64,000 bases of DNA, taken from the NCBI GenBank assembly GCA_903851195.1, contig CAINNJ010000006.1, positions 1 through 64,000 of the forward strand, in the 5' to 3' direction. Shown here in pieces: positions 1 through 64,000 of the stretch. A model generated the notes under the pieces. The model made no database searches, was not told the DNA's origin, and saw nothing but the letters and a program-made list of their open reading frames with translations. Both the position numbers and the translations under genes were made by a program. The stretch's first letter is position 1. Every line of letters starts with the position of its first letter. This DNA comes from an uncultured Acidobacteriia bacterium (GTDB lineage: Bacteria > Acidobacteriota > Terriglobia > Bryobacterales > Bryobacteraceae).

Positions 1-368
1 GGCCTGGGTAAAGGCGGCGTGGATTTGGGTGTTTTCGGCGATGACGTCGGCGTCGGGCGTGGAGTGGCCGAGGGCGAGGACGTTGTTTTCGATGGCTCTC
101 GCGCGGCTGAGACGCCATTCGTCTTCGGCGATGGCCTGGGCGATTTGGGTTTCTAGGGCGCCTTCGGGGTGGTAGGCGAGGCGGATGTCGCGGGTGAATT
201 TCTGGAAGGCGTCGCGATCTTCTTCGGGAAGGGTGGCGACCTGGCCGGTGAGGCCGTGACGCCAGGCGTTGAGCGAGGCTCGGGCTTTGCCTTCAGGGGT
301 TTTGGGGCCGGTGGATTTTTGGGCGTTGCGGCGGTTGGCGTCGAGTTGTCGTTGGGTTGCGGGCATGT
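1..368 (-). CDS. Conserved hypothetical protein, N-terminal part (runs off the left edge)
   Basis: From an ATG at 368 the minus strand stays open to the window edge, giving about 122 residues. The N-terminal region carries the motif NAQKSTGPKTPEGKARAS followed by LNAWRHGL, which I recognise from memory as the signature of a many-copy hypothetical family in Acidobacteria; its function is unknown. The rest is charged and probably helical, with no signal peptide or membrane segment. The C-terminal end lies outside the window, so full length cannot be judged. Confidence 0.75.
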
Positions 369-484
369 GGCTGCTCCTTTTCGACCGAGGAGTAGCAGGG
401 GTGTCGGAGTGAATCGCAGGGCGGATGGCGGAAAATCGTGCTAAGTTCTTTGGAATCCTGAGGAAGATTTTTTTCGGGATTTTG

Positions 485-1198
485 TCACTGTCTCGATTCG
501 ATCAACTGCGCGGCGCGTTCGATTCGGGCCGCGGTATCCCGCAGGACCACGGCGGCGGCTCCGGTACTGGTTGAAGATCTCGTAATTCGCAGCTTTGCGC
601 GCGTGGCGGCGAGGACCGCTTCACGATCCTGCGTGGCTTGCAAACGCGGAGAAAAGAAGACGCGGGTCACGTCGTCGCCGTTGCCGGTGTATTGGTGGGC
701 GCCCGGAGCGCCCGCGCCCGCGGGTGTGTCGAGTTGCCGGATCAGCCACGCGGCGAGGTTCGCTTCAGCGGTCTTCCCTCGCCAGGCGATGGCGTGCGCG
801 GCGTTGTATTGGGCGATGCGCTGTAGTCCGGCAACGGTCCGCAGGGTGGTGAGCAGTTCCTGCAGGTCTCTGGCGCCGGTGTTGTTGGCGAGGAACGCCA
901 CGCGGATCACGTCGTCCTGATTGCCGGGCAGACGGTATTCGCGGGTGGGTGGACCGCCGGGCCGATCCAGTTGGTTCACGAGCCATTCCGCGAGGAGGAT
1001 TTCGGAGGCGGAACCGCGAATATCGATTGCAGGGTTTAGCGGGTCGAGGCGGAGTTGGCCGATTCCGCCAACCGTGCGCAGGAGTGTGGCGGCTTCTTCG
1101 AGCGCCGCGGGCGGTGGGGCCGTGAGGAAGTGAAGCGTCCGGTCAATCTGGCCGTTGGCGAGTGCGGCGGCGAAGATCAGGAGGGCGGAAAGTTTCAT
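485..1198 (-). CDS. Exported protein with three secretin-N-like repeats
   Basis: The 237-residue product begins with a short signal peptide (MKLSALLIFAAALANGQ). The mature part is three repeats of about 65 residues. The first two end in matching helices, LAEWLVNQLD and LAAWLIRQLD, and repeats two and three open with similar strands (GNQDDVIRVAFL, GNGDDVTRVFF). The pattern of strand, helix, an 'AIAWRG'-like strand and a helix ending in QLD resembles the N1/secretin-N subdomains of type II secretion and pilus secretins. No secretin pore domain follows, so this would be a periplasmic protein made only of such modules. It lies 10 bases downstream of the DUF1080 gene on the same strand. The fold is an inference; the repeat structure is seen directly. 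Confidence 0.72.
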   Translation of the reverse strand: MKLSALLIFAAALANGQIDRTLHFLTAPPPAALEEAATLLRTVGGIGQLRLDPLNPAIDIRGSASEILLAEWLVNQLDRPGGPPTREYRLPGNQDDVIRVAFLANNTGARDLQELLTTLRTVAGLQRIAQYNAAHAIAWRGKTAEANLAAWLIRQLDTPAGAGAPGAHQYTGNGDDVTRVFFSPRLQATQDREAVLAATRAKLRITRSSTSTGAAAVVLRDTAARIERAAQLIESRQ

Positions 1199-1208
1199 GG
1201 CCGCTTTT

Positions 1209-1826
1209 TCATCGGTGGATGCGGAGGTTGCGGTACTCGATTTTGTAAGTCGCCTGGCACTGCAGGCCGATGACGCCGGACTGGTGATCGGACTGGCGGG
1301 TGTCGAGGATCTTCGCGCCGTTCAGGATGACGAGGTAGTGGTCGCCATCGGCGGTGATGTCGTACTGGTTCCAGTGGTTGGGGCGAATTTTCACGGGCGG
1401 CGCTTTGATGGTTCCGACGAGGCTGCCGGTGTTGTAGCCGGCGGGCTGGAAGTCCCAGATCTGGAGTTCGTAGCCGGTGATGTGGGGCTGGCCTTCCTTC
1501 TTCGAGCGGAGGAAAACGCCGCTGTTTACCTGGGCATTCCCGCGGAATTCGAGCTTTAGGTGGAAATTGGAGAATTCCGCGGTGGTGGCGAGCCAGCCGG
1601 CGGTTGTGCCGGGACAGACGATCGCTCCGTTGCGAACGGTCCAGTCGCCGGTGGCGCCGGGCGTGAAGGTCTCGCGGGCGTCCCAGCCGGACAGCGTTTT
1701 GCCGTCGAAAAGGAGTTGCCAGCCTTCGCCGATTTCCCGCTTCGACAACGAGTTGTTGCTCCCGCCGGCGGCGACGAGGACGCAGACGAAAAAAGCGAGG
1801 CTCAGGGCGAGAATCAGTCGAATCAT
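1209..1826 (-). CDS. DUF1080 (3-keto-disaccharide hydrolase-type) exported protein
   Basis: This 205-residue protein has an N-terminal signal peptide (hydrophobic segment to about residue 20) and then one DUF1080 domain, a concanavalin-like beta sandwich. Typical family features are visible: GWQLLFDGKTLSGWD near the start, NFHLKLEFRG and NSGVFLRS in the middle, and the closing YKIEYRNLRIHR. Members act on or bind carbohydrates outside the cytoplasm, and some were characterised as 3-keto-glycoside hydrolases. Its specific substrate cannot be told. It sits between an exported aldolase upstream (22 bases) and the secretin-N-like protein downstream, all on the minus strand, so co-transcription is likely. 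Confidence 0.9.
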   Translation of the reverse strand: MIRLILALSLAFFVCVLVAAGGSNNSLSKREIGEGWQLLFDGKTLSGWDARETFTPGATGDWTVRNGAIVCPGTTAGWLATTAEFSNFHLKLEFRGNAQVNSGVFLRSKKEGQPHITGYELQIWDFQPAGYNTGSLVGTIKAPPVKIRPNHWNQYDITADGDHYLVILNGAKILDTRQSDHQSGVIGLQCQATYKIEYRNLRIHR

Positions 1827-1847
1827 ATTGGCTTCCCAGCGCCGTGA

Positions 1848-2819
1848 CTACCAGGGCAACTGGCGTTTGGTGTATTTGCGGCCGATTTCGGCGGCTTCGG
1901 GACTGGCGGGGCCGATCATGACACCTTCCTTAATCATCTGTACGACGTCGGTGGGTGTCATGGTGTTGAGGAAGAATTTGTGGTTGGCTTTGCAGGCGGC
2001 GAGGATGGTGCTCCGGGCGTCCTTCATCCGCGGGTCGCTGGTGGCGCGGGGGCCGGCGGGAACGCCCAGGGACATGGCCATATCGCCCGGTCCCCATTCG
2101 GCGAAAGCGATGCCGGGAATTTTGAGGTTGGCGTCGGCATTTTTGAGGGCGTATTTGTCTTCGAGCTTGAGGCCGAGGAGGAGTTCGCCGTTGGGGTTGA
2201 GGGGCCAGGGGTCGGCGCGCTTCACGTACTCGTCCTGCGAGACGCCCCAGATTTCGGCGGCGGTGGCGTTGCCGTGGACGCCGCGGCGGCCTTCTTTGAG
2301 GCCGTTCTGGCCGACGCCGGTCTGGTGAACGGGAAAGCGGATGGCTTCGACGAAGGCGCGGACGGCTCCGGGGTCGTCGGCATGCGTGAGGAGGACGCCG
2401 TGGACGCCGGTGGCGAGCACCTGGTTGAACATCCAGGCGTTGGCGCGGACGGCGGCTTCATCGGTGCCGTTGACCGGGACGTTCACGATGACGGTCGGCG
2501 TGCGGTGTCCGCTTTTGGTGGGACCGCCTTTGACGAGGCCGCGCATGTATTCGGAGAGACCTTTCACGTCGAAGGGCGCGTGCTCCATGTCGTAACTGAT
2601 GTAGTCGGCGTAGGTCTGGGCGTCTTTCACGCCCTGCTCGAAGGTGCCGGTGGTGCCGGAGTGGGAGCCGGTGTAGTAGATGGGCTGGCCGGCGGCGAGC
2701 AGGTCGATGGCGCGATTGATGTGGGTCGCTTTCTGGGTCTGGGCGTAGGCGGAGGCGAGTCCGAGGACCAGACAGATGGAGGCGGAGAGCGACAGGGTGG
2801 TTTTTCCGAGGGTCGTCAT
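1848..2819 (-). CDS. Exported HpcH/HpaI-family aldolase-like protein (paralog 1)
   Basis: The product has 323 residues. A signal peptide (cleavage after about residue 26, SAYAQ) is followed by a TIM-barrel protein of the HpcH/HpaI aldolase/citrate lyase family, which splits 2-keto-3-deoxy acids with a divalent metal. Visible family elements are YISYDMEHAPFD (metal/substrate loop region), VLLTHADDPGAVRAFVEA, and LLGLKLEDKYAL with AEWGPGDMAMSLG, giving the Glu and Asp expected for the metal site. A second copy lies at 17879-18928. Export is unusual for a pyruvate-aldolase fold, so substrate and even catalytic activity remain open. It probably heads a transcript including the DUF1080 and repeat-protein genes. 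Confidence 0.85.
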   Translation of the reverse strand: MTTLGKTTLSLSASICLVLGLASAYAQTQKATHINRAIDLLAAGQPIYYTGSHSGTTGTFEQGVKDAQTYADYISYDMEHAPFDVKGLSEYMRGLVKGGPTKSGHRTPTVIVNVPVNGTDEAAVRANAWMFNQVLATGVHGVLLTHADDPGAVRAFVEAIRFPVHQTGVGQNGLKEGRRGVHGNATAAEIWGVSQDEYVKRADPWPLNPNGELLLGLKLEDKYALKNADANLKIPGIAFAEWGPGDMAMSLGVPAGPRATSDPRMKDARSTILAACKANHKFFLNTMTPTDVVQMIKEGVMIGPASPEAAEIGRKYTKRQLPW

Positions 2820-2920
2820 CAGGCAGGACGATACTACATCGGGATTCCGGGCGCAAGCGCGGTTTCAGAACGGGCGGGAAACTGAATTGCTCCGGTTTCA
2901 GGATCAGGAGTGAAACTGCG

Positions 2921-3277
2921 ATGGCTACGAAGAGTAATAAAACGACTACGAAGAGCGCGGACCATAGTTCTCATGCGAGCACCGACCATGACGAGATCCG
3001 GCAGTGGGCTGAAGAGCGCGGCGGCGCGCCGGCCTGCGTGCGCGGGACAGGCGATAAGAACGACACGGGCGTGCTGCGGATCGATTTCCCGACGGGGGAT
3101 GAGCCGAAGTTACAGCAGATTTCGTGGGACGAGTGGTTTGAGAAGTTCGACGAGAACGACCTGGCGCTGGTTTATCAGGAACACACGGCGGCCGGCGAAG
3201 TTAGCCGGTTCAATAAGATTGTCAGTCGGGATTCGGTGGCGGCGGAGGGAAAGACCAGGAAAGCCGGGGGTAAGTAG
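2921..3277 (+). CDS. Small conserved hypothetical protein
   Basis: A 118-residue soluble protein whose first 20 residues are Lys/Thr/Ser-rich and probably disordered. The core contains DHDEIRQWAEERGGAPACV, GVLRIDFPTGDEP and ISWDEWFEKFDENDLAL, ending KIVSRD. I recognise it as a short family in many soil bacteria that databases have mislabelled 1,4-alpha-glucan branching enzyme; nothing in the sequence supports such an activity. The compact acidic domain may bind another protein or nucleic acid, but the function is unknown. It stands alone, divergent from the aldolase gene. Confidence 0.85.
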   Translation: MATKSNKTTTKSADHSSHASTDHDEIRQWAEERGGAPACVRGTGDKNDTGVLRIDFPTGDEPKLQQISWDEWFEKFDENDLALVYQEHTAAGEVSRFNKIVSRDSVAAEGKTRKAGGK

Positions 3278-3441
3278 ACAGTTGGATACGGGTCGCCGTC
3301 GAGCGGGAACTTTTTGAAGAGTTCCTGCTCGGCGTTCTGTAATTTCTGCCGGGCTCGCGGTGTCATCGTTGCGCGCCCGGCCACGTTCCCCTGTGCGAGG
3401 CAACCGCCGGAGGGGCGGCGGTGTATAGTCGTCCTTTCCCT

Positions 3442-4707
3442 ATGCTTCGATTTCTCACTTTGATTTTGTTAGGTACCGGGATGGCTGGGGCGCAGGTGCA
3501 TCCTCTGCAGCAGTTAATCGAGGCGGCGCGGAAGGGCGATCAGGCGCAGTTGCAGAAGCTGCTGGCGTCCGGGTTGCCGGGTCTGCAGGGTCGCGACGGA
3601 GCGGCGGTTTGGGGAGCGGAGTTTCTGTTCGCGGTGGAGTCGGAGAAGCCGGCGACGGTGGCGATCGATCACGAGCCTGCGGTTTCCATGACGAATATTC
3701 CGGGGACGAAATACTGGTACCGGCTCATGACGCTGCGGCTGGGGACGACGCACAACTATAACTACTTTGCGGACGGGCGGTCACTCGGCACTTACGACGT
3801 GGCAGGTTACAATCCGGACTCTTATCCGCAGGCGGGAGTGGCGCGCGGGACTTTGTCGGCGATGAAGACGCTGCGGAGTCAGGTGTATCCGGGGATGTCG
3901 GCGAATTACTGGGTGTATGTCAATCCGGGCGCGGATTTAACGGACGGCGCGCCCTTGATGGTGTGGCAGGACGGCGAGACGATTGTGGGGAATCAGGATC
4001 TGTTGCGGCTGCGGCTGCAGATTGTGTCCGACAATCTGGTGGCGAAGAAGCTGATTCCGCCGATGGTGCATGTGCTGATTCAGCCGGGCAGCGGCGGGGA
4101 GGCGACGGGCACGCGGATGCGGAGTATTCAGTACGACACGGTTTCGGATCGCTACAGTAAGTACCTGCTGGAAGAAGTGCTGCCCGATGTGGAGAAGACG
4201 TATAAGATCCGGCATGATGCGTATTCGCGGGCCGTGGCCGGAGCGTCCTCGGGCGCGATTTGCGCGATGAACGTGGCGTGGTACGCGCCGGAGCAGTTCA
4301 GCCGGGTGCTGTCGCATATCGGCAGTTATGTGGCGCTGCAATGGCATCCTGAGCAGGGGCTGGATGGCGGGTTTATCGTGTCGCAGAAGATCCGGCGGGA
4401 CGCAAAGAAGAATATCCGGGTGTGGCTGTCGGATGGCGCCGACGATCAGGAGGTGGCTTTCGGCAGCTGGCCTTTGAATAACATCATGCTGGCGAATGCG
4501 CTGAAGCTGAAGGGCTACGATTTCCATTTCCGGTTCGGCGAGGGGATGCATGCGATTGCGCAGGGGGCGATGGATCTGCCGGAGTCGCTGACGTGGTTGT
4601 GGCGGGATTACGATGCCGCGAAGAAAGAACAGAATTTCGCGATGGAGGAGGCGGAGAAGGCGAAGCCGCTTTACCGGGTGAAAGTGGCGAATCGCGACGC
4701 GTGGTAA
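3442..4707 (+). CDS. Exported esterase D/enterochelin esterase-like hydrolase
   Basis: The ATG at 3442 (MLRFLTLILLGTGMAGAQ) was chosen over 3421 because it gives a clean signal peptide, leaving about 421 residues. The N-terminal third looks like the immunoglobulin-like module found before such esterases. The C-terminal alpha/beta hydrolase domain has the nucleophile elbow GASSGA, an Asp-rich segment WLSDGADDQ, and a His in GEGMHAIAQG that completes a Ser-Asp-His triad. Family members cleave esters of aromatic acids, siderophore lactones or carbohydrates. The segment at about residues 20-50 (LIEAARKGDQAQLQKLLASG) resembles a single ankyrin-like hairpin. The substrate cannot be assigned. Confidence 0.87.
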   Translation: MLRFLTLILLGTGMAGAQVHPLQQLIEAARKGDQAQLQKLLASGLPGLQGRDGAAVWGAEFLFAVESEKPATVAIDHEPAVSMTNIPGTKYWYRLMTLRLGTTHNYNYFADGRSLGTYDVAGYNPDSYPQAGVARGTLSAMKTLRSQVYPGMSANYWVYVNPGADLTDGAPLMVWQDGETIVGNQDLLRLRLQIVSDNLVAKKLIPPMVHVLIQPGSGGEATGTRMRSIQYDTVSDRYSKYLLEEVLPDVEKTYKIRHDAYSRAVAGASSGAICAMNVAWYAPEQFSRVLSHIGSYVALQWHPEQGLDGGFIVSQKIRRDAKKNIRVWLSDGADDQEVAFGSWPLNNIMLANALKLKGYDFHFRFGEGMHAIAQGAMDLPESLTWLWRDYDAAKKEQNFAMEEAEKAKPLYRVKVANRDAW

Positions 4708-4763
4708 GGGGCTTGTGGGCGGGTCCGTGCCGGATGTTATCCTCACAGGCAGGTCCACACTGA

Positions 4764-5645
4764 ATGAGGCTCCGTAAGGCGCTATGGCTGGCGGGCAGTG
4801 GTCTGGCGCTGATTACGGCGCTGTATGGCGCGGCGACTATACTGCCTTCGTCCGCGTCGTCGTCAAGCCCTCGCCCTTTCCGCGTGTACAACAGTCTGGA
4901 GCCGTTCGACGACATCGAACTTCCCACCGATTACAGAGAACAGACCGAGTGGGTGCAGGCGCGGCTGATGTATCCGCCTCATCCGAATGGCCGATTTTCG
5001 CGGCCGCTGCGTTTTGGCGGGAACCGGGACTGGCGGGAGGGCGGGACGAGCTGGTCGCAGGATTATCCGCGGGCGGACCGGAATTTCGCGATGGCGGTGC
5101 GGCGGCTGACGCGGGTGCATGTGCGGTCGGTGGAGCAGCCGGTGAATCCGGACGACGGCGAGGATATTTTTAACTGGCCGTGGATGGTTGTGGGCGAGAT
5201 GGGCGACTGGAAGCTGACGGAGGCCCAGGCGCTGAAGGTGCGGGAGTATCTGCTGCGCGGCGGGTTCCTGATGATGGACGACTTCTGGGGATCGCGGGAG
5301 TGGAGCCGGTTCATGGACAGCATGTCGATTATCTTTCCGGACCGGCCGATCGTGGAAATCGACGATAAAGACCCGATTTTCCATATCCTTTACGATCTGG
5401 ACGACCGGTATCAGATACCGGGGCAGTGGGCGCTGCGGCAGGGCACGACTTATCGGGACGATGGCGCGACGCCGCACTGGCTGGGTATTTACGACGATAA
5501 GAACCGGCTGATGGTGGCGATGTCATTCAATTCGGATATCGGGGATTCGTGGGAGTGGGCGGACAGTCCGCGGTATCCGGAGAAGTATTCGGCTTTGGGG
5601 ATCCGGATCGGCGTGAATGATGTGGTTTACGCGATGACGCACTAA
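4764..5645 (+). CDS. DUF4159 domain protein, membrane-anchored or exported
   Basis: The 293-residue product has an N-terminal hydrophobic segment (about residues 6-28), then a DUF4159 domain. Characteristic parts are RLMYPPHPNGRF, WSQDYPRADRNF, LLRGGFLMMDDFWGSREW, FPDRPIVEIDDKDPIF and the end GVNDVVYAMTH. DUF4159 has a Rossmann-like fold related to glutamine-amidotransferase-like/von Willebrand-neighbour proteins, with no established reaction. In many bacteria it lies by MoxR/BatA genes, which are absent here. It follows the esterase by 56 bases and may be co-transcribed. Confidence 0.88.
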   Translation: MRLRKALWLAGSGLALITALYGAATILPSSASSSSPRPFRVYNSLEPFDDIELPTDYREQTEWVQARLMYPPHPNGRFSRPLRFGGNRDWREGGTSWSQDYPRADRNFAMAVRRLTRVHVRSVEQPVNPDDGEDIFNWPWMVVGEMGDWKLTEAQALKVREYLLRGGFLMMDDFWGSREWSRFMDSMSIIFPDRPIVEIDDKDPIFHILYDLDDRYQIPGQWALRQGTTYRDDGATPHWLGIYDDKNRLMVAMSFNSDIGDSWEWADSPRYPEKYSALGIRIGVNDVVYAMTH

Positions 5646-5671
5646 GTGCGTGGTTCAGTTATGCTGAGGGC

Positions 5672-6127
5672 ATGATTCCGCGGCCCGCCGATGTTATTTC
5701 GAAATCCATCTTACTTCTGATTTCCGATCCCGTGGTGCGTGCGGTGATCCGGGAGATACTGGAACACCACGGTTACCAGATGTTGCCGGCCGCCACTTTG
5801 GGAGCGGCGGTGGATACGTTGCGGGGCATCCGGCCCGACTTACTGATCACGCGAAGTTATGTGGATAACATGCCCGGTCATGAGGCCGCCGTGTTTCTGC
5901 GGCGCAAGCACCCGGGGATGCCCGTGCTGATTCTCAGCGGCTTTCCGGACGACGACCGGCTGACGAACCGGGCTGTTCTGAACGACTTCGCCATGTTTCC
6001 GAAGCCGTACTCGGCCGGGGAACTGGTCGCGGTGGTGGAACGTACGCTGGATCGCGCGGCAGAGGCTCAAAGCCGCACCGCGGAGGCGGGACGAGGTCCG
6101 GAAAATCCGGCGCGGCGCGGCGTATAG
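5672..6127 (+). CDS. Stand-alone receiver-like domain lacking the phospho-acceptor Asp
   Basis: The 151 residues form a CheY-like fold. Residues 12-20 (SILLLISDP) match the beta-1 strand and acidic pocket, but only one acidic residue is present instead of the usual pair. The beta-3 strand reads PDLLITRSYVDNMPG, where the phosphorylated Asp would be the residue now occupied by Arg. The beta-4 segment MPVLILSGF and the conserved Lys in MFPKPYS are kept. The product is therefore probably a pseudo-receiver that binds a partner without Asp phosphorylation. The C-terminal 25 residues are charged and disordered. It sits just upstream of gnd; no kinase is adjacent. Confidence 0.85.
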   Translation: MIPRPADVISKSILLLISDPVVRAVIREILEHHGYQMLPAATLGAAVDTLRGIRPDLLITRSYVDNMPGHEAAVFLRRKHPGMPVLILSGFPDDDRLTNRAVLNDFAMFPKPYSAGELVAVVERTLDRAAEAQSRTAEAGRGPENPARRGV

Positions 6128-6130
6128 AAT
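6125..6130 (+). promoter_or_regulatory. Possible -10 element upstream of gnd
   Basis: TAGAAT lies 35 bases before the gnd start, at the 3' end of the receiver-like gene. The same hexamer precedes several other genes in the window. No good TTGACA-like -35 is visible at the expected spacing, so this is weak evidence. Confidence 0.3.
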
Positions 6131-6164
6131 GGAGACTTCGTGTTGAATCAGAGACAGGAGAGCT

Positions 6165-7619
6165 ATGGCAGCAAGTTGTGACATCGGATTGATCGGGTTG
6201 GCGGTAATGGGCCAGAACCTGGTTTTGAACATGAACGACCACGGATTCAAGGTGGCGGTTTTCAATCGCACCGTTTCCAAAGTGGACGAGTTCATTCAGA
6301 ACGAGGCGAAGGGGACCGACGTGGTGGGTGCTCACTCCGTCGAAGAGTTCGTGGGGCTGCTGAAGAGCCCGCGCCGGGTCATGATGATGGTGAAGGCCGG
6401 GGATACGGTCGACCAGATGATCGAGGCCGTTCTGCCTCATCTCGAAGAAGGCGACATTATTATCGACGGCGGCAATTCGCTGTATACGGATTCGAACCGG
6501 CGGGAAAAGACGCTGCGGGAGAAGGGCATTCTGTTCATCGGCACGGGCGTTTCGGGCGGTGAGGAAGGCGCGCGCAAGGGGCCTTCGATCATGCCGGGCG
6601 GGAATCCGGCGGCGTGGCCGCACGTGAAGGAGATTTTCCAGTCGATCGCGGCGAAGGTGGAAGACGGCACGCCGTGCTGCGACTGGGTGGGCGAGGGCGG
6701 TTCCGGGCACTACGTGAAGATGGTGCACAACGGGATCGAGTATGGCGACATGCAGCTGATCTGCGAAGCGTATCAGTCGCTGAAAGACGGCATCGGCGCG
6801 ACGGCGGACGAGTTCCATCAGATTTTCACGGACTGGAATAAGGGTGAGCTCGACAGTTATCTGATCGAGATCAGCGCGGAGATTTTCTCGAAGAAAGACG
6901 AAGACGGTTCGCCGCTGGTGGACAAGATTCTGGATGCGGCGGGGCAGAAGGGCACGGGCAAGTGGACGTGCATCAGCGCGCTGGATCTGGGGATGCCGGT
7001 GACGCTGATCGGCGAAGCGGTGTTCGGGCGGTGTTTGTCGTCGATTAAAGACGCCCGCGTGGAAGCTTCGAAGGTGCTGAACGGGCCGAAGCCGGAGATT
7101 TCGACGGATCGCGCGGAGTTTATCGAAGAAGTGCGGCGGGCGCTTTATTGTTCGAAGATTATTTCGTACGCGCAGGGCTATATGCTGCTGGACGCGGCGG
7201 CGAAAGATCAGGGCTGGCATCTGAATTTCGGGGCGATCGCTCTGATGTGGCGCGGCGGTTGTATCATCCGCAGCCGGTTCCTCGGCAAGATTAAGGAAGC
7301 GTTCGATAAGAATCCGAGTCTGCATAATCTGCTGCTGGACGATTTCTTCAGCGAAACGCTGAATAAGTACCAGGAAAGCTGGCGGCACGGCGTGATCCGG
7401 GCGATTCAGTACGGGGTGCCGACGCCGGCGTTCTCGACGGCGCTTTCGTTCTACGACGGTTTCCGGACGGCGCGGCTGCCGGCGAATCTGTTGCAGGCGC
7501 AGCGGGATTACTTCGGGGCGCACACGTATGAACGCGTGGACCAGCCGCGCGGGAAGTTCTTCCATACGAACTGGACGGGACGCGGCGGCCGCGTGTCTTC
7601 CACGACTTATAACGCTTAG
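6165..7619 (+). CDS. gnd: 6-phosphogluconate dehydrogenase, decarboxylating
   Basis: The enzyme oxidises 6-phosphogluconate to ribulose 5-phosphate and CO2 in the cytoplasmic oxidative pentose phosphate pathway. At 484 residues it is the long form of the family. The Rossmann motif GLAVMGQNLVLNMNDHG starts at residue 9, IIIDGGNS and GTGVSGGEEGARKGPSIMPG follow, and the catalytic signature GGSGHYVKMVHNGIEYGDMQ carries the conserved Lys. The C-terminal all-helical domain is complete. An AGGAG ribosome-binding site precedes the ATG. The next gene encodes a sugar-acid kinase, so the pair joins two routes for gluconate-type acids. Confidence 0.97.
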   Translation: MAASCDIGLIGLAVMGQNLVLNMNDHGFKVAVFNRTVSKVDEFIQNEAKGTDVVGAHSVEEFVGLLKSPRRVMMMVKAGDTVDQMIEAVLPHLEEGDIIIDGGNSLYTDSNRREKTLREKGILFIGTGVSGGEEGARKGPSIMPGGNPAAWPHVKEIFQSIAAKVEDGTPCCDWVGEGGSGHYVKMVHNGIEYGDMQLICEAYQSLKDGIGATADEFHQIFTDWNKGELDSYLIEISAEIFSKKDEDGSPLVDKILDAAGQKGTGKWTCISALDLGMPVTLIGEAVFGRCLSSIKDARVEASKVLNGPKPEISTDRAEFIEEVRRALYCSKIISYAQGYMLLDAAAKDQGWHLNFGAIALMWRGGCIIRSRFLGKIKEAFDKNPSLHNLLLDDFFSETLNKYQESWRHGVIRAIQYGVPTPAFSTALSFYDGFRTARLPANLLQAQRDYFGAHTYERVDQPRGKFFHTNWTGRGGRVSSTTYNA

Positions 7620-7629
7620 AATCACAAAC

Positions 7630-7687
7630 GCCCGGCTGCCTGCGCCGCCACGGTTTCAGAACCGTCGGCGAGAGCGGGGGGCCGGGC
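7630..7687. other. Nested inverted repeat between gnd and the sugar kinase gene
   Basis: The outer arms GCCCGGC (7630-7636) and GCCGGGC (7681-7687) are perfectly complementary. Inside, CGCCG (7643-7647) pairs with CGGCG (7666-7670) and ACGGTT (7650-7655) with AACCGT (7660-7665) around a TCAG loop, leaving a two-base bulge. No T-run follows, so it is not a standard intrinsic terminator. It could stabilise the gnd 3' end or act in the leader of the kinase gene. At 58 bases with no T-arm motif it is not a tRNA. Confidence 0.55.
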
Positions 7688-7716
7688 AATCTTACGTTTA
7701 GGACAACTGAAATCCA

Positions 7717-8805
7717 ATGACTCATGGTTTGAATATCCGACCCGCCGTGAAGGGCGGACTTGATTTTCTGTCGCTGGGCGCTCTGGTGCATCGCCTCGAC
7801 CCCGGCATTATTCCGTTTCGCAAGGCGCGCTCCTGCGAAATTCACGTCAGCGGAGGTGAATTTAACTGCGCGGCGAATCTGGCTGACTGTTTCGAGCTTT
7901 CGACGGGCGTGGCGACGGCCATGGTCAACTATCCGATCGGCGATCTGATTGCCGAGCGGGTGAAGGCGATGGGCGTGAAGCCGTTTTACAAGCGCTTCGA
8001 GCATAACGGCGTGAACGGGCCGAATATGGCGGCGGTATACAGCGATCGCGGGCATGGCGTGCGCGCTCCCGTGGTGTTTTACAACCGCGCCCATGAAGCG
8101 GGCGCGTTATTGAAGCCGGGCGATTTCAACTGGGAAGAGATTTTCGCGGACGGTTGCCGCTGGTTCCATTCCGGCGGAATTTTCGCCGCGCTGTCGGAGA
8201 CCACGGGCGAACTGATTATCGAAGGCATGAAGGCGGCGAAGGCGGCCGGGGCCGTTACGTCGCTCGATCTGAATTATCGCGAAAAGCTCTGGAAGATTTC
8301 CGGCGGCGGCGAGCGGGCCGTCAGCACGCTGGCGCGCATTGTGGAACATGTCGACGTGCTGGTGGGCAACGAGGAAGATCTGCAGAAGGGTCTGGGCGTG
8401 CAGGGTCCGGCGGTGGAGGCGACTTCGAAGCTGGATACCGGCGCGTTTGTCGGGATGATGGACAACGTGGTGAAGAAGTTCCCGAATGTGAAGATCGTGG
8501 CGACGACGCTGCGGGAAGTGCATACGACGTCGCGGCATACGTGGAGCGCGGTGGCGTGGATCAACGGGCGGATTTACGATGCGCCGCATTGTGAACTGGA
8601 CGTGCACGACCGGGTGGGCGGCGGCGACGGATTCGCGTCGGGGTTCTTCTACGGGTTGCTGAACGGGGAATCGCCGGCGGATGCGGTGCGGCTGGGCTGG
8701 GCGCACGGGGCGCTGCTGACGACGTTCCCGGGAGACACGACGATGGCGACGCTCGATCAGGTGCGGTCGTTCGCGAAGGGCGGTTCGGCCCGTATTCAGC
8801 GGTAG
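7717..8805 (+). CDS. PfkB-family sugar kinase, probable 2-keto-3-deoxygluconate kinase
   Basis: The product has 362 residues and is a ribokinase/PfkB-fold enzyme that would phosphorylate a sugar or sugar acid with ATP in the cytoplasm. Substrate-binding elements SGGEFNCAANLAD near residue 47 and DLNYREKLW near residue 185 are seen. The PfkB signature DRVGGGDGFASG near residue 295 contains the catalytic Asp and the anion hole; the usual GAGD is GGGD here. Similarity by eye is closest to 2-keto-3-deoxygluconate kinases, which feed the Entner-Doudoroff pathway, and the gnd neighbour fits. Fructokinase or another PfkB specificity cannot be excluded. Confidence 0.88.
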   Translation: MTHGLNIRPAVKGGLDFLSLGALVHRLDPGIIPFRKARSCEIHVSGGEFNCAANLADCFELSTGVATAMVNYPIGDLIAERVKAMGVKPFYKRFEHNGVNGPNMAAVYSDRGHGVRAPVVFYNRAHEAGALLKPGDFNWEEIFADGCRWFHSGGIFAALSETTGELIIEGMKAAKAAGAVTSLDLNYREKLWKISGGGERAVSTLARIVEHVDVLVGNEEDLQKGLGVQGPAVEATSKLDTGAFVGMMDNVVKKFPNVKIVATTLREVHTTSRHTWSAVAWINGRIYDAPHCELDVHDRVGGGDGFASGFFYGLLNGESPADAVRLGWAHGALLTTFPGDTTMATLDQVRSFAKGGSARIQR

Positions 8806-8831
8806 CTTCGTTTCCGTGCCGCGTTGGTGAG

Positions 8832-8866
8832 AAAACAGGGAATCCTGCCAGGATTTCCTGTTTTTT
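8832..8866 (+). terminator. Intrinsic terminator after the sugar kinase gene
   Basis: An A-run, then an arm reading ACAGGGAATCCT, a short GCC loop and the arm AGGATTTCCTGT with one mismatch, followed by a T-run. The A/T flanks make it potentially active in both directions. It separates the kinase gene from the PEP-CTERM gene. Confidence 0.85.
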
Positions 8867-8909
8867 ATTTCCGGTGAGTGGATTGTCTCCCGCGATACGT
8901 TCTTTAGTT

Positions 8910-9560
8910 ATGAATGTATATCGTTGTTTAGCTCTTCTGCTCTGCTCGGGCGCGGCGTTTTGCCCGTCCGGGGCGCGCGCCGGGGTGATCGGACCGATTG
9001 TCGACTATACCGGTTCCGCGGACAGTCCCATCAGCGGAATGGCTGGCTATCAGCTGACCACCTTTGAAAACGGGGGGCTTCCCGCGGGAGTCACGGCGTC
9101 GGGGGGCTTCGTCGTCGGCCCGGGTGAAGCGGTCGACTCGGTTGAAAATATCGATTTGGGCCACTCGTTCTTTTCCGATAACGGAGCGGCCGGTATCCGG
9201 TTTTCGTTCAGCGCCGCTCTGCCGGGCTCGCTGCCGACGGCCGCAGGTCTGGTGTGGACCGATGGCGACGGGGGAAACCGGACCTTCCAGGCGTATGACC
9301 AGAACAATAATCTGATCGGAACGATTAACGATTCGACAGGCCTCTTCTATTCCACCGGTGGCGACGGCGACGGGCAGAATTACCGGTATTTCGGGGCGAC
9401 GAATGCGGCGGGGATTTCGTCGATCTTTATCAGCAATCCGAGTGGCGGAATCGAAGTCGACGATCTGCAGTTCGTGGTTTCGGGTACTCCGGAGCCCGGT
9501 ACGATGATGCTCGTTCTGGGGGCGGGAATTGTGTTCGCAGGAATGCGGCGGCGTTCGTAA
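8910..9560 (+). CDS. PEP-CTERM sorting-domain protein
   Basis: The start at 8910 was preferred because it begins a signal peptide (MNVYRCLALLLCSGAAFCPS... ending around GARA). The mature protein of about 190 residues is beta-rich, with Gly/Asp-rich stretches and no catalytic motif. The C-terminus has the PEP-CTERM tripartite signal: PEPGTMM, a hydrophobic stretch LVLGAGIVFAG, and a basic end MRRRS. Such proteins are processed by an exosortase and exported, often linked to exopolysaccharide. No exosortase is in this window. It is flanked by terminators on both sides, so it is monocistronic. Confidence 0.88.
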   Translation: MNVYRCLALLLCSGAAFCPSGARAGVIGPIVDYTGSADSPISGMAGYQLTTFENGGLPAGVTASGGFVVGPGEAVDSVENIDLGHSFFSDNGAAGIRFSFSAALPGSLPTAAGLVWTDGDGGNRTFQAYDQNNNLIGTINDSTGLFYSTGGDGDGQNYRYFGATNAAGISSIFISNPSGGIEVDDLQFVVSGTPEPGTMMLVLGAGIVFAGMRRRS

Positions 9561-9583
9561 GCGGCCGGGGTACTTTGGAGAGG

Positions 9584-9616
9584 GGGGAGTCCCGCGAGGG
9601 ACTCCCCGTTTTTTTT
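9584..9616 (+). terminator. Strong intrinsic terminator after the PEP-CTERM gene
   Basis: GGGGAGTCCC and GGGACTCCCC form a perfect 10-bp stem with a GCGA loop, followed by G and eight Ts. Confidence 0.95.
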
Positions 9617-9668
9617 GTGCGGCAGGTTGAGAATTTTTGTTGTGTTGCGCACTTCCCTGAAGTCGGGG

Positions 9669-10481
9669 ATGCACGAATACGATGTCACGCTGAAGAGCCT
9701 GTTGTTGCGCCTGACCGGGGGCGTGGTGACGCAACTGGCCGGAGCGCCGGTGGAACGCTGGCACAATGTCGAACTGCCGGAAGTGCGGAATCCGCGGGTG
9801 GATCTGCTGGGGGAAACGGCGGCCGGGCAGCTGATTCATATCGAGTTGCAGCGCGATAACGATGCCGGGATGATCTGGCGGATGGCGGAGTATCGGCTGG
9901 CTATCCGGAGAAAGTTTGGACGATCGCCGGCGCAGTGTGTTCTTTACTTCGGGTATGAACCGATGCGGATGGTGAATCGGATCCGGGATGAAGCGATGAC
10001 ATTCGAGTGCCGGATGGTGGATTTCCGGGAGTTCGACGCCGAACCGTTGCTGGCGAGCGAGTGTCTGGAAGAGAACATTCTGGCTGTGCTTGCGCGCTTG
10101 CAGGACGCTCGCGAGGCGGTGAGGAGGATTCTCGGGAGTATTCTGGCGAGCGATCCGGGGCAGCGGGCGACGGCGCTGCGGGCGTTGACGATCCTTGCCG
10201 GATTGAGGAAACTGGAGTCAGTTACCCGCGAGGAGATTGGAAAAGTGTCGACACTCAACGATCTTATGGATCACGATCTGTTCGGGCCGGTGATTCGGCA
10301 GGGCAGGGAGGAAGGCAGGGAGGAGGGCGAGAGACTTGTGGTCGTCCGTCAGATGACTGAGCTTTTCGGCCGCCTTCCGGGCTGGGCCGAAGAGCGACTG
10401 GAAGCCCTTTCCCCTAAGGAACTGGAACAGATCTCGGTACGTTTGTTGAAACCGTCCAGTCTCGACGAATTGCTTCGCTGA
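9669..10481 (+). CDS. Rpn-family PD-(D/E)XK nuclease/transposase-like protein
   Basis: Starting at ATG 9669 the product has 270 residues. The N-terminal domain holds a PD-(D/E)XK-type core: Asp45 in PRVDLLGE and Glu59-x-Gln61 in LIHIELQRDND, the Gln-containing variant seen in Rpn/transposase_31-like nucleases. The middle is helical. The C-terminus (from about residue 225) is an Arg/Glu-rich linker, then a DUF4351-like helical hairpin ending PSSLDELLR. RpnA-type proteins are DNA endonucleases that promote recA-independent recombination in E. coli; activity here is inferred. The gene follows a terminator, stands alone, and its 3' end is duplicated immediately downstream. Confidence 0.82.
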   Translation: MHEYDVTLKSLLLRLTGGVVTQLAGAPVERWHNVELPEVRNPRVDLLGETAAGQLIHIELQRDNDAGMIWRMAEYRLAIRRKFGRSPAQCVLYFGYEPMRMVNRIRDEAMTFECRMVDFREFDAEPLLASECLEENILAVLARLQDAREAVRRILGSILASDPGQRATALRALTILAGLRKLESVTREEIGKVSTLNDLMDHDLFGPVIRQGREEGREEGERLVVVRQMTELFGRLPGWAEERLEALSPKELEQISVRLLKPSSLDELLR

Positions 10482-10502
10482 TCTTCGGCCCGGAGTCGCA
10501 AA

Positions 10503-10724
10503 GTGATAGTCAACGACCTCATCGATCACGATCTGTACGGACCGGTGATTCGGCGGAGCAGGGAAGTCGGGGCGAGACGTCTGGTAGTCCTCCTGATGAC
10601 TGAGATTTTCGGTCCCCTTCCGGGTTGGGTGGAAGAGCGGCTGGATGCCCTTACCTTTCCGGAACTGGAAGAGATCGCGGTACGCTTGCTGAAACCTTGC
10701 GCTCTCGACGAATTACTCCGTTGA
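10503..10724 (+). pseudogene. Tandem duplicate of the C-terminal end of the Rpn-like gene
   Basis: A GTG-initiated frame of 73 codons begins 21 bases after the upstream Rpn-like gene. It matches that gene's last ~70 codons: NDLIDHDLYGPVIRR against NDLMDHDLFGPVIRQ, and LLKPCALDELLR against LLKPSSLDELLR. It lacks the nuclease domain and the Arg/Glu repeat linker. The divergence is moderate, so the copy is not recent. It may be a decaying remnant of a second Rpn gene deleted at its 5' end, or a free C-terminal domain still translated; Rpn-family genes elsewhere are known to make separate C-terminal products from internal starts. Confidence 0.7.
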
Positions 10725-10726
10725 TG

Positions 10727-11974
10727 TCACAGTCTTGACACGTCCTGCAGGATGGTCGCGAGGGCTTTGCGGAACTCCTCGGGCGTGATGACGTTCAGAA
10801 TGCGGCCGTCGAGGGAGTGAATCACATGTTCGAGGTCGTCCGACGCCATCGACGGGGCCATGGCGTCACCGCCCATGGTGCCGTTTGAAGTCAGGCGGAC
10901 GGGACGGCAGCGCACGTAATAGATCCGGCGGTTCGGGTCTCTGGGCAGCGGCGCGGACGCGGTCTTGTACTGGCGTTCGAGAAATAACGGTGCGCTGAGA
11001 ACGACCACGACGCGCAACGGTTCCTCTCCGGCAGGCACCTCTTTCACCTTCTCCACCACGCTGTCGCGGAAGAACTGCAGCATGTCCGCCTTGGTGGCCA
11101 GCGACTGCACGTCAATGACGCCGGGGTTGGTGCGGGCGAACGGCTCGCGCATCTTGCGCCAGTCGAGACCGTGCGCGTTCTTCTGTTCCACGCCGGTTTT
11201 ACGCGTGAGGTCGAGCAGTGTCACATCCATCGTTCCGTTCTTCAGAGAAATGCCGGCAAGCAGCTTGAGGGCGGGCACCAGGACGCTCATATTGCGCCGG
11301 AAGACACGCACGGAACCGGCCACCCGGTCCGACGCCGTCATGTTCAGAATGACGTCGAGGTGCACGGGGCGGGTGGTTTCGAGGGGCAGATTAAGCCGGC
11401 CGCGGAGGTAGGGCTGGAACCAGATGTCGGGCGGTTCGAAGTTCCGGGAGAATTCGACGGCGGGCAGGTCGCGCCAGGCATCGGGAAGCGGGTCGTTATG
11501 GAGCGTACCGATATGGAGAGTCCGGGTGGAAAAGCTGTGTTCCAGAGTCTGGCTGTCGCAGACGGCGAGGGCGAGTTCGTAACTGCCGGGGCGGAGATAC
11601 GCGCCCTGCGAGTAGAGGATCGGCTGAGCCTTGGCGTCGGGCGGGATATGGGCCAGGTCAAAGGTGTCGTGCGTGCGCCAGCGGCGGCCTTCAGAATCCG
11701 TCAGTTCGATGAAAGTAACGATCTCGCCGCGCGATTTGCGTTTGCCGGTTTCCTTCGCGTCGAGCTGGATTTCGATGCGGCTCAACAGGCGCTGGTGGAC
11801 GGAGAGGCGGGCCGGCTGGACCCGTGCGGACCAGTGGATCTGTGACGCGGCGCCTTCGGTCTTCCATTTGTCGAACGGGTACCGGGTGAAGTAGCGGTCG
11901 CGCATTCCGGATTGCGCGGCGGCGAGGAGCGGGAGGGCAGCGAAGAGAGCGAGAACGGCGCCGGCGCGGGGCAT
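10727..11974 (-). CDS. Exported acidobacterial protein of unknown function (paralog A)
   Basis: 415 residues with a signal peptide (MPRAGAVLALFAALPLLAAAQ). It is a paralog of the next gene upstream: both have a YFTRYPFDKW/FTKYPLDKW start, a segment around HNDPLPDAWRDLPAVEF, and the end EEFRKALATILQDVSRL. The central strand LDVILNMTASDR followed by helices and a later VVVVLSAP strand recalls the vWA-like 'VWFA-related' proteins common in Acidobacteria, but the Asp-x-Ser-x-Ser metal site is not present. Function unknown; probably a secreted or periplasmic binding protein. Its ATG overlaps the preceding stop (ATGA), so the pair is translationally coupled. Confidence 0.82.
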   Translation of the reverse strand: MPRAGAVLALFAALPLLAAAQSGMRDRYFTRYPFDKWKTEGAASQIHWSARVQPARLSVHQRLLSRIEIQLDAKETGKRKSRGEIVTFIELTDSEGRRWRTHDTFDLAHIPPDAKAQPILYSQGAYLRPGSYELALAVCDSQTLEHSFSTRTLHIGTLHNDPLPDAWRDLPAVEFSRNFEPPDIWFQPYLRGRLNLPLETTRPVHLDVILNMTASDRVAGSVRVFRRNMSVLVPALKLLAGISLKNGTMDVTLLDLTRKTGVEQKNAHGLDWRKMREPFARTNPGVIDVQSLATKADMLQFFRDSVVEKVKEVPAGEEPLRVVVVLSAPLFLERQYKTASAPLPRDPNRRIYYVRCRPVRLTSNGTMGGDAMAPSMASDDLEHVIHSLDGRILNVITPEEFRKALATILQDVSRL

Positions 11975-13227
11975 CAGAGTTGGGCGATCTGGTCGAGGAT
12001 GGCCGCGAGGACGCGGCGGAACTGCTCGGTATTGACCACGTCGAAGAGGCGCGCGCCGAGGGGTTCCACGGTGTGTTCAAGATCGTCCACGGGCATGGAT
12101 GAGAAAGCCAATGGGGGCGGCGGAGGACGCATGCCGGGGCGCGGCCGCGTGCGCGGGCGGACGGGCACGGTTCGGTAGCGGATATAGAAGAGGCGGCTGT
12201 CGCCAGCGGCCGCTGGCCGGGGATCCACGGGCTCCTGATCTTCGAAGAAGGCCGGTCCGCTGAGGACGATGACGACGGGAATTTCGGGGCCTTTCGGCGT
12301 GAGGCGGCTGGCGACCTGGTCCCAGAAGAATTTGCGCATCCGCCACTGGCCTTCGAGGGCGCGCACGTCGATGATGCCGGGGTTGAGCTTGAGGAAGAAC
12401 TGGCGGGCGAGATCCCAGTCGGGCTGGTGAATGTCCTTCTGTTCGAAGGGAACGCGGCGGTGAGTGAGATCGAGAAAGGCGGTATCGGTGACGCCGTTGG
12501 GAAGGTCGATCCGCGAGAGGATTTTCAGGGCCGGGATGAGGAGGCTCATGTTGCGGCGGAGCGCGTAGGCGGAGCCGGCGGCGCGTTCGGTGGGCGTGGT
12601 GTTGACCAGAACCTGAAGGTGGACCGGGCGCTGTGTCCTGAGCGTGAGATGCAGACGGTTTTCGATGTCGGGAAGATACCAGACGTCGGGCGGGTCCGTG
12701 GTGGGGGCGATGAATTCGACGGCGGGCAGGCCGGTCCACGCGTCGGGTAACGGGTCGGTCTTGAGGGGCGCGACGTGAAATTTTCGCTGGACGACGTTGT
12801 GGTCGCCGGTGCGGGTGTCGATGACGGCGACGGTGGCGGTGTAGTCTCCCGGCAGAATAAAGGCAAAGATGGTGAGATCGATATCGCTGCCCTGAATGCC
12901 GGGTTGCAGGCGGCCGAGGTCGAGTCCGCCGTGGTGCTGCCAGAGTTTGCCGCCGGCGTCGCGGTATTGCAGGAGGACGAGGAAATCGCCCTCGCCGCGG
13001 CGCTTGTTGAGTTCGCGGCCGTCGATGCGGGTGACGACGCGGGTCATGAGGCGCTGGTGGGTGGAGAGTTCGGCGGGGGTGAATTCGACGTGCCAGCGGA
13101 GGCGGGGCTGGGGCGGCTCGGCGAGCCACTTATCGAGAGGGTATTTGGTGAAAGCCGGGTCGAGACCGGTCAGGGTGGCGGCCTGCAGGGGCAGCAGGAG
13201 CGCGAGGGCGCAGAGACTCCGCGCCAC
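11974..13227 (-). CDS. Exported acidobacterial protein of unknown function (paralog B)
   Basis: A GTG at 13227 gives a normal signal peptide (MARSLCALALLLPLQA) and 417 residues, almost the length of paralog A. Starts further upstream would overlap the amidase gene and add an Arg-rich, unlikely N-terminus. The arrangement matches paralog A: FTKYPLDKW, KTDPLPDAWTGLPAVEF, LQVLVNTTPTER in the place of a vWA first strand, IPVVIVLSGPAFFED, and the end EQFRRVLAAILDQIAQL. A proline-rich stretch (RPRTRPRPGMRPPPPP) near residue 370 is absent from A. The gene starts 19 bases after the amidase stop, so amidase-B-A may form one transcript. Confidence 0.8.
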   Translation of the reverse strand: MARSLCALALLLPLQAATLTGLDPAFTKYPLDKWLAEPPQPRLRWHVEFTPAELSTHQRLMTRVVTRIDGRELNKRRGEGDFLVLLQYRDAGGKLWQHHGGLDLGRLQPGIQGSDIDLTIFAFILPGDYTATVAVIDTRTGDHNVVQRKFHVAPLKTDPLPDAWTGLPAVEFIAPTTDPPDVWYLPDIENRLHLTLRTQRPVHLQVLVNTTPTERAAGSAYALRRNMSLLIPALKILSRIDLPNGVTDTAFLDLTHRRVPFEQKDIHQPDWDLARQFFLKLNPGIIDVRALEGQWRMRKFFWDQVASRLTPKGPEIPVVIVLSGPAFFEDQEPVDPRPAAAGDSRLFYIRYRTVPVRPRTRPRPGMRPPPPPLAFSSMPVDDLEHTVEPLGARLFDVVNTEQFRRVLAAILDQIAQL

Positions 13228-13246
13228 GTTTTGGCAGAAGCCGCGG

Positions 13247-14959
13247 CTACGACTGGAGCGTCGGGTGTTTCGTGTGCCAGTCCGTGGCTTGCTCATAGGC
13301 GTACGCGAGACGCATCGGCGTTCCCTCATCGTACAACCGTCCGGTGAAAAGAAGGCCGAGGGGAAGCCCGTCGACGAAACCGCAGGGCACGACGACCTGG
13401 GGGTGTCCGGTGAGATTGGTGGCAGTGAGGCTCTGGCTGTTGGTGGGGGAGACGAAGGCGTCCCACTGGCTCATGAATTCGCCGAACTTCTGCATGTAGA
13501 GGGTGCGGGCGCGCTGGGCCTGGATGTACTCGACGGCGGGGATGAGGCGGGAGGAGCGGAACTGGTTGGGCCAGTCGCCGGGGGTCTGGCCGGAGAGTTG
13601 GTCGATGCCGGCGGAGCGGGTGAGGTCGTCGAAGGCGGCGGCGGCTTCCGCGTCAAGGACGAAGCTGATGGCGTTGAGGGGGAAGGCGGGCAGCTGGATG
13701 GGCTCGAGTTTGGCGCCGGCTTTGCGGAGGGCGTCGAGGGCGGTGGTGTAGACGGGCTTGTTCTTTTCGTTGGTGCGTTCGAAATCGGCCGCGAGGTAGC
13801 CGATTTTGAGGTTTTTGAGCGGCTTGCGGGCGTCCCAGTGAAGGGGGGCGTTGGTGACGGCGAGGTCTTTGCCGTCGGGGCCGTTGAGGATGCGGAGGAC
13901 TTCGGCGCAATCGGCGACGGAGCGGCAGATGGGGCCGATTTTGTCCATGGACCAGCAGAGGGCCATGGCTCCGGCGCGGCTGACGCGGCCGAAGGTGGGG
14001 CGGACGCCGGCGACGCCGCAGCGGGTGCTGGGGGAGACGATGGAGCCGAGGGTTTCGGTGCCGATGGAGAAGCCGACGAGACCGGCGGCGGTGGCGGAAC
14101 CGGAGCCCGCGGAGGAGCCGCTGGAGGTCTGGTCGTAATTCCAGGGCGTTTTCGTCATGCCTTTGAACCAGAGGCCGCCCTGGGCGAGCGCGCCCATGGA
14201 GAGTTTGGCGACGAGGACGGCGCCGGCGGTACGGAGTTTTTCGATGACGGTGGCGTCGGAATCGGGGATGCGGTTCTGGTAGGGCTCGGCGCCCCAGGTG
14301 GTGAGGATACCTTTGGTGTCGAAGAGGTCTTTGGCGCCGTAGGGGACGCCGTGGAGCGGGCTGTGGTGGCGTCCGCGGCGGAGGTCGGTATCGGCCTGTT
14401 TCGCCTGTTCGAGGGCGAGGTCTTCGGTGAGCGTGATGACGCAGAGGAGCTTGGGACTGTAGGTTTTGAGGCGCTGCAGATACATCTTCGTGAGCGCGGT
14501 GGAGGTGATCTTTTTGGCGCGGATGAGGCCGCCGAGCTGGACGGCGGGGAGGAAGGCGAGTTCTTCGGGATCTTTGAAGCGGGGCAGGGCGGGGGCTTTC
14601 GGGGCGCGCCAGGTGGAACGGCCAAGCGGCATCGGAGAGCCGGGCTGGACGGGGAAGAAGAGCAGCGCGGGTGGCGTTTCGGCGGGGATGTCGATTTTGC
14701 GGAGTTCCTCGTAAGAGGCAAGCTGGCGGTTGACGACGGGCAGCAGCATGTCGAGTTGCGGGTCAGTGAACTGCAGGCCCAGGGTGGCGAGGGCGGCGGT
14801 CGCCATGTCTTTGTTGACGCGCTGGGGGATGGGTTCTCCGCGACCGCGGCGGCCGGCAGCGGGTGGGGTCTGCTGTGCGGAAGCGGGCATGGCGGCGAGG
14901 GTGGCCATGAGCTTCAGCCAGGTCCGTCGCGGCAGGGGGAGCTTGGGGGCGCTTGCCAT
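13247..14959 (-). CDS. Exported amidase-signature family hydrolase
   Basis: With the ATG at 14959 the protein has 570 residues. The N-terminus PRRTWLKLMATLAAMPASA looks like a twin-arginine signal. The amidase signature follows: the Lys in GVPYGAKDLFDTKG and the Gly/Ser-rich stretch SSGSSAGSGSATAAGL that carries the cis-Ser and nucleophilic Ser of the Ser-Ser-Lys triad. Amidase-signature enzymes hydrolyse amides or transfer ammonia, as in GatA; this copy is not GatA because it is exported and lies away from gatB/gatC. A true substrate cannot be named. The coding frame extends further upstream, but that part would run over the M16 protease gene. Confidence 0.9.
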   Translation of the reverse strand: MASAPKLPLPRRTWLKLMATLAAMPASAQQTPPAAGRRGRGEPIPQRVNKDMATAALATLGLQFTDPQLDMLLPVVNRQLASYEELRKIDIPAETPPALLFFPVQPGSPMPLGRSTWRAPKAPALPRFKDPEELAFLPAVQLGGLIRAKKITSTALTKMYLQRLKTYSPKLLCVITLTEDLALEQAKQADTDLRRGRHHSPLHGVPYGAKDLFDTKGILTTWGAEPYQNRIPDSDATVIEKLRTAGAVLVAKLSMGALAQGGLWFKGMTKTPWNYDQTSSGSSAGSGSATAAGLVGFSIGTETLGSIVSPSTRCGVAGVRPTFGRVSRAGAMALCWSMDKIGPICRSVADCAEVLRILNGPDGKDLAVTNAPLHWDARKPLKNLKIGYLAADFERTNEKNKPVYTTALDALRKAGAKLEPIQLPAFPLNAISFVLDAEAAAAFDDLTRSAGIDQLSGQTPGDWPNQFRSSRLIPAVEYIQAQRARTLYMQKFGEFMSQWDAFVSPTNSQSLTATNLTGHPQVVVPCGFVDGLPLGLLFTGRLYDEGTPMRLAYAYEQATDWHTKHPTLQS

Positions 14960-14998
14960 CGGGATGTTGTTCAGGGTAGCACTCCGGGCGATTTTCTT

Positions 14999-15004
14999 TA
15001 TACT
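14999..15004 (+). promoter_or_regulatory. Possible -10 element of the M16 protease pair
   Basis: TATACT lies about 26 bases before the TTG start chosen for the first M16 gene, in the short space divergent from the amidase gene. The -35 region has no clear consensus. Confidence 0.4.
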
Positions 15005-15017
15005 GGAAGCACCTGAG

Positions 15018-15024
15018 AAGGAGG
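15018..15024 (+). promoter_or_regulatory. Ribosome-binding site that decides the first M16 gene start
   Basis: AAGGAGG, a near-perfect Shine-Dalgarno sequence, ends five bases before a TTG codon at 15030. That start gives a clean signal peptide, whereas all ATG codons further upstream lie inside the divergent amidase gene. Confidence 0.75.
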
Positions 15025-15029
15025 TGCTT

Positions 15030-16388
15030 TTGCTCCGAAACCTGTTGTTGCTGGTAGCTGTTGCGATGCCGGCGTTTAGCCAGACATCATCAAAGATCGA
15101 TCCCGTTAAATACACCGATACCACGCTCGAGAACGGGCTGCGGGTGGTGATCGCGGAAGATCATTACGCGCCGGTTTACGCCATTGCCGTGAGTTACAAA
15201 GTCGGCTCGAAGGATGAGCGGCCGGGGCGCACGGGATTTGCGCATCTGTTCGAACACATGATGTTCAAGGGCTCTGAAAACGTGGGGCCGGGGGAGCATT
15301 TCTACACGATTTTCACGCGGGGCGGCAGCATGAACGGGACGACGAACACCGACCGTACGCTGTATTTCGAAGTGCTGCCGAAGAATCAGGTGGATCTGGG
15401 GCTGTTCCTCGAAGCGGACCGGATGCGTTCGCTGCGCGTGACGAAGGAGAATCTGGACAACCAGCGGCAGGCGGTGAAGGAAGAGCGGCGGCTGAGCGTG
15501 GACAATCAGCCGTACGGGCAGACGTTCGAGAAGCTGGACGAACTGGTGTACGACAACTTCGCCTATCATCACTCGGTGATCGGGTCGATGGCGGATCTGG
15601 ACGCGGCGTCGGTGGAGGATGTGCAGCAGTTCTTCCGGACTTACTATGCGCCGAATAACGCGGTGCTTTCGCTGGCGGGCGATCTGGAAACGAAAGAGAC
15701 GCTGGCGAAGGTAAAGAAGTATTTCGGCGGCATTCCGCGGCAGGAAGCGCCGAAGCCGGTGGATCTGGCGGAGCCGAAGAAGGAGGGCGGCGAGCGGCGG
15801 CTGGAGGTGGACGACAAGCTGGCGCGGGTGGCGCGGCTCGATATCGTGTATCGGCTGCCGGACGGGGCGAGCGCGGACACGCGGGCGCTGTCGGTGGGGG
15901 CGTCGATTCTGGGCGGCGGGGAGAGTTCGCGGCTGTACCAGAAGCTGGTGAAAGAGAAGGAACTGGCGAGCTCGATTCAGTGCTTTGCTTCGGGGCGGGA
16001 GGGGCCGTCGACGTTCCGGGTGACGGCGATGGTGCCGCCGGGGAAGGATCCGAAGCAGCTGGAGAGCCTGATTTCCGAAGAGATCGCGAAGTTTTTGTCC
16101 GAGCCGGTGACGGAGAAAGAGCTGGCGAAGACGCGGACGGCGATCCGGCGGAGCACGCTGTTTCCCCGCGAGAGCGTGCTTTCGACGGCGATTTCGCTGG
16201 CGGACGAGACGGCGGTGTACAACGACCCGAACCGGATTAACTCGGAGCCGGAGAAGCGGCTGGCGGTGACGGCGGACGAGATCGAGGCGGCGGCGAAGAA
16301 GTATTTGCGGAATGACAACCGCGTGGTGGTGGTGACGAAACCGGCAGCGGCGGCTGGACGGCCGGCGGCGCCCAAACCGGGGAATTGA
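15030..16388 (+). CDS. M16 zinc peptidase, catalytic-type subunit, exported
   Basis: Starting from TTG 15030 the product has 452 residues with signal peptide MLRNLLLLVAVAMPAFSQ. The inverted zinc motif HLFEH (His72, Glu75, His76) is present, and a third ligand Glu is expected in the KEERRLSVDNQPYG region. The C-terminal half is the second M16 domain, but it lacks a clear Arg/Tyr substrate-binding pair (SRLYQKLVKEKELASS). The next gene, 11 bases downstream, has the opposite set of motifs, so the two probably form a heterodimeric clamshell protease in the periplasm that degrades peptides. The C-terminal end is Ala/Pro-rich. Confidence 0.93.
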   Translation: MLRNLLLLVAVAMPAFSQTSSKIDPVKYTDTTLENGLRVVIAEDHYAPVYAIAVSYKVGSKDERPGRTGFAHLFEHMMFKGSENVGPGEHFYTIFTRGGSMNGTTNTDRTLYFEVLPKNQVDLGLFLEADRMRSLRVTKENLDNQRQAVKEERRLSVDNQPYGQTFEKLDELVYDNFAYHHSVIGSMADLDAASVEDVQQFFRTYYAPNNAVLSLAGDLETKETLAKVKKYFGGIPRQEAPKPVDLAEPKKEGGERRLEVDDKLARVARLDIVYRLPDGASADTRALSVGASILGGGESSRLYQKLVKEKELASSIQCFASGREGPSTFRVTAMVPPGKDPKQLESLISEEIAKFLSEPVTEKELAKTRTAIRRSTLFPRESVLSTAISLADETAVYNDPNRINSEPEKRLAVTADEIEAAAKKYLRNDNRVVVVTKPAAAAGRPAAPKPGN

Positions 16389-16399
16389 GGAGTCGGCAC

Positions 16400-17836
16400 A
16401 TGAAAAGAATCCTGAGTGTTTTTCTGGTTGTTCTCCCGCTGGGGGCGCAGGGGCCGGCCGCTCCGGCGACGCAGGCGCTTTCCGGCGTGGTGCGGCTGAA
16501 TAAGCTGCCGATCTCGGAGGAAGTGCTGCAGGTGAAGCTGCCGCGTCCGGTGGAGCGGCCTTTGTCGAACGGCCTGAAGCTGCTGGTGGTGGAGAGTCAC
16601 CGGGTTCCGAATATCACGCTGCAGATCCGGATTCCGACGGGGGATCTGCGGAATCCGCCGGAACTGCTGGGGCTTTCCGATGCGACGGCGGCGCTGATCC
16701 GGCTGGGCACGAAGACGATGAATGCGAAGGCGATCGCGGACCGGCTGGCGGACCTGGGCGCGACGTTGTCGATCGGTTCGGGGCAGGACAGCGGGACGAT
16801 TTTTGTGAGTGCGATGACGGAGAATTTCGACGGGGCGCTGGCGCTGCTGACGGACGTGCTGCTGAATCCGACGTTTCCGGAAGATGAGTTTGTGAAGTGG
16901 AAGACGCGGACGAAGGCGCAGCTGGAGCAGATGCAGAGTCAGCCGGGTTTTCTGGCGAACGAAGAGATGCTGAAGGTGCTGTATCCGGACGATTCGCGGC
17001 GGTATGCGCGGCCCACGGTGGCGTCGCTCGACAAGATGACGCGGAACGACGTGGTGGAGCATTACCGGAAGTTCTACGTGCCTTCGGGGCAATGGGCCGG
17101 GATTGCGGGCGACATCACGCCGGCGGAGGCGGTGGCGAAGCTGGAGAAGGCGCTGGGCGGGTGGAAGGGCGGTCCGGTGGCGCGGGTTTCGATGAGTCTG
17201 CCGGAGCCGATTGCGGAGAAGAAGGTGTTTCTGATTCCGCGGCCGAATTCGGTGCAGACGTATTTGATGGTGGTGAACCGGGCGATCGGGCGGCTGAATC
17301 CGGATTATATTCAGTGTCAGGTGATGAACCGGGTGCTGGGGGCGGGGCCGTCGTCGCGGCTGTTCCGGAATATCCGGGAGGAGAAGGGGTACACGTACGG
17401 AATCGGGTCGGGCTTCGCTTCGACGCGGGTGATGAACTACTTCAATGCTTCGACATCGGTGCGGACCGAGGTGACGGAGCCGGCGCTGGCGGAGTTGCTG
17501 CGGGAGTTCCGGGATATACGGGATCGCGCGGTGCCGGCGGCGGAACTGGCGGATGCGCGGAGCGCGATTGTGTCGGGTTTTGTGCTGGGGCTGGAGAGTT
17601 CGTCGGCGGTGCTGAGCCGGTGGATGGAACAGCGGGAGTACGGGCTGCCGGAAGATTACTGGGACACGTATTCGCAGAAGGTCTCGGCCGTGACGGCGGA
17701 GGATGTGCAGCGGGTGGCGAAGAAGTATGTGCCGGCGGAAAATGCGCAGATTATCGCGGTGGGAGATGCGGGGAAGATCGCGGAGTTGCTGAAGAAGTTC
17801 GGGCCGGTGGAGGATGTGGGGGCGGGCGGGAAATAG
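16400..17836 (+). CDS. M16-family partner subunit without HXXEH, exported
   Basis: The ATG at 16400 (MKRILSVFLVVLPLGAQ) was preferred to 16385 because it follows a GGAG site and starts a signal peptide; the product has 478 residues. Both M16 folds are recognisable, but the first domain has no HXXEH (the equivalent helix reads LLGLSDATAALIRLG). The second domain has RNIREEKGYTYGIGSGF, the Arg/Tyr element that holds the substrate carboxyl end in M16 enzymes. With the preceding gene this gives the complementary split known for bacterial M16 heterodimers: one subunit supplies zinc chemistry, the other substrate binding. Confidence 0.92.
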   Translation: MKRILSVFLVVLPLGAQGPAAPATQALSGVVRLNKLPISEEVLQVKLPRPVERPLSNGLKLLVVESHRVPNITLQIRIPTGDLRNPPELLGLSDATAALIRLGTKTMNAKAIADRLADLGATLSIGSGQDSGTIFVSAMTENFDGALALLTDVLLNPTFPEDEFVKWKTRTKAQLEQMQSQPGFLANEEMLKVLYPDDSRRYARPTVASLDKMTRNDVVEHYRKFYVPSGQWAGIAGDITPAEAVAKLEKALGGWKGGPVARVSMSLPEPIAEKKVFLIPRPNSVQTYLMVVNRAIGRLNPDYIQCQVMNRVLGAGPSSRLFRNIREEKGYTYGIGSGFASTRVMNYFNASTSVRTEVTEPALAELLREFRDIRDRAVPAAELADARSAIVSGFVLGLESSSAVLSRWMEQREYGLPEDYWDTYSQKVSAVTAEDVQRVAKKYVPAENAQIIAVGDAGKIAELLKKFGPVEDVGAGGK

Positions 17837-17844
17837 TTTTGGTT

Positions 17845-17871
17845 GTGGGGCAGGTTTACAACCTGCCCCAC
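17845..17871. repeat. Palindromic GTGGGG/CCCCAC repeat, copy A
   Basis: GTGGGGCAGGTT and AACCTGCCCCAC form a perfect 12-bp inverted repeat around a TAC loop, lying between the convergent M16 and aldolase genes. Larger relatives occur at 21387-21431 and 51985-52046. It may also stop transcription from either side, though no T-run follows. Confidence 0.8.
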
Positions 17872-17878
17872 TAGGGCG

Positions 17879-18928
17879 CTATTTCTTTGCGGGGGCCCAG
17901 GGGCCGACTTCCGGTTTGGCTTGGGTGTCTTTGAGATTGCCTAACTCGGCGGCGACGCCGCGGGCGATGGCGGCGGTTTCGCTGCCGTTCTGGAAGCAGG
18001 TGAAGTCCGGACGGTCGCGCCATGCGAAGGGTCCGCAGAGGCGCTTGCCGGCGCCGAGGGCGGCGTCGTGGACGGCGTTGATGAGGCGTTCGTAGTCGGG
18101 CGTGCCCTGTTTGTAGCCGGAGAAGTTGCCGAGGTCGCCGGAGGCGGCGAAGATGGCCGTGACGCCGGGGATGGAAGCGATTTCTGCGGCGTTCTTGACG
18201 CCTTCGATGGTCTCGATCATTTCAATCAGAACGATGTTGTCGTTGGCCGTGTTGCGGTAGCCGCCGGGGACGTTGCCCCACATTTCGAAGGCCTGGCCGC
18301 CGCCGAGACTGCGCTTGCCGAGGGGCGGGAAGAAAGTCCAGTCGCGTCCGGCGGCGCCTTCGGCGGGCGTGTCGACAGTGGGGATGACAACGACGAGGGC
18401 GCCGGCGTCGGTGGCGTGCTGGATTTCGCGCTCATCGGCATAGGCGACGCGCACGCCGGGTACGGCTTTGGCGTTCGGGCAGGCGCGCCACATGCGGGCG
18501 ACGGCTTCCCATTCGTGCGGGTCGTGCTGCATTTCGGTCCAGATGAAGTCGTAGCCGGAGTTGGCCATGGCGCAGTAGATGGCGGGGTCGGTGGAGGCGA
18601 AGACGGTGCCGCCGGTGACTTTCTCGCCGCGCATGAGTTTGAGCTTCACGGGGTTCCAGATTTTGGCGCCGCCGGGAACGTCGTAGTTGGGGCCGTACTT
18701 CCAGGTGGCGGGGTCCACCGGTCCCTGATTGACGCCGCCGGGCAGGGCGTTTTTGATGGCGCCGGTATCTTTCCCTTTGGGCGCGGCGAGCGGGAACTGC
18801 ATTTTGCCGGCGTCGGGGTTGTTCGCGTACGGGTCGGCGGTGGGCGGCGGAGTCTGTCCGGCGGGAACCTGAGCCGAAGCCTGGAACAGCGAGACCGCAA
18901 AAGCCAGTGCAAAGAATTGACGTTTCAT
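17879..18928 (-). CDS. Exported HpcH/HpaI-family aldolase-like protein (paralog 2)
   Basis: 349 residues with a signal peptide (to about residue 19, FQASAQ). The barrel keeps HpcH/HpaI elements: YDFIWTEMQHDPHEWEAV, GALVVVIPTVDTPAEGAAG, the metal-binding Glu region IVLIEMIETIEGVKNA, and FAASGDLGNFSGY with the Asp. It also has WNPVKLKLMRGEKVTGGTV, typical of the family's N-terminal part. It is a paralog of the gene at 1848-2819, and both are predicted to be exported, so this is a lineage feature, not an annotation slip. Residues 20-60 are Pro/Gly-rich and probably a linker. The reaction is unproven. Confidence 0.86.
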   Translation of the reverse strand: MKRQFFALAFAVSLFQASAQVPAGQTPPPTADPYANNPDAGKMQFPLAAPKGKDTGAIKNALPGGVNQGPVDPATWKYGPNYDVPGGAKIWNPVKLKLMRGEKVTGGTVFASTDPAIYCAMANSGYDFIWTEMQHDPHEWEAVARMWRACPNAKAVPGVRVAYADEREIQHATDAGALVVVIPTVDTPAEGAAGRDWTFFPPLGKRSLGGGQAFEMWGNVPGGYRNTANDNIVLIEMIETIEGVKNAAEIASIPGVTAIFAASGDLGNFSGYKQGTPDYERLINAVHDAALGAGKRLCGPFAWRDRPDFTCFQNGSETAAIARGVAAELGNLKDTQAKPEVGPWAPAKK

Positions 18929-19009
18929 CCTGGAAACCCTCTCAAATGACTCGCGAGCTTCCGGCGCGTCCGGAGATCTGATATTGGAGCGTCGCGCGCG
19001 ATCACGGGA

Positions 19010-19015
19010 ATTCTA
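19010..19015 (-). promoter_or_regulatory. Possible -10 element upstream of aldolase paralog 2
   Basis: On the minus strand the hexamer TAGAAT occurs 82 bases before the aldolase start, in the 137-base divergent space shared with the methyltransferase gene. No convincing -35 is seen. Confidence 0.3.
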
Positions 19016-19065
19016 TCAGAAGCGCGCGGGGAAGCGCGGAACGGCTGTGGGATCATGGGCGCTCG

Positions 19066-19665
19066 ATGAGCGCCGCGTGGAACCACAATATTCATTACCA
19101 TGGGCGGATGCTGCGGGCGGTGCCGGCGAATTGCGGTTTGGCGCTGGATGTGGGCTGCGGGTATGGTTTGCTGGCCCGGAAACTGGTGTCGCGGTGCGCG
19201 GGTGTGGTCGGGATCGACAGGGACGCGGCGTGCATTGCAAGCGCGCGGGCTGCGGCCGCAGGCGATTCGCGGATTGAGTTCGTCGAAGGGGATGTTCTGA
19301 CGCACCGGTTCGGGGATCGGTGTTTCGATTTCGTTGTGGCAGTGGCCACACTGCATCATCTGCCGTTGCGGGCGGCGCTGGTTCGGTTCGCGGAACTGTT
19401 GCGGCCGGGCGGGGTGCTGGCGGTGACGGGGCTGTACCGTCCGGAGACAATGACGGATTTCGCGAATGCCTGTGTGGCCTGGCCGGTGAGCCGGGTGCTG
19501 CGGAGCGTGAAGCGGTATGAGGAGATGGGGGCGCCGGTGCAGTTGCCGCGGGAATCGCTTCGGGAAATTCGTTCCGCGTGTGGGTCCGTGCTGCCGGGCG
19601 CGGAGGTGCGGCGGCTGTTGCTCTTCCGGTATTCGCTGGTTTGGAACAAGCCGGCGGCGGGTTAA
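19066..19665 (+). CDS. Class I SAM-dependent methyltransferase
   Basis: 199 residues with a class I methyltransferase core: motif I LDVGCGYGLLARKL (SAM glycine loop), acidic residue at the end of strand 2 in VVGIDRDAACI, FVEGDVL before the catalytic strand, FDFVVAVATLHHLPL, and the LRPGGVLAVTGL motif. The arrangement matches the Methyltransf_11/25 group, which acts on small molecules or lipids; the substrate cannot be told. Residues 150-165 (VAWPVSRVLRSVKRYEEM) may be a substrate-entry helix. The stop overlaps the stop of the convergent GyrI-like gene by four bases. Confidence 0.9.
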   Translation: MSAAWNHNIHYHGRMLRAVPANCGLALDVGCGYGLLARKLVSRCAGVVGIDRDAACIASARAAAAGDSRIEFVEGDVLTHRFGDRCFDFVVAVATLHHLPLRAALVRFAELLRPGGVLAVTGLYRPETMTDFANACVAWPVSRVLRSVKRYEEMGAPVQLPRESLREIRSACGSVLPGAEVRRLLLFRYSLVWNKPAAG

Positions 19666-20144
19666 CGCACGTGCAGGGTCAGGGGCCGGTTGAGTTCCGT
19701 GCGGAAGGCAGCCGAGTCTTTCGTGGATTCGGGTCCCACCAGGTAACATTCCCAGAAATCGAGCAGACCGGGTTCGGGCGTGTGGCCGTTGGCGGTGAGC
19801 CAGGCTTCGAACTCTCCCCAGCCTGCGCCGAGGCCTTCGTAGGGTCCCTGATAGACGGCACGGGCCAGGGTCGCGCCAGGGAGGGTGCTGTTCGTTACGC
19901 GGCCCGCGGGTTTCACGGTGGCGGCGACGGGCAGGGCGATCTCGAAGTCGAAATTTTCGGCGGGGCGGCGGAAGTGGCGGGTCAGCCAGGGTCCGGTGGG
20001 TTTGACGCCCTGAGCGGCCAGTTCCCGGTAGAGTTCCTGGAGACCCGGTCCCATGATGTTGCGGATTTCCACGCTGGGGACGATCAGACGGATCACGGCG
20101 GTGAGTTGGGTGTCGGTCTGGATGATTTGCGGGTTTTCGAGCAT
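19662..20144 (-). CDS. GyrI-like effector-binding domain protein
   Basis: A 160-residue stand-alone protein with two SHS2-type halves, the GyrI/AraC effector-binding fold. Residues 10-30 (TQLTAVIRLIVPSVEIRNIM), FDFEIALPVA and TLARAVYQGPYEGLGAGWGEFEAWL are the usual landmarks, followed by FWECYLVGPES. There is no DNA-binding helix-turn-helix. Stand-alone members bind small hydrophobic or cationic compounds, and some hydrolyse them. The gene is divergent from the molybdoenzyme gene by 49 bases. Its function is not predictable beyond ligand binding. Confidence 0.85.
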   Translation of the reverse strand: MLENPQIIQTDTQLTAVIRLIVPSVEIRNIMGPGLQELYRELAAQGVKPTGPWLTRHFRRPAENFDFEIALPVAATVKPAGRVTNSTLPGATLARAVYQGPYEGLGAGWGEFEAWLTANGHTPEPGLLDFWECYLVGPESTKDSAAFRTELNRPLTLHVR

Positions 20145-20160
20145 GGCACGGTTTCTACGT

Positions 20161-20166
20161 TAGAAT
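20161..20166 (+). promoter_or_regulatory. Possible -10 element of the molybdoenzyme gene
   Basis: TAGAAT lies 28 bases before the ATG at 20194, in the 49-base divergent gap; a GGAGGA ribosome-binding site follows. The -35 is not recognisable. Confidence 0.35.
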
Positions 20167-20193
20167 CTCACAAAGGACCGGAGGACGACACAG

Positions 20194-21360
20194 ATGTCCC
20201 AAACGATAACGCGCAGAGAAACGATGAGGAAAGGCCTGACGGCGGCGGGGCTGCTGGCATTGCTTCCGGAGGGCGTGCTGCCGGCGTTTGCGGAGGGCGA
20301 GACGCTGGTGCCGTTCACGGATCTTCCGGCGAACTTCAATCCGTCGCCGAGTCCGGAACGGCGGACGCTGGATGTGCGGAAGATCGACGGGCCCTATACG
20401 CCGAAGGATCAGTTCTTCACGACGCAGCATTACGGGCATCCGGTGGTGGATCCGGCGACGTTTGCGCTGAAGATCACGGGTCTGGTGGAGCGGCCGAAAT
20501 CGTTCTCGCTGGCGGAACTGCAGAAGATGAAGAGCACGGAGATGGCGATCGGCTTCGAGTGCTCCGGCAACCGGCGTCCGCTGCAGGGGCTGGCGGGGAA
20601 CGCGAAGTGGACGGGGTTGCCGCTGCGGACCGTGCTCGATCTGGCGGGCGTGAAGCCGGCGGCGCGCGAGTTCGTGTTCTTCGGGGCGGACCACCAGGAA
20701 GAAGACGTGGATTTCCGCGGGACGATCAGTAAAGTGGACCAGCAGTTCGGGCGCAGTTTGTCGCGGGAACAGGCGTTGTCGCGCGAGCCGATGCTGGCGT
20801 GGGCGCTGAACGGAGAGCCGCTGACGAAGAGCCAGGGGGCTCCGCTGCGGCTGATGGTGCCGGGCTGGTATGGCGTTGCGAACGTGAAGTGGCTGGCGGG
20901 GATCCATGCGCAGGAGGATCAGTACCTGGGCAAGTTTCAGGCGCGCTGGTACCGGACGCTGCGGGGCGAGACGATCGGCGGCGAGACGAAGTGGACCGAG
21001 ACGGCGATTACGAAGATGCAGCTGAAGTCCTTCGTGGCGCGGGTGACGAAAGAGGGCGGCGCGCATAAGGTGCTGGGCGTGGTGCTGAACGACGGCACGC
21101 CGATTAAGTCCGTGGAAGTGAAGGTGGACGACGGGCCGTGGCAGCCGGCGAAGCTGGATCCGGCAACTACGGGGAAATATTCGTGGAAGCTCTTCACGTA
21201 TACGTGGCAGGGCGCGACGCCGGGGGCGCATACGGTGGTTTCCCGGGTGACGGATATTACGGGAAAAGTGCAGCCGACGGCGGACGATCTGGCGACGAAA
21301 AAGACGTTTCTTGAGGATAATTCGCAGTTTCCGCGGAAGCTGACGATTCCGGAAGCGTAG
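20194..21360 (+). CDS. Sulfite-oxidase-family molybdopterin oxidoreductase, Tat-exported
   Basis: 388 residues. The N-terminus has a twin-arginine signal (TRRETMRKGLTAAGLLALL). The oxidoreductase molybdopterin-binding domain follows, with the Mo-ligand Cys in FECSGNRRPLQGLAG and further cofactor contacts in GAPLRLMVPGWYGVANVKWL. The C-terminal quarter is the Mo-co dimerisation domain (VLNDGTPIKSVEVKVDDGPW, TVVSRVTDITGKVQP). The protein would oxidise sulfite or a related substrate in the periplasm, passing electrons to a cytochrome. There is no haem domain or adjacent dedicated cytochrome gene, so the electron acceptor is unknown. Confidence 0.93.
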   Translation: MSQTITRRETMRKGLTAAGLLALLPEGVLPAFAEGETLVPFTDLPANFNPSPSPERRTLDVRKIDGPYTPKDQFFTTQHYGHPVVDPATFALKITGLVERPKSFSLAELQKMKSTEMAIGFECSGNRRPLQGLAGNAKWTGLPLRTVLDLAGVKPAAREFVFFGADHQEEDVDFRGTISKVDQQFGRSLSREQALSREPMLAWALNGEPLTKSQGAPLRLMVPGWYGVANVKWLAGIHAQEDQYLGKFQARWYRTLRGETIGGETKWTETAITKMQLKSFVARVTKEGGAHKVLGVVLNDGTPIKSVEVKVDDGPWQPAKLDPATTGKYSWKLFTYTWQGATPGAHTVVSRVTDITGKVQPTADDLATKKTFLEDNSQFPRKLTIPEA

Positions 21361-21386
21361 CAGTTTCTTTGGTGAGCGGCATGATG

Positions 21387-21431
21387 GCGCCGGTTACCAA
21401 CCGGCGCGCGGATTACCAATCCGCCCCACAT
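21387..21431. repeat. Palindromic repeat, copy B (two adjacent hairpins)
   Basis: GCGCCGGTT/AACCGGCGC around ACC is followed directly by GCGGATT/AATCCGC, also around ACC, and then CCCACATT. The order, the loops and the end match copy C at 51985-52046. It lies between the molybdoenzyme gene and nhaA. Confidence 0.78.
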
Positions 21432-21468
21432 TCGCATTACACGGCGACGCGGCTGAAATAATGGATGT

Positions 21469-22809
21469 TTGGTGAAAGCCCGCCGAATCCTCCCCGAAAA
21501 CACTCCGATCCTGCGATTGGTGCGGCCTTTCCAGGAATTCGCCGGACAGGAAACATCCGGCGGAATCCTGCTGCTCGCATGCACCGTGATGGCGCTGGTC
21601 TGGGCCAATTCGCCCTGGGCGCACCTGTACACGGCTTTGTGGCACACGCCTTTTACCGTGGGTCTGGGTCATTGGACGATGAGCCACGAGCTTCATTTCT
21701 GGGTCAATGACGCCCTGATGGCCGTGTTCTTTTTCGTGGTCGGTCTGGAAATCAAGCGGGAACTGCTGGCCGGGGAACTGGCTTCACCGCGTCAGGCCGC
21801 GCTGCCGATTCTGGCAGCGCTGGGGGGTGTGCTGGTGCCGGCGCTTTTGTACACGTCGCTCAACGCGAACGGAGCGGGATCGCGCGGCTGGGGGATCCCG
21901 ATGGCCACGGATATCGCCTTCGCGATCGGCGTGATGGCGCTGCTCGGCGACCGCGTGCCGCTAGGTCTCAAGGTATTCCTGACCGCTCTGGCGATTGTGG
22001 ACGACATCGTGGCCGTGCTGGTGATCGCGGTGTTCTACACGGAAAACCTCGCGTGGGGCGCCTTGGGTATCGCAGCGCTGTGTCTGGTGGTGGCGGTTGC
22101 GGCGAACCGGCTGGGAGTCCGGCATCCGCTGCCCTATGCATTCCTCGGAGCGGTGTTGTGGATTACGGTGCTGCAGTCGGGCGTCCATGCCACCATAGCC
22201 GGCGTGCTGCTGGCGTTCGCGATTCCGAGCCGCACCGCGATCAACCAGCGGGCGTTTCTGGGGCACAGCCGCGCGGTGCTCGACCATTTCGAGAGAGCCT
22301 CGCTGACCGCGCCCTTCGACGTTCTGGGGGACATCGAGCAGCAAACCGCGATCGACGCGCTGGAGGACGCGTGTGAAAAAGTTCAGCCGCCGCTACACCG
22401 GCTGGAGCAGGCGCTGCATCCGTGGGTGACGTTTGTGATTATGCCGCTGTTCGCGCTGGCGAACGCGGGCGTCGGGTTGTCCGGCGATTTGGGCAGCATG
22501 GTGCGGCAGCCGGTTACTCTGGGCGTCGCGCTGGGGCTGTTGCTGGGCAAGCCGATCGGGGTGACGCTGGCTTCCTGGCTGGCGGTGCGGCTGCGCCTCG
22601 CGTCGCTTCCGGAAAACGTCTCGTGGAAGCACATTCACGGAGCGGGATGGCTGGCGGGGATCGGATTCACGATGGCGCTGTTCATGACCGGTCTGGCTTT
22701 TACCGATGACGCGCACCTGACGGCGGCGAAGCTCGGCATTCTGGGGGCGTCGATGTGCGCGGGAACCATCGGGTCGGCAATCCTGGTGCGGATTCCGCGA
22801 ACTAAGTAG
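21469..22809 (+). CDS. nhaA: Na+/H+ antiporter NhaA
   Basis: The protein exchanges two protons for one sodium ion across the inner membrane. It has 446 residues with about 12 membrane segments. Family landmarks are FVVGLEIKRELLAGEL in segment 3, WGIPMATDIAFAIGVMALLG, and FLTALAIVDDIVAVLVIAVFY, where the Asp pair is the ion-binding site. WLAGIGFTMALFMTGLAF lies near the end. No ATG is available at the right place, so the start is TTG 21469 or GTG 21472; neither has a strong ribosome-binding site. The gene is alone, preceded by a palindromic repeat. Confidence 0.95.
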   Translation: MVKARRILPENTPILRLVRPFQEFAGQETSGGILLLACTVMALVWANSPWAHLYTALWHTPFTVGLGHWTMSHELHFWVNDALMAVFFFVVGLEIKRELLAGELASPRQAALPILAALGGVLVPALLYTSLNANGAGSRGWGIPMATDIAFAIGVMALLGDRVPLGLKVFLTALAIVDDIVAVLVIAVFYTENLAWGALGIAALCLVVAVAANRLGVRHPLPYAFLGAVLWITVLQSGVHATIAGVLLAFAIPSRTAINQRAFLGHSRAVLDHFERASLTAPFDVLGDIEQQTAIDALEDACEKVQPPLHRLEQALHPWVTFVIMPLFALANAGVGLSGDLGSMVRQPVTLGVALGLLLGKPIGVTLASWLAVRLRLASLPENVSWKHIHGAGWLAGIGFTMALFMTGLAFTDDAHLTAAKLGILGASMCAGTIGSAILVRIPRTK

Positions 22810-22812
22810 CTT

Positions 22813-22846
22813 CGGGGCACGGAAAGCGGCGGGGCACGGAAAGCGG
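22813..22846. repeat. Perfect 17-bp tandem repeat upstream of purQ
   Basis: CGGGGCACGGAAAGCGG occurs twice head to tail in the 63-base gap between nhaA and purQ. It could be a replication slippage product or a double binding site for a regulator of the purine genes. Confidence 0.9.
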
Positions 22847-22872
22847 CTCTTGCTAAACTGGAGCTTCCCTAC

Positions 22873-23547
22873 ATGAAAGTCGGCGTCATCGTTTTTCCGG
22901 GCAGTAACTGCGACCACGATGCGTGGTATGCGATTCGTCACAACCTGAAGAGCGAGGCCGAGTTTATCTGGCACGACTCCCCCACGCTTGGCGACGTGGA
23001 CGCGGTGATTCTTCCCGGCGGGTTTTCCTACGGCGACTATCTCCGGTGTGGCGCGATTGCGCGTTTTTCGCCCGTGATGCAGGCGGTGAAGAAGTTCGCC
23101 GCGGATGGCGGGCTGGTGCTGGGCATCTGCAACGGCTTCCAGATTCTGGTGGAGGCGGGGCTGCTGCCGGGCGCGCTGCTGCGGAATCAGGAACTGAAGT
23201 TCATCTGCAAAGAAGTGGGGCTGCGCACGGAGACGAAGAACTCGCCGTTCACGTCGAAGCTGCTGGTGGGGCAGGTGATTTATGTGCCCATCGCGCACGG
23301 CGAAGGGCAGTACTTCGCGGACGCGCGGACGCTGGACGAACTGGAAGCGGAAGACCGCGTGGCCTTCAGGTATATGAAGAACCCGAACGGGTCGGCGCGC
23401 GATATCGCGGGGATTCTGAACCGCGGGCGGAACGTGCTCGGCATGATGCCGCACCCGGAGCGGGCGTGCGACGCGCTCATGGGCTCGACGGACGGGCTGT
23501 CCATCTTTGAATCCATGTTTTCAAACACCCCGGTCCTCACGAAATGA
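22873..23547 (+). CDS. purQ: Phosphoribosylformylglycinamidine synthase, glutaminase subunit
   Basis: PurQ releases ammonia from glutamine for the fourth step of purine synthesis. The 224 residues form a class I glutamine amidotransferase: GSNCDHD near the start, [16 protein letters not shown], the nucleophile Cys in [19 protein letters not shown], and the His-Glu pair in [10 protein letters not shown]. The start ATG has a GGAG site. The stop overlaps the purL start by four bases (ATGA), giving coupled translation with the ATP-using subunit. Confidence 0.97.
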
Positions 23548-25757
23548 CCATTACCCCGGAGCTGATCGCTCAGCACCAACTGACGCAGGGCGAGTACGAC
23601 AAGATCGTTTCGCTGCTGGGCCGCGAGCCGAGTTACACCGAACTGGGTGTTTTCAGCGTGATGTGGAGCGAGCACTGCTCGTACAAGAGCTCGCGCATCC
23701 ATCTGAAGAAGCTGCCGACCACGGGCAAGTACGTGGTGCAGGGGCCGGGCGAGAATGCCGGCGTGATCGGGATCGGCGACGGCTGGGTGATCGCGTTCAA
23801 GATCGAGTCGCACAACCATCCGAGTTATATCGAGCCGTTTCAGGGCGCGGCGACGGGCGTCGGCGGGATTCTGCGCGACATCTTCACGATGGGCGCGCGG
23901 CCCATCGCGGTGATGGATTCGCTGCGGTTCGGGCCGTTGAAATCGGCGCACGCGCAGCGGATCGTGACCGGCGTGGTGAGCGGGATTGCGCATTACGGCA
24001 ACTGCTTCGGCGTGCCGACGGTGGGCGGCGAGTGCGTGTTCGAGGAGTGCTACGCGGGCAATCCGCTGGTGAATGTGTTCGCGCTGGGTGTGTGCAAGGA
24101 AGACGAGATCTTCTATGCGCGGGCGTCGGGCATCGGCAACCCGGTGATTTACGTGGGCGCGAAGACGGGGCGCGACGGCATTCACGGGGCGTCGATGGCG
24201 AGCGCGGAGTTCACGGAGGAATCGAAGCAGAAGCGGCCGAACGTGCAGGTGGGCGATCCGTTTCTGGAAAAGCTGCTGCTTGAAGCCTGTATCGAAGCGA
24301 TGAAGACGGGCGCGATTGTCGCGATTCAGGACATGGGCGCGGCGGGGCTGACGTCGAGTTCGTGCGAGATGGGCAGCCGCGGGGGCGTCGGGATCGATAT
24401 CGATCTGGATCTGGTGCCGCAGCGCGAGCGCGGCATGACGGCGTATGAGATGTTGCTGTCCGAATCCCAGGAGCGCATGCTGCTGGTGGCGGAAAAGGGC
24501 AGGGAAGAGGAAGTTTTCCAGGTGTTCCGCAAGTGGGGCCTGGACGCGGTGACCATCGGGGTGGTGACGCCGGACGGGAAGCTGCGGATCCGGCATCAGG
24601 GCAGTGTGGTGGCGGAGATCCCGAACCCGGCGCTGGCGGATGAAGCGCCGAAGTACGACCGTCCGCACGATGTGAAACCGTTCCGGAAAGCCCCGCTGGA
24701 AGGTCCGGCGGAGATTCCGGCTTCGGCCGATCTGAATGCGGATCTGGTGCGGCTGGTGGGGTCGCCGGATCTGTGTTCGAAGCGCTGGATCTGGGAGCAG
24801 TATGACTACCAGGTGCGCACGAACACGCTGGCGGGGCCGGGTTCCGATGCGGCGGTGGTGCGGATCAAGGAGACGGATCAGTCGGTAGCGATGTCGCTCG
24901 ACGGAAATGGCCGCTACTGCTATCTGGATCCGCGGGAAGGCGCGAAGCTGGCGGTGGCGGAGTGCTGCCGGAATTTATCGACGACGGGCGCGATTCCGGT
25001 GGCGGCGACGAATAACCTGAACTTCGGGAATCCGGAACGGCCGGAGATTATGGCGCAGTTGGTGGAGGCGATCGAGGGCATCGCCGAGGCCTGCGCGCAT
25101 TTCGAGACGCCGATCACGGGCGGCAACGTGAGTCTGTACAACGAAACGCTGGGCGAGGGGATTTACCCGACGCCGGTGCTGGGCATTATCGGGCTGATGA
25201 AGACCGCTGCGCCGGTGCCGGTGGCGTTCCAGCGGGAACAGGCGCATCTGGTGCTGCTGGGCGGCTTCCGGGAAACGGATGCCACGCGGTTCGGATCGAG
25301 CGAGTACGCGAAGGTGATTCTGGGGCAGCTCTGGGGTTTGCCGCCGGCGCTCGACATGGATTACGAGAAGCGCGTGCATGAGGCGATGCGGGAGATTGTG
25401 GCGGCGGGGCTGGCGGAATCGGCGCACGATCTGAGCGATGGCGGTCTGGCGGTGGCGGCGAGCGAAAGCTGCACCGTGGCGGTAGGCGCGAGCATCCAGT
25501 TGAAAGGGAATCAGCGGGCGGAACTGGCGCTGTTCGGCGAAGCGCCGTCGCGGATTCTGATTTCCACGGCCGCTCCGGAACAAATTCAGGAAATTTCGTT
25601 GCGTCACGGGGTGGAAGCCCCGGTCATCGGCGTTACAATGAAGGCGCGGTTACAGATCGGAAACCCCAACCAGATGCTGATCGATCTCGCGACTTCCGAC
25701 CTGAAACGAACGTTCGAGAAAGCACTGCCCGCACTCCTCCTCACAAAACATGTTTGA
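23544..25757 (+). CDS. purL: Phosphoribosylformylglycinamidine synthase, ATP-binding subunit (small PurL)
   Basis: Small-type PurL, 737 residues, converts FGAR to FGAM using ATP and ammonia from PurQ. The AIRS/PurM-like repeats are seen: [14 protein letters not shown] near residue 35, [31 protein letters not shown], and in the second half [11 protein letters not shown] and [17 protein letters not shown]. Small PurL needs the PurS partner, but no purS-sized gene lies beside it. The eight-base overlap with purF indicates one operon purQ-purL-purF. Confidence 0.97.
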
Positions 25758-27180
25758 CAAGCTTCATGAAGAATGTGGCGTGGTGGCCCTCTACGGCCAT
25801 CCCGAAGCGTCAAAGCTGGCGTATTTGTCTTTATACGCACTCCAGCACCGCGGCCAGGAAAGCGCGGGCATTTCGAGCAGCGACGGAAAAGTGATCCATA
25901 CGACGAAGTCGATGGGCCATGTTTCCGATATTTTCACGAACGACGTGCTGCGGGGGCTGCCGGGATCGATGGCGATCGGGCACACTCGTTATTCCACGGC
26001 GGGCGACACCGTGGCGCGCAACGCGCAGCCGTTTTCCGTGCACTGCAATAAGGGCCGGATCGCGGTGGCGCACAACGGCAACATCACCAACGCGACGGAA
26101 CTTCGGAAAGAACTGGAAGACCGCGGGTCGATTTTTCAGGCGACCAGCGACACCGAAGTGATTCTGCATCTGGTGGCGCATTCGCGGGAGAAGACGCTGG
26201 CGGGGGCGCTGCGGGATGCGCTGCTGCAGCTGGAAGGCGCGTTTTCGCTGGTGTTTCTGGCGCAGGACCGGATTATCGTTGCGCGGGATCCGTACGGCTT
26301 CCGTCCGCTGGCGATGGGGCAACTGGAAGTGGGCGGGGCGCAGGCGCATGTGTTTGCGTCCGAGACCTGCGCGTTCGACCTGTTGAACGCGGTGTACATG
26401 AACGATGTGCAGCCGGGTGAGATGGTGATCGTGGGGCCGGAGGGCGTGACGCGGGAACGGTTCGCGCCGGAGAAGCCTCGTTCGCAGTGCGTATTCGAAC
26501 ATGTGTATTTCGCGCGGCCGGATTCGCTGGTGTTCGGGCGTTCGGTGCAGACATCGCGGGAGATGATGGGCGTGCTGCTGGCGCGGGAGGCTCCGGCGGA
26601 TGCCGACATCGTGGTGCCGGTGCCGGATTCGGGGAATGCGGCGGCGCTGGGGTATTCGGGCGAGTCCGGATTGCCGTACCGGCAGGCGCTGATTCGCAAC
26701 CACTATGTGGGCCGCACGTTCATTGAGCCCTCGCAGGCGATTCGCGATTTCGGCGTGAAGCTGAAGCTGAATCCGATCCGCAGTCTGCTGGAAGGCAAGA
26801 GCGTGATCCTGGTGGACGATTCGATCGTGCGCGGGACGACGAGCCGGAAGATTGTGCGCATGGTGCGGCAGGCGGGTGCGCGCGAGGTGCATCTGCGTAT
26901 TTCCTGTCCGCCAACGGTATCGCCGTGTTTTTATGGCGTGGATACGCCGAACAAGAGCGAACTGATCGCGGCGAACAATTCGATTGAAGAGATCCGGCGG
27001 TTTATCGAGGCGGATTCGCTGGCTTATCTTTCGATGGGCGGGCTGAAGCGCGCGGTGGCGGAAGATCCGCAGAATACAGGAAAAGGCGAGTATTGCTATG
27101 CCTGTTATACGGGGAATTATCCGACCGATTTCGTGAATATCGATCAGCTGGTGCGCGCGGGCAAAAAAGCCGGCAGTTAG
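25750..27180 (+). CDS. purF: Amidophosphoribosyltransferase
   Basis: PurF makes phosphoribosylamine from PRPP and glutamine, the first committed purine step. The 476-residue precursor begins [16 protein letters not shown], so a short propeptide would be removed to expose the N-terminal nucleophile Cys. [25 protein letters not shown] and AHNGNITN belong to the glutaminase half. [18 protein letters not shown] is the PRPP-binding loop. Cys residues in [10 protein letters not shown] and [11 protein letters not shown] suit the iron-sulfur form of Bacillus type. It is the last purine gene; an exported amidohydrolase follows after three bases. Confidence 0.97.
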
Positions 27181-27183
27181 TTT

Positions 27184-28584
27184 ATGCGTTTTCTGGCGGT
27201 GGTGTTGCTTGCCGGGCTGGCCTCTTCGGCTTACGCTCAGCAGTTCGACCTCGTGGTGGCGAACGGACATGTCATGGACCCGGAATCGGGGCTGGACGCG
27301 GTCCGGAATATCGGCATCACGGGCGGTAAAATCCGGGCCATTTCGAAGAACCCACTGCGCGGCAAGGAGACCATCGACGCCAAAGGGCTGGTGGTGTCGC
27401 CGGGCTTCATCGATCTTCATTCCCACGGACAGGACGACGAGAATTACCGGTTCAAAGCCCGGGACGGCGTGACCACGGCGCTCGAGATGGAAGTGGGCGC
27501 GTGGCCGGTGGATGCCTGGTATAAGGCGCGCGAGGGCAAGGCGCTGGTGAATTTCGGCGCGACGGCGGGGCACATTCCGGCGCAGATGTCCGTAATGCAC
27601 GATACCGGCACGTTTCTGCCGCGCGACAACGCGGTGAGCCGCGCGACCACGAAGGCCGAGGCGCGGCAGATTTACGAGGACGTCAAGCAGGGGCTGAGCC
27701 AGGGCGCGCTGGGGATCGGGATGGGAATCGCCTATTTCCCGAAGGCCACGCGCGAGGAAATCTACGATCTTTTCACGCTTTCCGCGGAAAAGCATGCGCC
27801 GATTTATGTGCATATGCGGAATCCGGGGCCGGTGGAACCGGGCGTGGTGGATTCGCTGCAGGAAATGCTGGGAAATGCGGCGGCGACGGGCGCGTCGGTG
27901 CATATCGTCCACATCCCGAGCATGGCGTTCCGGCAGACGCCGCTGGCGCTCGACATGATCGACGGGGCGAAGAAGCGCGGGCTGGACGTCACGACCGAGT
28001 GCTATCCGTATACGGCCGGGATGACGGAGTTGCAGAGCGCGATTTTCGATCCGGGCTGGCAGGAGCGGCTGGCGATTTCTTATGGCGACCTGCAGTGGAC
28101 GGCGACGGGCGAGCGGCTGACGGAAGAGACGTTTAAGAAGTATCGCGCGCAGGGCGGGCTGGCGGTGCTGCATCATATGCCGGAGAACGTGGTGAAGCTG
28201 GCGGTGACGCATCCGGGCGTGATGATCGCGAGCGACGGGCTGAACATCGGGGGCAAGGGGCATCCGCGTTCGGCGGGGACGTATTCGCGTGTGCTGGCGC
28301 GGTATGTGCGGGAGCAGCGGGCGCTGTCTTTGATGGAGGCGCTGCGCAAGATGACGATTCTTCCGGCGCAGCGTTTGAATTTGAGTTCTATCGGACGGAT
28401 TAAGGTGGGCGCGGATGCCGATATTACGGTGTTCGATCCGGCGCATGTGGAGGATAAGGCCACGTACGAGAATCCGGCGGTGTATGCGGAGGGGATTCCG
28501 TATGTGCTGGTGAACGGCGTGCCGGTGGTGCGGAACGGGCAGTTACAGGGCGGGGTTTTCCCCGGACGCGGTCTGCGCCGATAG
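27184..28584 (+). CDS. Exported N-acyl-D-amino-acid deacylase-like amidohydrolase
   Basis: 466 residues with a signal peptide (MRFLAVVLLAGLASSAYAQ). The amidohydrolase (TIM-barrel, metal-dependent) fold shows GLVVSPGFIDLHSHG with the HxH metal motif, later His residues in YVHMRNPG and VHIVHIPS, and an Asp in MIASDGLNIGG. The overall shape matches D-aminoacylases and N-acyl-D-glutamate/aspartate deacylases, which release amino acids from N-acyl-D forms. The natural substrate here could be a peptidoglycan-derived compound. It starts three bases after purF, so it may be read from the purine operon although its product leaves the cytoplasm. Confidence 0.9.
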   Translation: MRFLAVVLLAGLASSAYAQQFDLVVANGHVMDPESGLDAVRNIGITGGKIRAISKNPLRGKETIDAKGLVVSPGFIDLHSHGQDDENYRFKARDGVTTALEMEVGAWPVDAWYKAREGKALVNFGATAGHIPAQMSVMHDTGTFLPRDNAVSRATTKAEARQIYEDVKQGLSQGALGIGMGIAYFPKATREEIYDLFTLSAEKHAPIYVHMRNPGPVEPGVVDSLQEMLGNAAATGASVHIVHIPSMAFRQTPLALDMIDGAKKRGLDVTTECYPYTAGMTELQSAIFDPGWQERLAISYGDLQWTATGERLTEETFKKYRAQGGLAVLHHMPENVVKLAVTHPGVMIASDGLNIGGKGHPRSAGTYSRVLARYVREQRALSLMEALRKMTILPAQRLNLSSIGRIKVGADADITVFDPAHVEDKATYENPAVYAEGIPYVLVNGVPVVRNGQLQGGVFPGRGLRR

Positions 28585-28929
28585 CAGTTCGACGGCCTGG
28601 CGGACGTTGGTTTTCCAGTCTTCGTAAAGATATTCGTCGACCGTGATGCGGATGGGATGGACCACGTCGTCGGCGGTCACCCAGATCATGTAGTCCTCGG
28701 AGTAGGTGTCTTTTTGCGTTTCGATTTCGACGTCGCCGGGGAAGAAGGCGCGAAGTTCGTTATCGATTTTTTCGCATTCGGGGGTGCGGATTTGTCCCAT
28801 GGGGTGGATGTAAGAGATCAGGATAGCGTGCGGGGGGAGGGCTCCGTCCAAGAACGTTGCAACTGCCGAGTACGTGGGGTGGGTTGATGAAATGCTCGTG
28901 CCCGTGATTCCGAAGATGGGATCGTTCAT
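28543..28929 (-). CDS. Hypothetical protein, acidic, unknown family
   Basis: From ATG 28929 (MNDPIFGITG) 128 residues follow. I do not recognise the family. The core IDNELRAFFPGDVEIETQKD, then YMIWVTADDVVHPIRITVDEYLYEDW, suggests an alpha/beta fold rich in acidic residues; no signal or membrane segment is seen. The last 14 codons overlap the end of the deacylase gene on the other strand. The gene belongs to the more AT-rich accessory stretch that includes the TcmP pair. Confidence 0.6.
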   Translation of the reverse strand: MNDPIFGITGTSISSTHPTYSAVATFLDGALPPHAILISYIHPMGQIRTPECEKIDNELRAFFPGDVEIETQKDTYSEDYMIWVTADDVVHPIRITVDEYLYEDWKTNVRQAVELLSAQTASGENPAL

Positions 28930-29011
28930 GCCGTCTTGAGGCACGCCGCGTTACGACGTTGATGTCAAAGTCCTTATCATGACTCGCGGTCATGGCATGC
29001 CCTGCGAAGCT

Positions 29012-29821
29012 TCAGGCAATCGCCAACTGCACCAGCCCGCCCTCGATTTCCAGGGCGTGCTGAAGCCTTAACCTCGTGGGCAGCACTGGATTCTCTGGCC
29101 GACGCGGGAATCCATCATAGGTTCTGCCGCGAAGCATTCGCCCAGCGGCTTTCTTGCGCACGCCGCCCCACTGCTTGAAAAAGAACGGGACCCCGGCGGC
29201 AGTGCATTGCTCTCGGATTGAAAGCACCCAAGACTCTTTCATCGGTCTGGCGCCAGGACCGCTTTCGCCACCGACAATGACCCATGAGATCCCCTGCAAC
29301 GAAATCTTCCCCAAGTCCTCGAGCAGCGGCTCTACGGACAGAAAACGAACGGCTGCAGGTGTCTCCTGCAAATTGGCAATTCTTGGCAAACCGTATTTCC
29401 GATCTTCTACGGAAACGCCCCACCAGATATGATCGTCGCCCGCAGCCTCCCGCAGCGCACCGGAAAGCAGTTCCCGCATCCGCTCGGAGCGTTTGGTGAG
29501 GACTTGGTAGGTATGCCAGCGCGCAAGCTGCATCGTGGCGACCACCCGCGAGATATATGGAAGCGGCACGCCGTCCTGAAACAAGTCGCTCATCGAATTG
29601 ACGAAAATCATACGTGGCTCGCTCCACCGTAATGGCTCCCCAAGCTTCTGATGAACAAGCCGCAAATCGAACCCTTGCTCGAAGGGATGCCCCTTCACAC
29701 CTCGGAATCGCTCGGAGAATCGTTCCGCATAGCAGTGCTTGCACCCGGGACTGATTTTGGTGCAGCCGCGTACAGGGTTCCATGTTGCATCGGTCCATTC
29801 AATTTTCGAATCCAGTGACAT
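29012..29821 (-). CDS. DUF5131 (phage Gp37/Gp68-type) three-Cys-motif protein
   Basis: 269 residues. The N-terminus IEWTDATWNPVRGC...PGCKHCYAE is the family hallmark: three Cys at residues 20, 27 and 30 (Cx6Cx2C) that resemble a radical-SAM-like cluster site without the canonical CxxxCxxC spacing. Other landmarks are MIFVNSMSDLFQDGVP, QVLTKRSERM, WWGVSVEDR, FLSVEPLLEDLG and WVIVGGESGPGARPM, then FFFKQWGG. Members occur in phages and mobile islands, usually next to TcmP, which is the gene directly upstream here (seven bases). The biochemical role is not established. The last 35 residues diverge from the typical end. Confidence 0.92.
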   Translation of the reverse strand: MSLDSKIEWTDATWNPVRGCTKISPGCKHCYAERFSERFRGVKGHPFEQGFDLRLVHQKLGEPLRWSEPRMIFVNSMSDLFQDGVPLPYISRVVATMQLARWHTYQVLTKRSERMRELLSGALREAAGDDHIWWGVSVEDRKYGLPRIANLQETPAAVRFLSVEPLLEDLGKISLQGISWVIVGGESGPGARPMKESWVLSIREQCTAAGVPFFFKQWGGVRKKAAGRMLRGRTYDGFPRRPENPVLPTRLRLQHALEIEGGLVQLAIA

Positions 29822-29828
29822 CGTCTTT

Positions 29829-30677
29829 CTACCAATTGAAGCCGGTCTGATCGGTACTGTACTTCAGAACATCGTCCCAGAATTCATACGCTCTCACGTG
29901 TCTTGAGAATAGCGCGAGATAGTATAGATGCAAATTCTTCTCATCGGACCTGACCTGCTTCATCCGGTCCAAAGGCGACTTGAGGTACTGAAGAGATTCC
30001 ATGCTGGAAGAAAATTCGGTGGCCAGAAACTGCCTGAATTCTCCCTTGCGGGTGCCGATTGCCCTCCAACGATCCCTCCACGCGGTGTTGCCGAGTGCCT
30101 CATCGATCTTTGTCGAGTTGCCATCGACGTAATGATCATAATTGCGGCCGGCATCCATTCCGACCGCAAGCAGCACCAAAAAATCCATGAAGTACTTCGA
30201 CAGTCTTCTGATGGTCTCGAACTTAATCCCAAAATCGAACGGGTCCACCATGCAGAGGCTTAACACCTTGTTATTTGCGGACGCCTTCGGAATCTCAGCG
30301 CAAATCTTGTCAATCTCGGCATCGCAGTCGCCTTGGATGTATACAACGTTCGCCATAGGAGCGATTCTTTTGACGCGAGTTCTTAGCGCCTGAAGAAGTT
30401 CCGGGTCTTCCTCACAGAAAATGTACTTATCGAAGGGATCTTCCACTGTCAACGCGATCAGCGGTGAGCCCTTCAGGAAAGTGTTTGTACCGGCAATCCT
30501 ACTGTATCCGGCTCCGGAATACAGGTCTATATAGACCCGCTGATCCCACTTCTTTTTCATGCCCGTGGCGAACAACTTGTCGTAAAGGCCGATCAGGCGG
30601 TATTTTGTCTCCGCCCAGCGGCGAACTTCAGGGCATGGCAGCCCATCATTTCCTTCCGGGAAACCACCAGGTTCCAT
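29829..30677 (-). CDS. tcmP: Three-Cys-motif partner protein TcmP
   Basis: 282 residues from ATG 30677 (a GTG at 30680 is equally possible). The fold looks like a class I methyltransferase/nucleotide-binding Rossmann domain: YIDLYSGAGYSRI in place of motif I, IFCEEDPELLQALRTRV as strand 2, VVYIQGDCD as strand 3, and LCMVDPFDFGIKFETIRRLS as a motif-IV-like DPF strand. The N-terminal helix WAETKYRLIGLYDKLF is typical of TcmP. It is coupled to the DUF5131 gene, the usual partner. Base composition is clearly richer in A and T than the flanks, which suggests horizontal transfer. Activity is unknown. Confidence 0.9.
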   Translation of the reverse strand: MEPGGFPEGNDGLPCPEVRRWAETKYRLIGLYDKLFATGMKKKWDQRVYIDLYSGAGYSRIAGTNTFLKGSPLIALTVEDPFDKYIFCEEDPELLQALRTRVKRIAPMANVVYIQGDCDAEIDKICAEIPKASANNKVLSLCMVDPFDFGIKFETIRRLSKYFMDFLVLLAVGMDAGRNYDHYVDGNSTKIDEALGNTAWRDRWRAIGTRKGEFRQFLATEFSSSMESLQYLKSPLDRMKQVRSDEKNLHLYYLALFSRHVRAYEFWDDVLKYSTDQTGFNW

Positions 30678-30805
30678 CACTGATAAAACATTCTACGCCC
30701 TCTGCGTTTCAAAACTACAAATACGACAATTTTCTCCTCCGAAGAAAAATGTCCGGAACCAATTGCGGGGCGTCGGTAGTGGCTGGGTCTCGAGAAGGAC
30801 CCGCA

Positions 30806-31054
30806 CTATTCGAATTCGCCTTTGAGCCAGGCTTCGAGTTCTTCGTCCGTCTGGGGACCAACATGCCAGTTGGGATCCCGAATAATGATCTTGTCTTTCA
30901 TGGTTCCGAATCTGCGCGGCTTCGGCCGGACGGATCGCGTGGGGACGAGGTCGACGACAGGCTCTCCATCCCGGCAGATGGTGATTTCCTCGCCATCGAG
31001 AACAGTTTGCACCAGTTTACCGAGATCTCCTGCGTCGGTCAGGTTTACGGTCAT
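30806..31054 (-). CDS. Phd/YefM-type antitoxin, no adjacent toxin
   Basis: The start at 31054 follows a GGGGAG site; 82 residues result. The N-terminal prevent-host-death fold is visible: MTVNLTDAGDLGKLVQTVLDGEEITICRDGEPVVDLVP. The tail TDEELEAWLKGEFE would wrap a toxin. A PIN or Doc/RelE toxin normally follows within a few bases, but here the next 125 bases are non-coding and lead to tcmP. It may be an orphan repressor or the scar left where an island entered. Confidence 0.87.
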   Translation of the reverse strand: MTVNLTDAGDLGKLVQTVLDGEEITICRDGEPVVDLVPTRSVRPKPRRFGTMKDKIIIRDPNWHVGPQTDEELEAWLKGEFE

Positions 31055-31093
31055 ATGCTCCCCTGAGGCCATTGTAGCCATGATTAATGGATC

Positions 31094-32479
31094 CTATTTC
31101 CTCCGCTTTTTCCCCTTGTGTCCGGCCGGCACCGGATAGCCGCCCTTCACCGCTTCGTCCGGCATCGTGACGTCCATCTTGCTGAGGATGCGGTCCCGCA
31201 CCCAGTGCGGGTCCCACCATTCCACCGCGTTCACCTGCACGCCATCCACCTGCATGGTGAAGTGCAAATGGTCCCCGCCCGCCAGGCCGGTCATGCCGGT
31301 CTTCCCAATAATCTGGCCCTTTTTCACCATGTCGCCCTTCTTTACCAGGAACTCGCTCAGGTGGCCGTAAATCGTCTGGAGACCGAAACCATGGTCGATC
31401 AGAATGCAGTTGCCGTAGATGCCGAGACGTTCGGCGAACAGCACGCGCCCGTCATTGGAAGCCGGAATCGGGGTGTGGGAGACCTTGGCGAGGTCGAAGC
31501 CGAGGTGCGTCTGCTCATCCACTTTCTTGCCCTGCCATGTGTACGTGCGGTCGTCGGCGAAGCGGGATTCCACGGTGGAATCGACCATGGGGAGGAAGGC
31601 GCCGGTCCAGAGGAATTTCTGTTCGGTCTGGAAACGGAGGTCGGCGAGCGTCTTGTTGTTCTGCTTGCGCATCTCCTGGTTGATCTGAATAAAACGCTGC
31701 ACCAGATCGCCCTTCAGTTTGCCTTCCGGATCGATGCCGTTCACCATCCGTTCCAGATTCATGGATTCGAGCGCGATGGTGCTCTTGCGGAACTGCTTCG
31801 GGAACACTTTGTACCAGAAACCCGCTTTGGCCGTGGCGCCGGTAGGATTGCCGGCGAAGACCGAGATCGGCGTATCCGTCGGCAGTGACCAAAAGAGCGC
31901 GAAGAGGCTGAAGTACTGGCCTGGATGATTGGGCAGGGGGAAACTGCGGAAGGTCTGGTCGCCGACTTTGACGCCGGCCTCGGTCCAGGCGCCGGAGGGC
32001 GTGAAAGTCACCATCTCCGTGCCGCCCTGATTGATGTAGTGCTGGACGCCGTCTGCCACCACCTGCGGGGGCGCGGTCATCACGTCCACGTCGAAGGCGA
32101 TGCTGTCGCTCTTGCCGCGAAAGTCGTTGGAAACGGCCGCCACCACCACACGCGCTTTGCCGTCATGCAGTTCGGGCGCGGTCTGCTTGCCGATCTTCAC
32201 GTTCAGGTCGGTGGCGGGCACGTTGCGCTTCGGGAAGAAGCTCTGTTCCTTGGCCTGAAAGACGCGGCTTTCGTGGGATTTGCCGTCCTGCTGCACGTCC
32301 ACGGTGATCCAGCGAACGCCGTGGGAATTTTCCGCGTGAATATGAAGAGGTGTTTCAAAGCCGATGACCTTCGGCGCCGGATCGACCTTCAGAGCGGTGT
32401 TGGTCGAGAGAACAAGTAAACTCAGCGGAAACATCGCCAGTAAGACGACGACAGCCACGATCGCAAGGATGATTTTCAA
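31094..32479 (-). CDS. M23/LytM-type metallopeptidase with N-terminal anchor
   Basis: 461 residues. A single N-terminal membrane segment (about residues 3-26) would anchor it in the inner membrane. Residues 30-330 form beta-rich domains of unknown role. The LytM domain is C-terminal: THLGFDLA supplies the first zinc His and Asp, GNCILIDHGFGLQTIYGHLSEF the core, and GGDHLHFTM the HxH pair. An intact site implies cleavage of peptidoglycan cross-bridges, or an envelope scaffold role. The end GHKGKKRRK is strongly basic. It lies 15 bases downstream of the S9 peptidase gene. Confidence 0.92.
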   Translation of the reverse strand: MKIILAIVAVVVLLAMFPLSLLVLSTNTALKVDPAPKVIGFETPLHIHAENSHGVRWITVDVQQDGKSHESRVFQAKEQSFFPKRNVPATDLNVKIGKQTAPELHDGKARVVVAAVSNDFRGKSDSIAFDVDVMTAPPQVVADGVQHYINQGGTEMVTFTPSGAWTEAGVKVGDQTFRSFPLPNHPGQYFSLFALFWSLPTDTPISVFAGNPTGATAKAGFWYKVFPKQFRKSTIALESMNLERMVNGIDPEGKLKGDLVQRFIQINQEMRKQNNKTLADLRFQTEQKFLWTGAFLPMVDSTVESRFADDRTYTWQGKKVDEQTHLGFDLAKVSHTPIPASNDGRVLFAERLGIYGNCILIDHGFGLQTIYGHLSEFLVKKGDMVKKGQIIGKTGMTGLAGGDHLHFTMQVDGVQVNAVEWWDPHWVRDRILSKMDVTMPDEAVKGGYPVPAGHKGKKRRK

Positions 32480-32494
32480 GTTATTAATCCGAAG

Positions 32495-34531
32495 TTATTT
32501 CGCGGTCCATTTCCCGACCCAGTCGAGGAATGTCTTATACCAGAGCGCGCTGTTCTGCGGTTTCAGAACCCAGTGTCCTTCATCCGGGAACATCAGCATC
32601 TCCGAGGGCACTTTCTGCATCTGCAGCGCGGTGAAGAGCGCCATGCCCTGGCTGTACGGAATGCGGAAATCGAGTTCGCCGTGGATGACGAGGGTGGGGC
32701 TGCGGAACTCTTTGACGTACTTACTGGGGGACCAGCGGTCGTAGACTTCGGGGTTATCCCAGGGCATGCCGCCGAACTCCCAGGTCGGGAACCAGAGTTC
32801 CTCGGTGGATTCGGCTTCACTGCGCAGATCGTAAACGCCGGCATGGGAGATCAGGCATTTGAAGCGCGTGGTGTGGCCGAGGATCCAGTTGATGAGATAG
32901 CCGCCGTAAGAACCGCCGGCGGCTGCCATGCGGTCGGCATCCACGTAGGGAAGTTTGGCGACATAGTCGGTGACGGCCATCACATCGTCATACGGTTTGC
33001 CGCCCCAGTCCTGATTGATATCGTCGGTGAATTTCTGACCGTAACCGATCGACCCTCGCGGGTTGGGCATCACCACGACGTAGCCCGCGCCGGCCATCAC
33101 CTGCGCGTTCCAGCGATACGTCCAGCTTTCTCCCCACTCGCCCTGCGGACCGCCGTGGATGAGCATGAGGACCGGGTATTTCTTTTTCGGGTCGAAGTCC
33201 GGCGGCTTCACGACGAAACTGTGGATCTGTGTGTTTTCCGCGCCGGCGACCCAGAAATCTTCGAGCGTGGTGAGTTGGTACTGGTTCAGCAGGTCGTCGT
33301 TCAGATGGGTGAGGGCGACGGCCGCACCGCCGTTCGAGGTGGCCTTGCAGATTTCCACGGGGCTGTCGCCGCTCTGGCGGGTGAAGACCAAGGTCTTGCC
33401 GTCGGCGGTGAACTGCAGGTCGTCGAGTGTGTTGCTGCCGGTGACGGCCACACGCACGCCGCCGCCTTCGATGCCGACGAACTGAATGGCCTGGTGGCCG
33501 CGGTCCACGGCGCCGAAGAAGAGACGTTTAGAGTCGGGGGACCAGACGAAGCTTTCGATGGAGCGGTCCACGGCGTCGGTGGGCAGCAGGAGTCTGCCGT
33601 TGGAGCGTTCGAGCACGATGAGCTTCCAGCGGTCGCTTTCGTAGCCGGGGCGCGACTGGGAGCGATAGGCAAGATAGCGGCCGTCCGGCGAGTATTGCGG
33701 TGAGTTATCCGCGCCGGGGTTGCCGGTGATCTTCTGCGCGGCGCCGCCGGTGATGGGGACAACGTAGAGGTCGTTGTTGGTGCTGAGAGCGGGGACGGGG
33801 TCGGCATTCATCGCGAAGCAGACTTCGCGGCTGTCGGGAGAGATGACGTAATCGTCGGGCCCGCCGAGGGAGAACGGGGGCACGATGTGGTCGCCGGGGG
33901 AGAGATCGACGGCCTTGCCATCGGCGAGCGAGATGGAGAGCAGATGGCTGCGGGTTTTGCCCTGCCAGGAGGTCCAGTGGCGATAGAGCAGATTCGTGAT
34001 CAGGCGGGCCTTGACCTTACTGTTCTTCTCGGTTTCGAGTTGTTTGGCGTTGCAGGCGTCGTCGGCGCCGCAGTCCGGGAAGACGTCGCTGAGGACCAGG
34101 AGGTACTTGCCATCGGGGGAGACGATTTCGCCGGAGGCTTCGGTGGAAAGGTGGGTGATCTGAATCTGGCCGGAACCATCGGGGCTCATGCTCCAGATCT
34201 GGGAACTGCCGCCGGAGGTGCCGGTGTAGTAAATGCGCGTGCTGTCGGGCGACCAGCGGGGGCGATCGGCGGAGTCGCTCAGTTTGCGGGGCGTGCCGCC
34301 GGCGAGAGGCACGGTCCAGACACTGTGGGCGGCGCGGTTGTTATCGATGTCGGGCTGGCTGACGCTGAAGGCGACGGTCTTACCGTCGGGGGAAAGCTGG
34401 GGATCGCCGATGCGATGGATGCGAAGAAGGGCGTCGGCGTCGAAGGGGCGCTTCTGGGCGAGAGCATTTTGGCCGAGGAACAGGGGGGATAAAGGGGAGA
34501 ACGCGAGGACCAGCCACGCCAGACTGCGCAT
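32495..34531 (-). CDS. S9-family prolyl oligopeptidase-type peptidase, exported
   Basis: 678 residues with a signal peptide ending NALAQ. Residues 30-400 form a beta-propeller of the WD40/TolB-like kind (repeated PDGKTVAFSVSQPD, SPDSTRIYYTG, SPDGRYLAYRSQ units), and the C-terminal part is an alpha/beta hydrolase. The nucleophile Ser is in GGSYGGYLINW, the Asp in HGELDFRIPY, the His in DEGHWVLK. Acylaminoacyl-peptidase-type S9C enzymes cleave short peptides that fit the propeller tunnel. It and the LytM gene share a strand and are probably co-transcribed. Confidence 0.93.
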   Translation of the reverse strand: MRSLAWLVLAFSPLSPLFLGQNALAQKRPFDADALLRIHRIGDPQLSPDGKTVAFSVSQPDIDNNRAAHSVWTVPLAGGTPRKLSDSADRPRWSPDSTRIYYTGTSGGSSQIWSMSPDGSGQIQITHLSTEASGEIVSPDGKYLLVLSDVFPDCGADDACNAKQLETEKNSKVKARLITNLLYRHWTSWQGKTRSHLLSISLADGKAVDLSPGDHIVPPFSLGGPDDYVISPDSREVCFAMNADPVPALSTNNDLYVVPITGGAAQKITGNPGADNSPQYSPDGRYLAYRSQSRPGYESDRWKLIVLERSNGRLLLPTDAVDRSIESFVWSPDSKRLFFGAVDRGHQAIQFVGIEGGGVRVAVTGSNTLDDLQFTADGKTLVFTRQSGDSPVEICKATSNGGAAVALTHLNDDLLNQYQLTTLEDFWVAGAENTQIHSFVVKPPDFDPKKKYPVLMLIHGGPQGEWGESWTYRWNAQVMAGAGYVVVMPNPRGSIGYGQKFTDDINQDWGGKPYDDVMAVTDYVAKLPYVDADRMAAAGGSYGGYLINWILGHTTRFKCLISHAGVYDLRSEAESTEELWFPTWEFGGMPWDNPEVYDRWSPSKYVKEFRSPTLVIHGELDFRIPYSQGMALFTALQMQKVPSEMLMFPDEGHWVLKPQNSALWYKTFLDWVGKWTAK

Positions 34532-34603
34532 AGGTTCGATTATCTCGCATGGCGGCGTTCGGGCGGTAACATAACGCCGCGTTCGTCACGCCAAGTCAAC
34601 ACA

Positions 34604-34609
34604 TAGAAT
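34604..34609 (+). promoter_or_regulatory. Possible -10 element of the DUF1592-DUF1552 operon
   Basis: TAGAAT, with a predicted start of transcription near 34616, sits 22 bases before the ATG at 34632. This supports 34632 over 34608 as the start of translation. No clear -35. Confidence 0.35.
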
Positions 34610-34631
34610 GGTGTACGAATTCGTTGAGGGG

Positions 34632-38020
<3,389 letters not shown>

Positions 38021-38024
<4 letters not shown>

Positions 38025-39364
38025 ACCGCGTGAAACGAAGCTTTGCCAGTCAACCGGTCTCGCGCCGGCATTTCCTGCGAGGCGCGGGCGTGGCGCTGGC
38101 GCTGCCGTGGATGGAATCGATGCCGTTGTTCGCGGCGGCGTCGAAGAAGCCGCCGGTGCGGTTTGGCTGTTTGTATTTCTCGAACGGCACGAAGCCGGCG
38201 AACTGGTGGGCGAAGGGCAGCGGCGCGTCCATGGAACTGGGGCCGGCGCTGCAGCCGATGATGGCGCACCGCGAGGACTTCACGTTCCTGCGCGGGCTCT
38301 ATAACAAGCAGGCGATGCTGTCGACCAGCCCGCACCTGGGCCGCATGCCGAACATGCTGTCGGGCGCGACGGTGAGTCTGGATCCAAGCGATATTCGCGT
38401 GGGCACCACGTTCGATCAGGTGCTGGCGCAGCAACTCGGCGGGCAGACCGCGCTGCCGAGCCTGGCGCTGGGCGTGGAGCCGAACGAGATGCGTCTTGAA
38501 GACGGCCTTTCCATGATTTACGGGTCGTGCGTTTCGTGGGCCTCGGCAACGCGGCCGGCGACGAAGGAGATTTATCCGTCGCGTACCTTCGATCTGCTGG
38601 TGGGCGATGGTTCCGGGCGCGCGGTGGACCGCAGTATTCTGGACGCGGTGCTGCAGGAGACGAGCAGTCTGCAGCCGCGCATCAGCCGGACGGACCGCGC
38701 GAAGCTGGACGAGTATCTGACGTCGGTGCGGGATATCGAAACGCGCATCGACCGGGCTTCGAAGGAAGAGCGCATCGAGGGCTGGCGGCCGACGCTGGAG
38801 AAGCCGAACATGCCGCGTCCGGCCAATGAGATTCCGCAGAACGTGCCGGATCACATGAAGCTGATGATGGATCTGATGGTGCTCGCGTTCCAGATGGACA
38901 AGACGCGCATTGTCACGTGCATGCTGAATAACGATCTGTCCCAGATGAACTTCAAGTTCCTGAAGGGCGTGCAGGGCGCGCTGCATCTGGACCTCACGCA
39001 CAACGGCCACGTGCCGGAACTGGAGGCCATGTACCTGAAGACGAATCAGTTCCATGTGCAGCAGTTCGGGTATCTGATCGACCGGCTGAAGAATATCGAT
39101 GAGGGCGGCCAGTCGCTGCTGGACAGTTCGATGATTTTGTTCATGTCGAATCTGTTCGACGGCGATACGCACGGGGCGGACCAGATGCCGATGCTGCTGG
39201 CCGGTCACGGAAACGGGACGCTGAAGCAGGGGCGTGTGCTGGATTATCTGGATAAGGGCGACGATAACCGGCGCGCGTGCAGTCTGTATCTGTCGCTGAT
39301 GGATAAGATGGGCGTGCAGCTCGACCGGTTCGGGGACAGCGATAAAAGGCTGGCGGATCTGTAG
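38021..39364 (+). CDS. DUF1552 domain protein, Tat-exported
   Basis: 447 residues with a twin-arginine signal [19 protein letters not shown]. The rest is one DUF1552 domain, distantly alkaline-phosphatase/sulfatase-like in layout: [47 protein letters not shown], and [14 protein letters not shown] near the C-terminus. It is the standard partner of DUF1592 proteins; the four-base overlap with the preceding gene shows coupling. The pair is abundant in Planctomycetes and Acidobacteria. Tat export suggests folding or cofactor loading before transport. Confidence 0.94.
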
Positions 39365-39374
39365 GGTGAGGGCG

Positions 39375-39403
39375 TTGACAAGAAACTTCGAAACCCTTAG
39401 GGT
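39375..39403 (+). promoter_or_regulatory. Promoter and overlapping palindromic operator of parDE
   Basis: TTGACA at 39375-39380 is followed after 17 bases by TAGGGT. The -10 overlaps a perfect palindrome ACCCT-T-AGGGT (39393-39403), a likely binding site for the ParD-type antitoxin. The ATG at 39410 follows six bases later with GAAGG as ribosome-binding site. Confidence 0.6.
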
Positions 39404-39409
39404 GAAGGC

Positions 39410-39682
39410 ATGAACGTCGATCCGACGCCTGACCAACAGGGATTTATCCGGGCCGCGATTGCCAGCGGCCGGCTGGAGCGGCCCGAAGATGCCGCGCTGG
39501 AGGCGTTTTCTATGTGGGAAGAACGCGAGCGCAAGCGGGCGCAGATTATTGCGGATGTGAATCTTGCGGAGGCTTCGCTCGCGCGAGGGGATGGGCTCGT
39601 GATCACGGAAGAGTCCATGCGTCAACTTGCCCGAGATGTTGCCGCCCGGGGCCGTGCACGACTTGCCGCCGAAAAGCACTAA
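39410..39682 (+). CDS. ParD-type ribbon-helix-helix antitoxin
   Basis: 90 residues. The N-terminal part is a ribbon-helix-helix domain (LTPDQ-like strand TPDQQGFIRAAIASGRLERPEDAAL), followed by a helical toxin-binding tail (WEERERKRAQIIADVNLAEASLARG). It would bind ParE and repress its own promoter. The adjacent gene codes for a ParE/RelE-fold toxin, starting 11 bases later, so the two form a complete type II module. Confidence 0.88.
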   Translation: MNVDPTPDQQGFIRAAIASGRLERPEDAALEAFSMWEERERKRAQIIADVNLAEASLARGDGLVITEESMRQLARDVAARGRARLAAEKH

Positions 39683-39693
39683 TCTCCTCGCTG

Positions 39694-39993
39694 ATGGCAC
39701 ATCGCCACGCGGCTACCGCCGATTCCGACCTCGATCAAATCTGGTATCACACTGCGAAGGAGACTGGCAGCGTGGAAAAGGCCGACCAGTTGGTCGAATT
39801 CATCTCGGAACGTTTCATTCTTCTGTCTCGCAATCCGTGGCTTGGACGCCGACGCGACCGAGATTTATTGCCCGGCTTGCGAAGTTTTTCAGTCGGCCCG
39901 TATGTCATCATTTACCGCATTGAAGAGGAAGACGTGCTGATCTTACACGTGTTCCACGGCAGCCGCGACATCGAGTCATTCTTCCGCCATTAG
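39694..39993 (+). CDS. ParE/RelE-superfamily toxin
   Basis: The ATG at 39694 gives 99 residues. Family marks: the first helix ATADSDLDQIWYHTAKETGS, FISERFILLSRNPWLGRRR, LLPGLRSFSVGPYVIIYRIEEEDVLILHVFHGSRD, with the closing beta hairpin intact. ParE toxins inhibit gyrase, RelE toxins cut mRNA; the sequence fits the ParE side better, including its ParD-like partner. Confidence 0.9.
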   Translation: MAHRHAATADSDLDQIWYHTAKETGSVEKADQLVEFISERFILLSRNPWLGRRRDRDLLPGLRSFSVGPYVIIYRIEEEDVLILHVFHGSRDIESFFRH

Positions 39994-40021
39994 CCGGCCG
40001 TGCGCGCCGTGCCGCCGAAAC

Positions 40022-40669
40022 CTATTTCAGCGTCTCCAGGAGTTCCTGACTGAGTAAATCGGCGCGGCGGGCGAGCTGCCAGGCAGTGCCGAGGTCGTCT
40101 TTGCGCGAGTCCTCGGCCTGCTTCAGGAAGGTGCCGATGCGGTTCAGCGTTTCCGTTTGCGCGGGGGTCAGGTTGGTGCGGCCCGTCGCGCGGCCGATGA
40201 CGGAGCGTGCGCGGCCCATGCTGGCGCCGTACTCGGTCTCATACTGACGGCGGCGTTCCGGCGTGAGGATTTCCCGCAACTGCAGAGGCGCGGCGGGGGG
40301 CTGTTCCCCGGTCACGGCAGGTGTGGCCGCGGGCACTTCGGGCTCGACTGGTTTGGGCGGCGGCGCATCCGTGATCTGCTTCGGAGGTGGCGTCCGGCGC
40401 CTCTTCACCGGCTGTGGCGGCGGCTCCGGTTTGGGCTCGGGCGGTTTCTCTTTCGGCGGTTCCGTCGTTTTGACGACCGGCGCGGGCGGGGTGGGCGGCT
40501 CGGAAGGCGGAATGATCACGTCCGACGGGGGCGCGACCACGGGAGCCGGTTTGGCCAGGGCAGGCTGCGGCGGGCGGGGCAGAACGCGGACGGCCTTCTT
40601 CCTTTCGAACACGCAGCCGCCCGAAGCGATACTGATCAGCAGGACAAGCGCGATCGTCGCAACTCTCAT
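40022..40669 (-). CDS. Proline-rich lipoprotein of the two-component operon
   Basis: 215 residues. The lipobox ISIASGGC places the lipidated Cys at about residue 19. Residues 25-125 are dominated by Pro/Lys/Val (APVVAPPSDVIIPPSEPP), able to span the periplasm. The C-terminal 80 residues are a conserved helical domain: LQLREILTPERRRQYETEYG, NLTPAQTETLNRIGTFLKQAED, TAWQLARRADLLSQELLETL. Its start overlaps the kinase stop by four bases, so it belongs to the same operon. By position it resembles QseG, the lipoprotein partner of the GlrK/QseE kinase in enterobacteria, but sequence similarity is not evident. Confidence 0.85.
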   Translation of the reverse strand: MRVATIALVLLISIASGGCVFERKKAVRVLPRPPQPALAKPAPVVAPPSDVIIPPSEPPTPPAPVVKTTEPPKEKPPEPKPEPPPQPVKRRRTPPPKQITDAPPPKPVEPEVPAATPAVTGEQPPAAPLQLREILTPERRRQYETEYGASMGRARSVIGRATGRTNLTPAQTETLNRIGTFLKQAEDSRKDDLGTAWQLARRADLLSQELLETLK

Positions 40670-42222
40670 CGGGTTCTGTCCAGACCGGCCAACGGCAAGA
40701 TTACCAGAAAAGCGGTGCCTTTCCCCGGCTCACTCTCCACCTCGATTGTGCCTCCATGCAGCTGGATGGCGCGGTAAGCCATCGCCAGACCGATTCCGGT
40801 GCCACGGGGCTTGGTGGTGAAGTAAAGCTGGAAAACTTTGGCCAGCTGTTCCGGAGGAATGCCGGGACCGGTATCCTCAATGCGAATTGTACATGTCTCC
40901 GAAGATTTTTGCAGCGCCATGCGCAATTCGCCTCCGGCGCCCATGGCCTCAATGGCGTTGACGGCGATATTGACCAGCGCCTGGCGCAGCAGACCGGGGT
41001 CCGCCTGAACAAGTGCCGGAGCGTCGGGAGCGGTGAAGACGACGCGGATGCCGCGATCGAGCGCTTCGGGTTCGAGGAACTGCAGGGCGTCGCGGGCGGC
41101 CTCCACCAGGTCGAGTTGTTCGGGCTCCAGTTCCACGGGGCGGTTGAAGTCGAGGAAGGTGCGAACCACGCGATCGAGGCGGGTGACCTCTTCGGAAAGA
41201 ATGGAAAACTCGGCGTCCGTATCCGGCGCGTCTTCGCCCACGCGGGAGCGCAGCAGCTCGAGGCGCAGCGAGATGGAGTTGAGGGGGTTCTTGATCTCGT
41301 GGGCCACCTGACTGGTCAGACTATTGATGGCAGTCAGGCGGCGGGCAACGGCGAGCTGATTTTCGATATGCGTGCGGGTGCCGGCGTCCAGCTTTTCGAG
41401 CGCGCCTTCCAGATTGAGGCGGAGTTGGCTGGCATCCTCCCGGGTCTCGCGGAAACGCTCGCCGAGGAGGCTTAGTTTGGATTCAATCAGCGCCAGTTCG
41501 CGCGCGTCGTCGCCATCCTGACGGGGAGCTTCGGGAATTCTGCCGCCCACGATGTCGTCGATCAGCAGGTTGATGCGGGCCAGCGGGCGCAAGGCTACCT
41601 GGGACGACCAGAAGGCAAGTGCGAAGGCCAGCACCATCGCGGTAATGGAAATGATCGCCATCTTCTGCAGCGGGGGCACGATGGCGGCGCGCAGCAGGGA
41701 AGGCAGCACCAGGACCTGGATGGTGATGACGGGCGCGGTCTGGCCTTCGATGGCGAGGGCGACGCGCGTTTCGTAATCGTGGCGGATTTCGAGAATGGCG
41801 GCGACGCGGCCGAGAGGGCTGGCGCCGCGGAGGTCTTTGAGGTCCTGCCGGGCGATCATCGGCTTGCCGCGCCGCGAGGGGTTGGAGGTGGCGAGGATGA
41901 CGAAGTCCTCGCCGGCCACGTTGATTTCGCCGATGGAACTGGATTCGGCCATGGTGCCTTCGAGCATGGCGGCGAGATCGCGGTCCTCTTCGACGGAGCG
42001 GTTCCACAGGCGTTTGGTCTCGGCGAGAGTGGGCGCGACGGGCGTGTGCGCGAGGCGGCGCCGAACCACCTGTTTAATCTGGCTGGCGGTCATCTCCGAA
42101 CTGGCGATCGCCATATCCAGAAAGTTTTCGGCGAGGCTGTTGAGGTTCAGAGCGGCCAGAGTGACCGCCACCGCCGCCACCATCGCAAGGGTATGCGACA
42201 GCAGCCGGGCCCGCAGGGTCAT
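40666..42222 (-). CDS. Sensor histidine kinase, NtrB/two-component type
   Basis: 518 residues. A membrane helix (about 10-28), a periplasmic domain (30-180), a second helix (187-208) and a HAMP-like linker precede the HisKA domain with phosphorylated His308 in TSQVAHEIKNPLNSIS. The ATPase domain has the N box QALVNIAVNAIEAM, G1 DTGPGIPPEQL and G2 GTGIGLAMAYRAI. The sensed signal is unknown. The start overlaps the regulator stop by four bases, and the stop overlaps the lipoprotein start, making one coupled operon regulator-kinase-lipoprotein. Confidence 0.95.
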   Translation of the reverse strand: MTLRARLLSHTLAMVAAVAVTLAALNLNSLAENFLDMAIASSEMTASQIKQVVRRRLAHTPVAPTLAETKRLWNRSVEEDRDLAAMLEGTMAESSSIGEINVAGEDFVILATSNPSRRGKPMIARQDLKDLRGASPLGRVAAILEIRHDYETRVALAIEGQTAPVITIQVLVLPSLLRAAIVPPLQKMAIISITAMVLAFALAFWSSQVALRPLARINLLIDDIVGGRIPEAPRQDGDDARELALIESKLSLLGERFRETREDASQLRLNLEGALEKLDAGTRTHIENQLAVARRLTAINSLTSQVAHEIKNPLNSISLRLELLRSRVGEDAPDTDAEFSILSEEVTRLDRVVRTFLDFNRPVELEPEQLDLVEAARDALQFLEPEALDRGIRVVFTAPDAPALVQADPGLLRQALVNIAVNAIEAMGAGGELRMALQKSSETCTIRIEDTGPGIPPEQLAKVFQLYFTTKPRGTGIGLAMAYRAIQLHGGTIEVESEPGKGTAFLVILPLAGLDRTR

Positions 42223-43607
42223 TCGCCGCCGCCACCGTACTCACGGAGTTTGTTGAAGAGCGTTTTGGGACTGATGCCGAGGATTTCGGCGGCGCGGGTG
42301 CGGTTGTTGCCGGTGTGGCGCAGAGTCATCTCGATGAGCGCGCGCTCGGCTTCGTCGACGGTCATGCCGGGTTCGAGGGTGAGCGCCACCGTGGAGCCGT
42401 GCTCGCGCACGGGCGGCTCGGGACGTCCCGCGAAGCCGCGCGGCAGCAGGCGCGCCGTGATGGTGCCCTCGCCGGCCAGAATGACGGCGCGCTCCATCAC
42501 GTTGCGGAGTTCGCGCACATTGCCGGGCCAGTCGTAACGCTGCAGCAGGCCGGCGACTTCGGGCGTCATATCCGTCACGCGGCAGAGGTGCTTGCGGTTG
42601 AGATCCGCGATCAGTTCGTCGGCCAGGCGGGGGATGTCTTCCTTGCGCTCACGCAGCGGCGGCAACTGGACTTCGAAGACGTTCAGGCGGAAGAAAAGAT
42701 CTTCGCGAAACGTGCCGGCCGTAATGGAATCGCGCAGAGTTTTGTTGGTGGAGGCGAGCACGCGGACATCGAGTTCCACTTCGCGCGGGGAGCCGAGGCG
42801 GCGCACTTTGCGGTCTTCGAGCACGCGGAGCAGCTTCGCCTGGGTGCCCATGGGCATGTCGCCAATCTCGTCGAGCAGCAGCGTGCCGCCGCGGGAGAGT
42901 TCGAAGCAGCCCGCGCGGCGCTCCACGGCTCCCGTGAAGGCGCCCTTTTCGTGGCCGAACAGTTCGCTTTCAATGAGAGCTTCCGGCATGGCCGCGCAGT
43001 TGATGGCGAAGAACGGGCCGGTGCGGCGCGGGCTGAGTTGGTGCAGGGCGCGGGCCACCATCTCTTTGCCGGTGCCGCTTTCGCCGGTGATGAGCACGGT
43101 GGCCTTGGTGGGCGCGACCTGCTGCAGCAGATAGAAGATTTCCTGCATGGCGGCCGATTCGCCGATTAGGTCGCCCAGCACGCCGCGCGAGGCGAGTTCC
43201 CGTTCCAGGCGGACCGCGTGGCCGGCGAGGCGCTGCTTTTCCATCGCGCGTTCGAGAACGAGTTGCAGGGCCGGGGTCTGGACGGGCTTTTCCAGATACC
43301 AGAAAGCGCCGAGGCGATGGACGGTTTCGAGGGCGGTTTCCAGATTGCCGAAGGCGGTGAGCACAACGGTCTGCGGGGGCACGGGGAACTTCTGCAGTTC
43401 TTCGAGCAGACCCCGGCCGTCGAGTTCCGGCATGTTGAGGTCCGTGACTACCACGTCGGCGTCGAACTCGCGGAGTTTCGCGAGGGCATCGGCGCCGTCC
43501 TGCGCGGTTTCGACTTCGTAACCCCAGCGCCGGATCAGGCTGGCGAGGGCGGATCGCTGATTCAGTTCATCGTCGGCAACCAGGATCCTGGCGAAGTTTT
43601 TTTCCAT
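42219..43607 (-). CDS. Sigma-54-dependent NtrC-family response regulator
   Basis: The ATG at 43607 gives a normal receiver start (MEKNFARILVADDELNQR) and 462 residues. Asp56 in VVVTDLNMPELDG is the phosphorylation site. The AAA+ domain has Walker A GESGTGKE, the sigma-54 contact loop GAFTGA, and a complete arginine-finger region. The C-terminal Fis-type helix-turn-helix reads NNRTRAAEILGISPKTLFNKL. It would activate sigma-54 promoters on phosphorylation by the kinase encoded next. A close match to a sigma-54 promoter lies 255 bases upstream on the opposite strand, so this divergent element is a natural target. Confidence 0.96.
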   Translation of the reverse strand: MEKNFARILVADDELNQRSALASLIRRWGYEVETAQDGADALAKLREFDADVVVTDLNMPELDGRGLLEELQKFPVPPQTVVLTAFGNLETALETVHRLGAFWYLEKPVQTPALQLVLERAMEKQRLAGHAVRLERELASRGVLGDLIGESAAMQEIFYLLQQVAPTKATVLITGESGTGKEMVARALHQLSPRRTGPFFAINCAAMPEALIESELFGHEKGAFTGAVERRAGCFELSRGGTLLLDEIGDMPMGTQAKLLRVLEDRKVRRLGSPREVELDVRVLASTNKTLRDSITAGTFREDLFFRLNVFEVQLPPLRERKEDIPRLADELIADLNRKHLCRVTDMTPEVAGLLQRYDWPGNVRELRNVMERAVILAGEGTITARLLPRGFAGRPEPPVREHGSTVALTLEPGMTVDEAERALIEMTLRHTGNNRTRAAEILGISPKTLFNKLREYGGGGE

Positions 43608-43861
43608 GGGGTCGGAGGTGTAACGCGCGCGCGTTCCGTGTTCGCGGACTTTCTCAGGATACAAGCCGCGGGAGACTGGTGAGCCGGTAAAAACAGGTGA
43701 AGACAAGTACACTCCGTATCGGAAAAGATTACCGGTCTGGCTGTTTTGCGCAGCGAAATCCGGTATGTTGTTTCACAAAAAGGCGTTGACGTAAGTTGCT
43801 ACGCAATCCAAGTACCTGAAAACAGACGGAAATCGAAATGCGGGGAAAGACGGCGAGGAGT
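43608..43861. other. Regulatory space upstream of the NtrC-like gene
   Basis: No coding frame is convincing. The sequence holds three AAGTAC words in and near it (43705, 43810, 43945) and an A-rich stretch around 43772-43790. Promoters for the regulator operon and enhancer sites for the divergent sigma-54 promoter should be here, but no clear dyad with NtrC-like spacing was found by eye. Confidence 0.45.
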
Positions 43862-43877
43862 TGGCACAGCAGGTGCA
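43862..43877 (+). promoter_or_regulatory. Sigma-54 (-24/-12) promoter
   Basis: TGGCACAGCAGGTGCA matches the consensus TGGCAC-N5-TTGCA at all but one position, with the invariant GG (43863-43864) and GC (43875-43876) at the required spacing. It points away from the NtrC-like gene. Transcription would start near 43888. Confidence 0.65.
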
Positions 43878-43887
43878 ATTGGGGACT

Positions 43888-44042
43888 GCGGAAACATAGC
43901 GATCGCGGATGGCGGGGCGGGGAAGCCCGCAGCGCTGTAGGGCGAAGTACATTTCCTTCACGAGTCGACCGGAGTAACCGGCGAAGACCGGAAGCTCTTC
44001 TCCTTGTTTTGGGGCCAGCGATGTCTGCTGGCCCTTTTTTTT
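43888..44042 (+). ncRNA. Candidate sigma-54-dependent small RNA
   Basis: About 155 bases lie between the predicted sigma-54 start and a perfect intrinsic terminator. No frame inside has a plausible start with ribosome-binding site and normal codon use. Predicted stems by eye: a GCGGG/CCCGC hairpin around 43917-43930, two CCGG/CCGG hairpins (43969-43990), GAAGA/TCTTC (43983-44001), and the terminator. It lies divergent from an NtrC-type regulator operon that includes a lipoprotein, the arrangement seen for GlmY in enterobacteria. That it is a trans-acting RNA is inference; it could also be an untranslated leader with a terminator. Confidence 0.5.
44012..44042 (+). terminator. Strong intrinsic terminator of the candidate small RNA
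   Basis: GGGCCAGC (44012-44019) and GCTGGCCC (44027-44034) form a perfect 8-bp stem with a seven-base loop, followed by eight Ts. The nearest annotated plus-strand gene upstream is more than 4 kb away, so it must serve a transcript made in this intergenic space. Confidence 0.93.
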
Positions 44043-44177
44043 GATTTGATGGGGCTGAAGAAGAGACGGGTAAGCTACACTAGCCCGTGGGTCCGCTGAA
44101 GTTTGTAAAAACAAATTGTGGTATTTTTGTTTTGACTTCCGGTCTCTATCCGGATTCCAGCTGAAAAGAAAACAGGA

Positions 44178-44387
44178 ATGAGCATGCGTGTCGATCCCTC
44201 CGGCGATGCACCTGAAGAGCAGCCGCTGGCGTTTGCCAGCGCCCTGCGTTATCTGCTGCACGGCGCTGGGGCGGATTTCAGAGACGCGGTTGAACTGGGT
44301 CGCAGGTTTCGGAAGGGCGAGCTTTCACGCGCGGAATTCACCGCGGCGATGGATCAGCGATTTTCTTCGCCGGACCGCGCTTCATAG
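44178..44387 (+). CDS. Small hypothetical protein
   Basis: 69 residues, MSMRVDPSGD start behind a weak AGGA site. The sequence FASALRYLLHGAGADFRDAVELGRRFRKGELSRAEFTAAMD looks like two or three amphipathic helices with normal high-GC codon use, so I think it is real. The family is not recognised. An AT-rich stretch (44100-44135) upstream may hold its promoter. Its last codons overlap the end of the convergent membrane-protein gene by six bases. Confidence 0.45.
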   Translation: MSMRVDPSGDAPEEQPLAFASALRYLLHGAGADFRDAVELGRRFRKGELSRAEFTAAMDQRFSSPDRAS

Positions 44388-44759
44388 TTTTTTGGCGACG
44401 CTGACGCGCTCGATAAACGCTGTTTGCACGGCGTCTTTCAGCTGCGTGTAACCAGACCTCTCGATCAGTTTGAGTTTCGAGCAGAACCGAAGGCCGACGA
44501 GCCGAATAGCCAGCACGAGGATGTGCGACCTGCTCACCAGATATGCGGCGGCGCCCGCTCCCGAGGAGATCCAGCGCCACTGAAGAGGGTCGAGAGGGTG
44601 GCCACTGATTCGATAAGCAGATCCGGTGGCCTGCAGGAGCAGGAACCACGCGGCTCCCACGAGCAGGGGTTGATTTTTCAGAAATTGGCGAAGCCAGGCT
44701 CCGTGCGGTTTCAGAAGCGCCGCATGCGCCGGGTTCAGAGGATGACCACCGTTGGGCAT
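44382..44759 (-). CDS. Hypothetical membrane protein
   Basis: The ATG at 44759 follows a GGAGG site at a normal distance, giving 125 residues. Two membrane segments are likely: QPLLVGAAWFLLLQATGSAY and WISSGAGAAAYLVSRSHILVLAIRLVGL. The C-terminus LKLIERSGYTQLKDAVQTAFIERVS is amphipathic. No family is recognised. It stands alone between the small-RNA region and the DUF4126 gene. Confidence 0.65.
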   Translation of the reverse strand: MPNGGHPLNPAHAALLKPHGAWLRQFLKNQPLLVGAAWFLLLQATGSAYRISGHPLDPLQWRWISSGAGAAAYLVSRSHILVLAIRLVGLRFCSKLKLIERSGYTQLKDAVQTAFIERVSVAKKL

Positions 44760-44994
44760 AAGGTCCTCCATCCCTGCCCCCTCAGGGGCAAGTGAGCTTA
44801 CTCGATAACGAAGAGGCTAACAGCGGCAACTGCCATTTCCGATGCCGATTCTGTGAAACTTTGTTTACAGGGTTCGGGTTGTCCGCCAATACTTTTCCCG
44901 CCGCTTCCGGTACGCGTCCCCACACTTGAACCACCTCGCTCCGCGCAATTCCTTCTTCCGGAATGGTTTAATCGATTAACGAGGATTCCGCCGC

Positions 44995-45474
44995 ATGGAG
45001 ACAAGCACGCTGTTCCTGCTCGCTGTTGCAATCGGGCTCATTACGGGTTTGCGGTCCATGACCGCTCCGGCCGCGGTCAGCTGGGCGGCGCACCTTGGCT
45101 GGATCCATCTGGAACCTACGGCGCTGTCCTTCCTTAGCTCCACCGCGGCAGCCTGGATTCTGACGGTGCTGGCTCTGGGAGAACTGGTCGGAGACAAACT
45201 GCCCACTACCCCCAGCCGCAAGGCTCCCCTCGGATTCGTGGCTCGCATCGTACTTGGTGGACTCAGCGGTGCGGCCCTGCTGATGGGCTCGTCGGCATCC
45301 GGCATTGCGGGCGGCGCGGCAGGCATACTGGGCGCGGTCGCGGGCACGCTGGGCGGGTACGAAGCCCGCACACGTCTGGTGAAGGCGCTGGGCGTTCCCG
45401 ACTACGTCATCGCCGTCGCGGAAGATTTGGTCGCGGTGGGCGGCGCTTACTTCGTGGTGTCGAGCTTCCGCTAA
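44995..45474 (+). CDS. DUF4126 membrane protein
   Basis: 159 residues with four hydrophobic segments. The DUF4126 pattern is clear: AIGLITGLRSMTAPAAVSWA at the start, LGELVGDKLPTTPSRKAPLG (the conserved loop), GAVAGTLGGYEARTRLVKA and VIAVAEDLVAVGGAYFVV. Members are small inner-membrane proteins of unknown transport or scaffolding role, often beside redox or glycosyltransferase genes. Its stop overlaps the start of the oxidoreductase gene by one base (TAATG), so the two are coupled. Confidence 0.9.
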   Translation: METSTLFLLAVAIGLITGLRSMTAPAAVSWAAHLGWIHLEPTALSFLSSTAAAWILTVLALGELVGDKLPTTPSRKAPLGFVARIVLGGLSGAALLMGSSASGIAGGAAGILGAVAGTLGGYEARTRLVKALGVPDYVIAVAEDLVAVGGAYFVVSSFR

Positions 45475-46847
45475 TGCCGACTTTCGACGCGATTCTGATC
45501 GGGGCCGGGCAGGCCAATCCGACGCTCGCCGGCAAGCTCACGGGCGCGGGAATGCGCATCGCGTTCGTCGAGCGCAAACGGTTCGGCGGCACGTGCGTGA
45601 ACACCGGCTGCATCCCGACCAAGACTCTGATTGCCAGCGCCCACGCGGCCCACATGGCGCGGCGGGCGGGCGAATTCGGCATCCGTATCGGCGGCGCTGT
45701 CGAAGTCGATATGAAGGCGGTGAAGGCGCGGAAAGACAGTGTGTCAGGAGCCTCGCGAACTGGCCTCGAAGGGTGGTTGCGGGGCATGAAGGGTTGCACG
45801 GTTTTCGACGGACATGCGCGTTTCGAGTCGCCCGACACCGTGCGCGTGGGCGAGGCGCTGCTCACCGCGCCGAAGATTTTTCTCGATGTCGGCGGCCGCG
45901 CGTCGGTGCCGGCGTTTCCCGGAATTCATGAGATCCCGTCGTTCACCAACAGCACGATGATGGATGTCGATTTCCTGCCGCGGCATCTGGTGGTGGTGGG
46001 CGGCAGTTACATCGGGCTCGAGTTCGGGCAGATGTACCGGCGCTTCGGCAGCGAGGTCACGATCGTCGAGAAGGGGCCGCGGCTGATCGCGCGCGAGGAC
46101 GAAGACGTCTCGGCGGCGGTACAAAAGATTCTGGAAGCCGAAGGGATCGAGGTCCGGCTGAACGCGGAGTGCATCCATTTCGAGTCGCGCGGGGGCGAGC
46201 CGGTGGTGCATCTGGCGTGCGATAAAGAGAAGCCGGAAGTGGTCGGCTCGCACATGCTGCTCGCGGTAGGGCGGCGTCCGAATACCGACGATCTGGGGCT
46301 GGAGAAAGCCGGCGTGGAAGTGGATGCGCACGGCTACATCCAGGTGGACGAGGAGTTGCGGACCACGGCGCCCGGCGTCTGGGCGCTGGGCGACTGCAAC
46401 GGCAAGGGCGCATTCACACATACTGCCTACAACGACTATGAAATCGTTGCGGCGAATCTTCTCGACCACGATGCCCGCCGGGTGAGCGACCGGATTCCCG
46501 CCTATGCGCTTTACGTGGATCCGCCGCTGGGCCGATGCGGAATGACACTGGCGGAAGTGAAGCGGTCCGGACGTCCGGCGCTGGTGGGCGAGCGTCCGAT
46601 GACGCGGGTGGGCCGCGCCGTGGAGAAGGGCGAGACGCAGGGGTTCATGCGGGTGGTGGTGGACGCGGAGACGAAGCATATTCTGGGCGCGTCGATTCTG
46701 GGCGTGGGCGGCGATGAGGCGATCCACTGCATCCTCGACGTGATGTACGCGAAGCAGCCTTACACGACGCTGCAGCGCGCGGTGCACATTCACCCGACGG
46801 TGGCGGAACTGATCCCCACGATTCTGGGCGAACTGAAGCCGCTCTGA
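45474..46847 (+). CDS. FAD-dependent pyridine-nucleotide disulfide oxidoreductase (MerA-like)
   Basis: 457 residues. ILIGAGQANPTLAGKL is the FAD Rossmann loop; GGTCVNTGCIPTKT supplies the redox disulfide Cys41-Cys46; VVVGGSYIGLEFGQMY binds NAD(P)H; ALGDCNGKGAFTHTAYND is the second FAD contact; and HIHPTVAELIPT the C-terminal active-site His-Glu of the partner subunit. No N-terminal heavy-metal domain and no C-terminal Cys pair exist, so mercuric reduction is unlikely. It belongs with the many 'FAD-containing oxidoreductases' of this group; the disulfide substrate is unknown. Confidence 0.92.
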   Translation: MPTFDAILIGAGQANPTLAGKLTGAGMRIAFVERKRFGGTCVNTGCIPTKTLIASAHAAHMARRAGEFGIRIGGAVEVDMKAVKARKDSVSGASRTGLEGWLRGMKGCTVFDGHARFESPDTVRVGEALLTAPKIFLDVGGRASVPAFPGIHEIPSFTNSTMMDVDFLPRHLVVVGGSYIGLEFGQMYRRFGSEVTIVEKGPRLIAREDEDVSAAVQKILEAEGIEVRLNAECIHFESRGGEPVVHLACDKEKPEVVGSHMLLAVGRRPNTDDLGLEKAGVEVDAHGYIQVDEELRTTAPGVWALGDCNGKGAFTHTAYNDYEIVAANLLDHDARRVSDRIPAYALYVDPPLGRCGMTLAEVKRSGRPALVGERPMTRVGRAVEKGETQGFMRVVVDAETKHILGASILGVGGDEAIHCILDVMYAKQPYTTLQRAVHIHPTVAELIPTILGELKPL

Positions 46848-46861
46848 TAAATATAAAAGCT

Positions 46862-47593
46862 ATGGTTTTCCGGTCGTGGTGGATGGCGGTGGTGCTGTGT
46901 CTGGCGGCTTCGGCGGGCGCGTGGGGCCAGGAAGCGAAGTCGGTCTGGGATGGGGTTTACAGCGCTCCGCAGGCGGCCCGCGGCGAGGCGGTTTATGCGG
47001 CGGAGTGCAGCCGGTGTCACCGGGAAGATCTGACCGGCTACAACAATGCGCTGATCGGCGGGCACTTCATGGACCGGTGGCGCGAGGACACGCTGGAGAG
47101 CTTCTTCGTGCTGGTGCGGAACACCATGCCGCGCGGCGCGCCACAGAGCCTGGGGGATCAGGCATATCTCGACGTGGTCGCCTACGTCCTGCAGAAGAAT
47201 GCGTTCCCGGCGGGCAAGGGCGAACTGACCACCGCTGAACTGCCGCAGGTCCGCGTGCAGGGCAAACAGGGTCCGGCGGCGGTGCCGGATTTTTCGCTGG
47301 TGTCGGTGGTGGGATGCCTGTCGCAGACGGCGGACGGCACGTGGATGGTGACAGCCGGGACGGAACCGGTGCGGACGCGGAATCCGAAAGATTCGAGCGC
47401 CGGGGAACTGAAGGCGCTGGGCGCGCAGGCGCCGGGCACGCACCTGTTTAAGCTGATGGATCCGGCTTCCGTGGCGGCCAATCCGCCGAAGGGCCATCGA
47501 GTCGAGGCCAAGGGATTTCTGATTCGTCAGCCGGGGGCGGACAGTCTGAATCCGACGTCGCTGCAGTCAATTGCAGCGGATTGTGGAAAGTGA
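46862..47593 (+). CDS. Exported c-type cytochrome with C-terminal extension
   Basis: 243 residues with a signal peptide ending AGAWGQ. The haem site is CSRCH near residue 50, and a Met ligand is likely in NTMPRGAPQSLGDQAYLDVVAYVLQKN, as in class I cytochromes. The C-terminal 120 residues form a separate beta-rich domain with an SVVGCLSQTADGTWMVTAG start, which recurs in exported acidobacterial cytochromes and may carry the protein-protein contact. The end overlaps the convergent gene by 146 bases. It is 14 bases after the oxidoreductase and probably co-transcribed. Confidence 0.9.
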   Translation: MVFRSWWMAVVLCLAASAGAWGQEAKSVWDGVYSAPQAARGEAVYAAECSRCHREDLTGYNNALIGGHFMDRWREDTLESFFVLVRNTMPRGAPQSLGDQAYLDVVAYVLQKNAFPAGKGELTTAELPQVRVQGKQGPAAVPDFSLVSVVGCLSQTADGTWMVTAGTEPVRTRNPKDSSAGELKALGAQAPGTHLFKLMDPASVAANPPKGHRVEAKGFLIRQPGADSLNPTSLQSIAADCGK

Positions 47594-48512
47594 CGGGAGC
47601 GCGTTTGCGCCGCAGCATCCGGTCGGTGAGCGTCTCGTGGTGCGGCGCGAACTGTTTGACGGCGGCGCGCAGATAAGGCCGGGACTCGCGCTTCAGGCAG
47701 GTGAGAAAGCCGGTTTGAGAGATATCGCGCAGCACGGCCTGGTAGTGATCGAGAACGGCGCCGCCCACGGTTTCGGTGGTCCTGCGCGCGGCCAGGTTCG
47801 CGGCTTTTGAGAGCCAGAGCAGGTTGGAGGGCACGTGGGCCAGGGTGGACACGGCCATCAGGGAAGAGACCGCGATGACGCTCCGGTCCTGCGCGCGGGC
47901 GGATTCGCGCATGTCTTCCCAGGTGTTCTCCAGCAGCGCCAGGGCGGGGACCCGTTCCGGCGGAATGCTTTGCAGGGTCGCTTTGAACTTTTCCCAGTCC
48001 TGCCGCAGGCCCTGCAGGTTCACGGGCGGCATGTTCAGCGTGAGCGCGACGTGCGCGGTGGTTCTTTCGAGGCCGACCAGGACGTGTTCCAGGGTGTCGA
48101 AACTGTCGCCATCTTCGAGCAGGCCTTCGCGTTTTAGTTCTTCGACGATATCGCGCAGCAGTTTCTGACCGCCGCCGGTGAGATCGGCCAGCGCGGCCAG
48201 CACCCAGACGGGTGAGGCGTGGAAAGCGATCAGGCCCATGATTTCGATCCCATGGCTGGCGCTGCGCTGCAGCACGAAGTTCTGGTGATGATGATCGTTG
48301 TTTTCGTACTGCCCTTCCACCTGTCCCAGATCCCGGATGAGGAAGCGCAGGGTGACGCCGACCATGGCGCGGTAGAGCACGGTGCGGCGCAGCGGGGCGG
48401 GAAGCACCACCTCGCCCACTCCCCGCAGCAGGCCGCCCGAAAGCGCTCCCAGGGAACGGATCACGCGTTCCGGCAGAGAAAGAACATATCGATAAGGCGC
48501 GACCGATCCCAC
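47448..48512 (-). CDS. Hypothetical protein, mostly helical
   Basis: 354 residues, family not recognised. Residues 30-320 have good codon use and look all-helical (LTGGGQKLLRDIVEELKREGLLEDG, LERTTAHVALTLNMPP, SVIAVSSLMAVSTLAHVPSNLLWLS), with one or two moderately hydrophobic helices that may touch the membrane. The last 45 residues, rich in Pro and Ser, are read antisense to the cytochrome gene and are probably only read-through to the next stop. The gene is divergent from the TonB receptor by 21 bases. Confidence 0.7.
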   Translation of the reverse strand: MGSVAPYRYVLSLPERVIRSLGALSGGLLRGVGEVVLPAPLRRTVLYRAMVGVTLRFLIRDLGQVEGQYENNDHHHQNFVLQRSASHGIEIMGLIAFHASPVWVLAALADLTGGGQKLLRDIVEELKREGLLEDGDSFDTLEHVLVGLERTTAHVALTLNMPPVNLQGLRQDWEKFKATLQSIPPERVPALALLENTWEDMRESARAQDRSVIAVSSLMAVSTLAHVPSNLLWLSKAANLAARRTTETVGGAVLDHYQAVLRDISQTGFLTCLKRESRPYLRAAVKQFAPHHETLTDRMLRRKRAPVTFHNPLQLTAATSDSDCPPPADESEIPWPRLDGPSADWPPRKPDPSA

Positions 48513-48533
48513 TACTGATATGATGGCGCAACC

Positions 48534-51500
48534 ATGCGTCTGGCCGCTATTCTCGCCGTTTTTCCGATTTCTTTATTTGCCCAGAATATTTCCTCCGGAT
48601 TATCCGGAATTGTGCAGGATCCGGGCGGCGCGGCTATAGCGGCCGCCCAGGTGGTGATCGCGAACGAAGGCCAGGGCTTTACCCGGAAGGAAGCGACCAA
48701 CGCCGAGGGATTCTTCTCCTTTCCCGATCTGAATCCCGGCTCCTACGACCTGACTGTCACATCCGCGGGCTTTGGCTCCTACCGGCAGAACGGCATCGTG
48801 CTGAATTCAGGGGAGCAGCGAAGCGCGGGCGTGATCCGGATGCGGGTGGGCAGTCTGACGGAAAGTGTGACGGTGACGGCGGACGCGGTGGCCCTCAATA
48901 CGGTGACGGGCGAGAAGGCGGCTTCCATGGGCGCTTCGGAACTGGCGTCGCTGGCGCTGCGCGGCCGGGATGTCTTCGATGCCGTGAGTCTGATGGCGGG
49001 GGTGGTGGATACCAGCGACGGGCGCGACGCGCCGGGGCCCACCAGCATCGGGAATATTTATATCGCGGGCGGCCGCAACGACCAGAAGAATATGACGGTG
49101 GACGGGGTGACGAATCTCGACACGGGCTCCAACGGCAGCGTCCACAGCATGCCGTCGATGGATTCGGTGCAGGAACTGAAGGTGCTTTCGTCGAATTACG
49201 GCGCTGAGTACGGGCGCAATTCGGGCGGCACCATCACCGTGATCACCAAGGGCGGCGGCAAGCAGTTTCACGGGTCCGACAACTGGTATTACCGGCATGA
49301 GGATCTGAACGCGAACGATTATTTCAGCAATGTCGCGGGGCGCGCGCGGACCCCCTACCGGTACAACATCAACGGGTACACGCTGCAAGGGCCGGTGCTG
49401 CTGCCGAAGTTCGGGTCGAAGGTCCGCCCGGGGCGTGACAAGCTGTTCTTTTTCTGGTCGCAGGAGTTTCAGCACCAGCGCGTGGCTTACGGGACCAAGA
49501 CAATTACCGTGCCCACAGCGCTGGAACGCCAGGGCGATTTTTCGAAATCCTTCGATGTGAACGGCAAGCTGATTCCCATACAGGATCCGCTGAACAATAA
49601 GATCCAGTTCCCGGGAAATGTGCTGCCGGCGTCGCGCGTGACGAAGATCGGCCAGAATATATTGAATATTTTCCCGATGCCGAACTATACGGATCTGAGT
49701 CCGGGGCGGCTGTATCAGTGGAATTACTTCACGTCGGAAGCGGGCGGTTACAACCGGCGCACGGAGATTCTGCGACTGGATTATCAGGTCAGCCCGCGCT
49801 GGCAGACTTATATCCGGCTGACGAATAACGCGGATCTGCAGCACGCGGCCTATGGGCTTTGGGTGAACGGATCTTTGAATTTCGACATTACGCCGATCAT
49901 CTTTCAGCAACCGGGCCGCGGGGCGAGTATCCACTCCACGAATACGATCTCGCCCACGGTGTTCAATGAGACGATTATCGGTGTCAGCCAGAACACGCTG
50001 ACTTATGTGCCGGAAGATCTGAGCAAGGTGGACCGGACGGCGCTGGGCATCAATATTCCGCAGCGGAACCCCTCGCTGAATCCGCTGAATCTGATTCCGA
50101 ACATGACGTTCGGCAGCATCGCGAACGCGGCCAATCCGTCGCTCAGCGACGGCACGCCGTATTTCAACCGGAACACGATTTACAGCTTCGTGGATAACGT
50201 CAGTAAAATCTGGCGGACCCATACGCTGAAGGCCGGGGTTTATCTGGAACTGACCCGGAAAGTGCAGAGCGCCAGTTCGTCGGTTCGCGGGACGATTAAG
50301 TTCGACAAAGACACGCTGAATCCGCTGGATGCCAACGATGCGTATGCGAATGCGCTGCTGGGGAATTACGATACTTACGCGGAAGCCAACGGGCGTCCGC
50401 GCGGGGATTTCCGGTTTCAGAATACGGAAGTTTTCCTGCAGGACACCTGGAAGGTGAACAGCCGGCTGTCGCTCGATTTCGGGTTGCGGTTTTATCACGA
50501 TCCGCCGCAGTACGACGTGAAGCACCAACTGGCGTCGTTCTCGCCGGCTCTTTATTCGGCGGCGAATGCGCCGGTGCTGCTGCGGCCCGGGCTGGATGCC
50601 AGTAAGGCGCGCGTGGCGGTGGATCCGACAACCGGCAAGACGTATCCGCAGGCGCTGATCGGCAGCTTCGCGCCCGGCGTGGGAAATCCGTCGGACGGTA
50701 TGTATATCGGCGGGCTGAACGGCGCGCCGGCGGGACTTTACAACGTGCCCGCCCTGGCGGTGGCGCCGCGCTTCGGATTCGCTTACGCGGTGAATGGGCG
50801 GACGGTGGTGCGGGGCGGCGGCGGCGTGTTCTTCGACCGGCTGGAAGGCAACCCGACCATGGATACTCTGAATAATCCGCCGACGATTTATACGCCGACT
50901 CAGTATTACGGCAACATCGCGGATATTCAGGCGCAGCTGAGTTCCGGCCTGCTGGCGCCGACCGGGACGGTTTACTCACTGGGCAGCGTGGGGAAGATTC
51001 CGACGACTTATAACTACAGCCTGAGCGTGCAGCGGCTGATCCGGCCTTCGAGCGCATTGGAGGTCTCTTATGTCGGGAATATTTCGAGGCATCAGATCTG
51101 GCGGCGGAATATCAATCCGGTGCCGCTGGGCGCGAACTTCGCGGCGCTGCATCCGGAGTTCCGCGATCCGTCCAATACGGCGAACGCGCTGCCGGCGAAT
51201 TTCGAGCGGCCTTATCAGGGCTATGGCGATATTTTCCTTTATGAGTTCGCGGGTACGTCCTCTTATAACTCGGTGCAGGCCAGTTATTCGGAGCGGCTGG
51301 GCAGGGCGGTCAGTCTCGGCGCGTCTTATACGTTCAGCAAGGTGCTGGATCAGTCCGATGGTTACGGCAGCGCGGTGGATCCGTTTTATGCGCCGCGGAA
51401 CTGGAACTACGGGCCGGCGGGCTTCGACCGGTCCCAGGTGTTCAGCGGACGGTATACGTGGAGTCTGCCGAAGTTCCCGCGTTCCATCGCGTTCCGGCCC

Positions 51501-51977
51501 CTGCATGTGGTCACGGACGGCTGGCAGATGTCCGGCATTACGCGTTTCCAGACCGGCGCGCCGATCACGCCGAGTTACAGCCTGGCGGTGGGGACCGATT
51601 ACACGGGGTCGGCGTCGGCGTCCACGCGGCCTACGGTGCTCGATCCGAATGCGCCGGTACTGTCGCGCTTCGCTCCGCCGATTTACGTCGCCAACGTGCC
51701 GACGCTGGGCAATGTCGGGAAGGGCATTCTGCGCGGGCCGGGCACCAATAACTGGGATATTTCGATGTATAAGGACATCTCGTTCACCGAGCGGCTGAAG
51801 GGGCAGTTGCGCGTGGAGTCTTACAACACGTTCAACCACACGCAGTTTTCGGCGGTGGACGGGAGCGTGAAGTTCCAGGACCGGAACAGCACGACGAATA
51901 TCAATTCTTTGTTTATGCAGCCGACCTCGGCGCGTCCGCCGCGGCGGATCCAGCTGGCCGTGAAGGTTTGGTTCTAG
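48534..51977 (+). CDS. Oar-like TonB-dependent outer-membrane receptor
   Basis: 1,147 residues. A signal peptide (ends SLFAQ) is followed by a carboxypeptidase-regulatory-like beta domain (SGIVQDPGGAAIAAAQVVIAN ... NPGSYDLTV), then a plug (LALRGRDVFDAVSLMAGVVD, IAGGRNDQKNMTVDG) and a beta barrel ending in IQLAVKVWF, with the aromatic C-terminus needed for Bam assembly. This is the acidobacterial type that imports oligosaccharides or peptides or has adhesive roles. No surface-located SusD partner is adjacent, so the ligand is unknown. It is a single gene, bounded by a palindromic repeat on its 3' side. Confidence 0.95.
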   Translation: MRLAAILAVFPISLFAQNISSGLSGIVQDPGGAAIAAAQVVIANEGQGFTRKEATNAEGFFSFPDLNPGSYDLTVTSAGFGSYRQNGIVLNSGEQRSAGVIRMRVGSLTESVTVTADAVALNTVTGEKAASMGASELASLALRGRDVFDAVSLMAGVVDTSDGRDAPGPTSIGNIYIAGGRNDQKNMTVDGVTNLDTGSNGSVHSMPSMDSVQELKVLSSNYGAEYGRNSGGTITVITKGGGKQFHGSDNWYYRHEDLNANDYFSNVAGRARTPYRYNINGYTLQGPVLLPKFGSKVRPGRDKLFFFWSQEFQHQRVAYGTKTITVPTALERQGDFSKSFDVNGKLIPIQDPLNNKIQFPGNVLPASRVTKIGQNILNIFPMPNYTDLSPGRLYQWNYFTSEAGGYNRRTEILRLDYQVSPRWQTYIRLTNNADLQHAAYGLWVNGSLNFDITPIIFQQPGRGASIHSTNTISPTVFNETIIGVSQNTLTYVPEDLSKVDRTALGINIPQRNPSLNPLNLIPNMTFGSIANAANPSLSDGTPYFNRNTIYSFVDNVSKIWRTHTLKAGVYLELTRKVQSASSSVRGTIKFDKDTLNPLDANDAYANALLGNYDTYAEANGRPRGDFRFQNTEVFLQDTWKVNSRLSLDFGLRFYHDPPQYDVKHQLASFSPALYSAANAPVLLRPGLDASKARVAVDPTTGKTYPQALIGSFAPGVGNPSDGMYIGGLNGAPAGLYNVPALAVAPRFGFAYAVNGRTVVRGGGGVFFDRLEGNPTMDTLNNPPTIYTPTQYYGNIADIQAQLSSGLLAPTGTVYSLGSVGKIPTTYNYSLSVQRLIRPSSALEVSYVGNISRHQIWRRNINPVPLGANFAALHPEFRDPSNTANALPANFERPYQGYGDIFLYEFAGTSSYNSVQASYSERLGRAVSLGASYTFSKVLDQSDGYGSAVDPFYAPRNWNYGPAGFDRSQVFSGRYTWSLPKFPRSIAFRPLHVVTDGWQMSGITRFQTGAPITPSYSLAVGTDYTGSASASTRPTVLDPNAPVLSRFAPPIYVANVPTLGNVGKGILRGPGTNNWDISMYKDISFTERLKGQLRVESYNTFNHTQFSAVDGSVKFQDRNSTTNINSLFMQPTSARPPRRIQLAVKVWF

Positions 51978-51984
51978 AAAGCGA

Positions 51985-52046
51985 ATGTGGGAAACCGGCG
52001 CCTGGCGGGTTGCCAACCCGCCGCGGGATTCCATCCCGCCCCACAT
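51985..52046. repeat. Palindromic repeat, copy C (largest copy)
   Basis: Outer arms ATGTGGG (51985-51991) and CCCACAT (52040-52046) enclose GGCGGGTT/AACCCGCC around GCC (52004-52022) and GCGGGAT/ATCCCGC around TCC (52023-52039). It lies between the convergent TonB receptor and HIT genes. It shares order, loops and end with copy B, and the outer arm with copy A. Confidence 0.8.
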
Positions 52047-52454
52047 CTAAAGCGCGGTGCGAATGCGCTCTGCGGTTTCGCGCATCCGCTCATCGCTTTC
52101 GTACTTGTGGCGCGGCCAGAAGAAGCCCTTCAGGCCGTCGCCCTTGCGCCTCGGCACAATGTGAATGTGCAGGTGGGGCACGCTCTGGCTGACGTGGTTG
52201 TTCATCGCGACGAAACTGCCTTCGGCCTCCATGGCCGCGACGACCGCTTTCTCCATGCGCTGCACGGCGGTGAAGAACGCGCCCAGGTTTTCGGCAGGCA
52301 TGCCGGCGAGCGTTTCCACGTGGGTGTCGGGAATCAGCAGCACGTGGCCGGGAAAGAGCGGCCGGTGATCGAGAAAAGCCAGCGCGCCTTCGGTCCGCCA
52401 GACAATCTCCGCGGGAATTTCGCCGCGCGCGATCCGGCAGAACAGGCAGTTCAC
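52047..52454 (-). CDS. HIT-family hydrolase
   Basis: 135 residues with CLFCRIARGEIPAEIV, where the Cys pair and later His can bind zinc, GHVLLIPDTHVETL, and the histidine triad PHLHIHIVPR. HIT proteins hydrolyse phosphoramidates and dinucleoside polyphosphates in the cytoplasm. The start overlaps the HAD gene stop by four bases, and it is the last gene of the long minus-strand run. Confidence 0.94.
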   Translation of the reverse strand: MNCLFCRIARGEIPAEIVWRTEGALAFLDHRPLFPGHVLLIPDTHVETLAGMPAENLGAFFTAVQRMEKAVVAAMEAEGSFVAMNNHVSQSVPHLHIHIVPRRKGDGLKGFFWPRHKYESDERMRETAERIRTAL

Positions 52455-53140
52455 GGCTTGAAGAAGCGCGCCGCGAAATCCCGGAGATCATCCACCAGAA
52501 CGTCGGGCTGGTAGATCTTCAGGGTATCGGGCTGGAAGCCGTAGGTGACGCCGCAGGAGGGCACTCCGGCATTGCGGGCTGTCTGGATATCGACGCCGCT
52601 GTCGCCGATCATCCAGGTGTCTTCGGGCGCCGCGCCCGCTTCATTCCGAAGCGTGTGGATACCGACCGGGTGTGGCTTTTTGTGCTCAAAACTGTTGCCG
52701 CCGTACATCCGGAACATTTTGCCGGAAAGGCCGAAGTGGTCCATGATCACACCGGTAATTCGGACCGGCTTGTTGGTGAGCACGGCGAGGGTCATGCCGG
52801 CGTCGTGCAACCGGTCGAGAGCCTCGCGCACGCCGGGATAAAGCACGGTGTGAACCACGGCGTTGTCGCGATAGTATTCGATGAAAAACTCGAGCGCGGT
52901 CTCGACTTCGTCTTCCGTGGCTTCGGGGGGGGCTTCGGGGGTGGCTTCGGCTCCGCCGGGCGAGCGCATGGAGCGCCGGATCAGCACCGGCGCCCCATCC
53001 CCCACATACGAATAAATCAGCTCGTGAGCGATCGGTTCCCGTCCCATATGGACCCGCGTGGCGTTGACCGCGTGGGCCAGGTCGAGTTTGGAATCGATCA
53101 GCGTTCCGTCGAGGTCGAAAATCAGCAGTGGCGCGGGCAT
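52451..53140 (-). CDS. HAD-family phosphatase, phosphoglycolate-phosphatase-like
   Basis: 229 residues. Motif I FDLDGTLIDSKLDL holds the nucleophile Asp, VLTNKPVRITG is motif II, KKPHPVGIH gives the Lys and GDSGVDIQTARNAG the metal-binding Asp pair. The cap helices suit the Gph type, which clears 2-phosphoglycolate. A short insert PGGAEATPEAPPEATEDE at about residues 62-80 is Glu/Pro-rich and probably disordered; it is unusual for the family. Start and stop overlap both neighbours. Confidence 0.9.
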   Translation of the reverse strand: MPAPLLIFDLDGTLIDSKLDLAHAVNATRVHMGREPIAHELIYSYVGDGAPVLIRRSMRSPGGAEATPEAPPEATEDEVETALEFFIEYYRDNAVVHTVLYPGVREALDRLHDAGMTLAVLTNKPVRITGVIMDHFGLSGKMFRMYGGNSFEHKKPHPVGIHTLRNEAGAAPEDTWMIGDSGVDIQTARNAGVPSCGVTYGFQPDTLKIYQPDVLVDDLRDFAARFFKP

Positions 53141-53430
53141 CAGGCGGTACGCGGCCGGCGCACGGTTCTCTTCGAGACGGAGGAATCCGCGTTGCGTTCT
53201 TTGGATGCGGGCTTCGGGCGGGGGCGCTTGCCGTCAATTCCGTATTCCAGCATCTTGCGCAGCAGGGTGTTGCGGTGAATGCCGAGCGCCTTCGCCGCTT
53301 CGGACTGGTTGCTGCCCGTCTGGCGCAGCACTCTTTCGATCATCCCCTTTTCGAGGATTTCAACGGCTTCTTCCATAAAGAAACCTGCGTTGACCAGATG
53401 ATCGATGAGTCCATCAAAACCTTCCTTCAT
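53140..53430 (-). CDS. Fis-type helix-turn-helix protein
   Basis: 96 residues. The Fis domain occupies residues 21-63: EEAVEILEKGMIERVLRQTG, SNQSEAAKALGIHRNTLLRKM. It is the same helix-turn-helix found at the end of NtrC-type activators, here on its own. The last 30 residues are strongly basic. It may be a nucleoid-type regulator. The stop overlaps the HAD start (TGATG) and it lies seven bases after cvpA. Confidence 0.9.
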   Translation of the reverse strand: MKEGFDGLIDHLVNAGFFMEEAVEILEKGMIERVLRQTGSNQSEAAKALGIHRNTLLRKMLEYGIDGKRPRPKPASKERNADSSVSKRTVRRPRTA

Positions 53431-53437
53431 GAGTAAA

Positions 53438-54004
53438 CTACGAGTCCTCTTCCCGGCGCGTGCCGGCGGTTTTTTGCCATGTCGACTTGACCCTTGAATA
53501 GTACTTGCGGAAGCTCTGCTTGAGGTCCATGGGAGCGATGGAAACAGCTACCCGAGACGCTTCCAGTACGTAAGGCGCAATTTTCGAGTGTACCACCGCC
53601 GAGGGCGCCGCATCTCCTCCGGCGTGCGGTCCGAATGCCATGAACGCGGTGAGCAATGCGATGCTCACAAGCAGTCCGCGGGCCAGTCCGAAAATGGCAC
53701 CCAGAAGGCGGTCGAAGAAGGACAATCCGACCGTGCGGAGGAATTTGCCGACGATCCATGCGAAGAAGCTGCCGATGAGCAGAACGCCCGCCACGACGAG
53801 CAGAAACCCGAGCAGGCTGGCAATGCGGGGCGAGTCCACATACGGCTGCACCAGGGAGGCTGCAGTGCCGTAAAACCACATGCCGAGCAGCAGCGCGAAG
53901 AAGGACGCGGCCAGGCTGATGACCTCGCGCGAGAAGCCTTTGCGGAGGCTCAGAAAGGTGGAGACCGTGAGGATGAAGAGAAGAACGACGTCGAGCCAGT
54001 TCAC
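53438..54004 (-). CDS. cvpA: CvpA-family membrane protein
   Basis: 188 residues with four membrane helices, starting at a GTG that overlaps the purC stop (GTGA). The CvpA pattern is visible: NWLDVVLLFILTVSTFLSLRKGFSREVISL, VVAGVLLIGSFFAWIVGKFL, and GLSFFDRLLGAIFGLARG. In Enterobacteria CvpA is linked to purF expression and colicin V export; here it follows purC, again with a purine gene. The C-terminal 35 residues are soluble and basic. Confidence 0.92.
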   Translation of the reverse strand: MNWLDVVLLFILTVSTFLSLRKGFSREVISLAASFFALLLGMWFYGTAASLVQPYVDSPRIASLLGFLLVVAGVLLIGSFFAWIVGKFLRTVGLSFFDRLLGAIFGLARGLLVSIALLTAFMAFGPHAGGDAAPSAVVHSKIAPYVLEASRVAVSIAPMDLKQSFRKYYSRVKSTWQKTAGTRREEDS

Positions 54005-54888
54005 AGTGTGAGGCCTGTAATGCGTTCGTAGGCCTCATGGTACTTCCGCGAGGTCTTTTCAATGACGTCGGGAGGCAGCGGCGGAGCGGGCGGCCGCTTG
54101 TCCCAGGTCAGGGTTTCGAGGTAATCGCGGACAAACTGTTTGTCGAAGGATTTCTGCGGTCCTCCGGGCGCGTAGTCGGAGCGCGGCCAGTAGCGCGAGG
54201 AATCCGGCGTGAGGACTTCGTCGCCCAGCAGCAGTTCGCCGCGATGCCAGCCGAATTCGAATTTCGTGTCGGCGAGGATGATGCCTCGCGATTCGGCGTG
54301 TTCGGCCGCGCGCGCGTAGATTTTCAGCGTCAAATCGCGCAGCAGTTCGGCCGTGGCTTGTCCCACGGTATCGATGGTCTTCGCGAAAGAAATATTTTCG
54401 TCGTGTCCGGTTTCCGCTTTGGAAGCCGGGGTGAAAATGGGCTGCGGCAGGCGGTCGCTTTCGCGCAGGCCGGCGGGCAGCGGAATGCCGCAGATACTGC
54501 CGGAGGCCTGATAGTCCTTCCAGCCGGAGCCGGAGACGTAGCCGCGCGCCACGCACTCCACGGGTTCCATGCGGCAGCGTTTCACCAGCATGGAGCGGCC
54601 TTCCAGCTGATCGCGGTATTCGAGCAGGTGCTTCGGATAGTGATCGACCGTGGCGGTGATCAGGTGGTTCGGCACCAGATCTTTGAGCAGATGGAACCAG
54701 AACAGGGACATCTGCGTGAGCACGCGGCCTTTGCCGGGAATGCCTTGGGGGAGGATGCAGTCGAAGGCGGAGATACGGTCGGTGGCGACGATCAGAAGAT
54801 CGTCGCCCACCGCATAAACATCGCGAACTTTCCCGCTCGCGACGCGTTCGACGCCGGGCAGGCTGGTGGAAGTGATGACGGGTACCAA
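54001..54888 (-). CDS. purC: Phosphoribosylaminoimidazole-succinocarboxamide synthase
   Basis: PurC joins CAIR and aspartate with ATP. The TTG at 54888 (MVPVITSTSLPGVERV) was chosen because all starts further upstream overlap the permease gene; the product has 295 residues, the usual length. GKVRDVYAVGDDLLIVATDRISAFD is the ATP-binding start, followed by ECVARGYVSGSGWKDYQ and FAKTIDTVGQATAELLRD, and FEFGWHRGELLLGDEVLTPDSSRYW carries the substrate residues. A 4-base overlap couples it to cvpA. The other purine genes in the window are at 22.9-27.2 kb. Confidence 0.96.
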   Translation of the reverse strand: MVPVITSTSLPGVERVASGKVRDVYAVGDDLLIVATDRISAFDCILPQGIPGKGRVLTQMSLFWFHLLKDLVPNHLITATVDHYPKHLLEYRDQLEGRSMLVKRCRMEPVECVARGYVSGSGWKDYQASGSICGIPLPAGLRESDRLPQPIFTPASKAETGHDENISFAKTIDTVGQATAELLRDLTLKIYARAAEHAESRGIILADTKFEFGWHRGELLLGDEVLTPDSSRYWPRSDYAPGGPQKSFDKQFVRDYLETLTWDKRPPAPPLPPDVIEKTSRKYHEAYERITGLTL

Positions 54889-54896
54889 AATCCAGT

Positions 54897-56327
54897 TTAC
54901 GTCTTGCCGTGATCGCTTTCGGGATCGGTCACCAGGTGGCTGCGGGTGCGGCTGTAGGTGAAGTAAATGGTGAGCCCGATAGCCAGCCAGACGACAAGCC
55001 GGATCCACGTCATCATGTCCAGCGACGCCATCATGGCGAAGCAGATGAGGATGCCGAGGATGGGCACCAGAGGCACCAGCGGCGTCTTGTAAGGCCGCGG
55101 GATGTTGGGGTGAGTGCGCCGCATGATCATGACGCCGCCGCAGACGATGACGAAGGCCAGCAGCGTGCCGATGCTGGTCATGTCGCCCAGGCTCGAGAGC
55201 GGCACGAAGCCGGAGAAGAGGCTGACGAAGATCATGAAGACCAGATTGCAGCGCCAGGGCGTTTTGAACTTCGGATGCACGTCGCTGAACATCTTCGGCA
55301 GCAGGCCATCGCGGGACATGGAGTAGAACACGCGGCTCTGGCCCAGCAGCATGACCAGGATCACCGACGTGTAGCCCGCCAGAATGCCGATCACGACGCC
55401 GGTGCCCAGCCAGTCATACCCGATGTTGTGGAGCGCTTCGTAGATGGCCGTGTCCGTCATGTCCTTGTAGTTCACGATGCCGGAGAGCACGTACGAGAAG
55501 CCGACGTAGAGCAGAGTGCAAACGGCCAGCGAGCCGATGATGCCGATGGGCATATCGCGCTGCGGATTGCGTGCCTCCTGCGCCGCGGTGGAGACCGCGT
55601 CGAAACCGATATAGGCAAAGAAGATGACGCCCGCCGCGCGCATGACGCCGCTCCAGCCGAAGTGGCCGAATTCGCCGGTGTTCGGCGGGATGAACGGCAC
55701 GTAGTTGGCCTTGTTGATGTAGGAGAAGCCGAGCCCGATCACCAGCACCACGATGGTGACTTTGAGCGCCACGATCAGACCGTTCAGCCTGGCCGATTCC
55801 TGAATACCCACGATCAGCACAATGGAGATCAGACAGATGATGAAGATGGCGGGAACGTTTACCAGGCCGCCTTCCCAGTAGGATTTCGTGAGGTCGGGCG
55901 GCAGGGTGATGTTAAACGTCTGCAGCAGCCGCACTAAATACTTCGACCAGCTGACCGACACGGTAGCGGCGCCCACCGCGTATTCCAGAACCAGATCCCA
56001 CCCGATGATCCACGCGAGCAGTTCGCCCATGGTGGCGTAGGCGTAGGTGTACGCGCTGCCCGCGATGGGGATCATGGTGGCGAATTCGCTGTAGCACATG
56101 CCGGCGAAGGCGCAGCCGAACGCGGCTACAAGGAACGAGAAGACGACGGCCGGGCCGGCGTTATCGTGCGCGGCCTTGGGCGTCAGCGCGAAGAGACCCG
56201 CGCCGATGATGGCGCCGATACCCAGCGCGATCAGATTGACGGGCCCTAAGGTGCGCTTTAACTGGTGCTCGCCCGCTTCGCTTTCGCGCATGATGCGGGC
56301 GATGGGTTTAGTGGCAAACAGACTCAA
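54897..56327 (-). CDS. APC-superfamily amino-acid permease, CAT type
   Basis: 476 residues with 12 predicted membrane helices. GIGAIIGAGLFALTP is the unwound helix-1 substrate site; FFAYIGFDAVSTAAQEARNPQRDMPIGI contains the helix-6/7 signature. The form resembles cationic amino-acid transporters (CAT/YfnA-like) with a C-terminal soluble tail. Start overlaps the stop of the next permease by four bases, so the two are coupled, and it runs into purC after eight bases. Confidence 0.93.
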   Translation of the reverse strand: MSLFATKPIARIMRESEAGEHQLKRTLGPVNLIALGIGAIIGAGLFALTPKAAHDNAGPAVVFSFLVAAFGCAFAGMCYSEFATMIPIAGSAYTYAYATMGELLAWIIGWDLVLEYAVGAATVSVSWSKYLVRLLQTFNITLPPDLTKSYWEGGLVNVPAIFIICLISIVLIVGIQESARLNGLIVALKVTIVVLVIGLGFSYINKANYVPFIPPNTGEFGHFGWSGVMRAAGVIFFAYIGFDAVSTAAQEARNPQRDMPIGIIGSLAVCTLLYVGFSYVLSGIVNYKDMTDTAIYEALHNIGYDWLGTGVVIGILAGYTSVILVMLLGQSRVFYSMSRDGLLPKMFSDVHPKFKTPWRCNLVFMIFVSLFSGFVPLSSLGDMTSIGTLLAFVIVCGGVMIMRRTHPNIPRPYKTPLVPLVPILGILICFAMMASLDMMTWIRLVVWLAIGLTIYFTYSRTRSHLVTDPESDHGKT

Positions 56328-57751
56328 GATTGATATCCTTCTTTCCGCCGCCAGAGGAAGTAGACCGGCACCCCCAGCAGCACCAGAATAAGCCCCCGCA
56401 CAGTAAACGTGGGCTTATTCCACAGCAACAGGAACTCTATGAGGCCGGCCATCGCGATATACAAGGCCGGCAAAAACGGGTAGCCCACAGCGCGGTAGGG
56501 CCGCTCGAGGTCCGGACGAGTGCGGCGCAGCCGGAACAGCCCGCCGATCGTCAGGATATAGAAAAGCAGAACTGCAAAGATAACATAATCGAGCAGATCG
56601 TTGTACTGCCCGCTGAGTGTCAGAAGCACGGACCAGACGCACTGCATCACCAGCGCGGAAACCGGCGCGTGGGTTTGCGGGTTCAGCACGCCGGCCTGTT
56701 TGAAGAACAGATTGTCGTGCGCCATGGTGAAGTAGACGCGCGCGCCCGAGAGAATAATGCCGTTCAGACAGCCGAACGTCGAGACCATGATGGCGGCGGC
56801 CATCAGTTTCGTGGCGACCGGCCCAAACATCACCGAGACGACGGCCGTGGCGACGCGGTCTTCCGGCGCGGTCTGGATCTGCGGGAAGGTCAGCACCGAG
56901 AGATAAACGAAATTGCAGGCGATATAGAGGGCGGAGACGACACCCACGCCAAGACCGAGCGACAGGGGCAGATTGCGGCGCGGATTGCGCACTTCGGCGG
57001 CCGCGAAGGTGACGTTATTCCAGGAATCGGAGGAAAAGAGCGGGCCCACCATGGCGGTGCCGACGACGGCGATGGCGGCCCAGCCCCAGTCGATGGAGCT
57101 GCCGGACGGGGTGGTCCAGAGGTGGCCGAAATTGGCGGCGATCACCTGCGGATTGCGGCCGAGCACGAATCCCAGGATCGCGAGTCCCAGCAGAGAAGCC
57201 ACTTTGGCGAAGGTGAAGACGTTCTGCACCATCGCGCCGGTGCGGATGCCGCGCGTGTTCACCATCGTCAGCAGAATAATCACGGCGATGGCGAGCAGTT
57301 GCTGCGTGGTGAGGCCGACTTTGCCGGACCCGAGCAGATAATTGCTGGCGGATATCGACGGAAAAAAGACGCCGGTGTACTTGGCGAACGCGACGCCGAC
57401 CGCGGCGATGGTGCCGGTCTGGATGACGACGAACAGTGTCCAGCCGTACAGGAAGCCCCAGAGGCGTCCGAAGGCTTCACGCAGATAAACGTATTGGCCG
57501 CCCGCATGGGGCATGGCCGCGGCGAGTTCGCCGTAGCTGAGGGCCGCGATGATGGTGAGCAGGGCGCCGAGCAGCCAGCAGACGATCAGCAGGCCGGGCG
57601 ACTGCACCTGGCGCGCGACGTCCGCGCTCACGATGAAGATGCCGGAGCCGATCATCGAGCCCATGACAAGGGTAGTGGCGTCGGTCAGGCCGAGGCCTTT
57701 GACGAAACCGGATTTGCTTTCCGTGATTACCGTCGGGTCAGTTGTTGCCAT
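56324..57751 (-). CDS. APC-superfamily amino-acid permease, LAT type
   Basis: 475 residues, about 12 membrane helices. TLVMGSMIGSGIFIVSADVARQ in helix 1 and DSWNNVTFAAAEVRNPRRNLPLSL in helix 6 follow the LAT-type pattern, as does RVYFTMAHDNLFFKQAGVLN. It is a different subfamily from the neighbouring permease, so the operon supplies two amino-acid uptake or exchange systems. The first 25 bases overlap the thiE end, an overlap that suggests read-through from thiE. Confidence 0.93.
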   Translation of the reverse strand: MATTDPTVITESKSGFVKGLGLTDATTLVMGSMIGSGIFIVSADVARQVQSPGLLIVCWLLGALLTIIAALSYGELAAAMPHAGGQYVYLREAFGRLWGFLYGWTLFVVIQTGTIAAVGVAFAKYTGVFFPSISASNYLLGSGKVGLTTQQLLAIAVIILLTMVNTRGIRTGAMVQNVFTFAKVASLLGLAILGFVLGRNPQVIAANFGHLWTTPSGSSIDWGWAAIAVVGTAMVGPLFSSDSWNNVTFAAAEVRNPRRNLPLSLGLGVGVVSALYIACNFVYLSVLTFPQIQTAPEDRVATAVVSVMFGPVATKLMAAAIMVSTFGCLNGIILSGARVYFTMAHDNLFFKQAGVLNPQTHAPVSALVMQCVWSVLLTLSGQYNDLLDYVIFAVLLFYILTIGGLFRLRRTRPDLERPYRAVGYPFLPALYIAMAGLIEFLLLWNKPTFTVRGLILVLLGVPVYFLWRRKEGYQS

Positions 57752-58389
57752 TCCGTCATCCGTTCGCGCAGGGCGTGTTTTGTATCTGAAATGGACGTGA
57801 AGCCAGATACAGGAAAGGATACAGGAAGCAGGTCGCTGATGACCGCGACAGAGGTCGCGCCTGCGTTCCGGCAGAGGTGCGCGTTCTCTCTGGTGATGCC
57901 GCCGATGGCCACCAGAGGCAGGCTGGTGAGGGCGCGGACGGCGCGCAGGGTGTCGATTCCGGTGGTGGGGTCGGGGCGTTCTTTGGAGGTGGTGGGGAAG
58001 ACCGGGCCGAAGGCGACGTAGTCGACGGGTTCGATTTGGGCGGCGGTCATTTGGGCCGCGTTGTGCGTCGAAAAGCCAATGACGGCGGGCGCGGGGAGGA
58101 GTTTTCTTGCGTCGGTGGGGAGAAGATCGTCCTGGCCGAGGTGCAGGCCGGAATGGAGCAGCGCGGCGTAGTCGGCGCGGTCGTTGACGATGAAGGCGGC
58201 GCCGGCTTCGCGGCAGAGTTCGGCGATCCGGCCGGCCTGGCGGAAGGTGTCGCGGGACCAGAAGGCTTTGTGGCGAAACTGGAGGATCGCGGCGCCGCCT
58301 TCGAGGAAGGCTTCGGCGGCGAGGACGGGGTCGATGCCGAGGCGGTCGAGAGAGGCGGTGTCGAGGATCGGGTAGACGGGGGGAAGCAA
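57727..58389 (-). CDS. thiE: Thiamine-phosphate synthase
   Basis: The enzyme joins HMP-diphosphate and thiazole phosphate in thiamine synthesis. From TTG 58389 (MLPPVYPILDTASLD) it has 220 residues, close to the usual length; starts further upstream would overlap the divergent hydrolase gene. The active-site loops are intact: FIVNDRADYAALL, SGLHLGQDDL, AFGPVFPTTSKER and LVAIGGITRENA. No TPP riboswitch lies upstream. It heads the minus-strand run of eight overlapping genes. TenI-type regulators have the same fold but lack some of these residues. Confidence 0.9.
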   Translation of the reverse strand: MLPPVYPILDTASLDRLGIDPVLAAEAFLEGGAAILQFRHKAFWSRDTFRQAGRIAELCREAGAAFIVNDRADYAALLHSGLHLGQDDLLPTDARKLLPAPAVIGFSTHNAAQMTAAQIEPVDYVAFGPVFPTTSKERPDPTTGIDTLRAVRALTSLPLVAIGGITRENAHLCRNAGATSVAVISDLLPVSFPVSGFTSISDTKHALRERMTEWQQLTRR

Positions 58390-58459
58390 CTTGCTCAGTA
58401 TCGCAATGATCGGAAACGCTCTGACGGCACAGGCGGCGGAAACGCTATGATCGTGTTCA

Positions 58460-59512
58460 ATGCGTTTCGTCCCCGGCCTGATTTTGCTGTGCTTTAGTCT
58501 AAATGCCGCCGATTTTCCGGAGCCGAAATCCGGTGATTTCGTGGTGCGGAATTTTCGTTTCACGTCCGGCGAGACATTGCCGGAACTGCGCCTGCACTAC
58601 CGCACCATCGGCGAACTGAAGAAAGACGCGCGCGGGAATGCGACCAACGCGGTGCTCATCATGCACGGCACCACCGGGTCCGGCGAGGCTTTCGGGCGCG
58701 AACGGTTCGGCGGCTATCTGTTCGGCAAGGGGCAGCCGCTCGACGCGGAGAAATATTTCATGATTCTCCCCGACGCCATCGGCCACGGGAATTCGGGCAA
58801 GCCGAGCGACGGGCTGCACGCGAAATTTCCCCGCTACACCTATACCGACATGGTGGAGGCGCAGCATCGTTTGGTGACGGAGGGCCTGGGCGTCAACCAT
58901 CTGCGGCTGGTGATGGGCACTTCCATGGGCGCCATGCACACGTGGCTTTGGGGCGAGAAGTGGCCCGGCATGATGGACGCGCTGATGCCGCTGGCGAGTG
59001 CGCCGGTCCAGATTGCGGGGCGCAACCGCATGCTGCGCTGGATGGTGTCCGACTCCATCCGCAACGATCCGGAGTGGAAGGGCGGGGAATACACGGCGCC
59101 GACCCACGGGCTGCAGACCGCGCTCTACGTTCTGTACTTCATGGTGAGTTCGCCCGCGCAGCAGCATCAGGACGCGCCGACGCGGGACGAGGCCGATCGC
59201 TGGATCGAAAACTGGACCGCCAATGAGCGCCGCGTGCTGGACGCGAACGACATGCTGTACGCGTATGAAGCCTCACGGGATTACGATCCGTCGCCCTATC
59301 TGGAGCAGATCCGCGCGCCGTTATTCGCCATCAATTCCGCGGACGACGAGGTGAATCCGCCGGAACTGGGGATTCTGGAGCGGGAGATCAAACGGGTGCC
59401 GAAGGGCCGCTATATTCTGCTGCCCCTCAGCGCGGGGACCAGGGGGCACGGCACGCATTCCATGCCGGCGCTGTGGAGCCAATACCTCGAAGAACTGCTC
59501 AGGACGAAGTAG
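58460..59512 (+). CDS. Exported alpha/beta hydrolase of the homoserine acetyltransferase (MetX-like) type
   Basis: 350 residues with a signal peptide (MRFVPGLILLCFSLNAA). The fold and the nucleophile elbow MGTSMGAMH match MetX-like alpha/beta hydrolases; the oxyanion part is IMHGTTGSGEAF, the Asp is in NSADDEVNPPE, and the His in RGHGTHSMP. MetX itself is cytoplasmic, about 370 residues and uses acetyl-CoA, so an exported form is more likely an esterase. The end overlaps the convergent ABC-like gene by 14 bases. Confidence 0.88.
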   Translation: MRFVPGLILLCFSLNAADFPEPKSGDFVVRNFRFTSGETLPELRLHYRTIGELKKDARGNATNAVLIMHGTTGSGEAFGRERFGGYLFGKGQPLDAEKYFMILPDAIGHGNSGKPSDGLHAKFPRYTYTDMVEAQHRLVTEGLGVNHLRLVMGTSMGAMHTWLWGEKWPGMMDALMPLASAPVQIAGRNRMLRWMVSDSIRNDPEWKGGEYTAPTHGLQTALYVLYFMVSSPAQQHQDAPTRDEADRWIENWTANERRVLDANDMLYAYEASRDYDPSPYLEQIRAPLFAINSADDEVNPPELGILEREIKRVPKGRYILLPLSAGTRGHGTHSMPALWSQYLEELLRTK

Positions 59513-60344
59513 TTTTCGGCCCTGTCACTTCCGCGTACACTTCCGCGCGCAGGTTGGCAACGCCGGCGGTGTAGCGTGCATCGGCAACAGCGAAGGCGAC
59601 CGCGTCCTCCTGCCAGTCATGCCAGACGCCATCGGGATCGTGGGAGGCCGCGGTCACGGTGTAGTCGCCCGGGCAGAGATTGCATTGGAAGCGGTACGTC
59701 ACGCTGAGCGCGTCGCCGGCGCGGAGCGGTCCCGGGTGCAGATTTTCCAGCTCCGTATTCGTGCCGTAAACGTTGAGGCCGATGCGGGTGCGGATCAGAA
59801 TGCCGACCACGGGATCCGCCACGTACGTGTTGAAACGGACTTTCACGCGAATGGCCACGGATTCACCGCTGCGCCAGACCGTGGAGGGCGCGCTGTCTTC
59901 CCCAAGCAGTTCGATATTTTCAAGCGTGGCGCGCCCGTCGCCGTTGCGCATGGCCGGGGCCATGGGGGTGCGTTCTCCGGCTCCGGCAGCGCGGAGTTGC
60001 ATCGCCACGTGGCGGCGGTAGAGCGGCAGGATCTCCGCCGGGTCGCCGCGGGCGACGAGCTTCTTATCGCGCAGCCACAGGATCTCATCGGCGCAGCGTT
60101 CGAGCAGCGCTTCATCGTGAGAGATCAACAGCAGCGTGGCTCCGGCGCGGCGCAGCCGGACCAGCCGGGAGATGGTGCGCGCTTTGGTCACCGCGTCGGC
60201 CGTGGCGAGCGGATGCAGCAGGACGGCGTTACGCGGCGAGTCCGGCATCGGATCGTTGGCCCAGGTGTAACCCTCGCCTTCTTCGATCACGCCGAATATG
60301 CTGCCGTCCGGCGCGGTGACGCCGAGCAGGTGAAGTTCAATCAT
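59499..60344 (-). CDS. ABC-ATPase-like protein lacking the P-loop, with Wzt-type C-terminal domain
   Basis: 281 residues. The N-terminal 110 residues look like the end of an ABC ATPase: a segment GATLLLISHDEALLERCADEILWL contains the switch-His region, followed by a typical KKLVARGDPAEILPLYRRHV exit helix. Walker A, the ABC signature and Walker B are absent, and the region before is short (GVIEEGEGYTW in the place of a P-loop). The C-terminal 150 residues are a Wzt-like carbohydrate-binding beta domain (VAIRVKVRFNTYVADPVVGILIRTRIGLNVYGTNTE). It probably binds an O-antigen-like glycan without using ATP. No transporter permease is adjacent. Confidence 0.8.
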   Translation of the reverse strand: MIELHLLGVTAPDGSIFGVIEEGEGYTWANDPMPDSPRNAVLLHPLATADAVTKARTISRLVRLRRAGATLLLISHDEALLERCADEILWLRDKKLVARGDPAEILPLYRRHVAMQLRAAGAGERTPMAPAMRNGDGRATLENIELLGEDSAPSTVWRSGESVAIRVKVRFNTYVADPVVGILIRTRIGLNVYGTNTELENLHPGPLRAGDALSVTYRFQCNLCPGDYTVTAASHDPDGVWHDWQEDAVAFAVADARYTAGVANLRAEVYAEVTGPKTTSS

Positions 60345-60350
60345 GAAGAC

Positions 60351-60938
60351 TTAAATTCCGGCGGGCACCGGGACGGCGAGCGGAATGCGCGCGAGATCCA
60401 GCCAGAGGGCGGGCGCTACATTTTGTACGAAAGACAACGAATCGACCAGAAAAGAGCGAGGTCCCCGATAGGCGGCCCACTTTTCCCGGGCGAGCCAGGC
60501 AATTTCCTGCACGTCGCCGACGGGAATATCCTGCGCGATGGTGATATGCGGATGGAATTCAAACGGGCAGTGGTAGCGAAGTTCGCCGCTGTCGAGGATG
60601 CCGTGCAGTTTCCGTACCTCGCGTTCGCCCTGGGCAAGCCCCACGTAAACCACGTTCGAGACGGGGAAAATTTCGATGTCGCCCAACTGGATCTCGAAGG
60701 GGGGAAAGAGTTTACCTTCTTCTGTCAGATGCTCGGTGGCGGTGCGGATTTCGTGGGCGTAAGGGCGGGGCGGGAGGATCGTAACGTGGGCGTGCGGTCT
60801 GCAACCGGGATCCAGTTCGAGTCGCAGGCGGTCGAGAAACGGGCCGAGCGGATCAGGAAGGTAACTGACAAGCGCAAACTGGCCCAGCGTGCGCCCACCC
60901 CCACAAACGGAAGACATTGCTGCTGTTATTCTACTCAT
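60351..60938 (-). CDS. 2'-5' RNA ligase/2H phosphoesterase-family protein
   Basis: 195 residues. The two HxT motifs that define the 2H superfamily are present: PHAHVTILPP and FHPHITIAQD. They act on 2',3'-cyclic phosphates in RNA or nucleotides. A start at 60917 (MSSVCGGG) is an alternative. The gene starts seven bases before the ABC-like gene, on the same strand; a functional link is not obvious. The substrate could be cyclic nucleotides or tRNA fragments. Confidence 0.88.
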   Translation of the reverse strand: MSRITAAMSSVCGGGRTLGQFALVSYLPDPLGPFLDRLRLELDPGCRPHAHVTILPPRPYAHEIRTATEHLTEEGKLFPPFEIQLGDIEIFPVSNVVYVGLAQGEREVRKLHGILDSGELRYHCPFEFHPHITIAQDIPVGDVQEIAWLAREKWAAYRGPRSFLVDSLSFVQNVAPALWLDLARIPLAVPVPAGI

Positions 60939-61094
60939 GGCCGGGGCGCTGTTACAAATGCTCCGGTACTGGACCCGGCCGCGGGCGCCGCATTCAGGTA
61001 AGCCGCCAATCCGCTGCCGCGGCGGCAGAACGCCGCTCTCCGGGCAGATCGGGTGACCATTGTGTTAATATTTTAGTTTCCCGATAGTTCTGTC

Positions 61095-61289
61095 ATGCCC
61101 AAACTAAAGACACATAAAGGTGCGTCCAAACGGTTCAAAAAAACCGGGACAGGAAAGGTTGTGCGCCAGCATGCATTCGCTCGCCACATTCTCACGTCCA
61201 AGGCGCGCAAACGCAAGAATAAACTGCATACTTCCGTGGTCGCGGACGATTCGGACCAGGCGAAGCTGCAGAGGATGATCCCCTACTAG
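61095..61289 (+). CDS. rpmI: Ribosomal protein bL35
   Basis: 64 residues, the standard length of bL35, a late-assembly protein of the large subunit. [20 protein letters not shown] and [13 protein letters not shown] are diagnostic. No infC precedes it, although infC-rpmI-rplT is the usual order. An A/T-rich stretch TTAATATTTTAG about 25 bases upstream may contain the promoter. Confidence 0.97.
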
Positions 61290-61422
61290 ACTTCCGCCAC
61301 GGAAGATCCGGTTACGAGGGATCTGTGAACGCGAGTGAACGGAGCCACCGCACGTGCCCGATTCGCCGCACCGCGCACCGCAATTTGCGTGCGCCGAGAT
61401 GAACCAACCAAGGAGATGAAAC

Positions 61423-61809
61423 GTGCCCAGAGTAAAACGCGGTACTAAACGCCGCGCAAATCGTAAAAAGACATTAGAGCGGGCGTCAGGCTTTTTCTTA
61501 ACCAAGAGCAAACTGCACCGATCCGCGCAGGAAGCGGTGGAACGCGCGCTGAAGTTCGCGTACACCGGCCGCAAACAGAAGAAACGTCATTTCCGCTCGC
61601 TGTGGATCGTCCGCATCGGCGCGGCTGCGCGTGAGGCCGCCGGCCTTTCGTACAGCCAGTTCATGCACGGTCTGAAACTGGCCGGGATTGAACTCGACCG
61701 CAAGGTGCTGGCCGAAACCGCCACTGCCGACGCGAGTCAGTTCGCTCTGCTGGTTGCCCAGGCGAAGACCGCGCTGGCAGCCGTTCCGCCGCCGGCTCCG
61801 GCTCAATAA
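61423..61809 (+). CDS. rplT: Ribosomal protein bL20
   Basis: 128 residues; GTG start behind [53 protein letters not shown] and a 10-residue Ala/Pro tail are seen. bL20 nucleates 50S assembly and in many bacteria represses its own operon. It follows rpmI after 133 bases, a long gap for the pair, with a TTCCG-CCA-CGGAA hairpin at 61292-61304. Confidence 0.97.
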
Positions 61810-61851
61810 GCCGGGTTTCGCCGCGACGTTCGTTTTTCCGGTGAACCGATT

Positions 61852-62121
61852 ATGTCACTGATCGATCAGGAACCCGAAGTCGATACACTCGCGCATCTTG
61901 AAGACCGCATCCAGAAGGCGGTGGAGCTGGTGATCCGGCTCCGCCACGAGAAGGATGCGGCGCTCAAGGAACTGTCGGAAACGCAGGCCGCGTGGGAAGA
62001 GTCCCAGACGGCCAACCAGCAGCTGACTGAAGAGCTGGAGTCGCTCCGGAGTGAGCGCAAACAGGTGCGCAATCGCCTGGAGAAACTGCTGGGTCATATC
62101 GACCAGCTGGGCGCTGCGTAA
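61852..62121 (+). CDS. Coiled-coil protein, ZapB-like
   Basis: 89 residues, almost entirely one long coiled coil: LAHLEDRIQKAVELVIRLRHEKDAALKEL and ANQQLTEELESLRSERKQVRNRLEKLLGHIDQL, the latter reminiscent of the heptads of ZapB-type cell-division proteins. The next gene is zapA, so an FtsZ-associated role is a fair inference. It follows rplT by 42 bases and could share its transcript. Confidence 0.82.
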   Translation: MSLIDQEPEVDTLAHLEDRIQKAVELVIRLRHEKDAALKELSETQAAWEESQTANQQLTEELESLRSERKQVRNRLEKLLGHIDQLGAA

Positions 62122-62143
62122 ATCCGGTTTCACAGAAAGCGTT

Positions 62144-62149
62144 TAGAAT
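62144..62149 (+). promoter_or_regulatory. Possible -10 element of zapA
   Basis: TAGAAT lies 40 bases before the zapA start, just before a terminator-like hairpin. A start of transcription near 62156 would fall inside the left arm, so transcripts from here could not form the hairpin. Confidence 0.35.
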
Positions 62150-62151
62150 AG

Positions 62152-62180
62152 GGACAGCGCTCGCCGCTGTCCTTTTTTTT
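62152..62180 (+). terminator. Intrinsic terminator between the coiled-coil gene and zapA
   Basis: GGACAGCG (62152-62159) and CGCTGTCC (62165-62172) pair perfectly, followed by eight Ts. It ends only nine bases before the zapA ATG, leaving no room for a typical ribosome-binding site. Confidence 0.85.
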
Positions 62181-62189
62181 GCTAATCCC

Positions 62190-62468
62190 ATGCCCAGGCA
62201 GCCCATTCGCGTTCATATTTTTAATCATTCCTATACGTTGCTGACCGATGGCGACGAGCGGGAAGTGCAATCGATCGCGCACGAGCTCGATGAGCTGATG
62301 ACGTCGATTGCGAACCGCGCGGGTTCGGGCGATTCCACGCGGGTGGCCGTTCTGGCGTGTCTGCATATGGCCGATAAACTCAAGACGGCGGAGAAGAAGC
62401 TGCGGTCTTACGAGGACAAATCGGGCAAGATCGCGGATCTGCTGGAAGCCGCGCTGCGGGGTTCGTAG
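62190..62468 (+). CDS. zapA: Cell-division protein ZapA
   Basis: 92 residues. The N-terminal ZapA globular part IRVHIFNHSYTLLTDGDEREVQSIAHELDELM and the C-terminal coiled coil DKLKTAEKKLRSYEDKSGKI fit the family, which cross-links FtsZ filaments at the division site. The start ATG at 62190 has no visible Shine-Dalgarno sequence, since a T-run precedes it. 6S RNA often follows zapA elsewhere; here a convergent permease gene does. Confidence 0.93.
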   Translation: MPRQPIRVHIFNHSYTLLTDGDEREVQSIAHELDELMTSIANRAGSGDSTRVAVLACLHMADKLKTAEKKLRSYEDKSGKIADLLEAALRGS

Positions 62469-62469
62469 C

Positions 62470-63201
62470 TTAAAACCGCGCGGCCTGCAGCAGCAGAATC
62501 GCCCCGATTCCCATCAGCGCCACGTAGACGGCGACGGTGAAGTTCTTCGGATTCAGACGCTTCGCGATGACGCGGCCGAGCAGGATGCCGGCAGCCACGG
62601 CGGGCAGGGAAAACAGGTAAAACCGGTTGACCGCCGGAGTCCACAAGCCGGCCATCCAGTAACCGCCCATGCCGACAATGCTGGCAGGCAGAAAGTAGCC
62701 CTGCAGGGTGGCGCGGAAGTGGCCGGGTGTCCAGCCGCGCAACGCTCCGAAGACGGCGAGCGGCGGCCCGTTCATCCCATAGGCCCCACCCAGAATTCCC
62801 GCCAGAAAGCCGAAGAGCCAGGCCGTGCGATCGTTCCGGAGACGGTGCCGTCCGCTGCCCGCCAGAGCGTAGAGCGAGAACAGAATAATCAGGCTGCCCA
62901 GCAGCGCTTTGACCACCGGTTCGGCGACGGCTTTCAGCAGCCAAAGACCAAGCGGAATGCCGGGCAGCGTCGCGAGGACCAGCCGCCCGGCGTCGTGCAG
63001 CCGCAGTTCCGTCCAGTCGAGCACCACGCCGGCCAGCGCGACCGTGATGGAGACCAGCACGGCCACCGGCGCCGCCACTTCCACCGGCAGCAGCAGTGCC
63101 AGCAGCGGGACCGCCACCAGCGCTTCGCCAAAGCCCAGCGCGGAGCGGATGACGGTGGCCAGAAAGATCACGGCGGCGACGGCGGCGCGGTGCTCGGGCA
63201 T
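62470..63201 (-). CDS. TauE/SafE-family (TSUP) permease
   Basis: 243 residues, seven or eight membrane segments. The family pattern GFGEALVAVPLLALLLPVEVAAPVAVL and GFLAGILGGAYGMNGPPLAVF (two related half-repeats) is clear. TSUP proteins export sulfite, sulfoacetate or other organosulfur anions, and some import sulfate. No sulfur gene is near; the sulfite-oxidase-like gene is 41 kb away. It is convergent with zapA, almost touching. Confidence 0.92.
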   Translation of the reverse strand: MPEHRAAVAAVIFLATVIRSALGFGEALVAVPLLALLLPVEVAAPVAVLVSITVALAGVVLDWTELRLHDAGRLVLATLPGIPLGLWLLKAVAEPVVKALLGSLIILFSLYALAGSGRHRLRNDRTAWLFGFLAGILGGAYGMNGPPLAVFGALRGWTPGHFRATLQGYFLPASIVGMGGYWMAGLWTPAVNRFYLFSLPAVAAGILLGRVIAKRLNPKNFTVAVYVALMGIGAILLLQAARF

Positions 63202-63228
63202 CTGGCCCCAGCGTATACCCGACGCGAT

Positions 63229-63549
63229 CTATTTCTTCAGCGTATGCAGAAACGCGACTACGTCGTCCGGCGAACCGGTCAGCGACTTGATCGGCTTCAT
63301 CTTGCCCTTGCCTTCCGTGATCGTCTTCTTCAGATCCGCGTCGGACTGGCTCTGTACCGCGGGCGAACTCAGTTCCGGAATGGTGGCGCTGAGCATTTTC
63401 GCGACGGCGGGATTGGGCGATCCCGTCGCGCCGTGGCAGCCTTTGCAGGATTTGTCGTAAGCGGCCTGGCCCGCCTTCGCATCGGCCCCGAACGCGGCCG
63501 AACCGGAGAGAGCCACAAGGGAGAGTGCCGCAATGGCAACGAATTTCAT
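63229..63549 (-). CDS. Small exported c-type cytochrome
   Basis: 106 residues from ATG 63549 with signal peptide MKFVAIAALSLVALSGSAAFG. The haem motif is SCKGCHG and the axial Met is in KMKPIKSLTG. The size suits a class I, cytochrome c551-like electron carrier. The next gene upstream codes for a larger multihaem cytochrome, so electron transfer between the two is likely; the gap is 16 bases. Confidence 0.93.
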   Translation of the reverse strand: MKFVAIAALSLVALSGSAAFGADAKAGQAAYDKSCKGCHGATGSPNPAVAKMLSATIPELSSPAVQSQSDADLKKTITEGKGKMKPIKSLTGSPDDVVAFLHTLKK

Positions 63550-63565
63550 GGTCGTTTGTCCTTTT

Positions 63566-64000
63566 CTAGGGTTTTTGGAGTGTAATGCCGAGAGTCTTGA
63601 GAACTTCGGGTGATGCTTCGTCCACCGCGACCAGCTGATGGCAGGCGCTGCAGTCGTTCGTGATGGTCTTTTTGTCCGCGGCTGCGTGGCCATCGTCATG
63701 GCAGCGGAAACAGCCGGGAGAATCGTTGTGGCCCAGGTTGTTCGGGTAGGTGCCCCACGTGACTTTGAGATCGGGGAAGACGTTGCGGCGATAGAGCGAC
63801 AGCAGTGTCTGCCCGGCAGCGGTGATCTCCGCGCCTCGCGTGGTGCAGAGTGCCGCGTAGTTCTTCTGGTAGAACTGCGTCACTTTCGCGGGAATCTCGC
63901 GCGCGGCGGTGTCATCGTTTGCATACTTGGCGCTCAGGACTTCGAAAGCGGTCTTCTTCAGAAAAGGCAGGGTCGCCGGAAGTTCACCGGCCTTCAGAGC
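63566..64000 (-). CDS. Multihaem c-type cytochrome, C-terminal part (runs off the right edge)
   Basis: The frame is open to the right edge, so only about 144 C-terminal residues are visible. Two haem motifs are present: PGCFRCHDDGHA and DCSACHQLV, the spacing seen in NapC/NirT-like or tetrahaem cytochromes that relay electrons in the periplasm. The upstream part (AREIPAKVTQFYQKNYAALC) is helical. The number of haems in the whole protein is unknown. Confidence 0.8.
   Translation of the reverse strand, partial: ALKAGELPATLPFLKKTAFEVLSAKYANDDTAAREIPAKVTQFYQKNYAALCTTRGAEITAAGQTLLSLYRRNVFPDLKVTWGTYPNNLGHNDSPGCFRCHDDGHAAADKKTITNDCSACHQLVAVDEASPEVLKTLGITLQKP

Follow-up and report, generated by a model that had tools for sequence, protein, structure and literature searches.

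The locus studied here raises the question of what DUF5131 and TcmP, two protein families encoded as a widespread gene pair, do together. We found no measured activity for either family in print, no paper using the term DUF5131, and no characterized member of either, hence none with the housekeeping role that the first-pass annotation of this DNA had named as a refutation (bioRxiv preprints lay outside the scope of the search). TcmP has table entries in two papers, one as SMa2243, alongside hna (SMa2245), in a set of genes that change with NolR (PMC12445080), and one in a prophage inventory (PMC12429752); a term search of the main text of the DefensePredictor paper returned neither family (PMC13092281). 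What had been a vague co-occurrence can now be put as claims open to test, concerning the key residues, TcmP as the component that sets the target, and the two proteins acting as one complex.

The gene pair and its probable insertion site

The window, by which we mean the entire 64,000-nucleotide stretch of DNA analyzed, contains one such pair on its minus strand. TcmP (three-Cys-motif partner; positions 29829–30680, 283 amino acids, GTG start) precedes DUF5131 (phage Gp37/Gp68 family; positions 29012–29821, 269 amino acids) in the direction of transcription, with a gap of 7 bp. DUF5131 matches PF07505 with 327.5 bits (cut-off 28.9; residues 5–239, model positions 2–243 of 243). TcmP, a short form of its family, matches TIGR04474 with 116 bits (curated cut-off 53; model positions 2–260 of 263) and no Pfam family at an E-value of 0.1, hence neither RlmJ nor a wHTH domain. 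These matches confirm the pair named in the first-pass annotation, which had placed it at 29012–30677. The source genome, that of a soil bacterium, holds a single copy of each gene.

Both proteins match component models of the PADLOC candidate PDC-M41 (TcmP-like PDC-M41A, E-value 6.3e-20; DUF5131 model PDC-M41B, E-value 1.1e-101), an assignment that rests on the component models and on adjacency rather than on PADLOC system rules. PDC-M30B matches DUF5131 equally well (E-value 2.6e-101), and no defense gene adjoins the window copy, the neighbors being aminoacylase-like, M23 and S9 genes. PADLOC PDCs are candidates obtained by “guilt-by-embedding” and are mostly unvalidated (PMC12988326, citing a preprint). 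What the window carries is a real copy, probably mobile, of a candidate defense pair that is widespread and uncharacterized.

The pair has a GC content of 54.2%; of the 1247 overlapping segments of this size in the 64 kb, segments over the pair counted, 18 do not exceed this value. The two genes have a GC3 of 0.64–0.65, compared with 0.76–0.83 in the five flanking genes measured. The drop in GC against the flanks that had been noticed at the outset is real; the “AT-richer island” is just ∼2.3 kb long and includes an orphan Phd-like gene foreign to the nearest pairs.

An empty site is found in G009, whose two flanking genes come closest to those of the window among the relatives (80 and 82% protein identity). 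Blastn similarity between the window and the matching site in G009 (L107) ends at position 28800 and restarts at 31134, which defines an extra stretch at about 28801–31093 (∼2.3 kb, the M23-side end being uncertain by some tens of bases). In G009, whose genome contains no DUF5131 or TcmP match, the start codon of a small gene of unassigned function directly abuts the M23 stop codon; in the window the insertion splits this small gene (28543–28800, minus strand) from M23. The two genes are within 98 bp of each other in G002 and within 4 bp in G010, and the remaining relatives have them on separate contigs or gave no match to the small gene. G018 has a pair on its M23 contig, at a distance of ∼55 kb from M23. 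The pair looks to have been inserted here as a movable unit. Loss in G009 instead of gain in the window is the formal alternative, yet three genomes show the close arrangement of small gene and M23. The earlier reservation that the pair might occupy this place in all relatives does not apply: G009 lacks it, and its distribution in the genus is patchy. A housekeeping role common to the genus was rejected because, of 19 genus genomes, 10 have DUF5131 and 6 have TcmP.

The mobile unit probably consists of the two genes, because the loci of the four nearest pairs share only these. In these pairs (L118, L119, L120, and L109), DUF5131 and TcmP are 79–84% and 64–72% identical to the window proteins, respectively. 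Their DNA similarity to positions 28501–31500 of the window is confined to the two genes (29023–30647 at its widest), and tblastn with six other window proteins gave no match in the DNA of these loci (L109 spans just 3.3 kb). The insertion also holds a Phd/YefM-like antitoxin-like gene (30806–31081, minus strand; 14.4 bits to PF02604, under the cut-off of 29.8), which is probably outside the two-gene unit; no toxin ORF was seen between it and TcmP. We considered the Phd-like gene and the small gene as system components and rejected both, as the nearest-pair loci share just DUF5131 and TcmP. A promoter scan found none, and the insertion ends carry no repeats forming a clear target duplication.

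A stretch 65% identical to the Phd-like gene occurs in G004. Profile searches returned no family for the small gene, whose listed ORF runs to 28944. Its relatives align from residue 42–63 on, one from residue 28. The 48 upstream codons of the listed ORF probably derive from inserted DNA, and translation probably begins at 28800, given the position of the start codon in G009.

Predicted folds and putative active sites

The AlphaFold2 model of DUF5131 (pLDDT 91.8) is a partial TIM-barrel with three conserved cysteines after strand 1, as in the fold that defines the radical SAM superfamily. The best solved fold is that of spore photoproduct lyase (SPL; Foldseek E-value 3.2e-4; VIA-align Z 13.2–13.4 over ∼195 residues at ∼3 Å, the closest at Z 13.4, 195 residues, and 2.9 Å). 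SuiB, viperin, and RlmN follow (Z about 10.5–11.3; RlmN 10.7), and radical SAM enzymes fill the first 31 rows listed by VIA-align (Z 8.9–13.4), a listing that does not exclude other families. SPL shares three closely spaced cysteines with DUF5131 but has the canonical CX3CX2C motif, which is absent from DUF5131, where the spacing is CX6CX2C (Cys-20, Cys-27, and Cys-30). This site, part of the first description of the locus, is invariant in 68 of 68 aligned and 93 of 93 paired sequences, and 14 of 15 other positions checked are likewise invariant in the paired set.

DUF5131 is linked to SPL by fold alone, because profile methods do not connect the two: hhalign against 19 SPL-family proteins gave a probability of 0.5% with a shallow DUF5131 profile (Neff 2.8), and there is no SPL Pfam match. 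Searches of the PDB sequences with the single protein and with a profile gave no lead for DUF5131, and a comparison of DUF5131 and TcmP profiles found nothing. A further likeness is to TIGR04471 (NCBIfam radical SAM mobile pair protein A), by name also one half of a mobile pair, which DUF5131 matches over residues 15–217. The score is 73 bits, far under the 355-bit cut-off, so that DUF5131 is not a member, and TcmP matches no model of the TIGR04471 pair. From its model and its retained putative cluster cysteines, DUF5131 is a probable radical-SAM-type enzyme.

The TcmP model (pLDDT 83.4) bears out the methyltransferase-like fold read from the sequence beforehand together with the DPF motif, which is Asp-146, Pro-147, and Phe-148. 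Its best match is RlmJ, the 23S rRNA m6A2030 methyltransferase of E. coli (Foldseek E-value 4.1e-7; Z 14.5, 211 residues, 3.6 Å), which other Rossmann methyltransferases trail by only 1–2 Z. A profile of 60 TcmPs found RlmJ among the PDB sequences with a weak E-value of 0.0027, and the window TcmP alone gave no lead there. TcmP differs from RlmJ in motif (DPF versus DPPY), in sequence (∼15% identity, no RlmJ Pfam match) and, unlike RlmJ, in being found beside DUF5131.

In RlmJ, Glu-118, Asp-143, Ser-100, and Asp-164 touch the cofactor, and mutation of Asp-164 or Lys-18 abolishes activity (PMC3814359). Several cofactor residues and the catalytic Asp-164 align with TcmP: MAFFT places Asp-52, Gly-56, Gly-58, Asp-118, and Asp-146 of TcmP on Asp-40, Gly-44, Gly-46, Asp-143, and Asp-164 of E. 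coli RlmJ. HMMER aligns Glu-90 with RlmJ Glu-118 and the window motif GSPLIA with GSPLIA of RlmJ, whereas MAFFT places Glu-90 on Glu-110, not Glu-118. Lys-26, located within the first helix of the TcmP model (residues 22–40), falls on His-13 in the MAFFT alignment, not Lys-18. Among 93 TcmPs with a median identity of 19%, Gly-56 and Asp-146 are invariant, and Lys-26 (92 of 93) and Asp-52 (90 of 93) nearly so. The motif IV Asp is followed by Pro in 77 of the 93 sequences and by Gln in 15, which makes m6A chemistry doubtful for part of the family. A GMT-wHTH domain was found in 13 of 60 TcmPs scanned and no other Pfam family in those 60 (E-value 0.001). TcmP is probably a SAM-dependent methyltransferase, predicted to be of class I, with RlmJ as the nearest m6A enzyme.

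Pairing and partner exchange

The two families had been described as usually adjacent. TcmP is present at 68 of the 80 best DUF5131 loci in the genome collection, in 67 cases within 150 bp (1.6 kb off in L179), and at 35 of the 80 best viral-contig DUF5131 loci, always adjacent. Such adjacency is no accident. Of 18 TcmP match places in 41 relatives (DUF5131 in 25, TcmP in 14), 16 are beside DUF5131; a single broken copy in G021 accounts for the remaining two. In a Latescibacterota MAG (L165), which is counted among the 67, a single frame of 634 residues comprises DUF5131 (residues 75–320) and TcmP (residues 327–633). Adjacency and this natural fusion support the joint function proposed at the outset.

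DUF5131 also occurs without TcmP, at 12 of the 80 best genome loci and at 45 of the 80 best viral loci, where many of the TcmP-less copies are longer DUF5131 proteins. Nine neighbors at the 12 genome loci yielded no TcmP with NCBIfam, and a looser TcmP profile gave one weak match at these loci, ∼2.9 kb away (L184). Thermotoga maritima, a control genome, has DUF5131 and no match to the TcmP model, which argues that a solo role of DUF5131 exists. The broken copy in G021 (G021:C212:6129-6822; L037/L038) is a frame-split TcmP of the window subtype, ∼67% identical over 191 residues, on a contig without a DUF5131 match, and is apparently decaying. The TcmP model has a match below its cut-off in E. 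coli.

We compared the two partners in 93 pairs drawn from the 160 loci (80 best genome and 80 best viral) plus G000 and G014. TcmPs shorter than 231 or longer than 479 amino acids or not above 100 bits, gaps of 600 bp or more, and the L165 fusion were left out, and from loci with two TcmPs we used the TcmP separated from DUF5131 by the smallest gap. ORFs begin at the first possible start codon, so that ORF overlaps are inflated. Gene order varies, with TcmP downstream in 46 pairs, upstream in 30, and on the opposite strand in 17.

Median pairwise identity is 53% for DUF5131 versus 19% for TcmP, and the correlation between the distances of the two is only weak (Mantel r 0.28, p 0.001; Spearman 0.10). 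TcmP cluster changes 31 times on the DUF5131 tree, compared with a possible minimum of 4 for five clusters and with 38–50 (mean 43.7) in 300 shuffles, and there has therefore been some co-inheritance and much exchange. Resolution of the tree is weak, with 38 of 90 branches open, and the exchange argument thus leans on close DUF5131 pairs. Where DUF5131 is at least 75% identical, TcmPs come from different clusters in 15 of 42 comparisons (88 pairs, TcmP clusters of three or more); in L189 and L193, DUF5131 is 92% identical and TcmP 15%. Mere loss of constraint on TcmP fails to account for this pattern, because the residues with a putative role in cofactor binding and catalysis are retained in TcmP. 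The constant/variable pattern would be best explained if TcmP were a specificity subunit swapped in an arms race. Our searches did not find in print the combination of RlmJ-like and SPL-like folds, the conserved residues, the fusion and, above all, the pattern of constant core and exchanged partner.

Neighborhoods and possible functions

The reading we prefer, with confidence evenly divided, is that the two genes form a module that spreads horizontally and modifies nucleic acid, most likely in defense against phages or other mobile elements. TcmP would be the variable subunit that selects the target, and it is probably active as an RlmJ-like (m6A) SAM-dependent methyltransferase. DUF5131 would be the constant catalytic partner and may perform radical-SAM-type chemistry on the base selected or methylated by TcmP, so that both enzymes would act on the same base of an invader's DNA or RNA. 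The fullest version of this scheme is quite unlikely as it stands: swappable methyltransferases would mark a chosen base, probably at adenine N6, and the near-invariant radical SAM enzyme would convert the methyl group or the base into a further modification or a lesion that blocks the invading nucleic acid. Such two-step chemistry, if true, would be a new type of nucleic acid modification in immunity.

We inspected 12 annotated plasmid regions with the pair and seven phage regions with DUF5131, hand-chosen for diversity and not random, with no control set. In five of the 12 plasmid regions the pair is beside defense genes: a type ISP restriction enzyme gene overlapping TcmP, two Abi genes, DUF262 genes, a methyltransferase-helicase-GIY-YIG set, and DUF3375/DUF4194/ATP-binding genes, which we take to be Wadjet components. 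The other seven have no clear defense gene adjoining: one has a large DNA methyltransferase gene, three have integrases or transposases, two DNA repair or replication genes, and one an S24 peptidase and a transposase. The search of neighborhoods for defense islands suggested with the first description therefore has a mixed outcome, some pairs lying by restriction, Abi or Wadjet-like genes and others not.

DUF5131 occurs in 402 plasmid and 161 phage records, and TcmPs near enough to that of the window for tblastn in 6 plasmid records and, as weak matches, in 2 phage records. In three of the seven phage regions, from the temperate Gordonia phages ThankyouJordi, Bosnia, and Easley, the pair is located between integrase and immunity repressor, with a profile-confirmed TcmP abutting the repressor in each. 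This region is expressed in lysogens and is a usual place of prophage defense genes. A Synechococcus phage combines DUF5131 with a shorter TcmP, and the remaining three regions have no TcmP annotated beside DUF5131 (two neighbors were tested, neither being TcmP).

A PADLOC scan of 123 neighbors of 14 pairs matched 172 model families versus 16 for 123 control genes, which indicates a direction only and is not a count of defense genes, because the models are redundant, few proteins are behind them (any family is matched by at most 3 of the 123 test genes; 25 of the 172 families were listed), and the control regions also contained defense genes (SspG and SspH). After removal of genes encoding more than 1200 amino acids, the test genes were taken from 144 within 8 kb of the pairs and the controls from 124 that lie in 14 other regions of these genomes. 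HmaA flanks the pair in G031, and among ten hand-picked neighbors of other pairs PADLOC matched one. The first-pass proposal that phage and island distribution suggests defense or nucleic acid modification is consistent with part of the neighborhoods and with the PDC-M41 models, and both roles are candidate roles.

The foremost alternative, unlikely in our judgment, is lesion repair or de-modification. DUF5131 would reverse a DNA photoproduct or a host-made modification, TcmP would find or prime the lesion, and the pair would protect mobile DNA rather than attack invaders. SPL as the nearest DUF5131 fold (Z 13.2–13.4 versus 11.3 for the next radical SAM enzyme) points this way, as do the 161 phage records, error-prone polymerase and PolY genes by one pair, RadC and SSB adjoining another on a plasmid, and the S24 peptidase gene, presumably LexA-like, that overlaps upstream on one plasmid. 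A fold match shows no function, however, the SPL profile comparison was empty, restriction and Abi genes neighbor other pairs, and the hypervariability of TcmP would suit an arms race better than repair. As to these plasmids, the S24 peptidase gene and the start of DUF5131 share 4 bp in Comamonas (L327:4366-5004), hinting at damage- or repressor-controlled expression, and in Burkholderia glumae (L330) a TcmP/DUF5131/TcmP arrangement is found between another radical SAM gene and the polymerase genes.

We consider abortive infection, in which the pair would modify host rRNA or tRNA by RlmJ- or RlmN-like chemistry on sensing a phage and so halt translation, to be improbable. An rRNA methyltransferase is nearest to TcmP, RlmN is among the folds near DUF5131, and the integrase-repressor position in three temperate phages would suit such a system; but we saw no consistent third gene or antitoxin, the Phd-like gene is foreign to the nearest pairs, and the GMT-wHTH domain in some TcmPs hints at DNA binding. 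Least probable of all is a role in marking the element's own DNA, as epigenetic immunity or restriction-evading hypermodification with no attack function. DUF5131 is on plasmids, phages, and viral contigs, in some with DNA methyltransferase genes nearby. Against this role, a chromosomal copy reduced to the two genes, as in the window, leaves no larger element to protect, and partner exchange would presumably alter the mark.

Some loci have two TcmPs per DUF5131. In L287, L289, L329, and L330 the two TcmPs differ from each other, an arrangement reminiscent of methyltransferases that work in pairs, one subunit being catalytic and the other binding.
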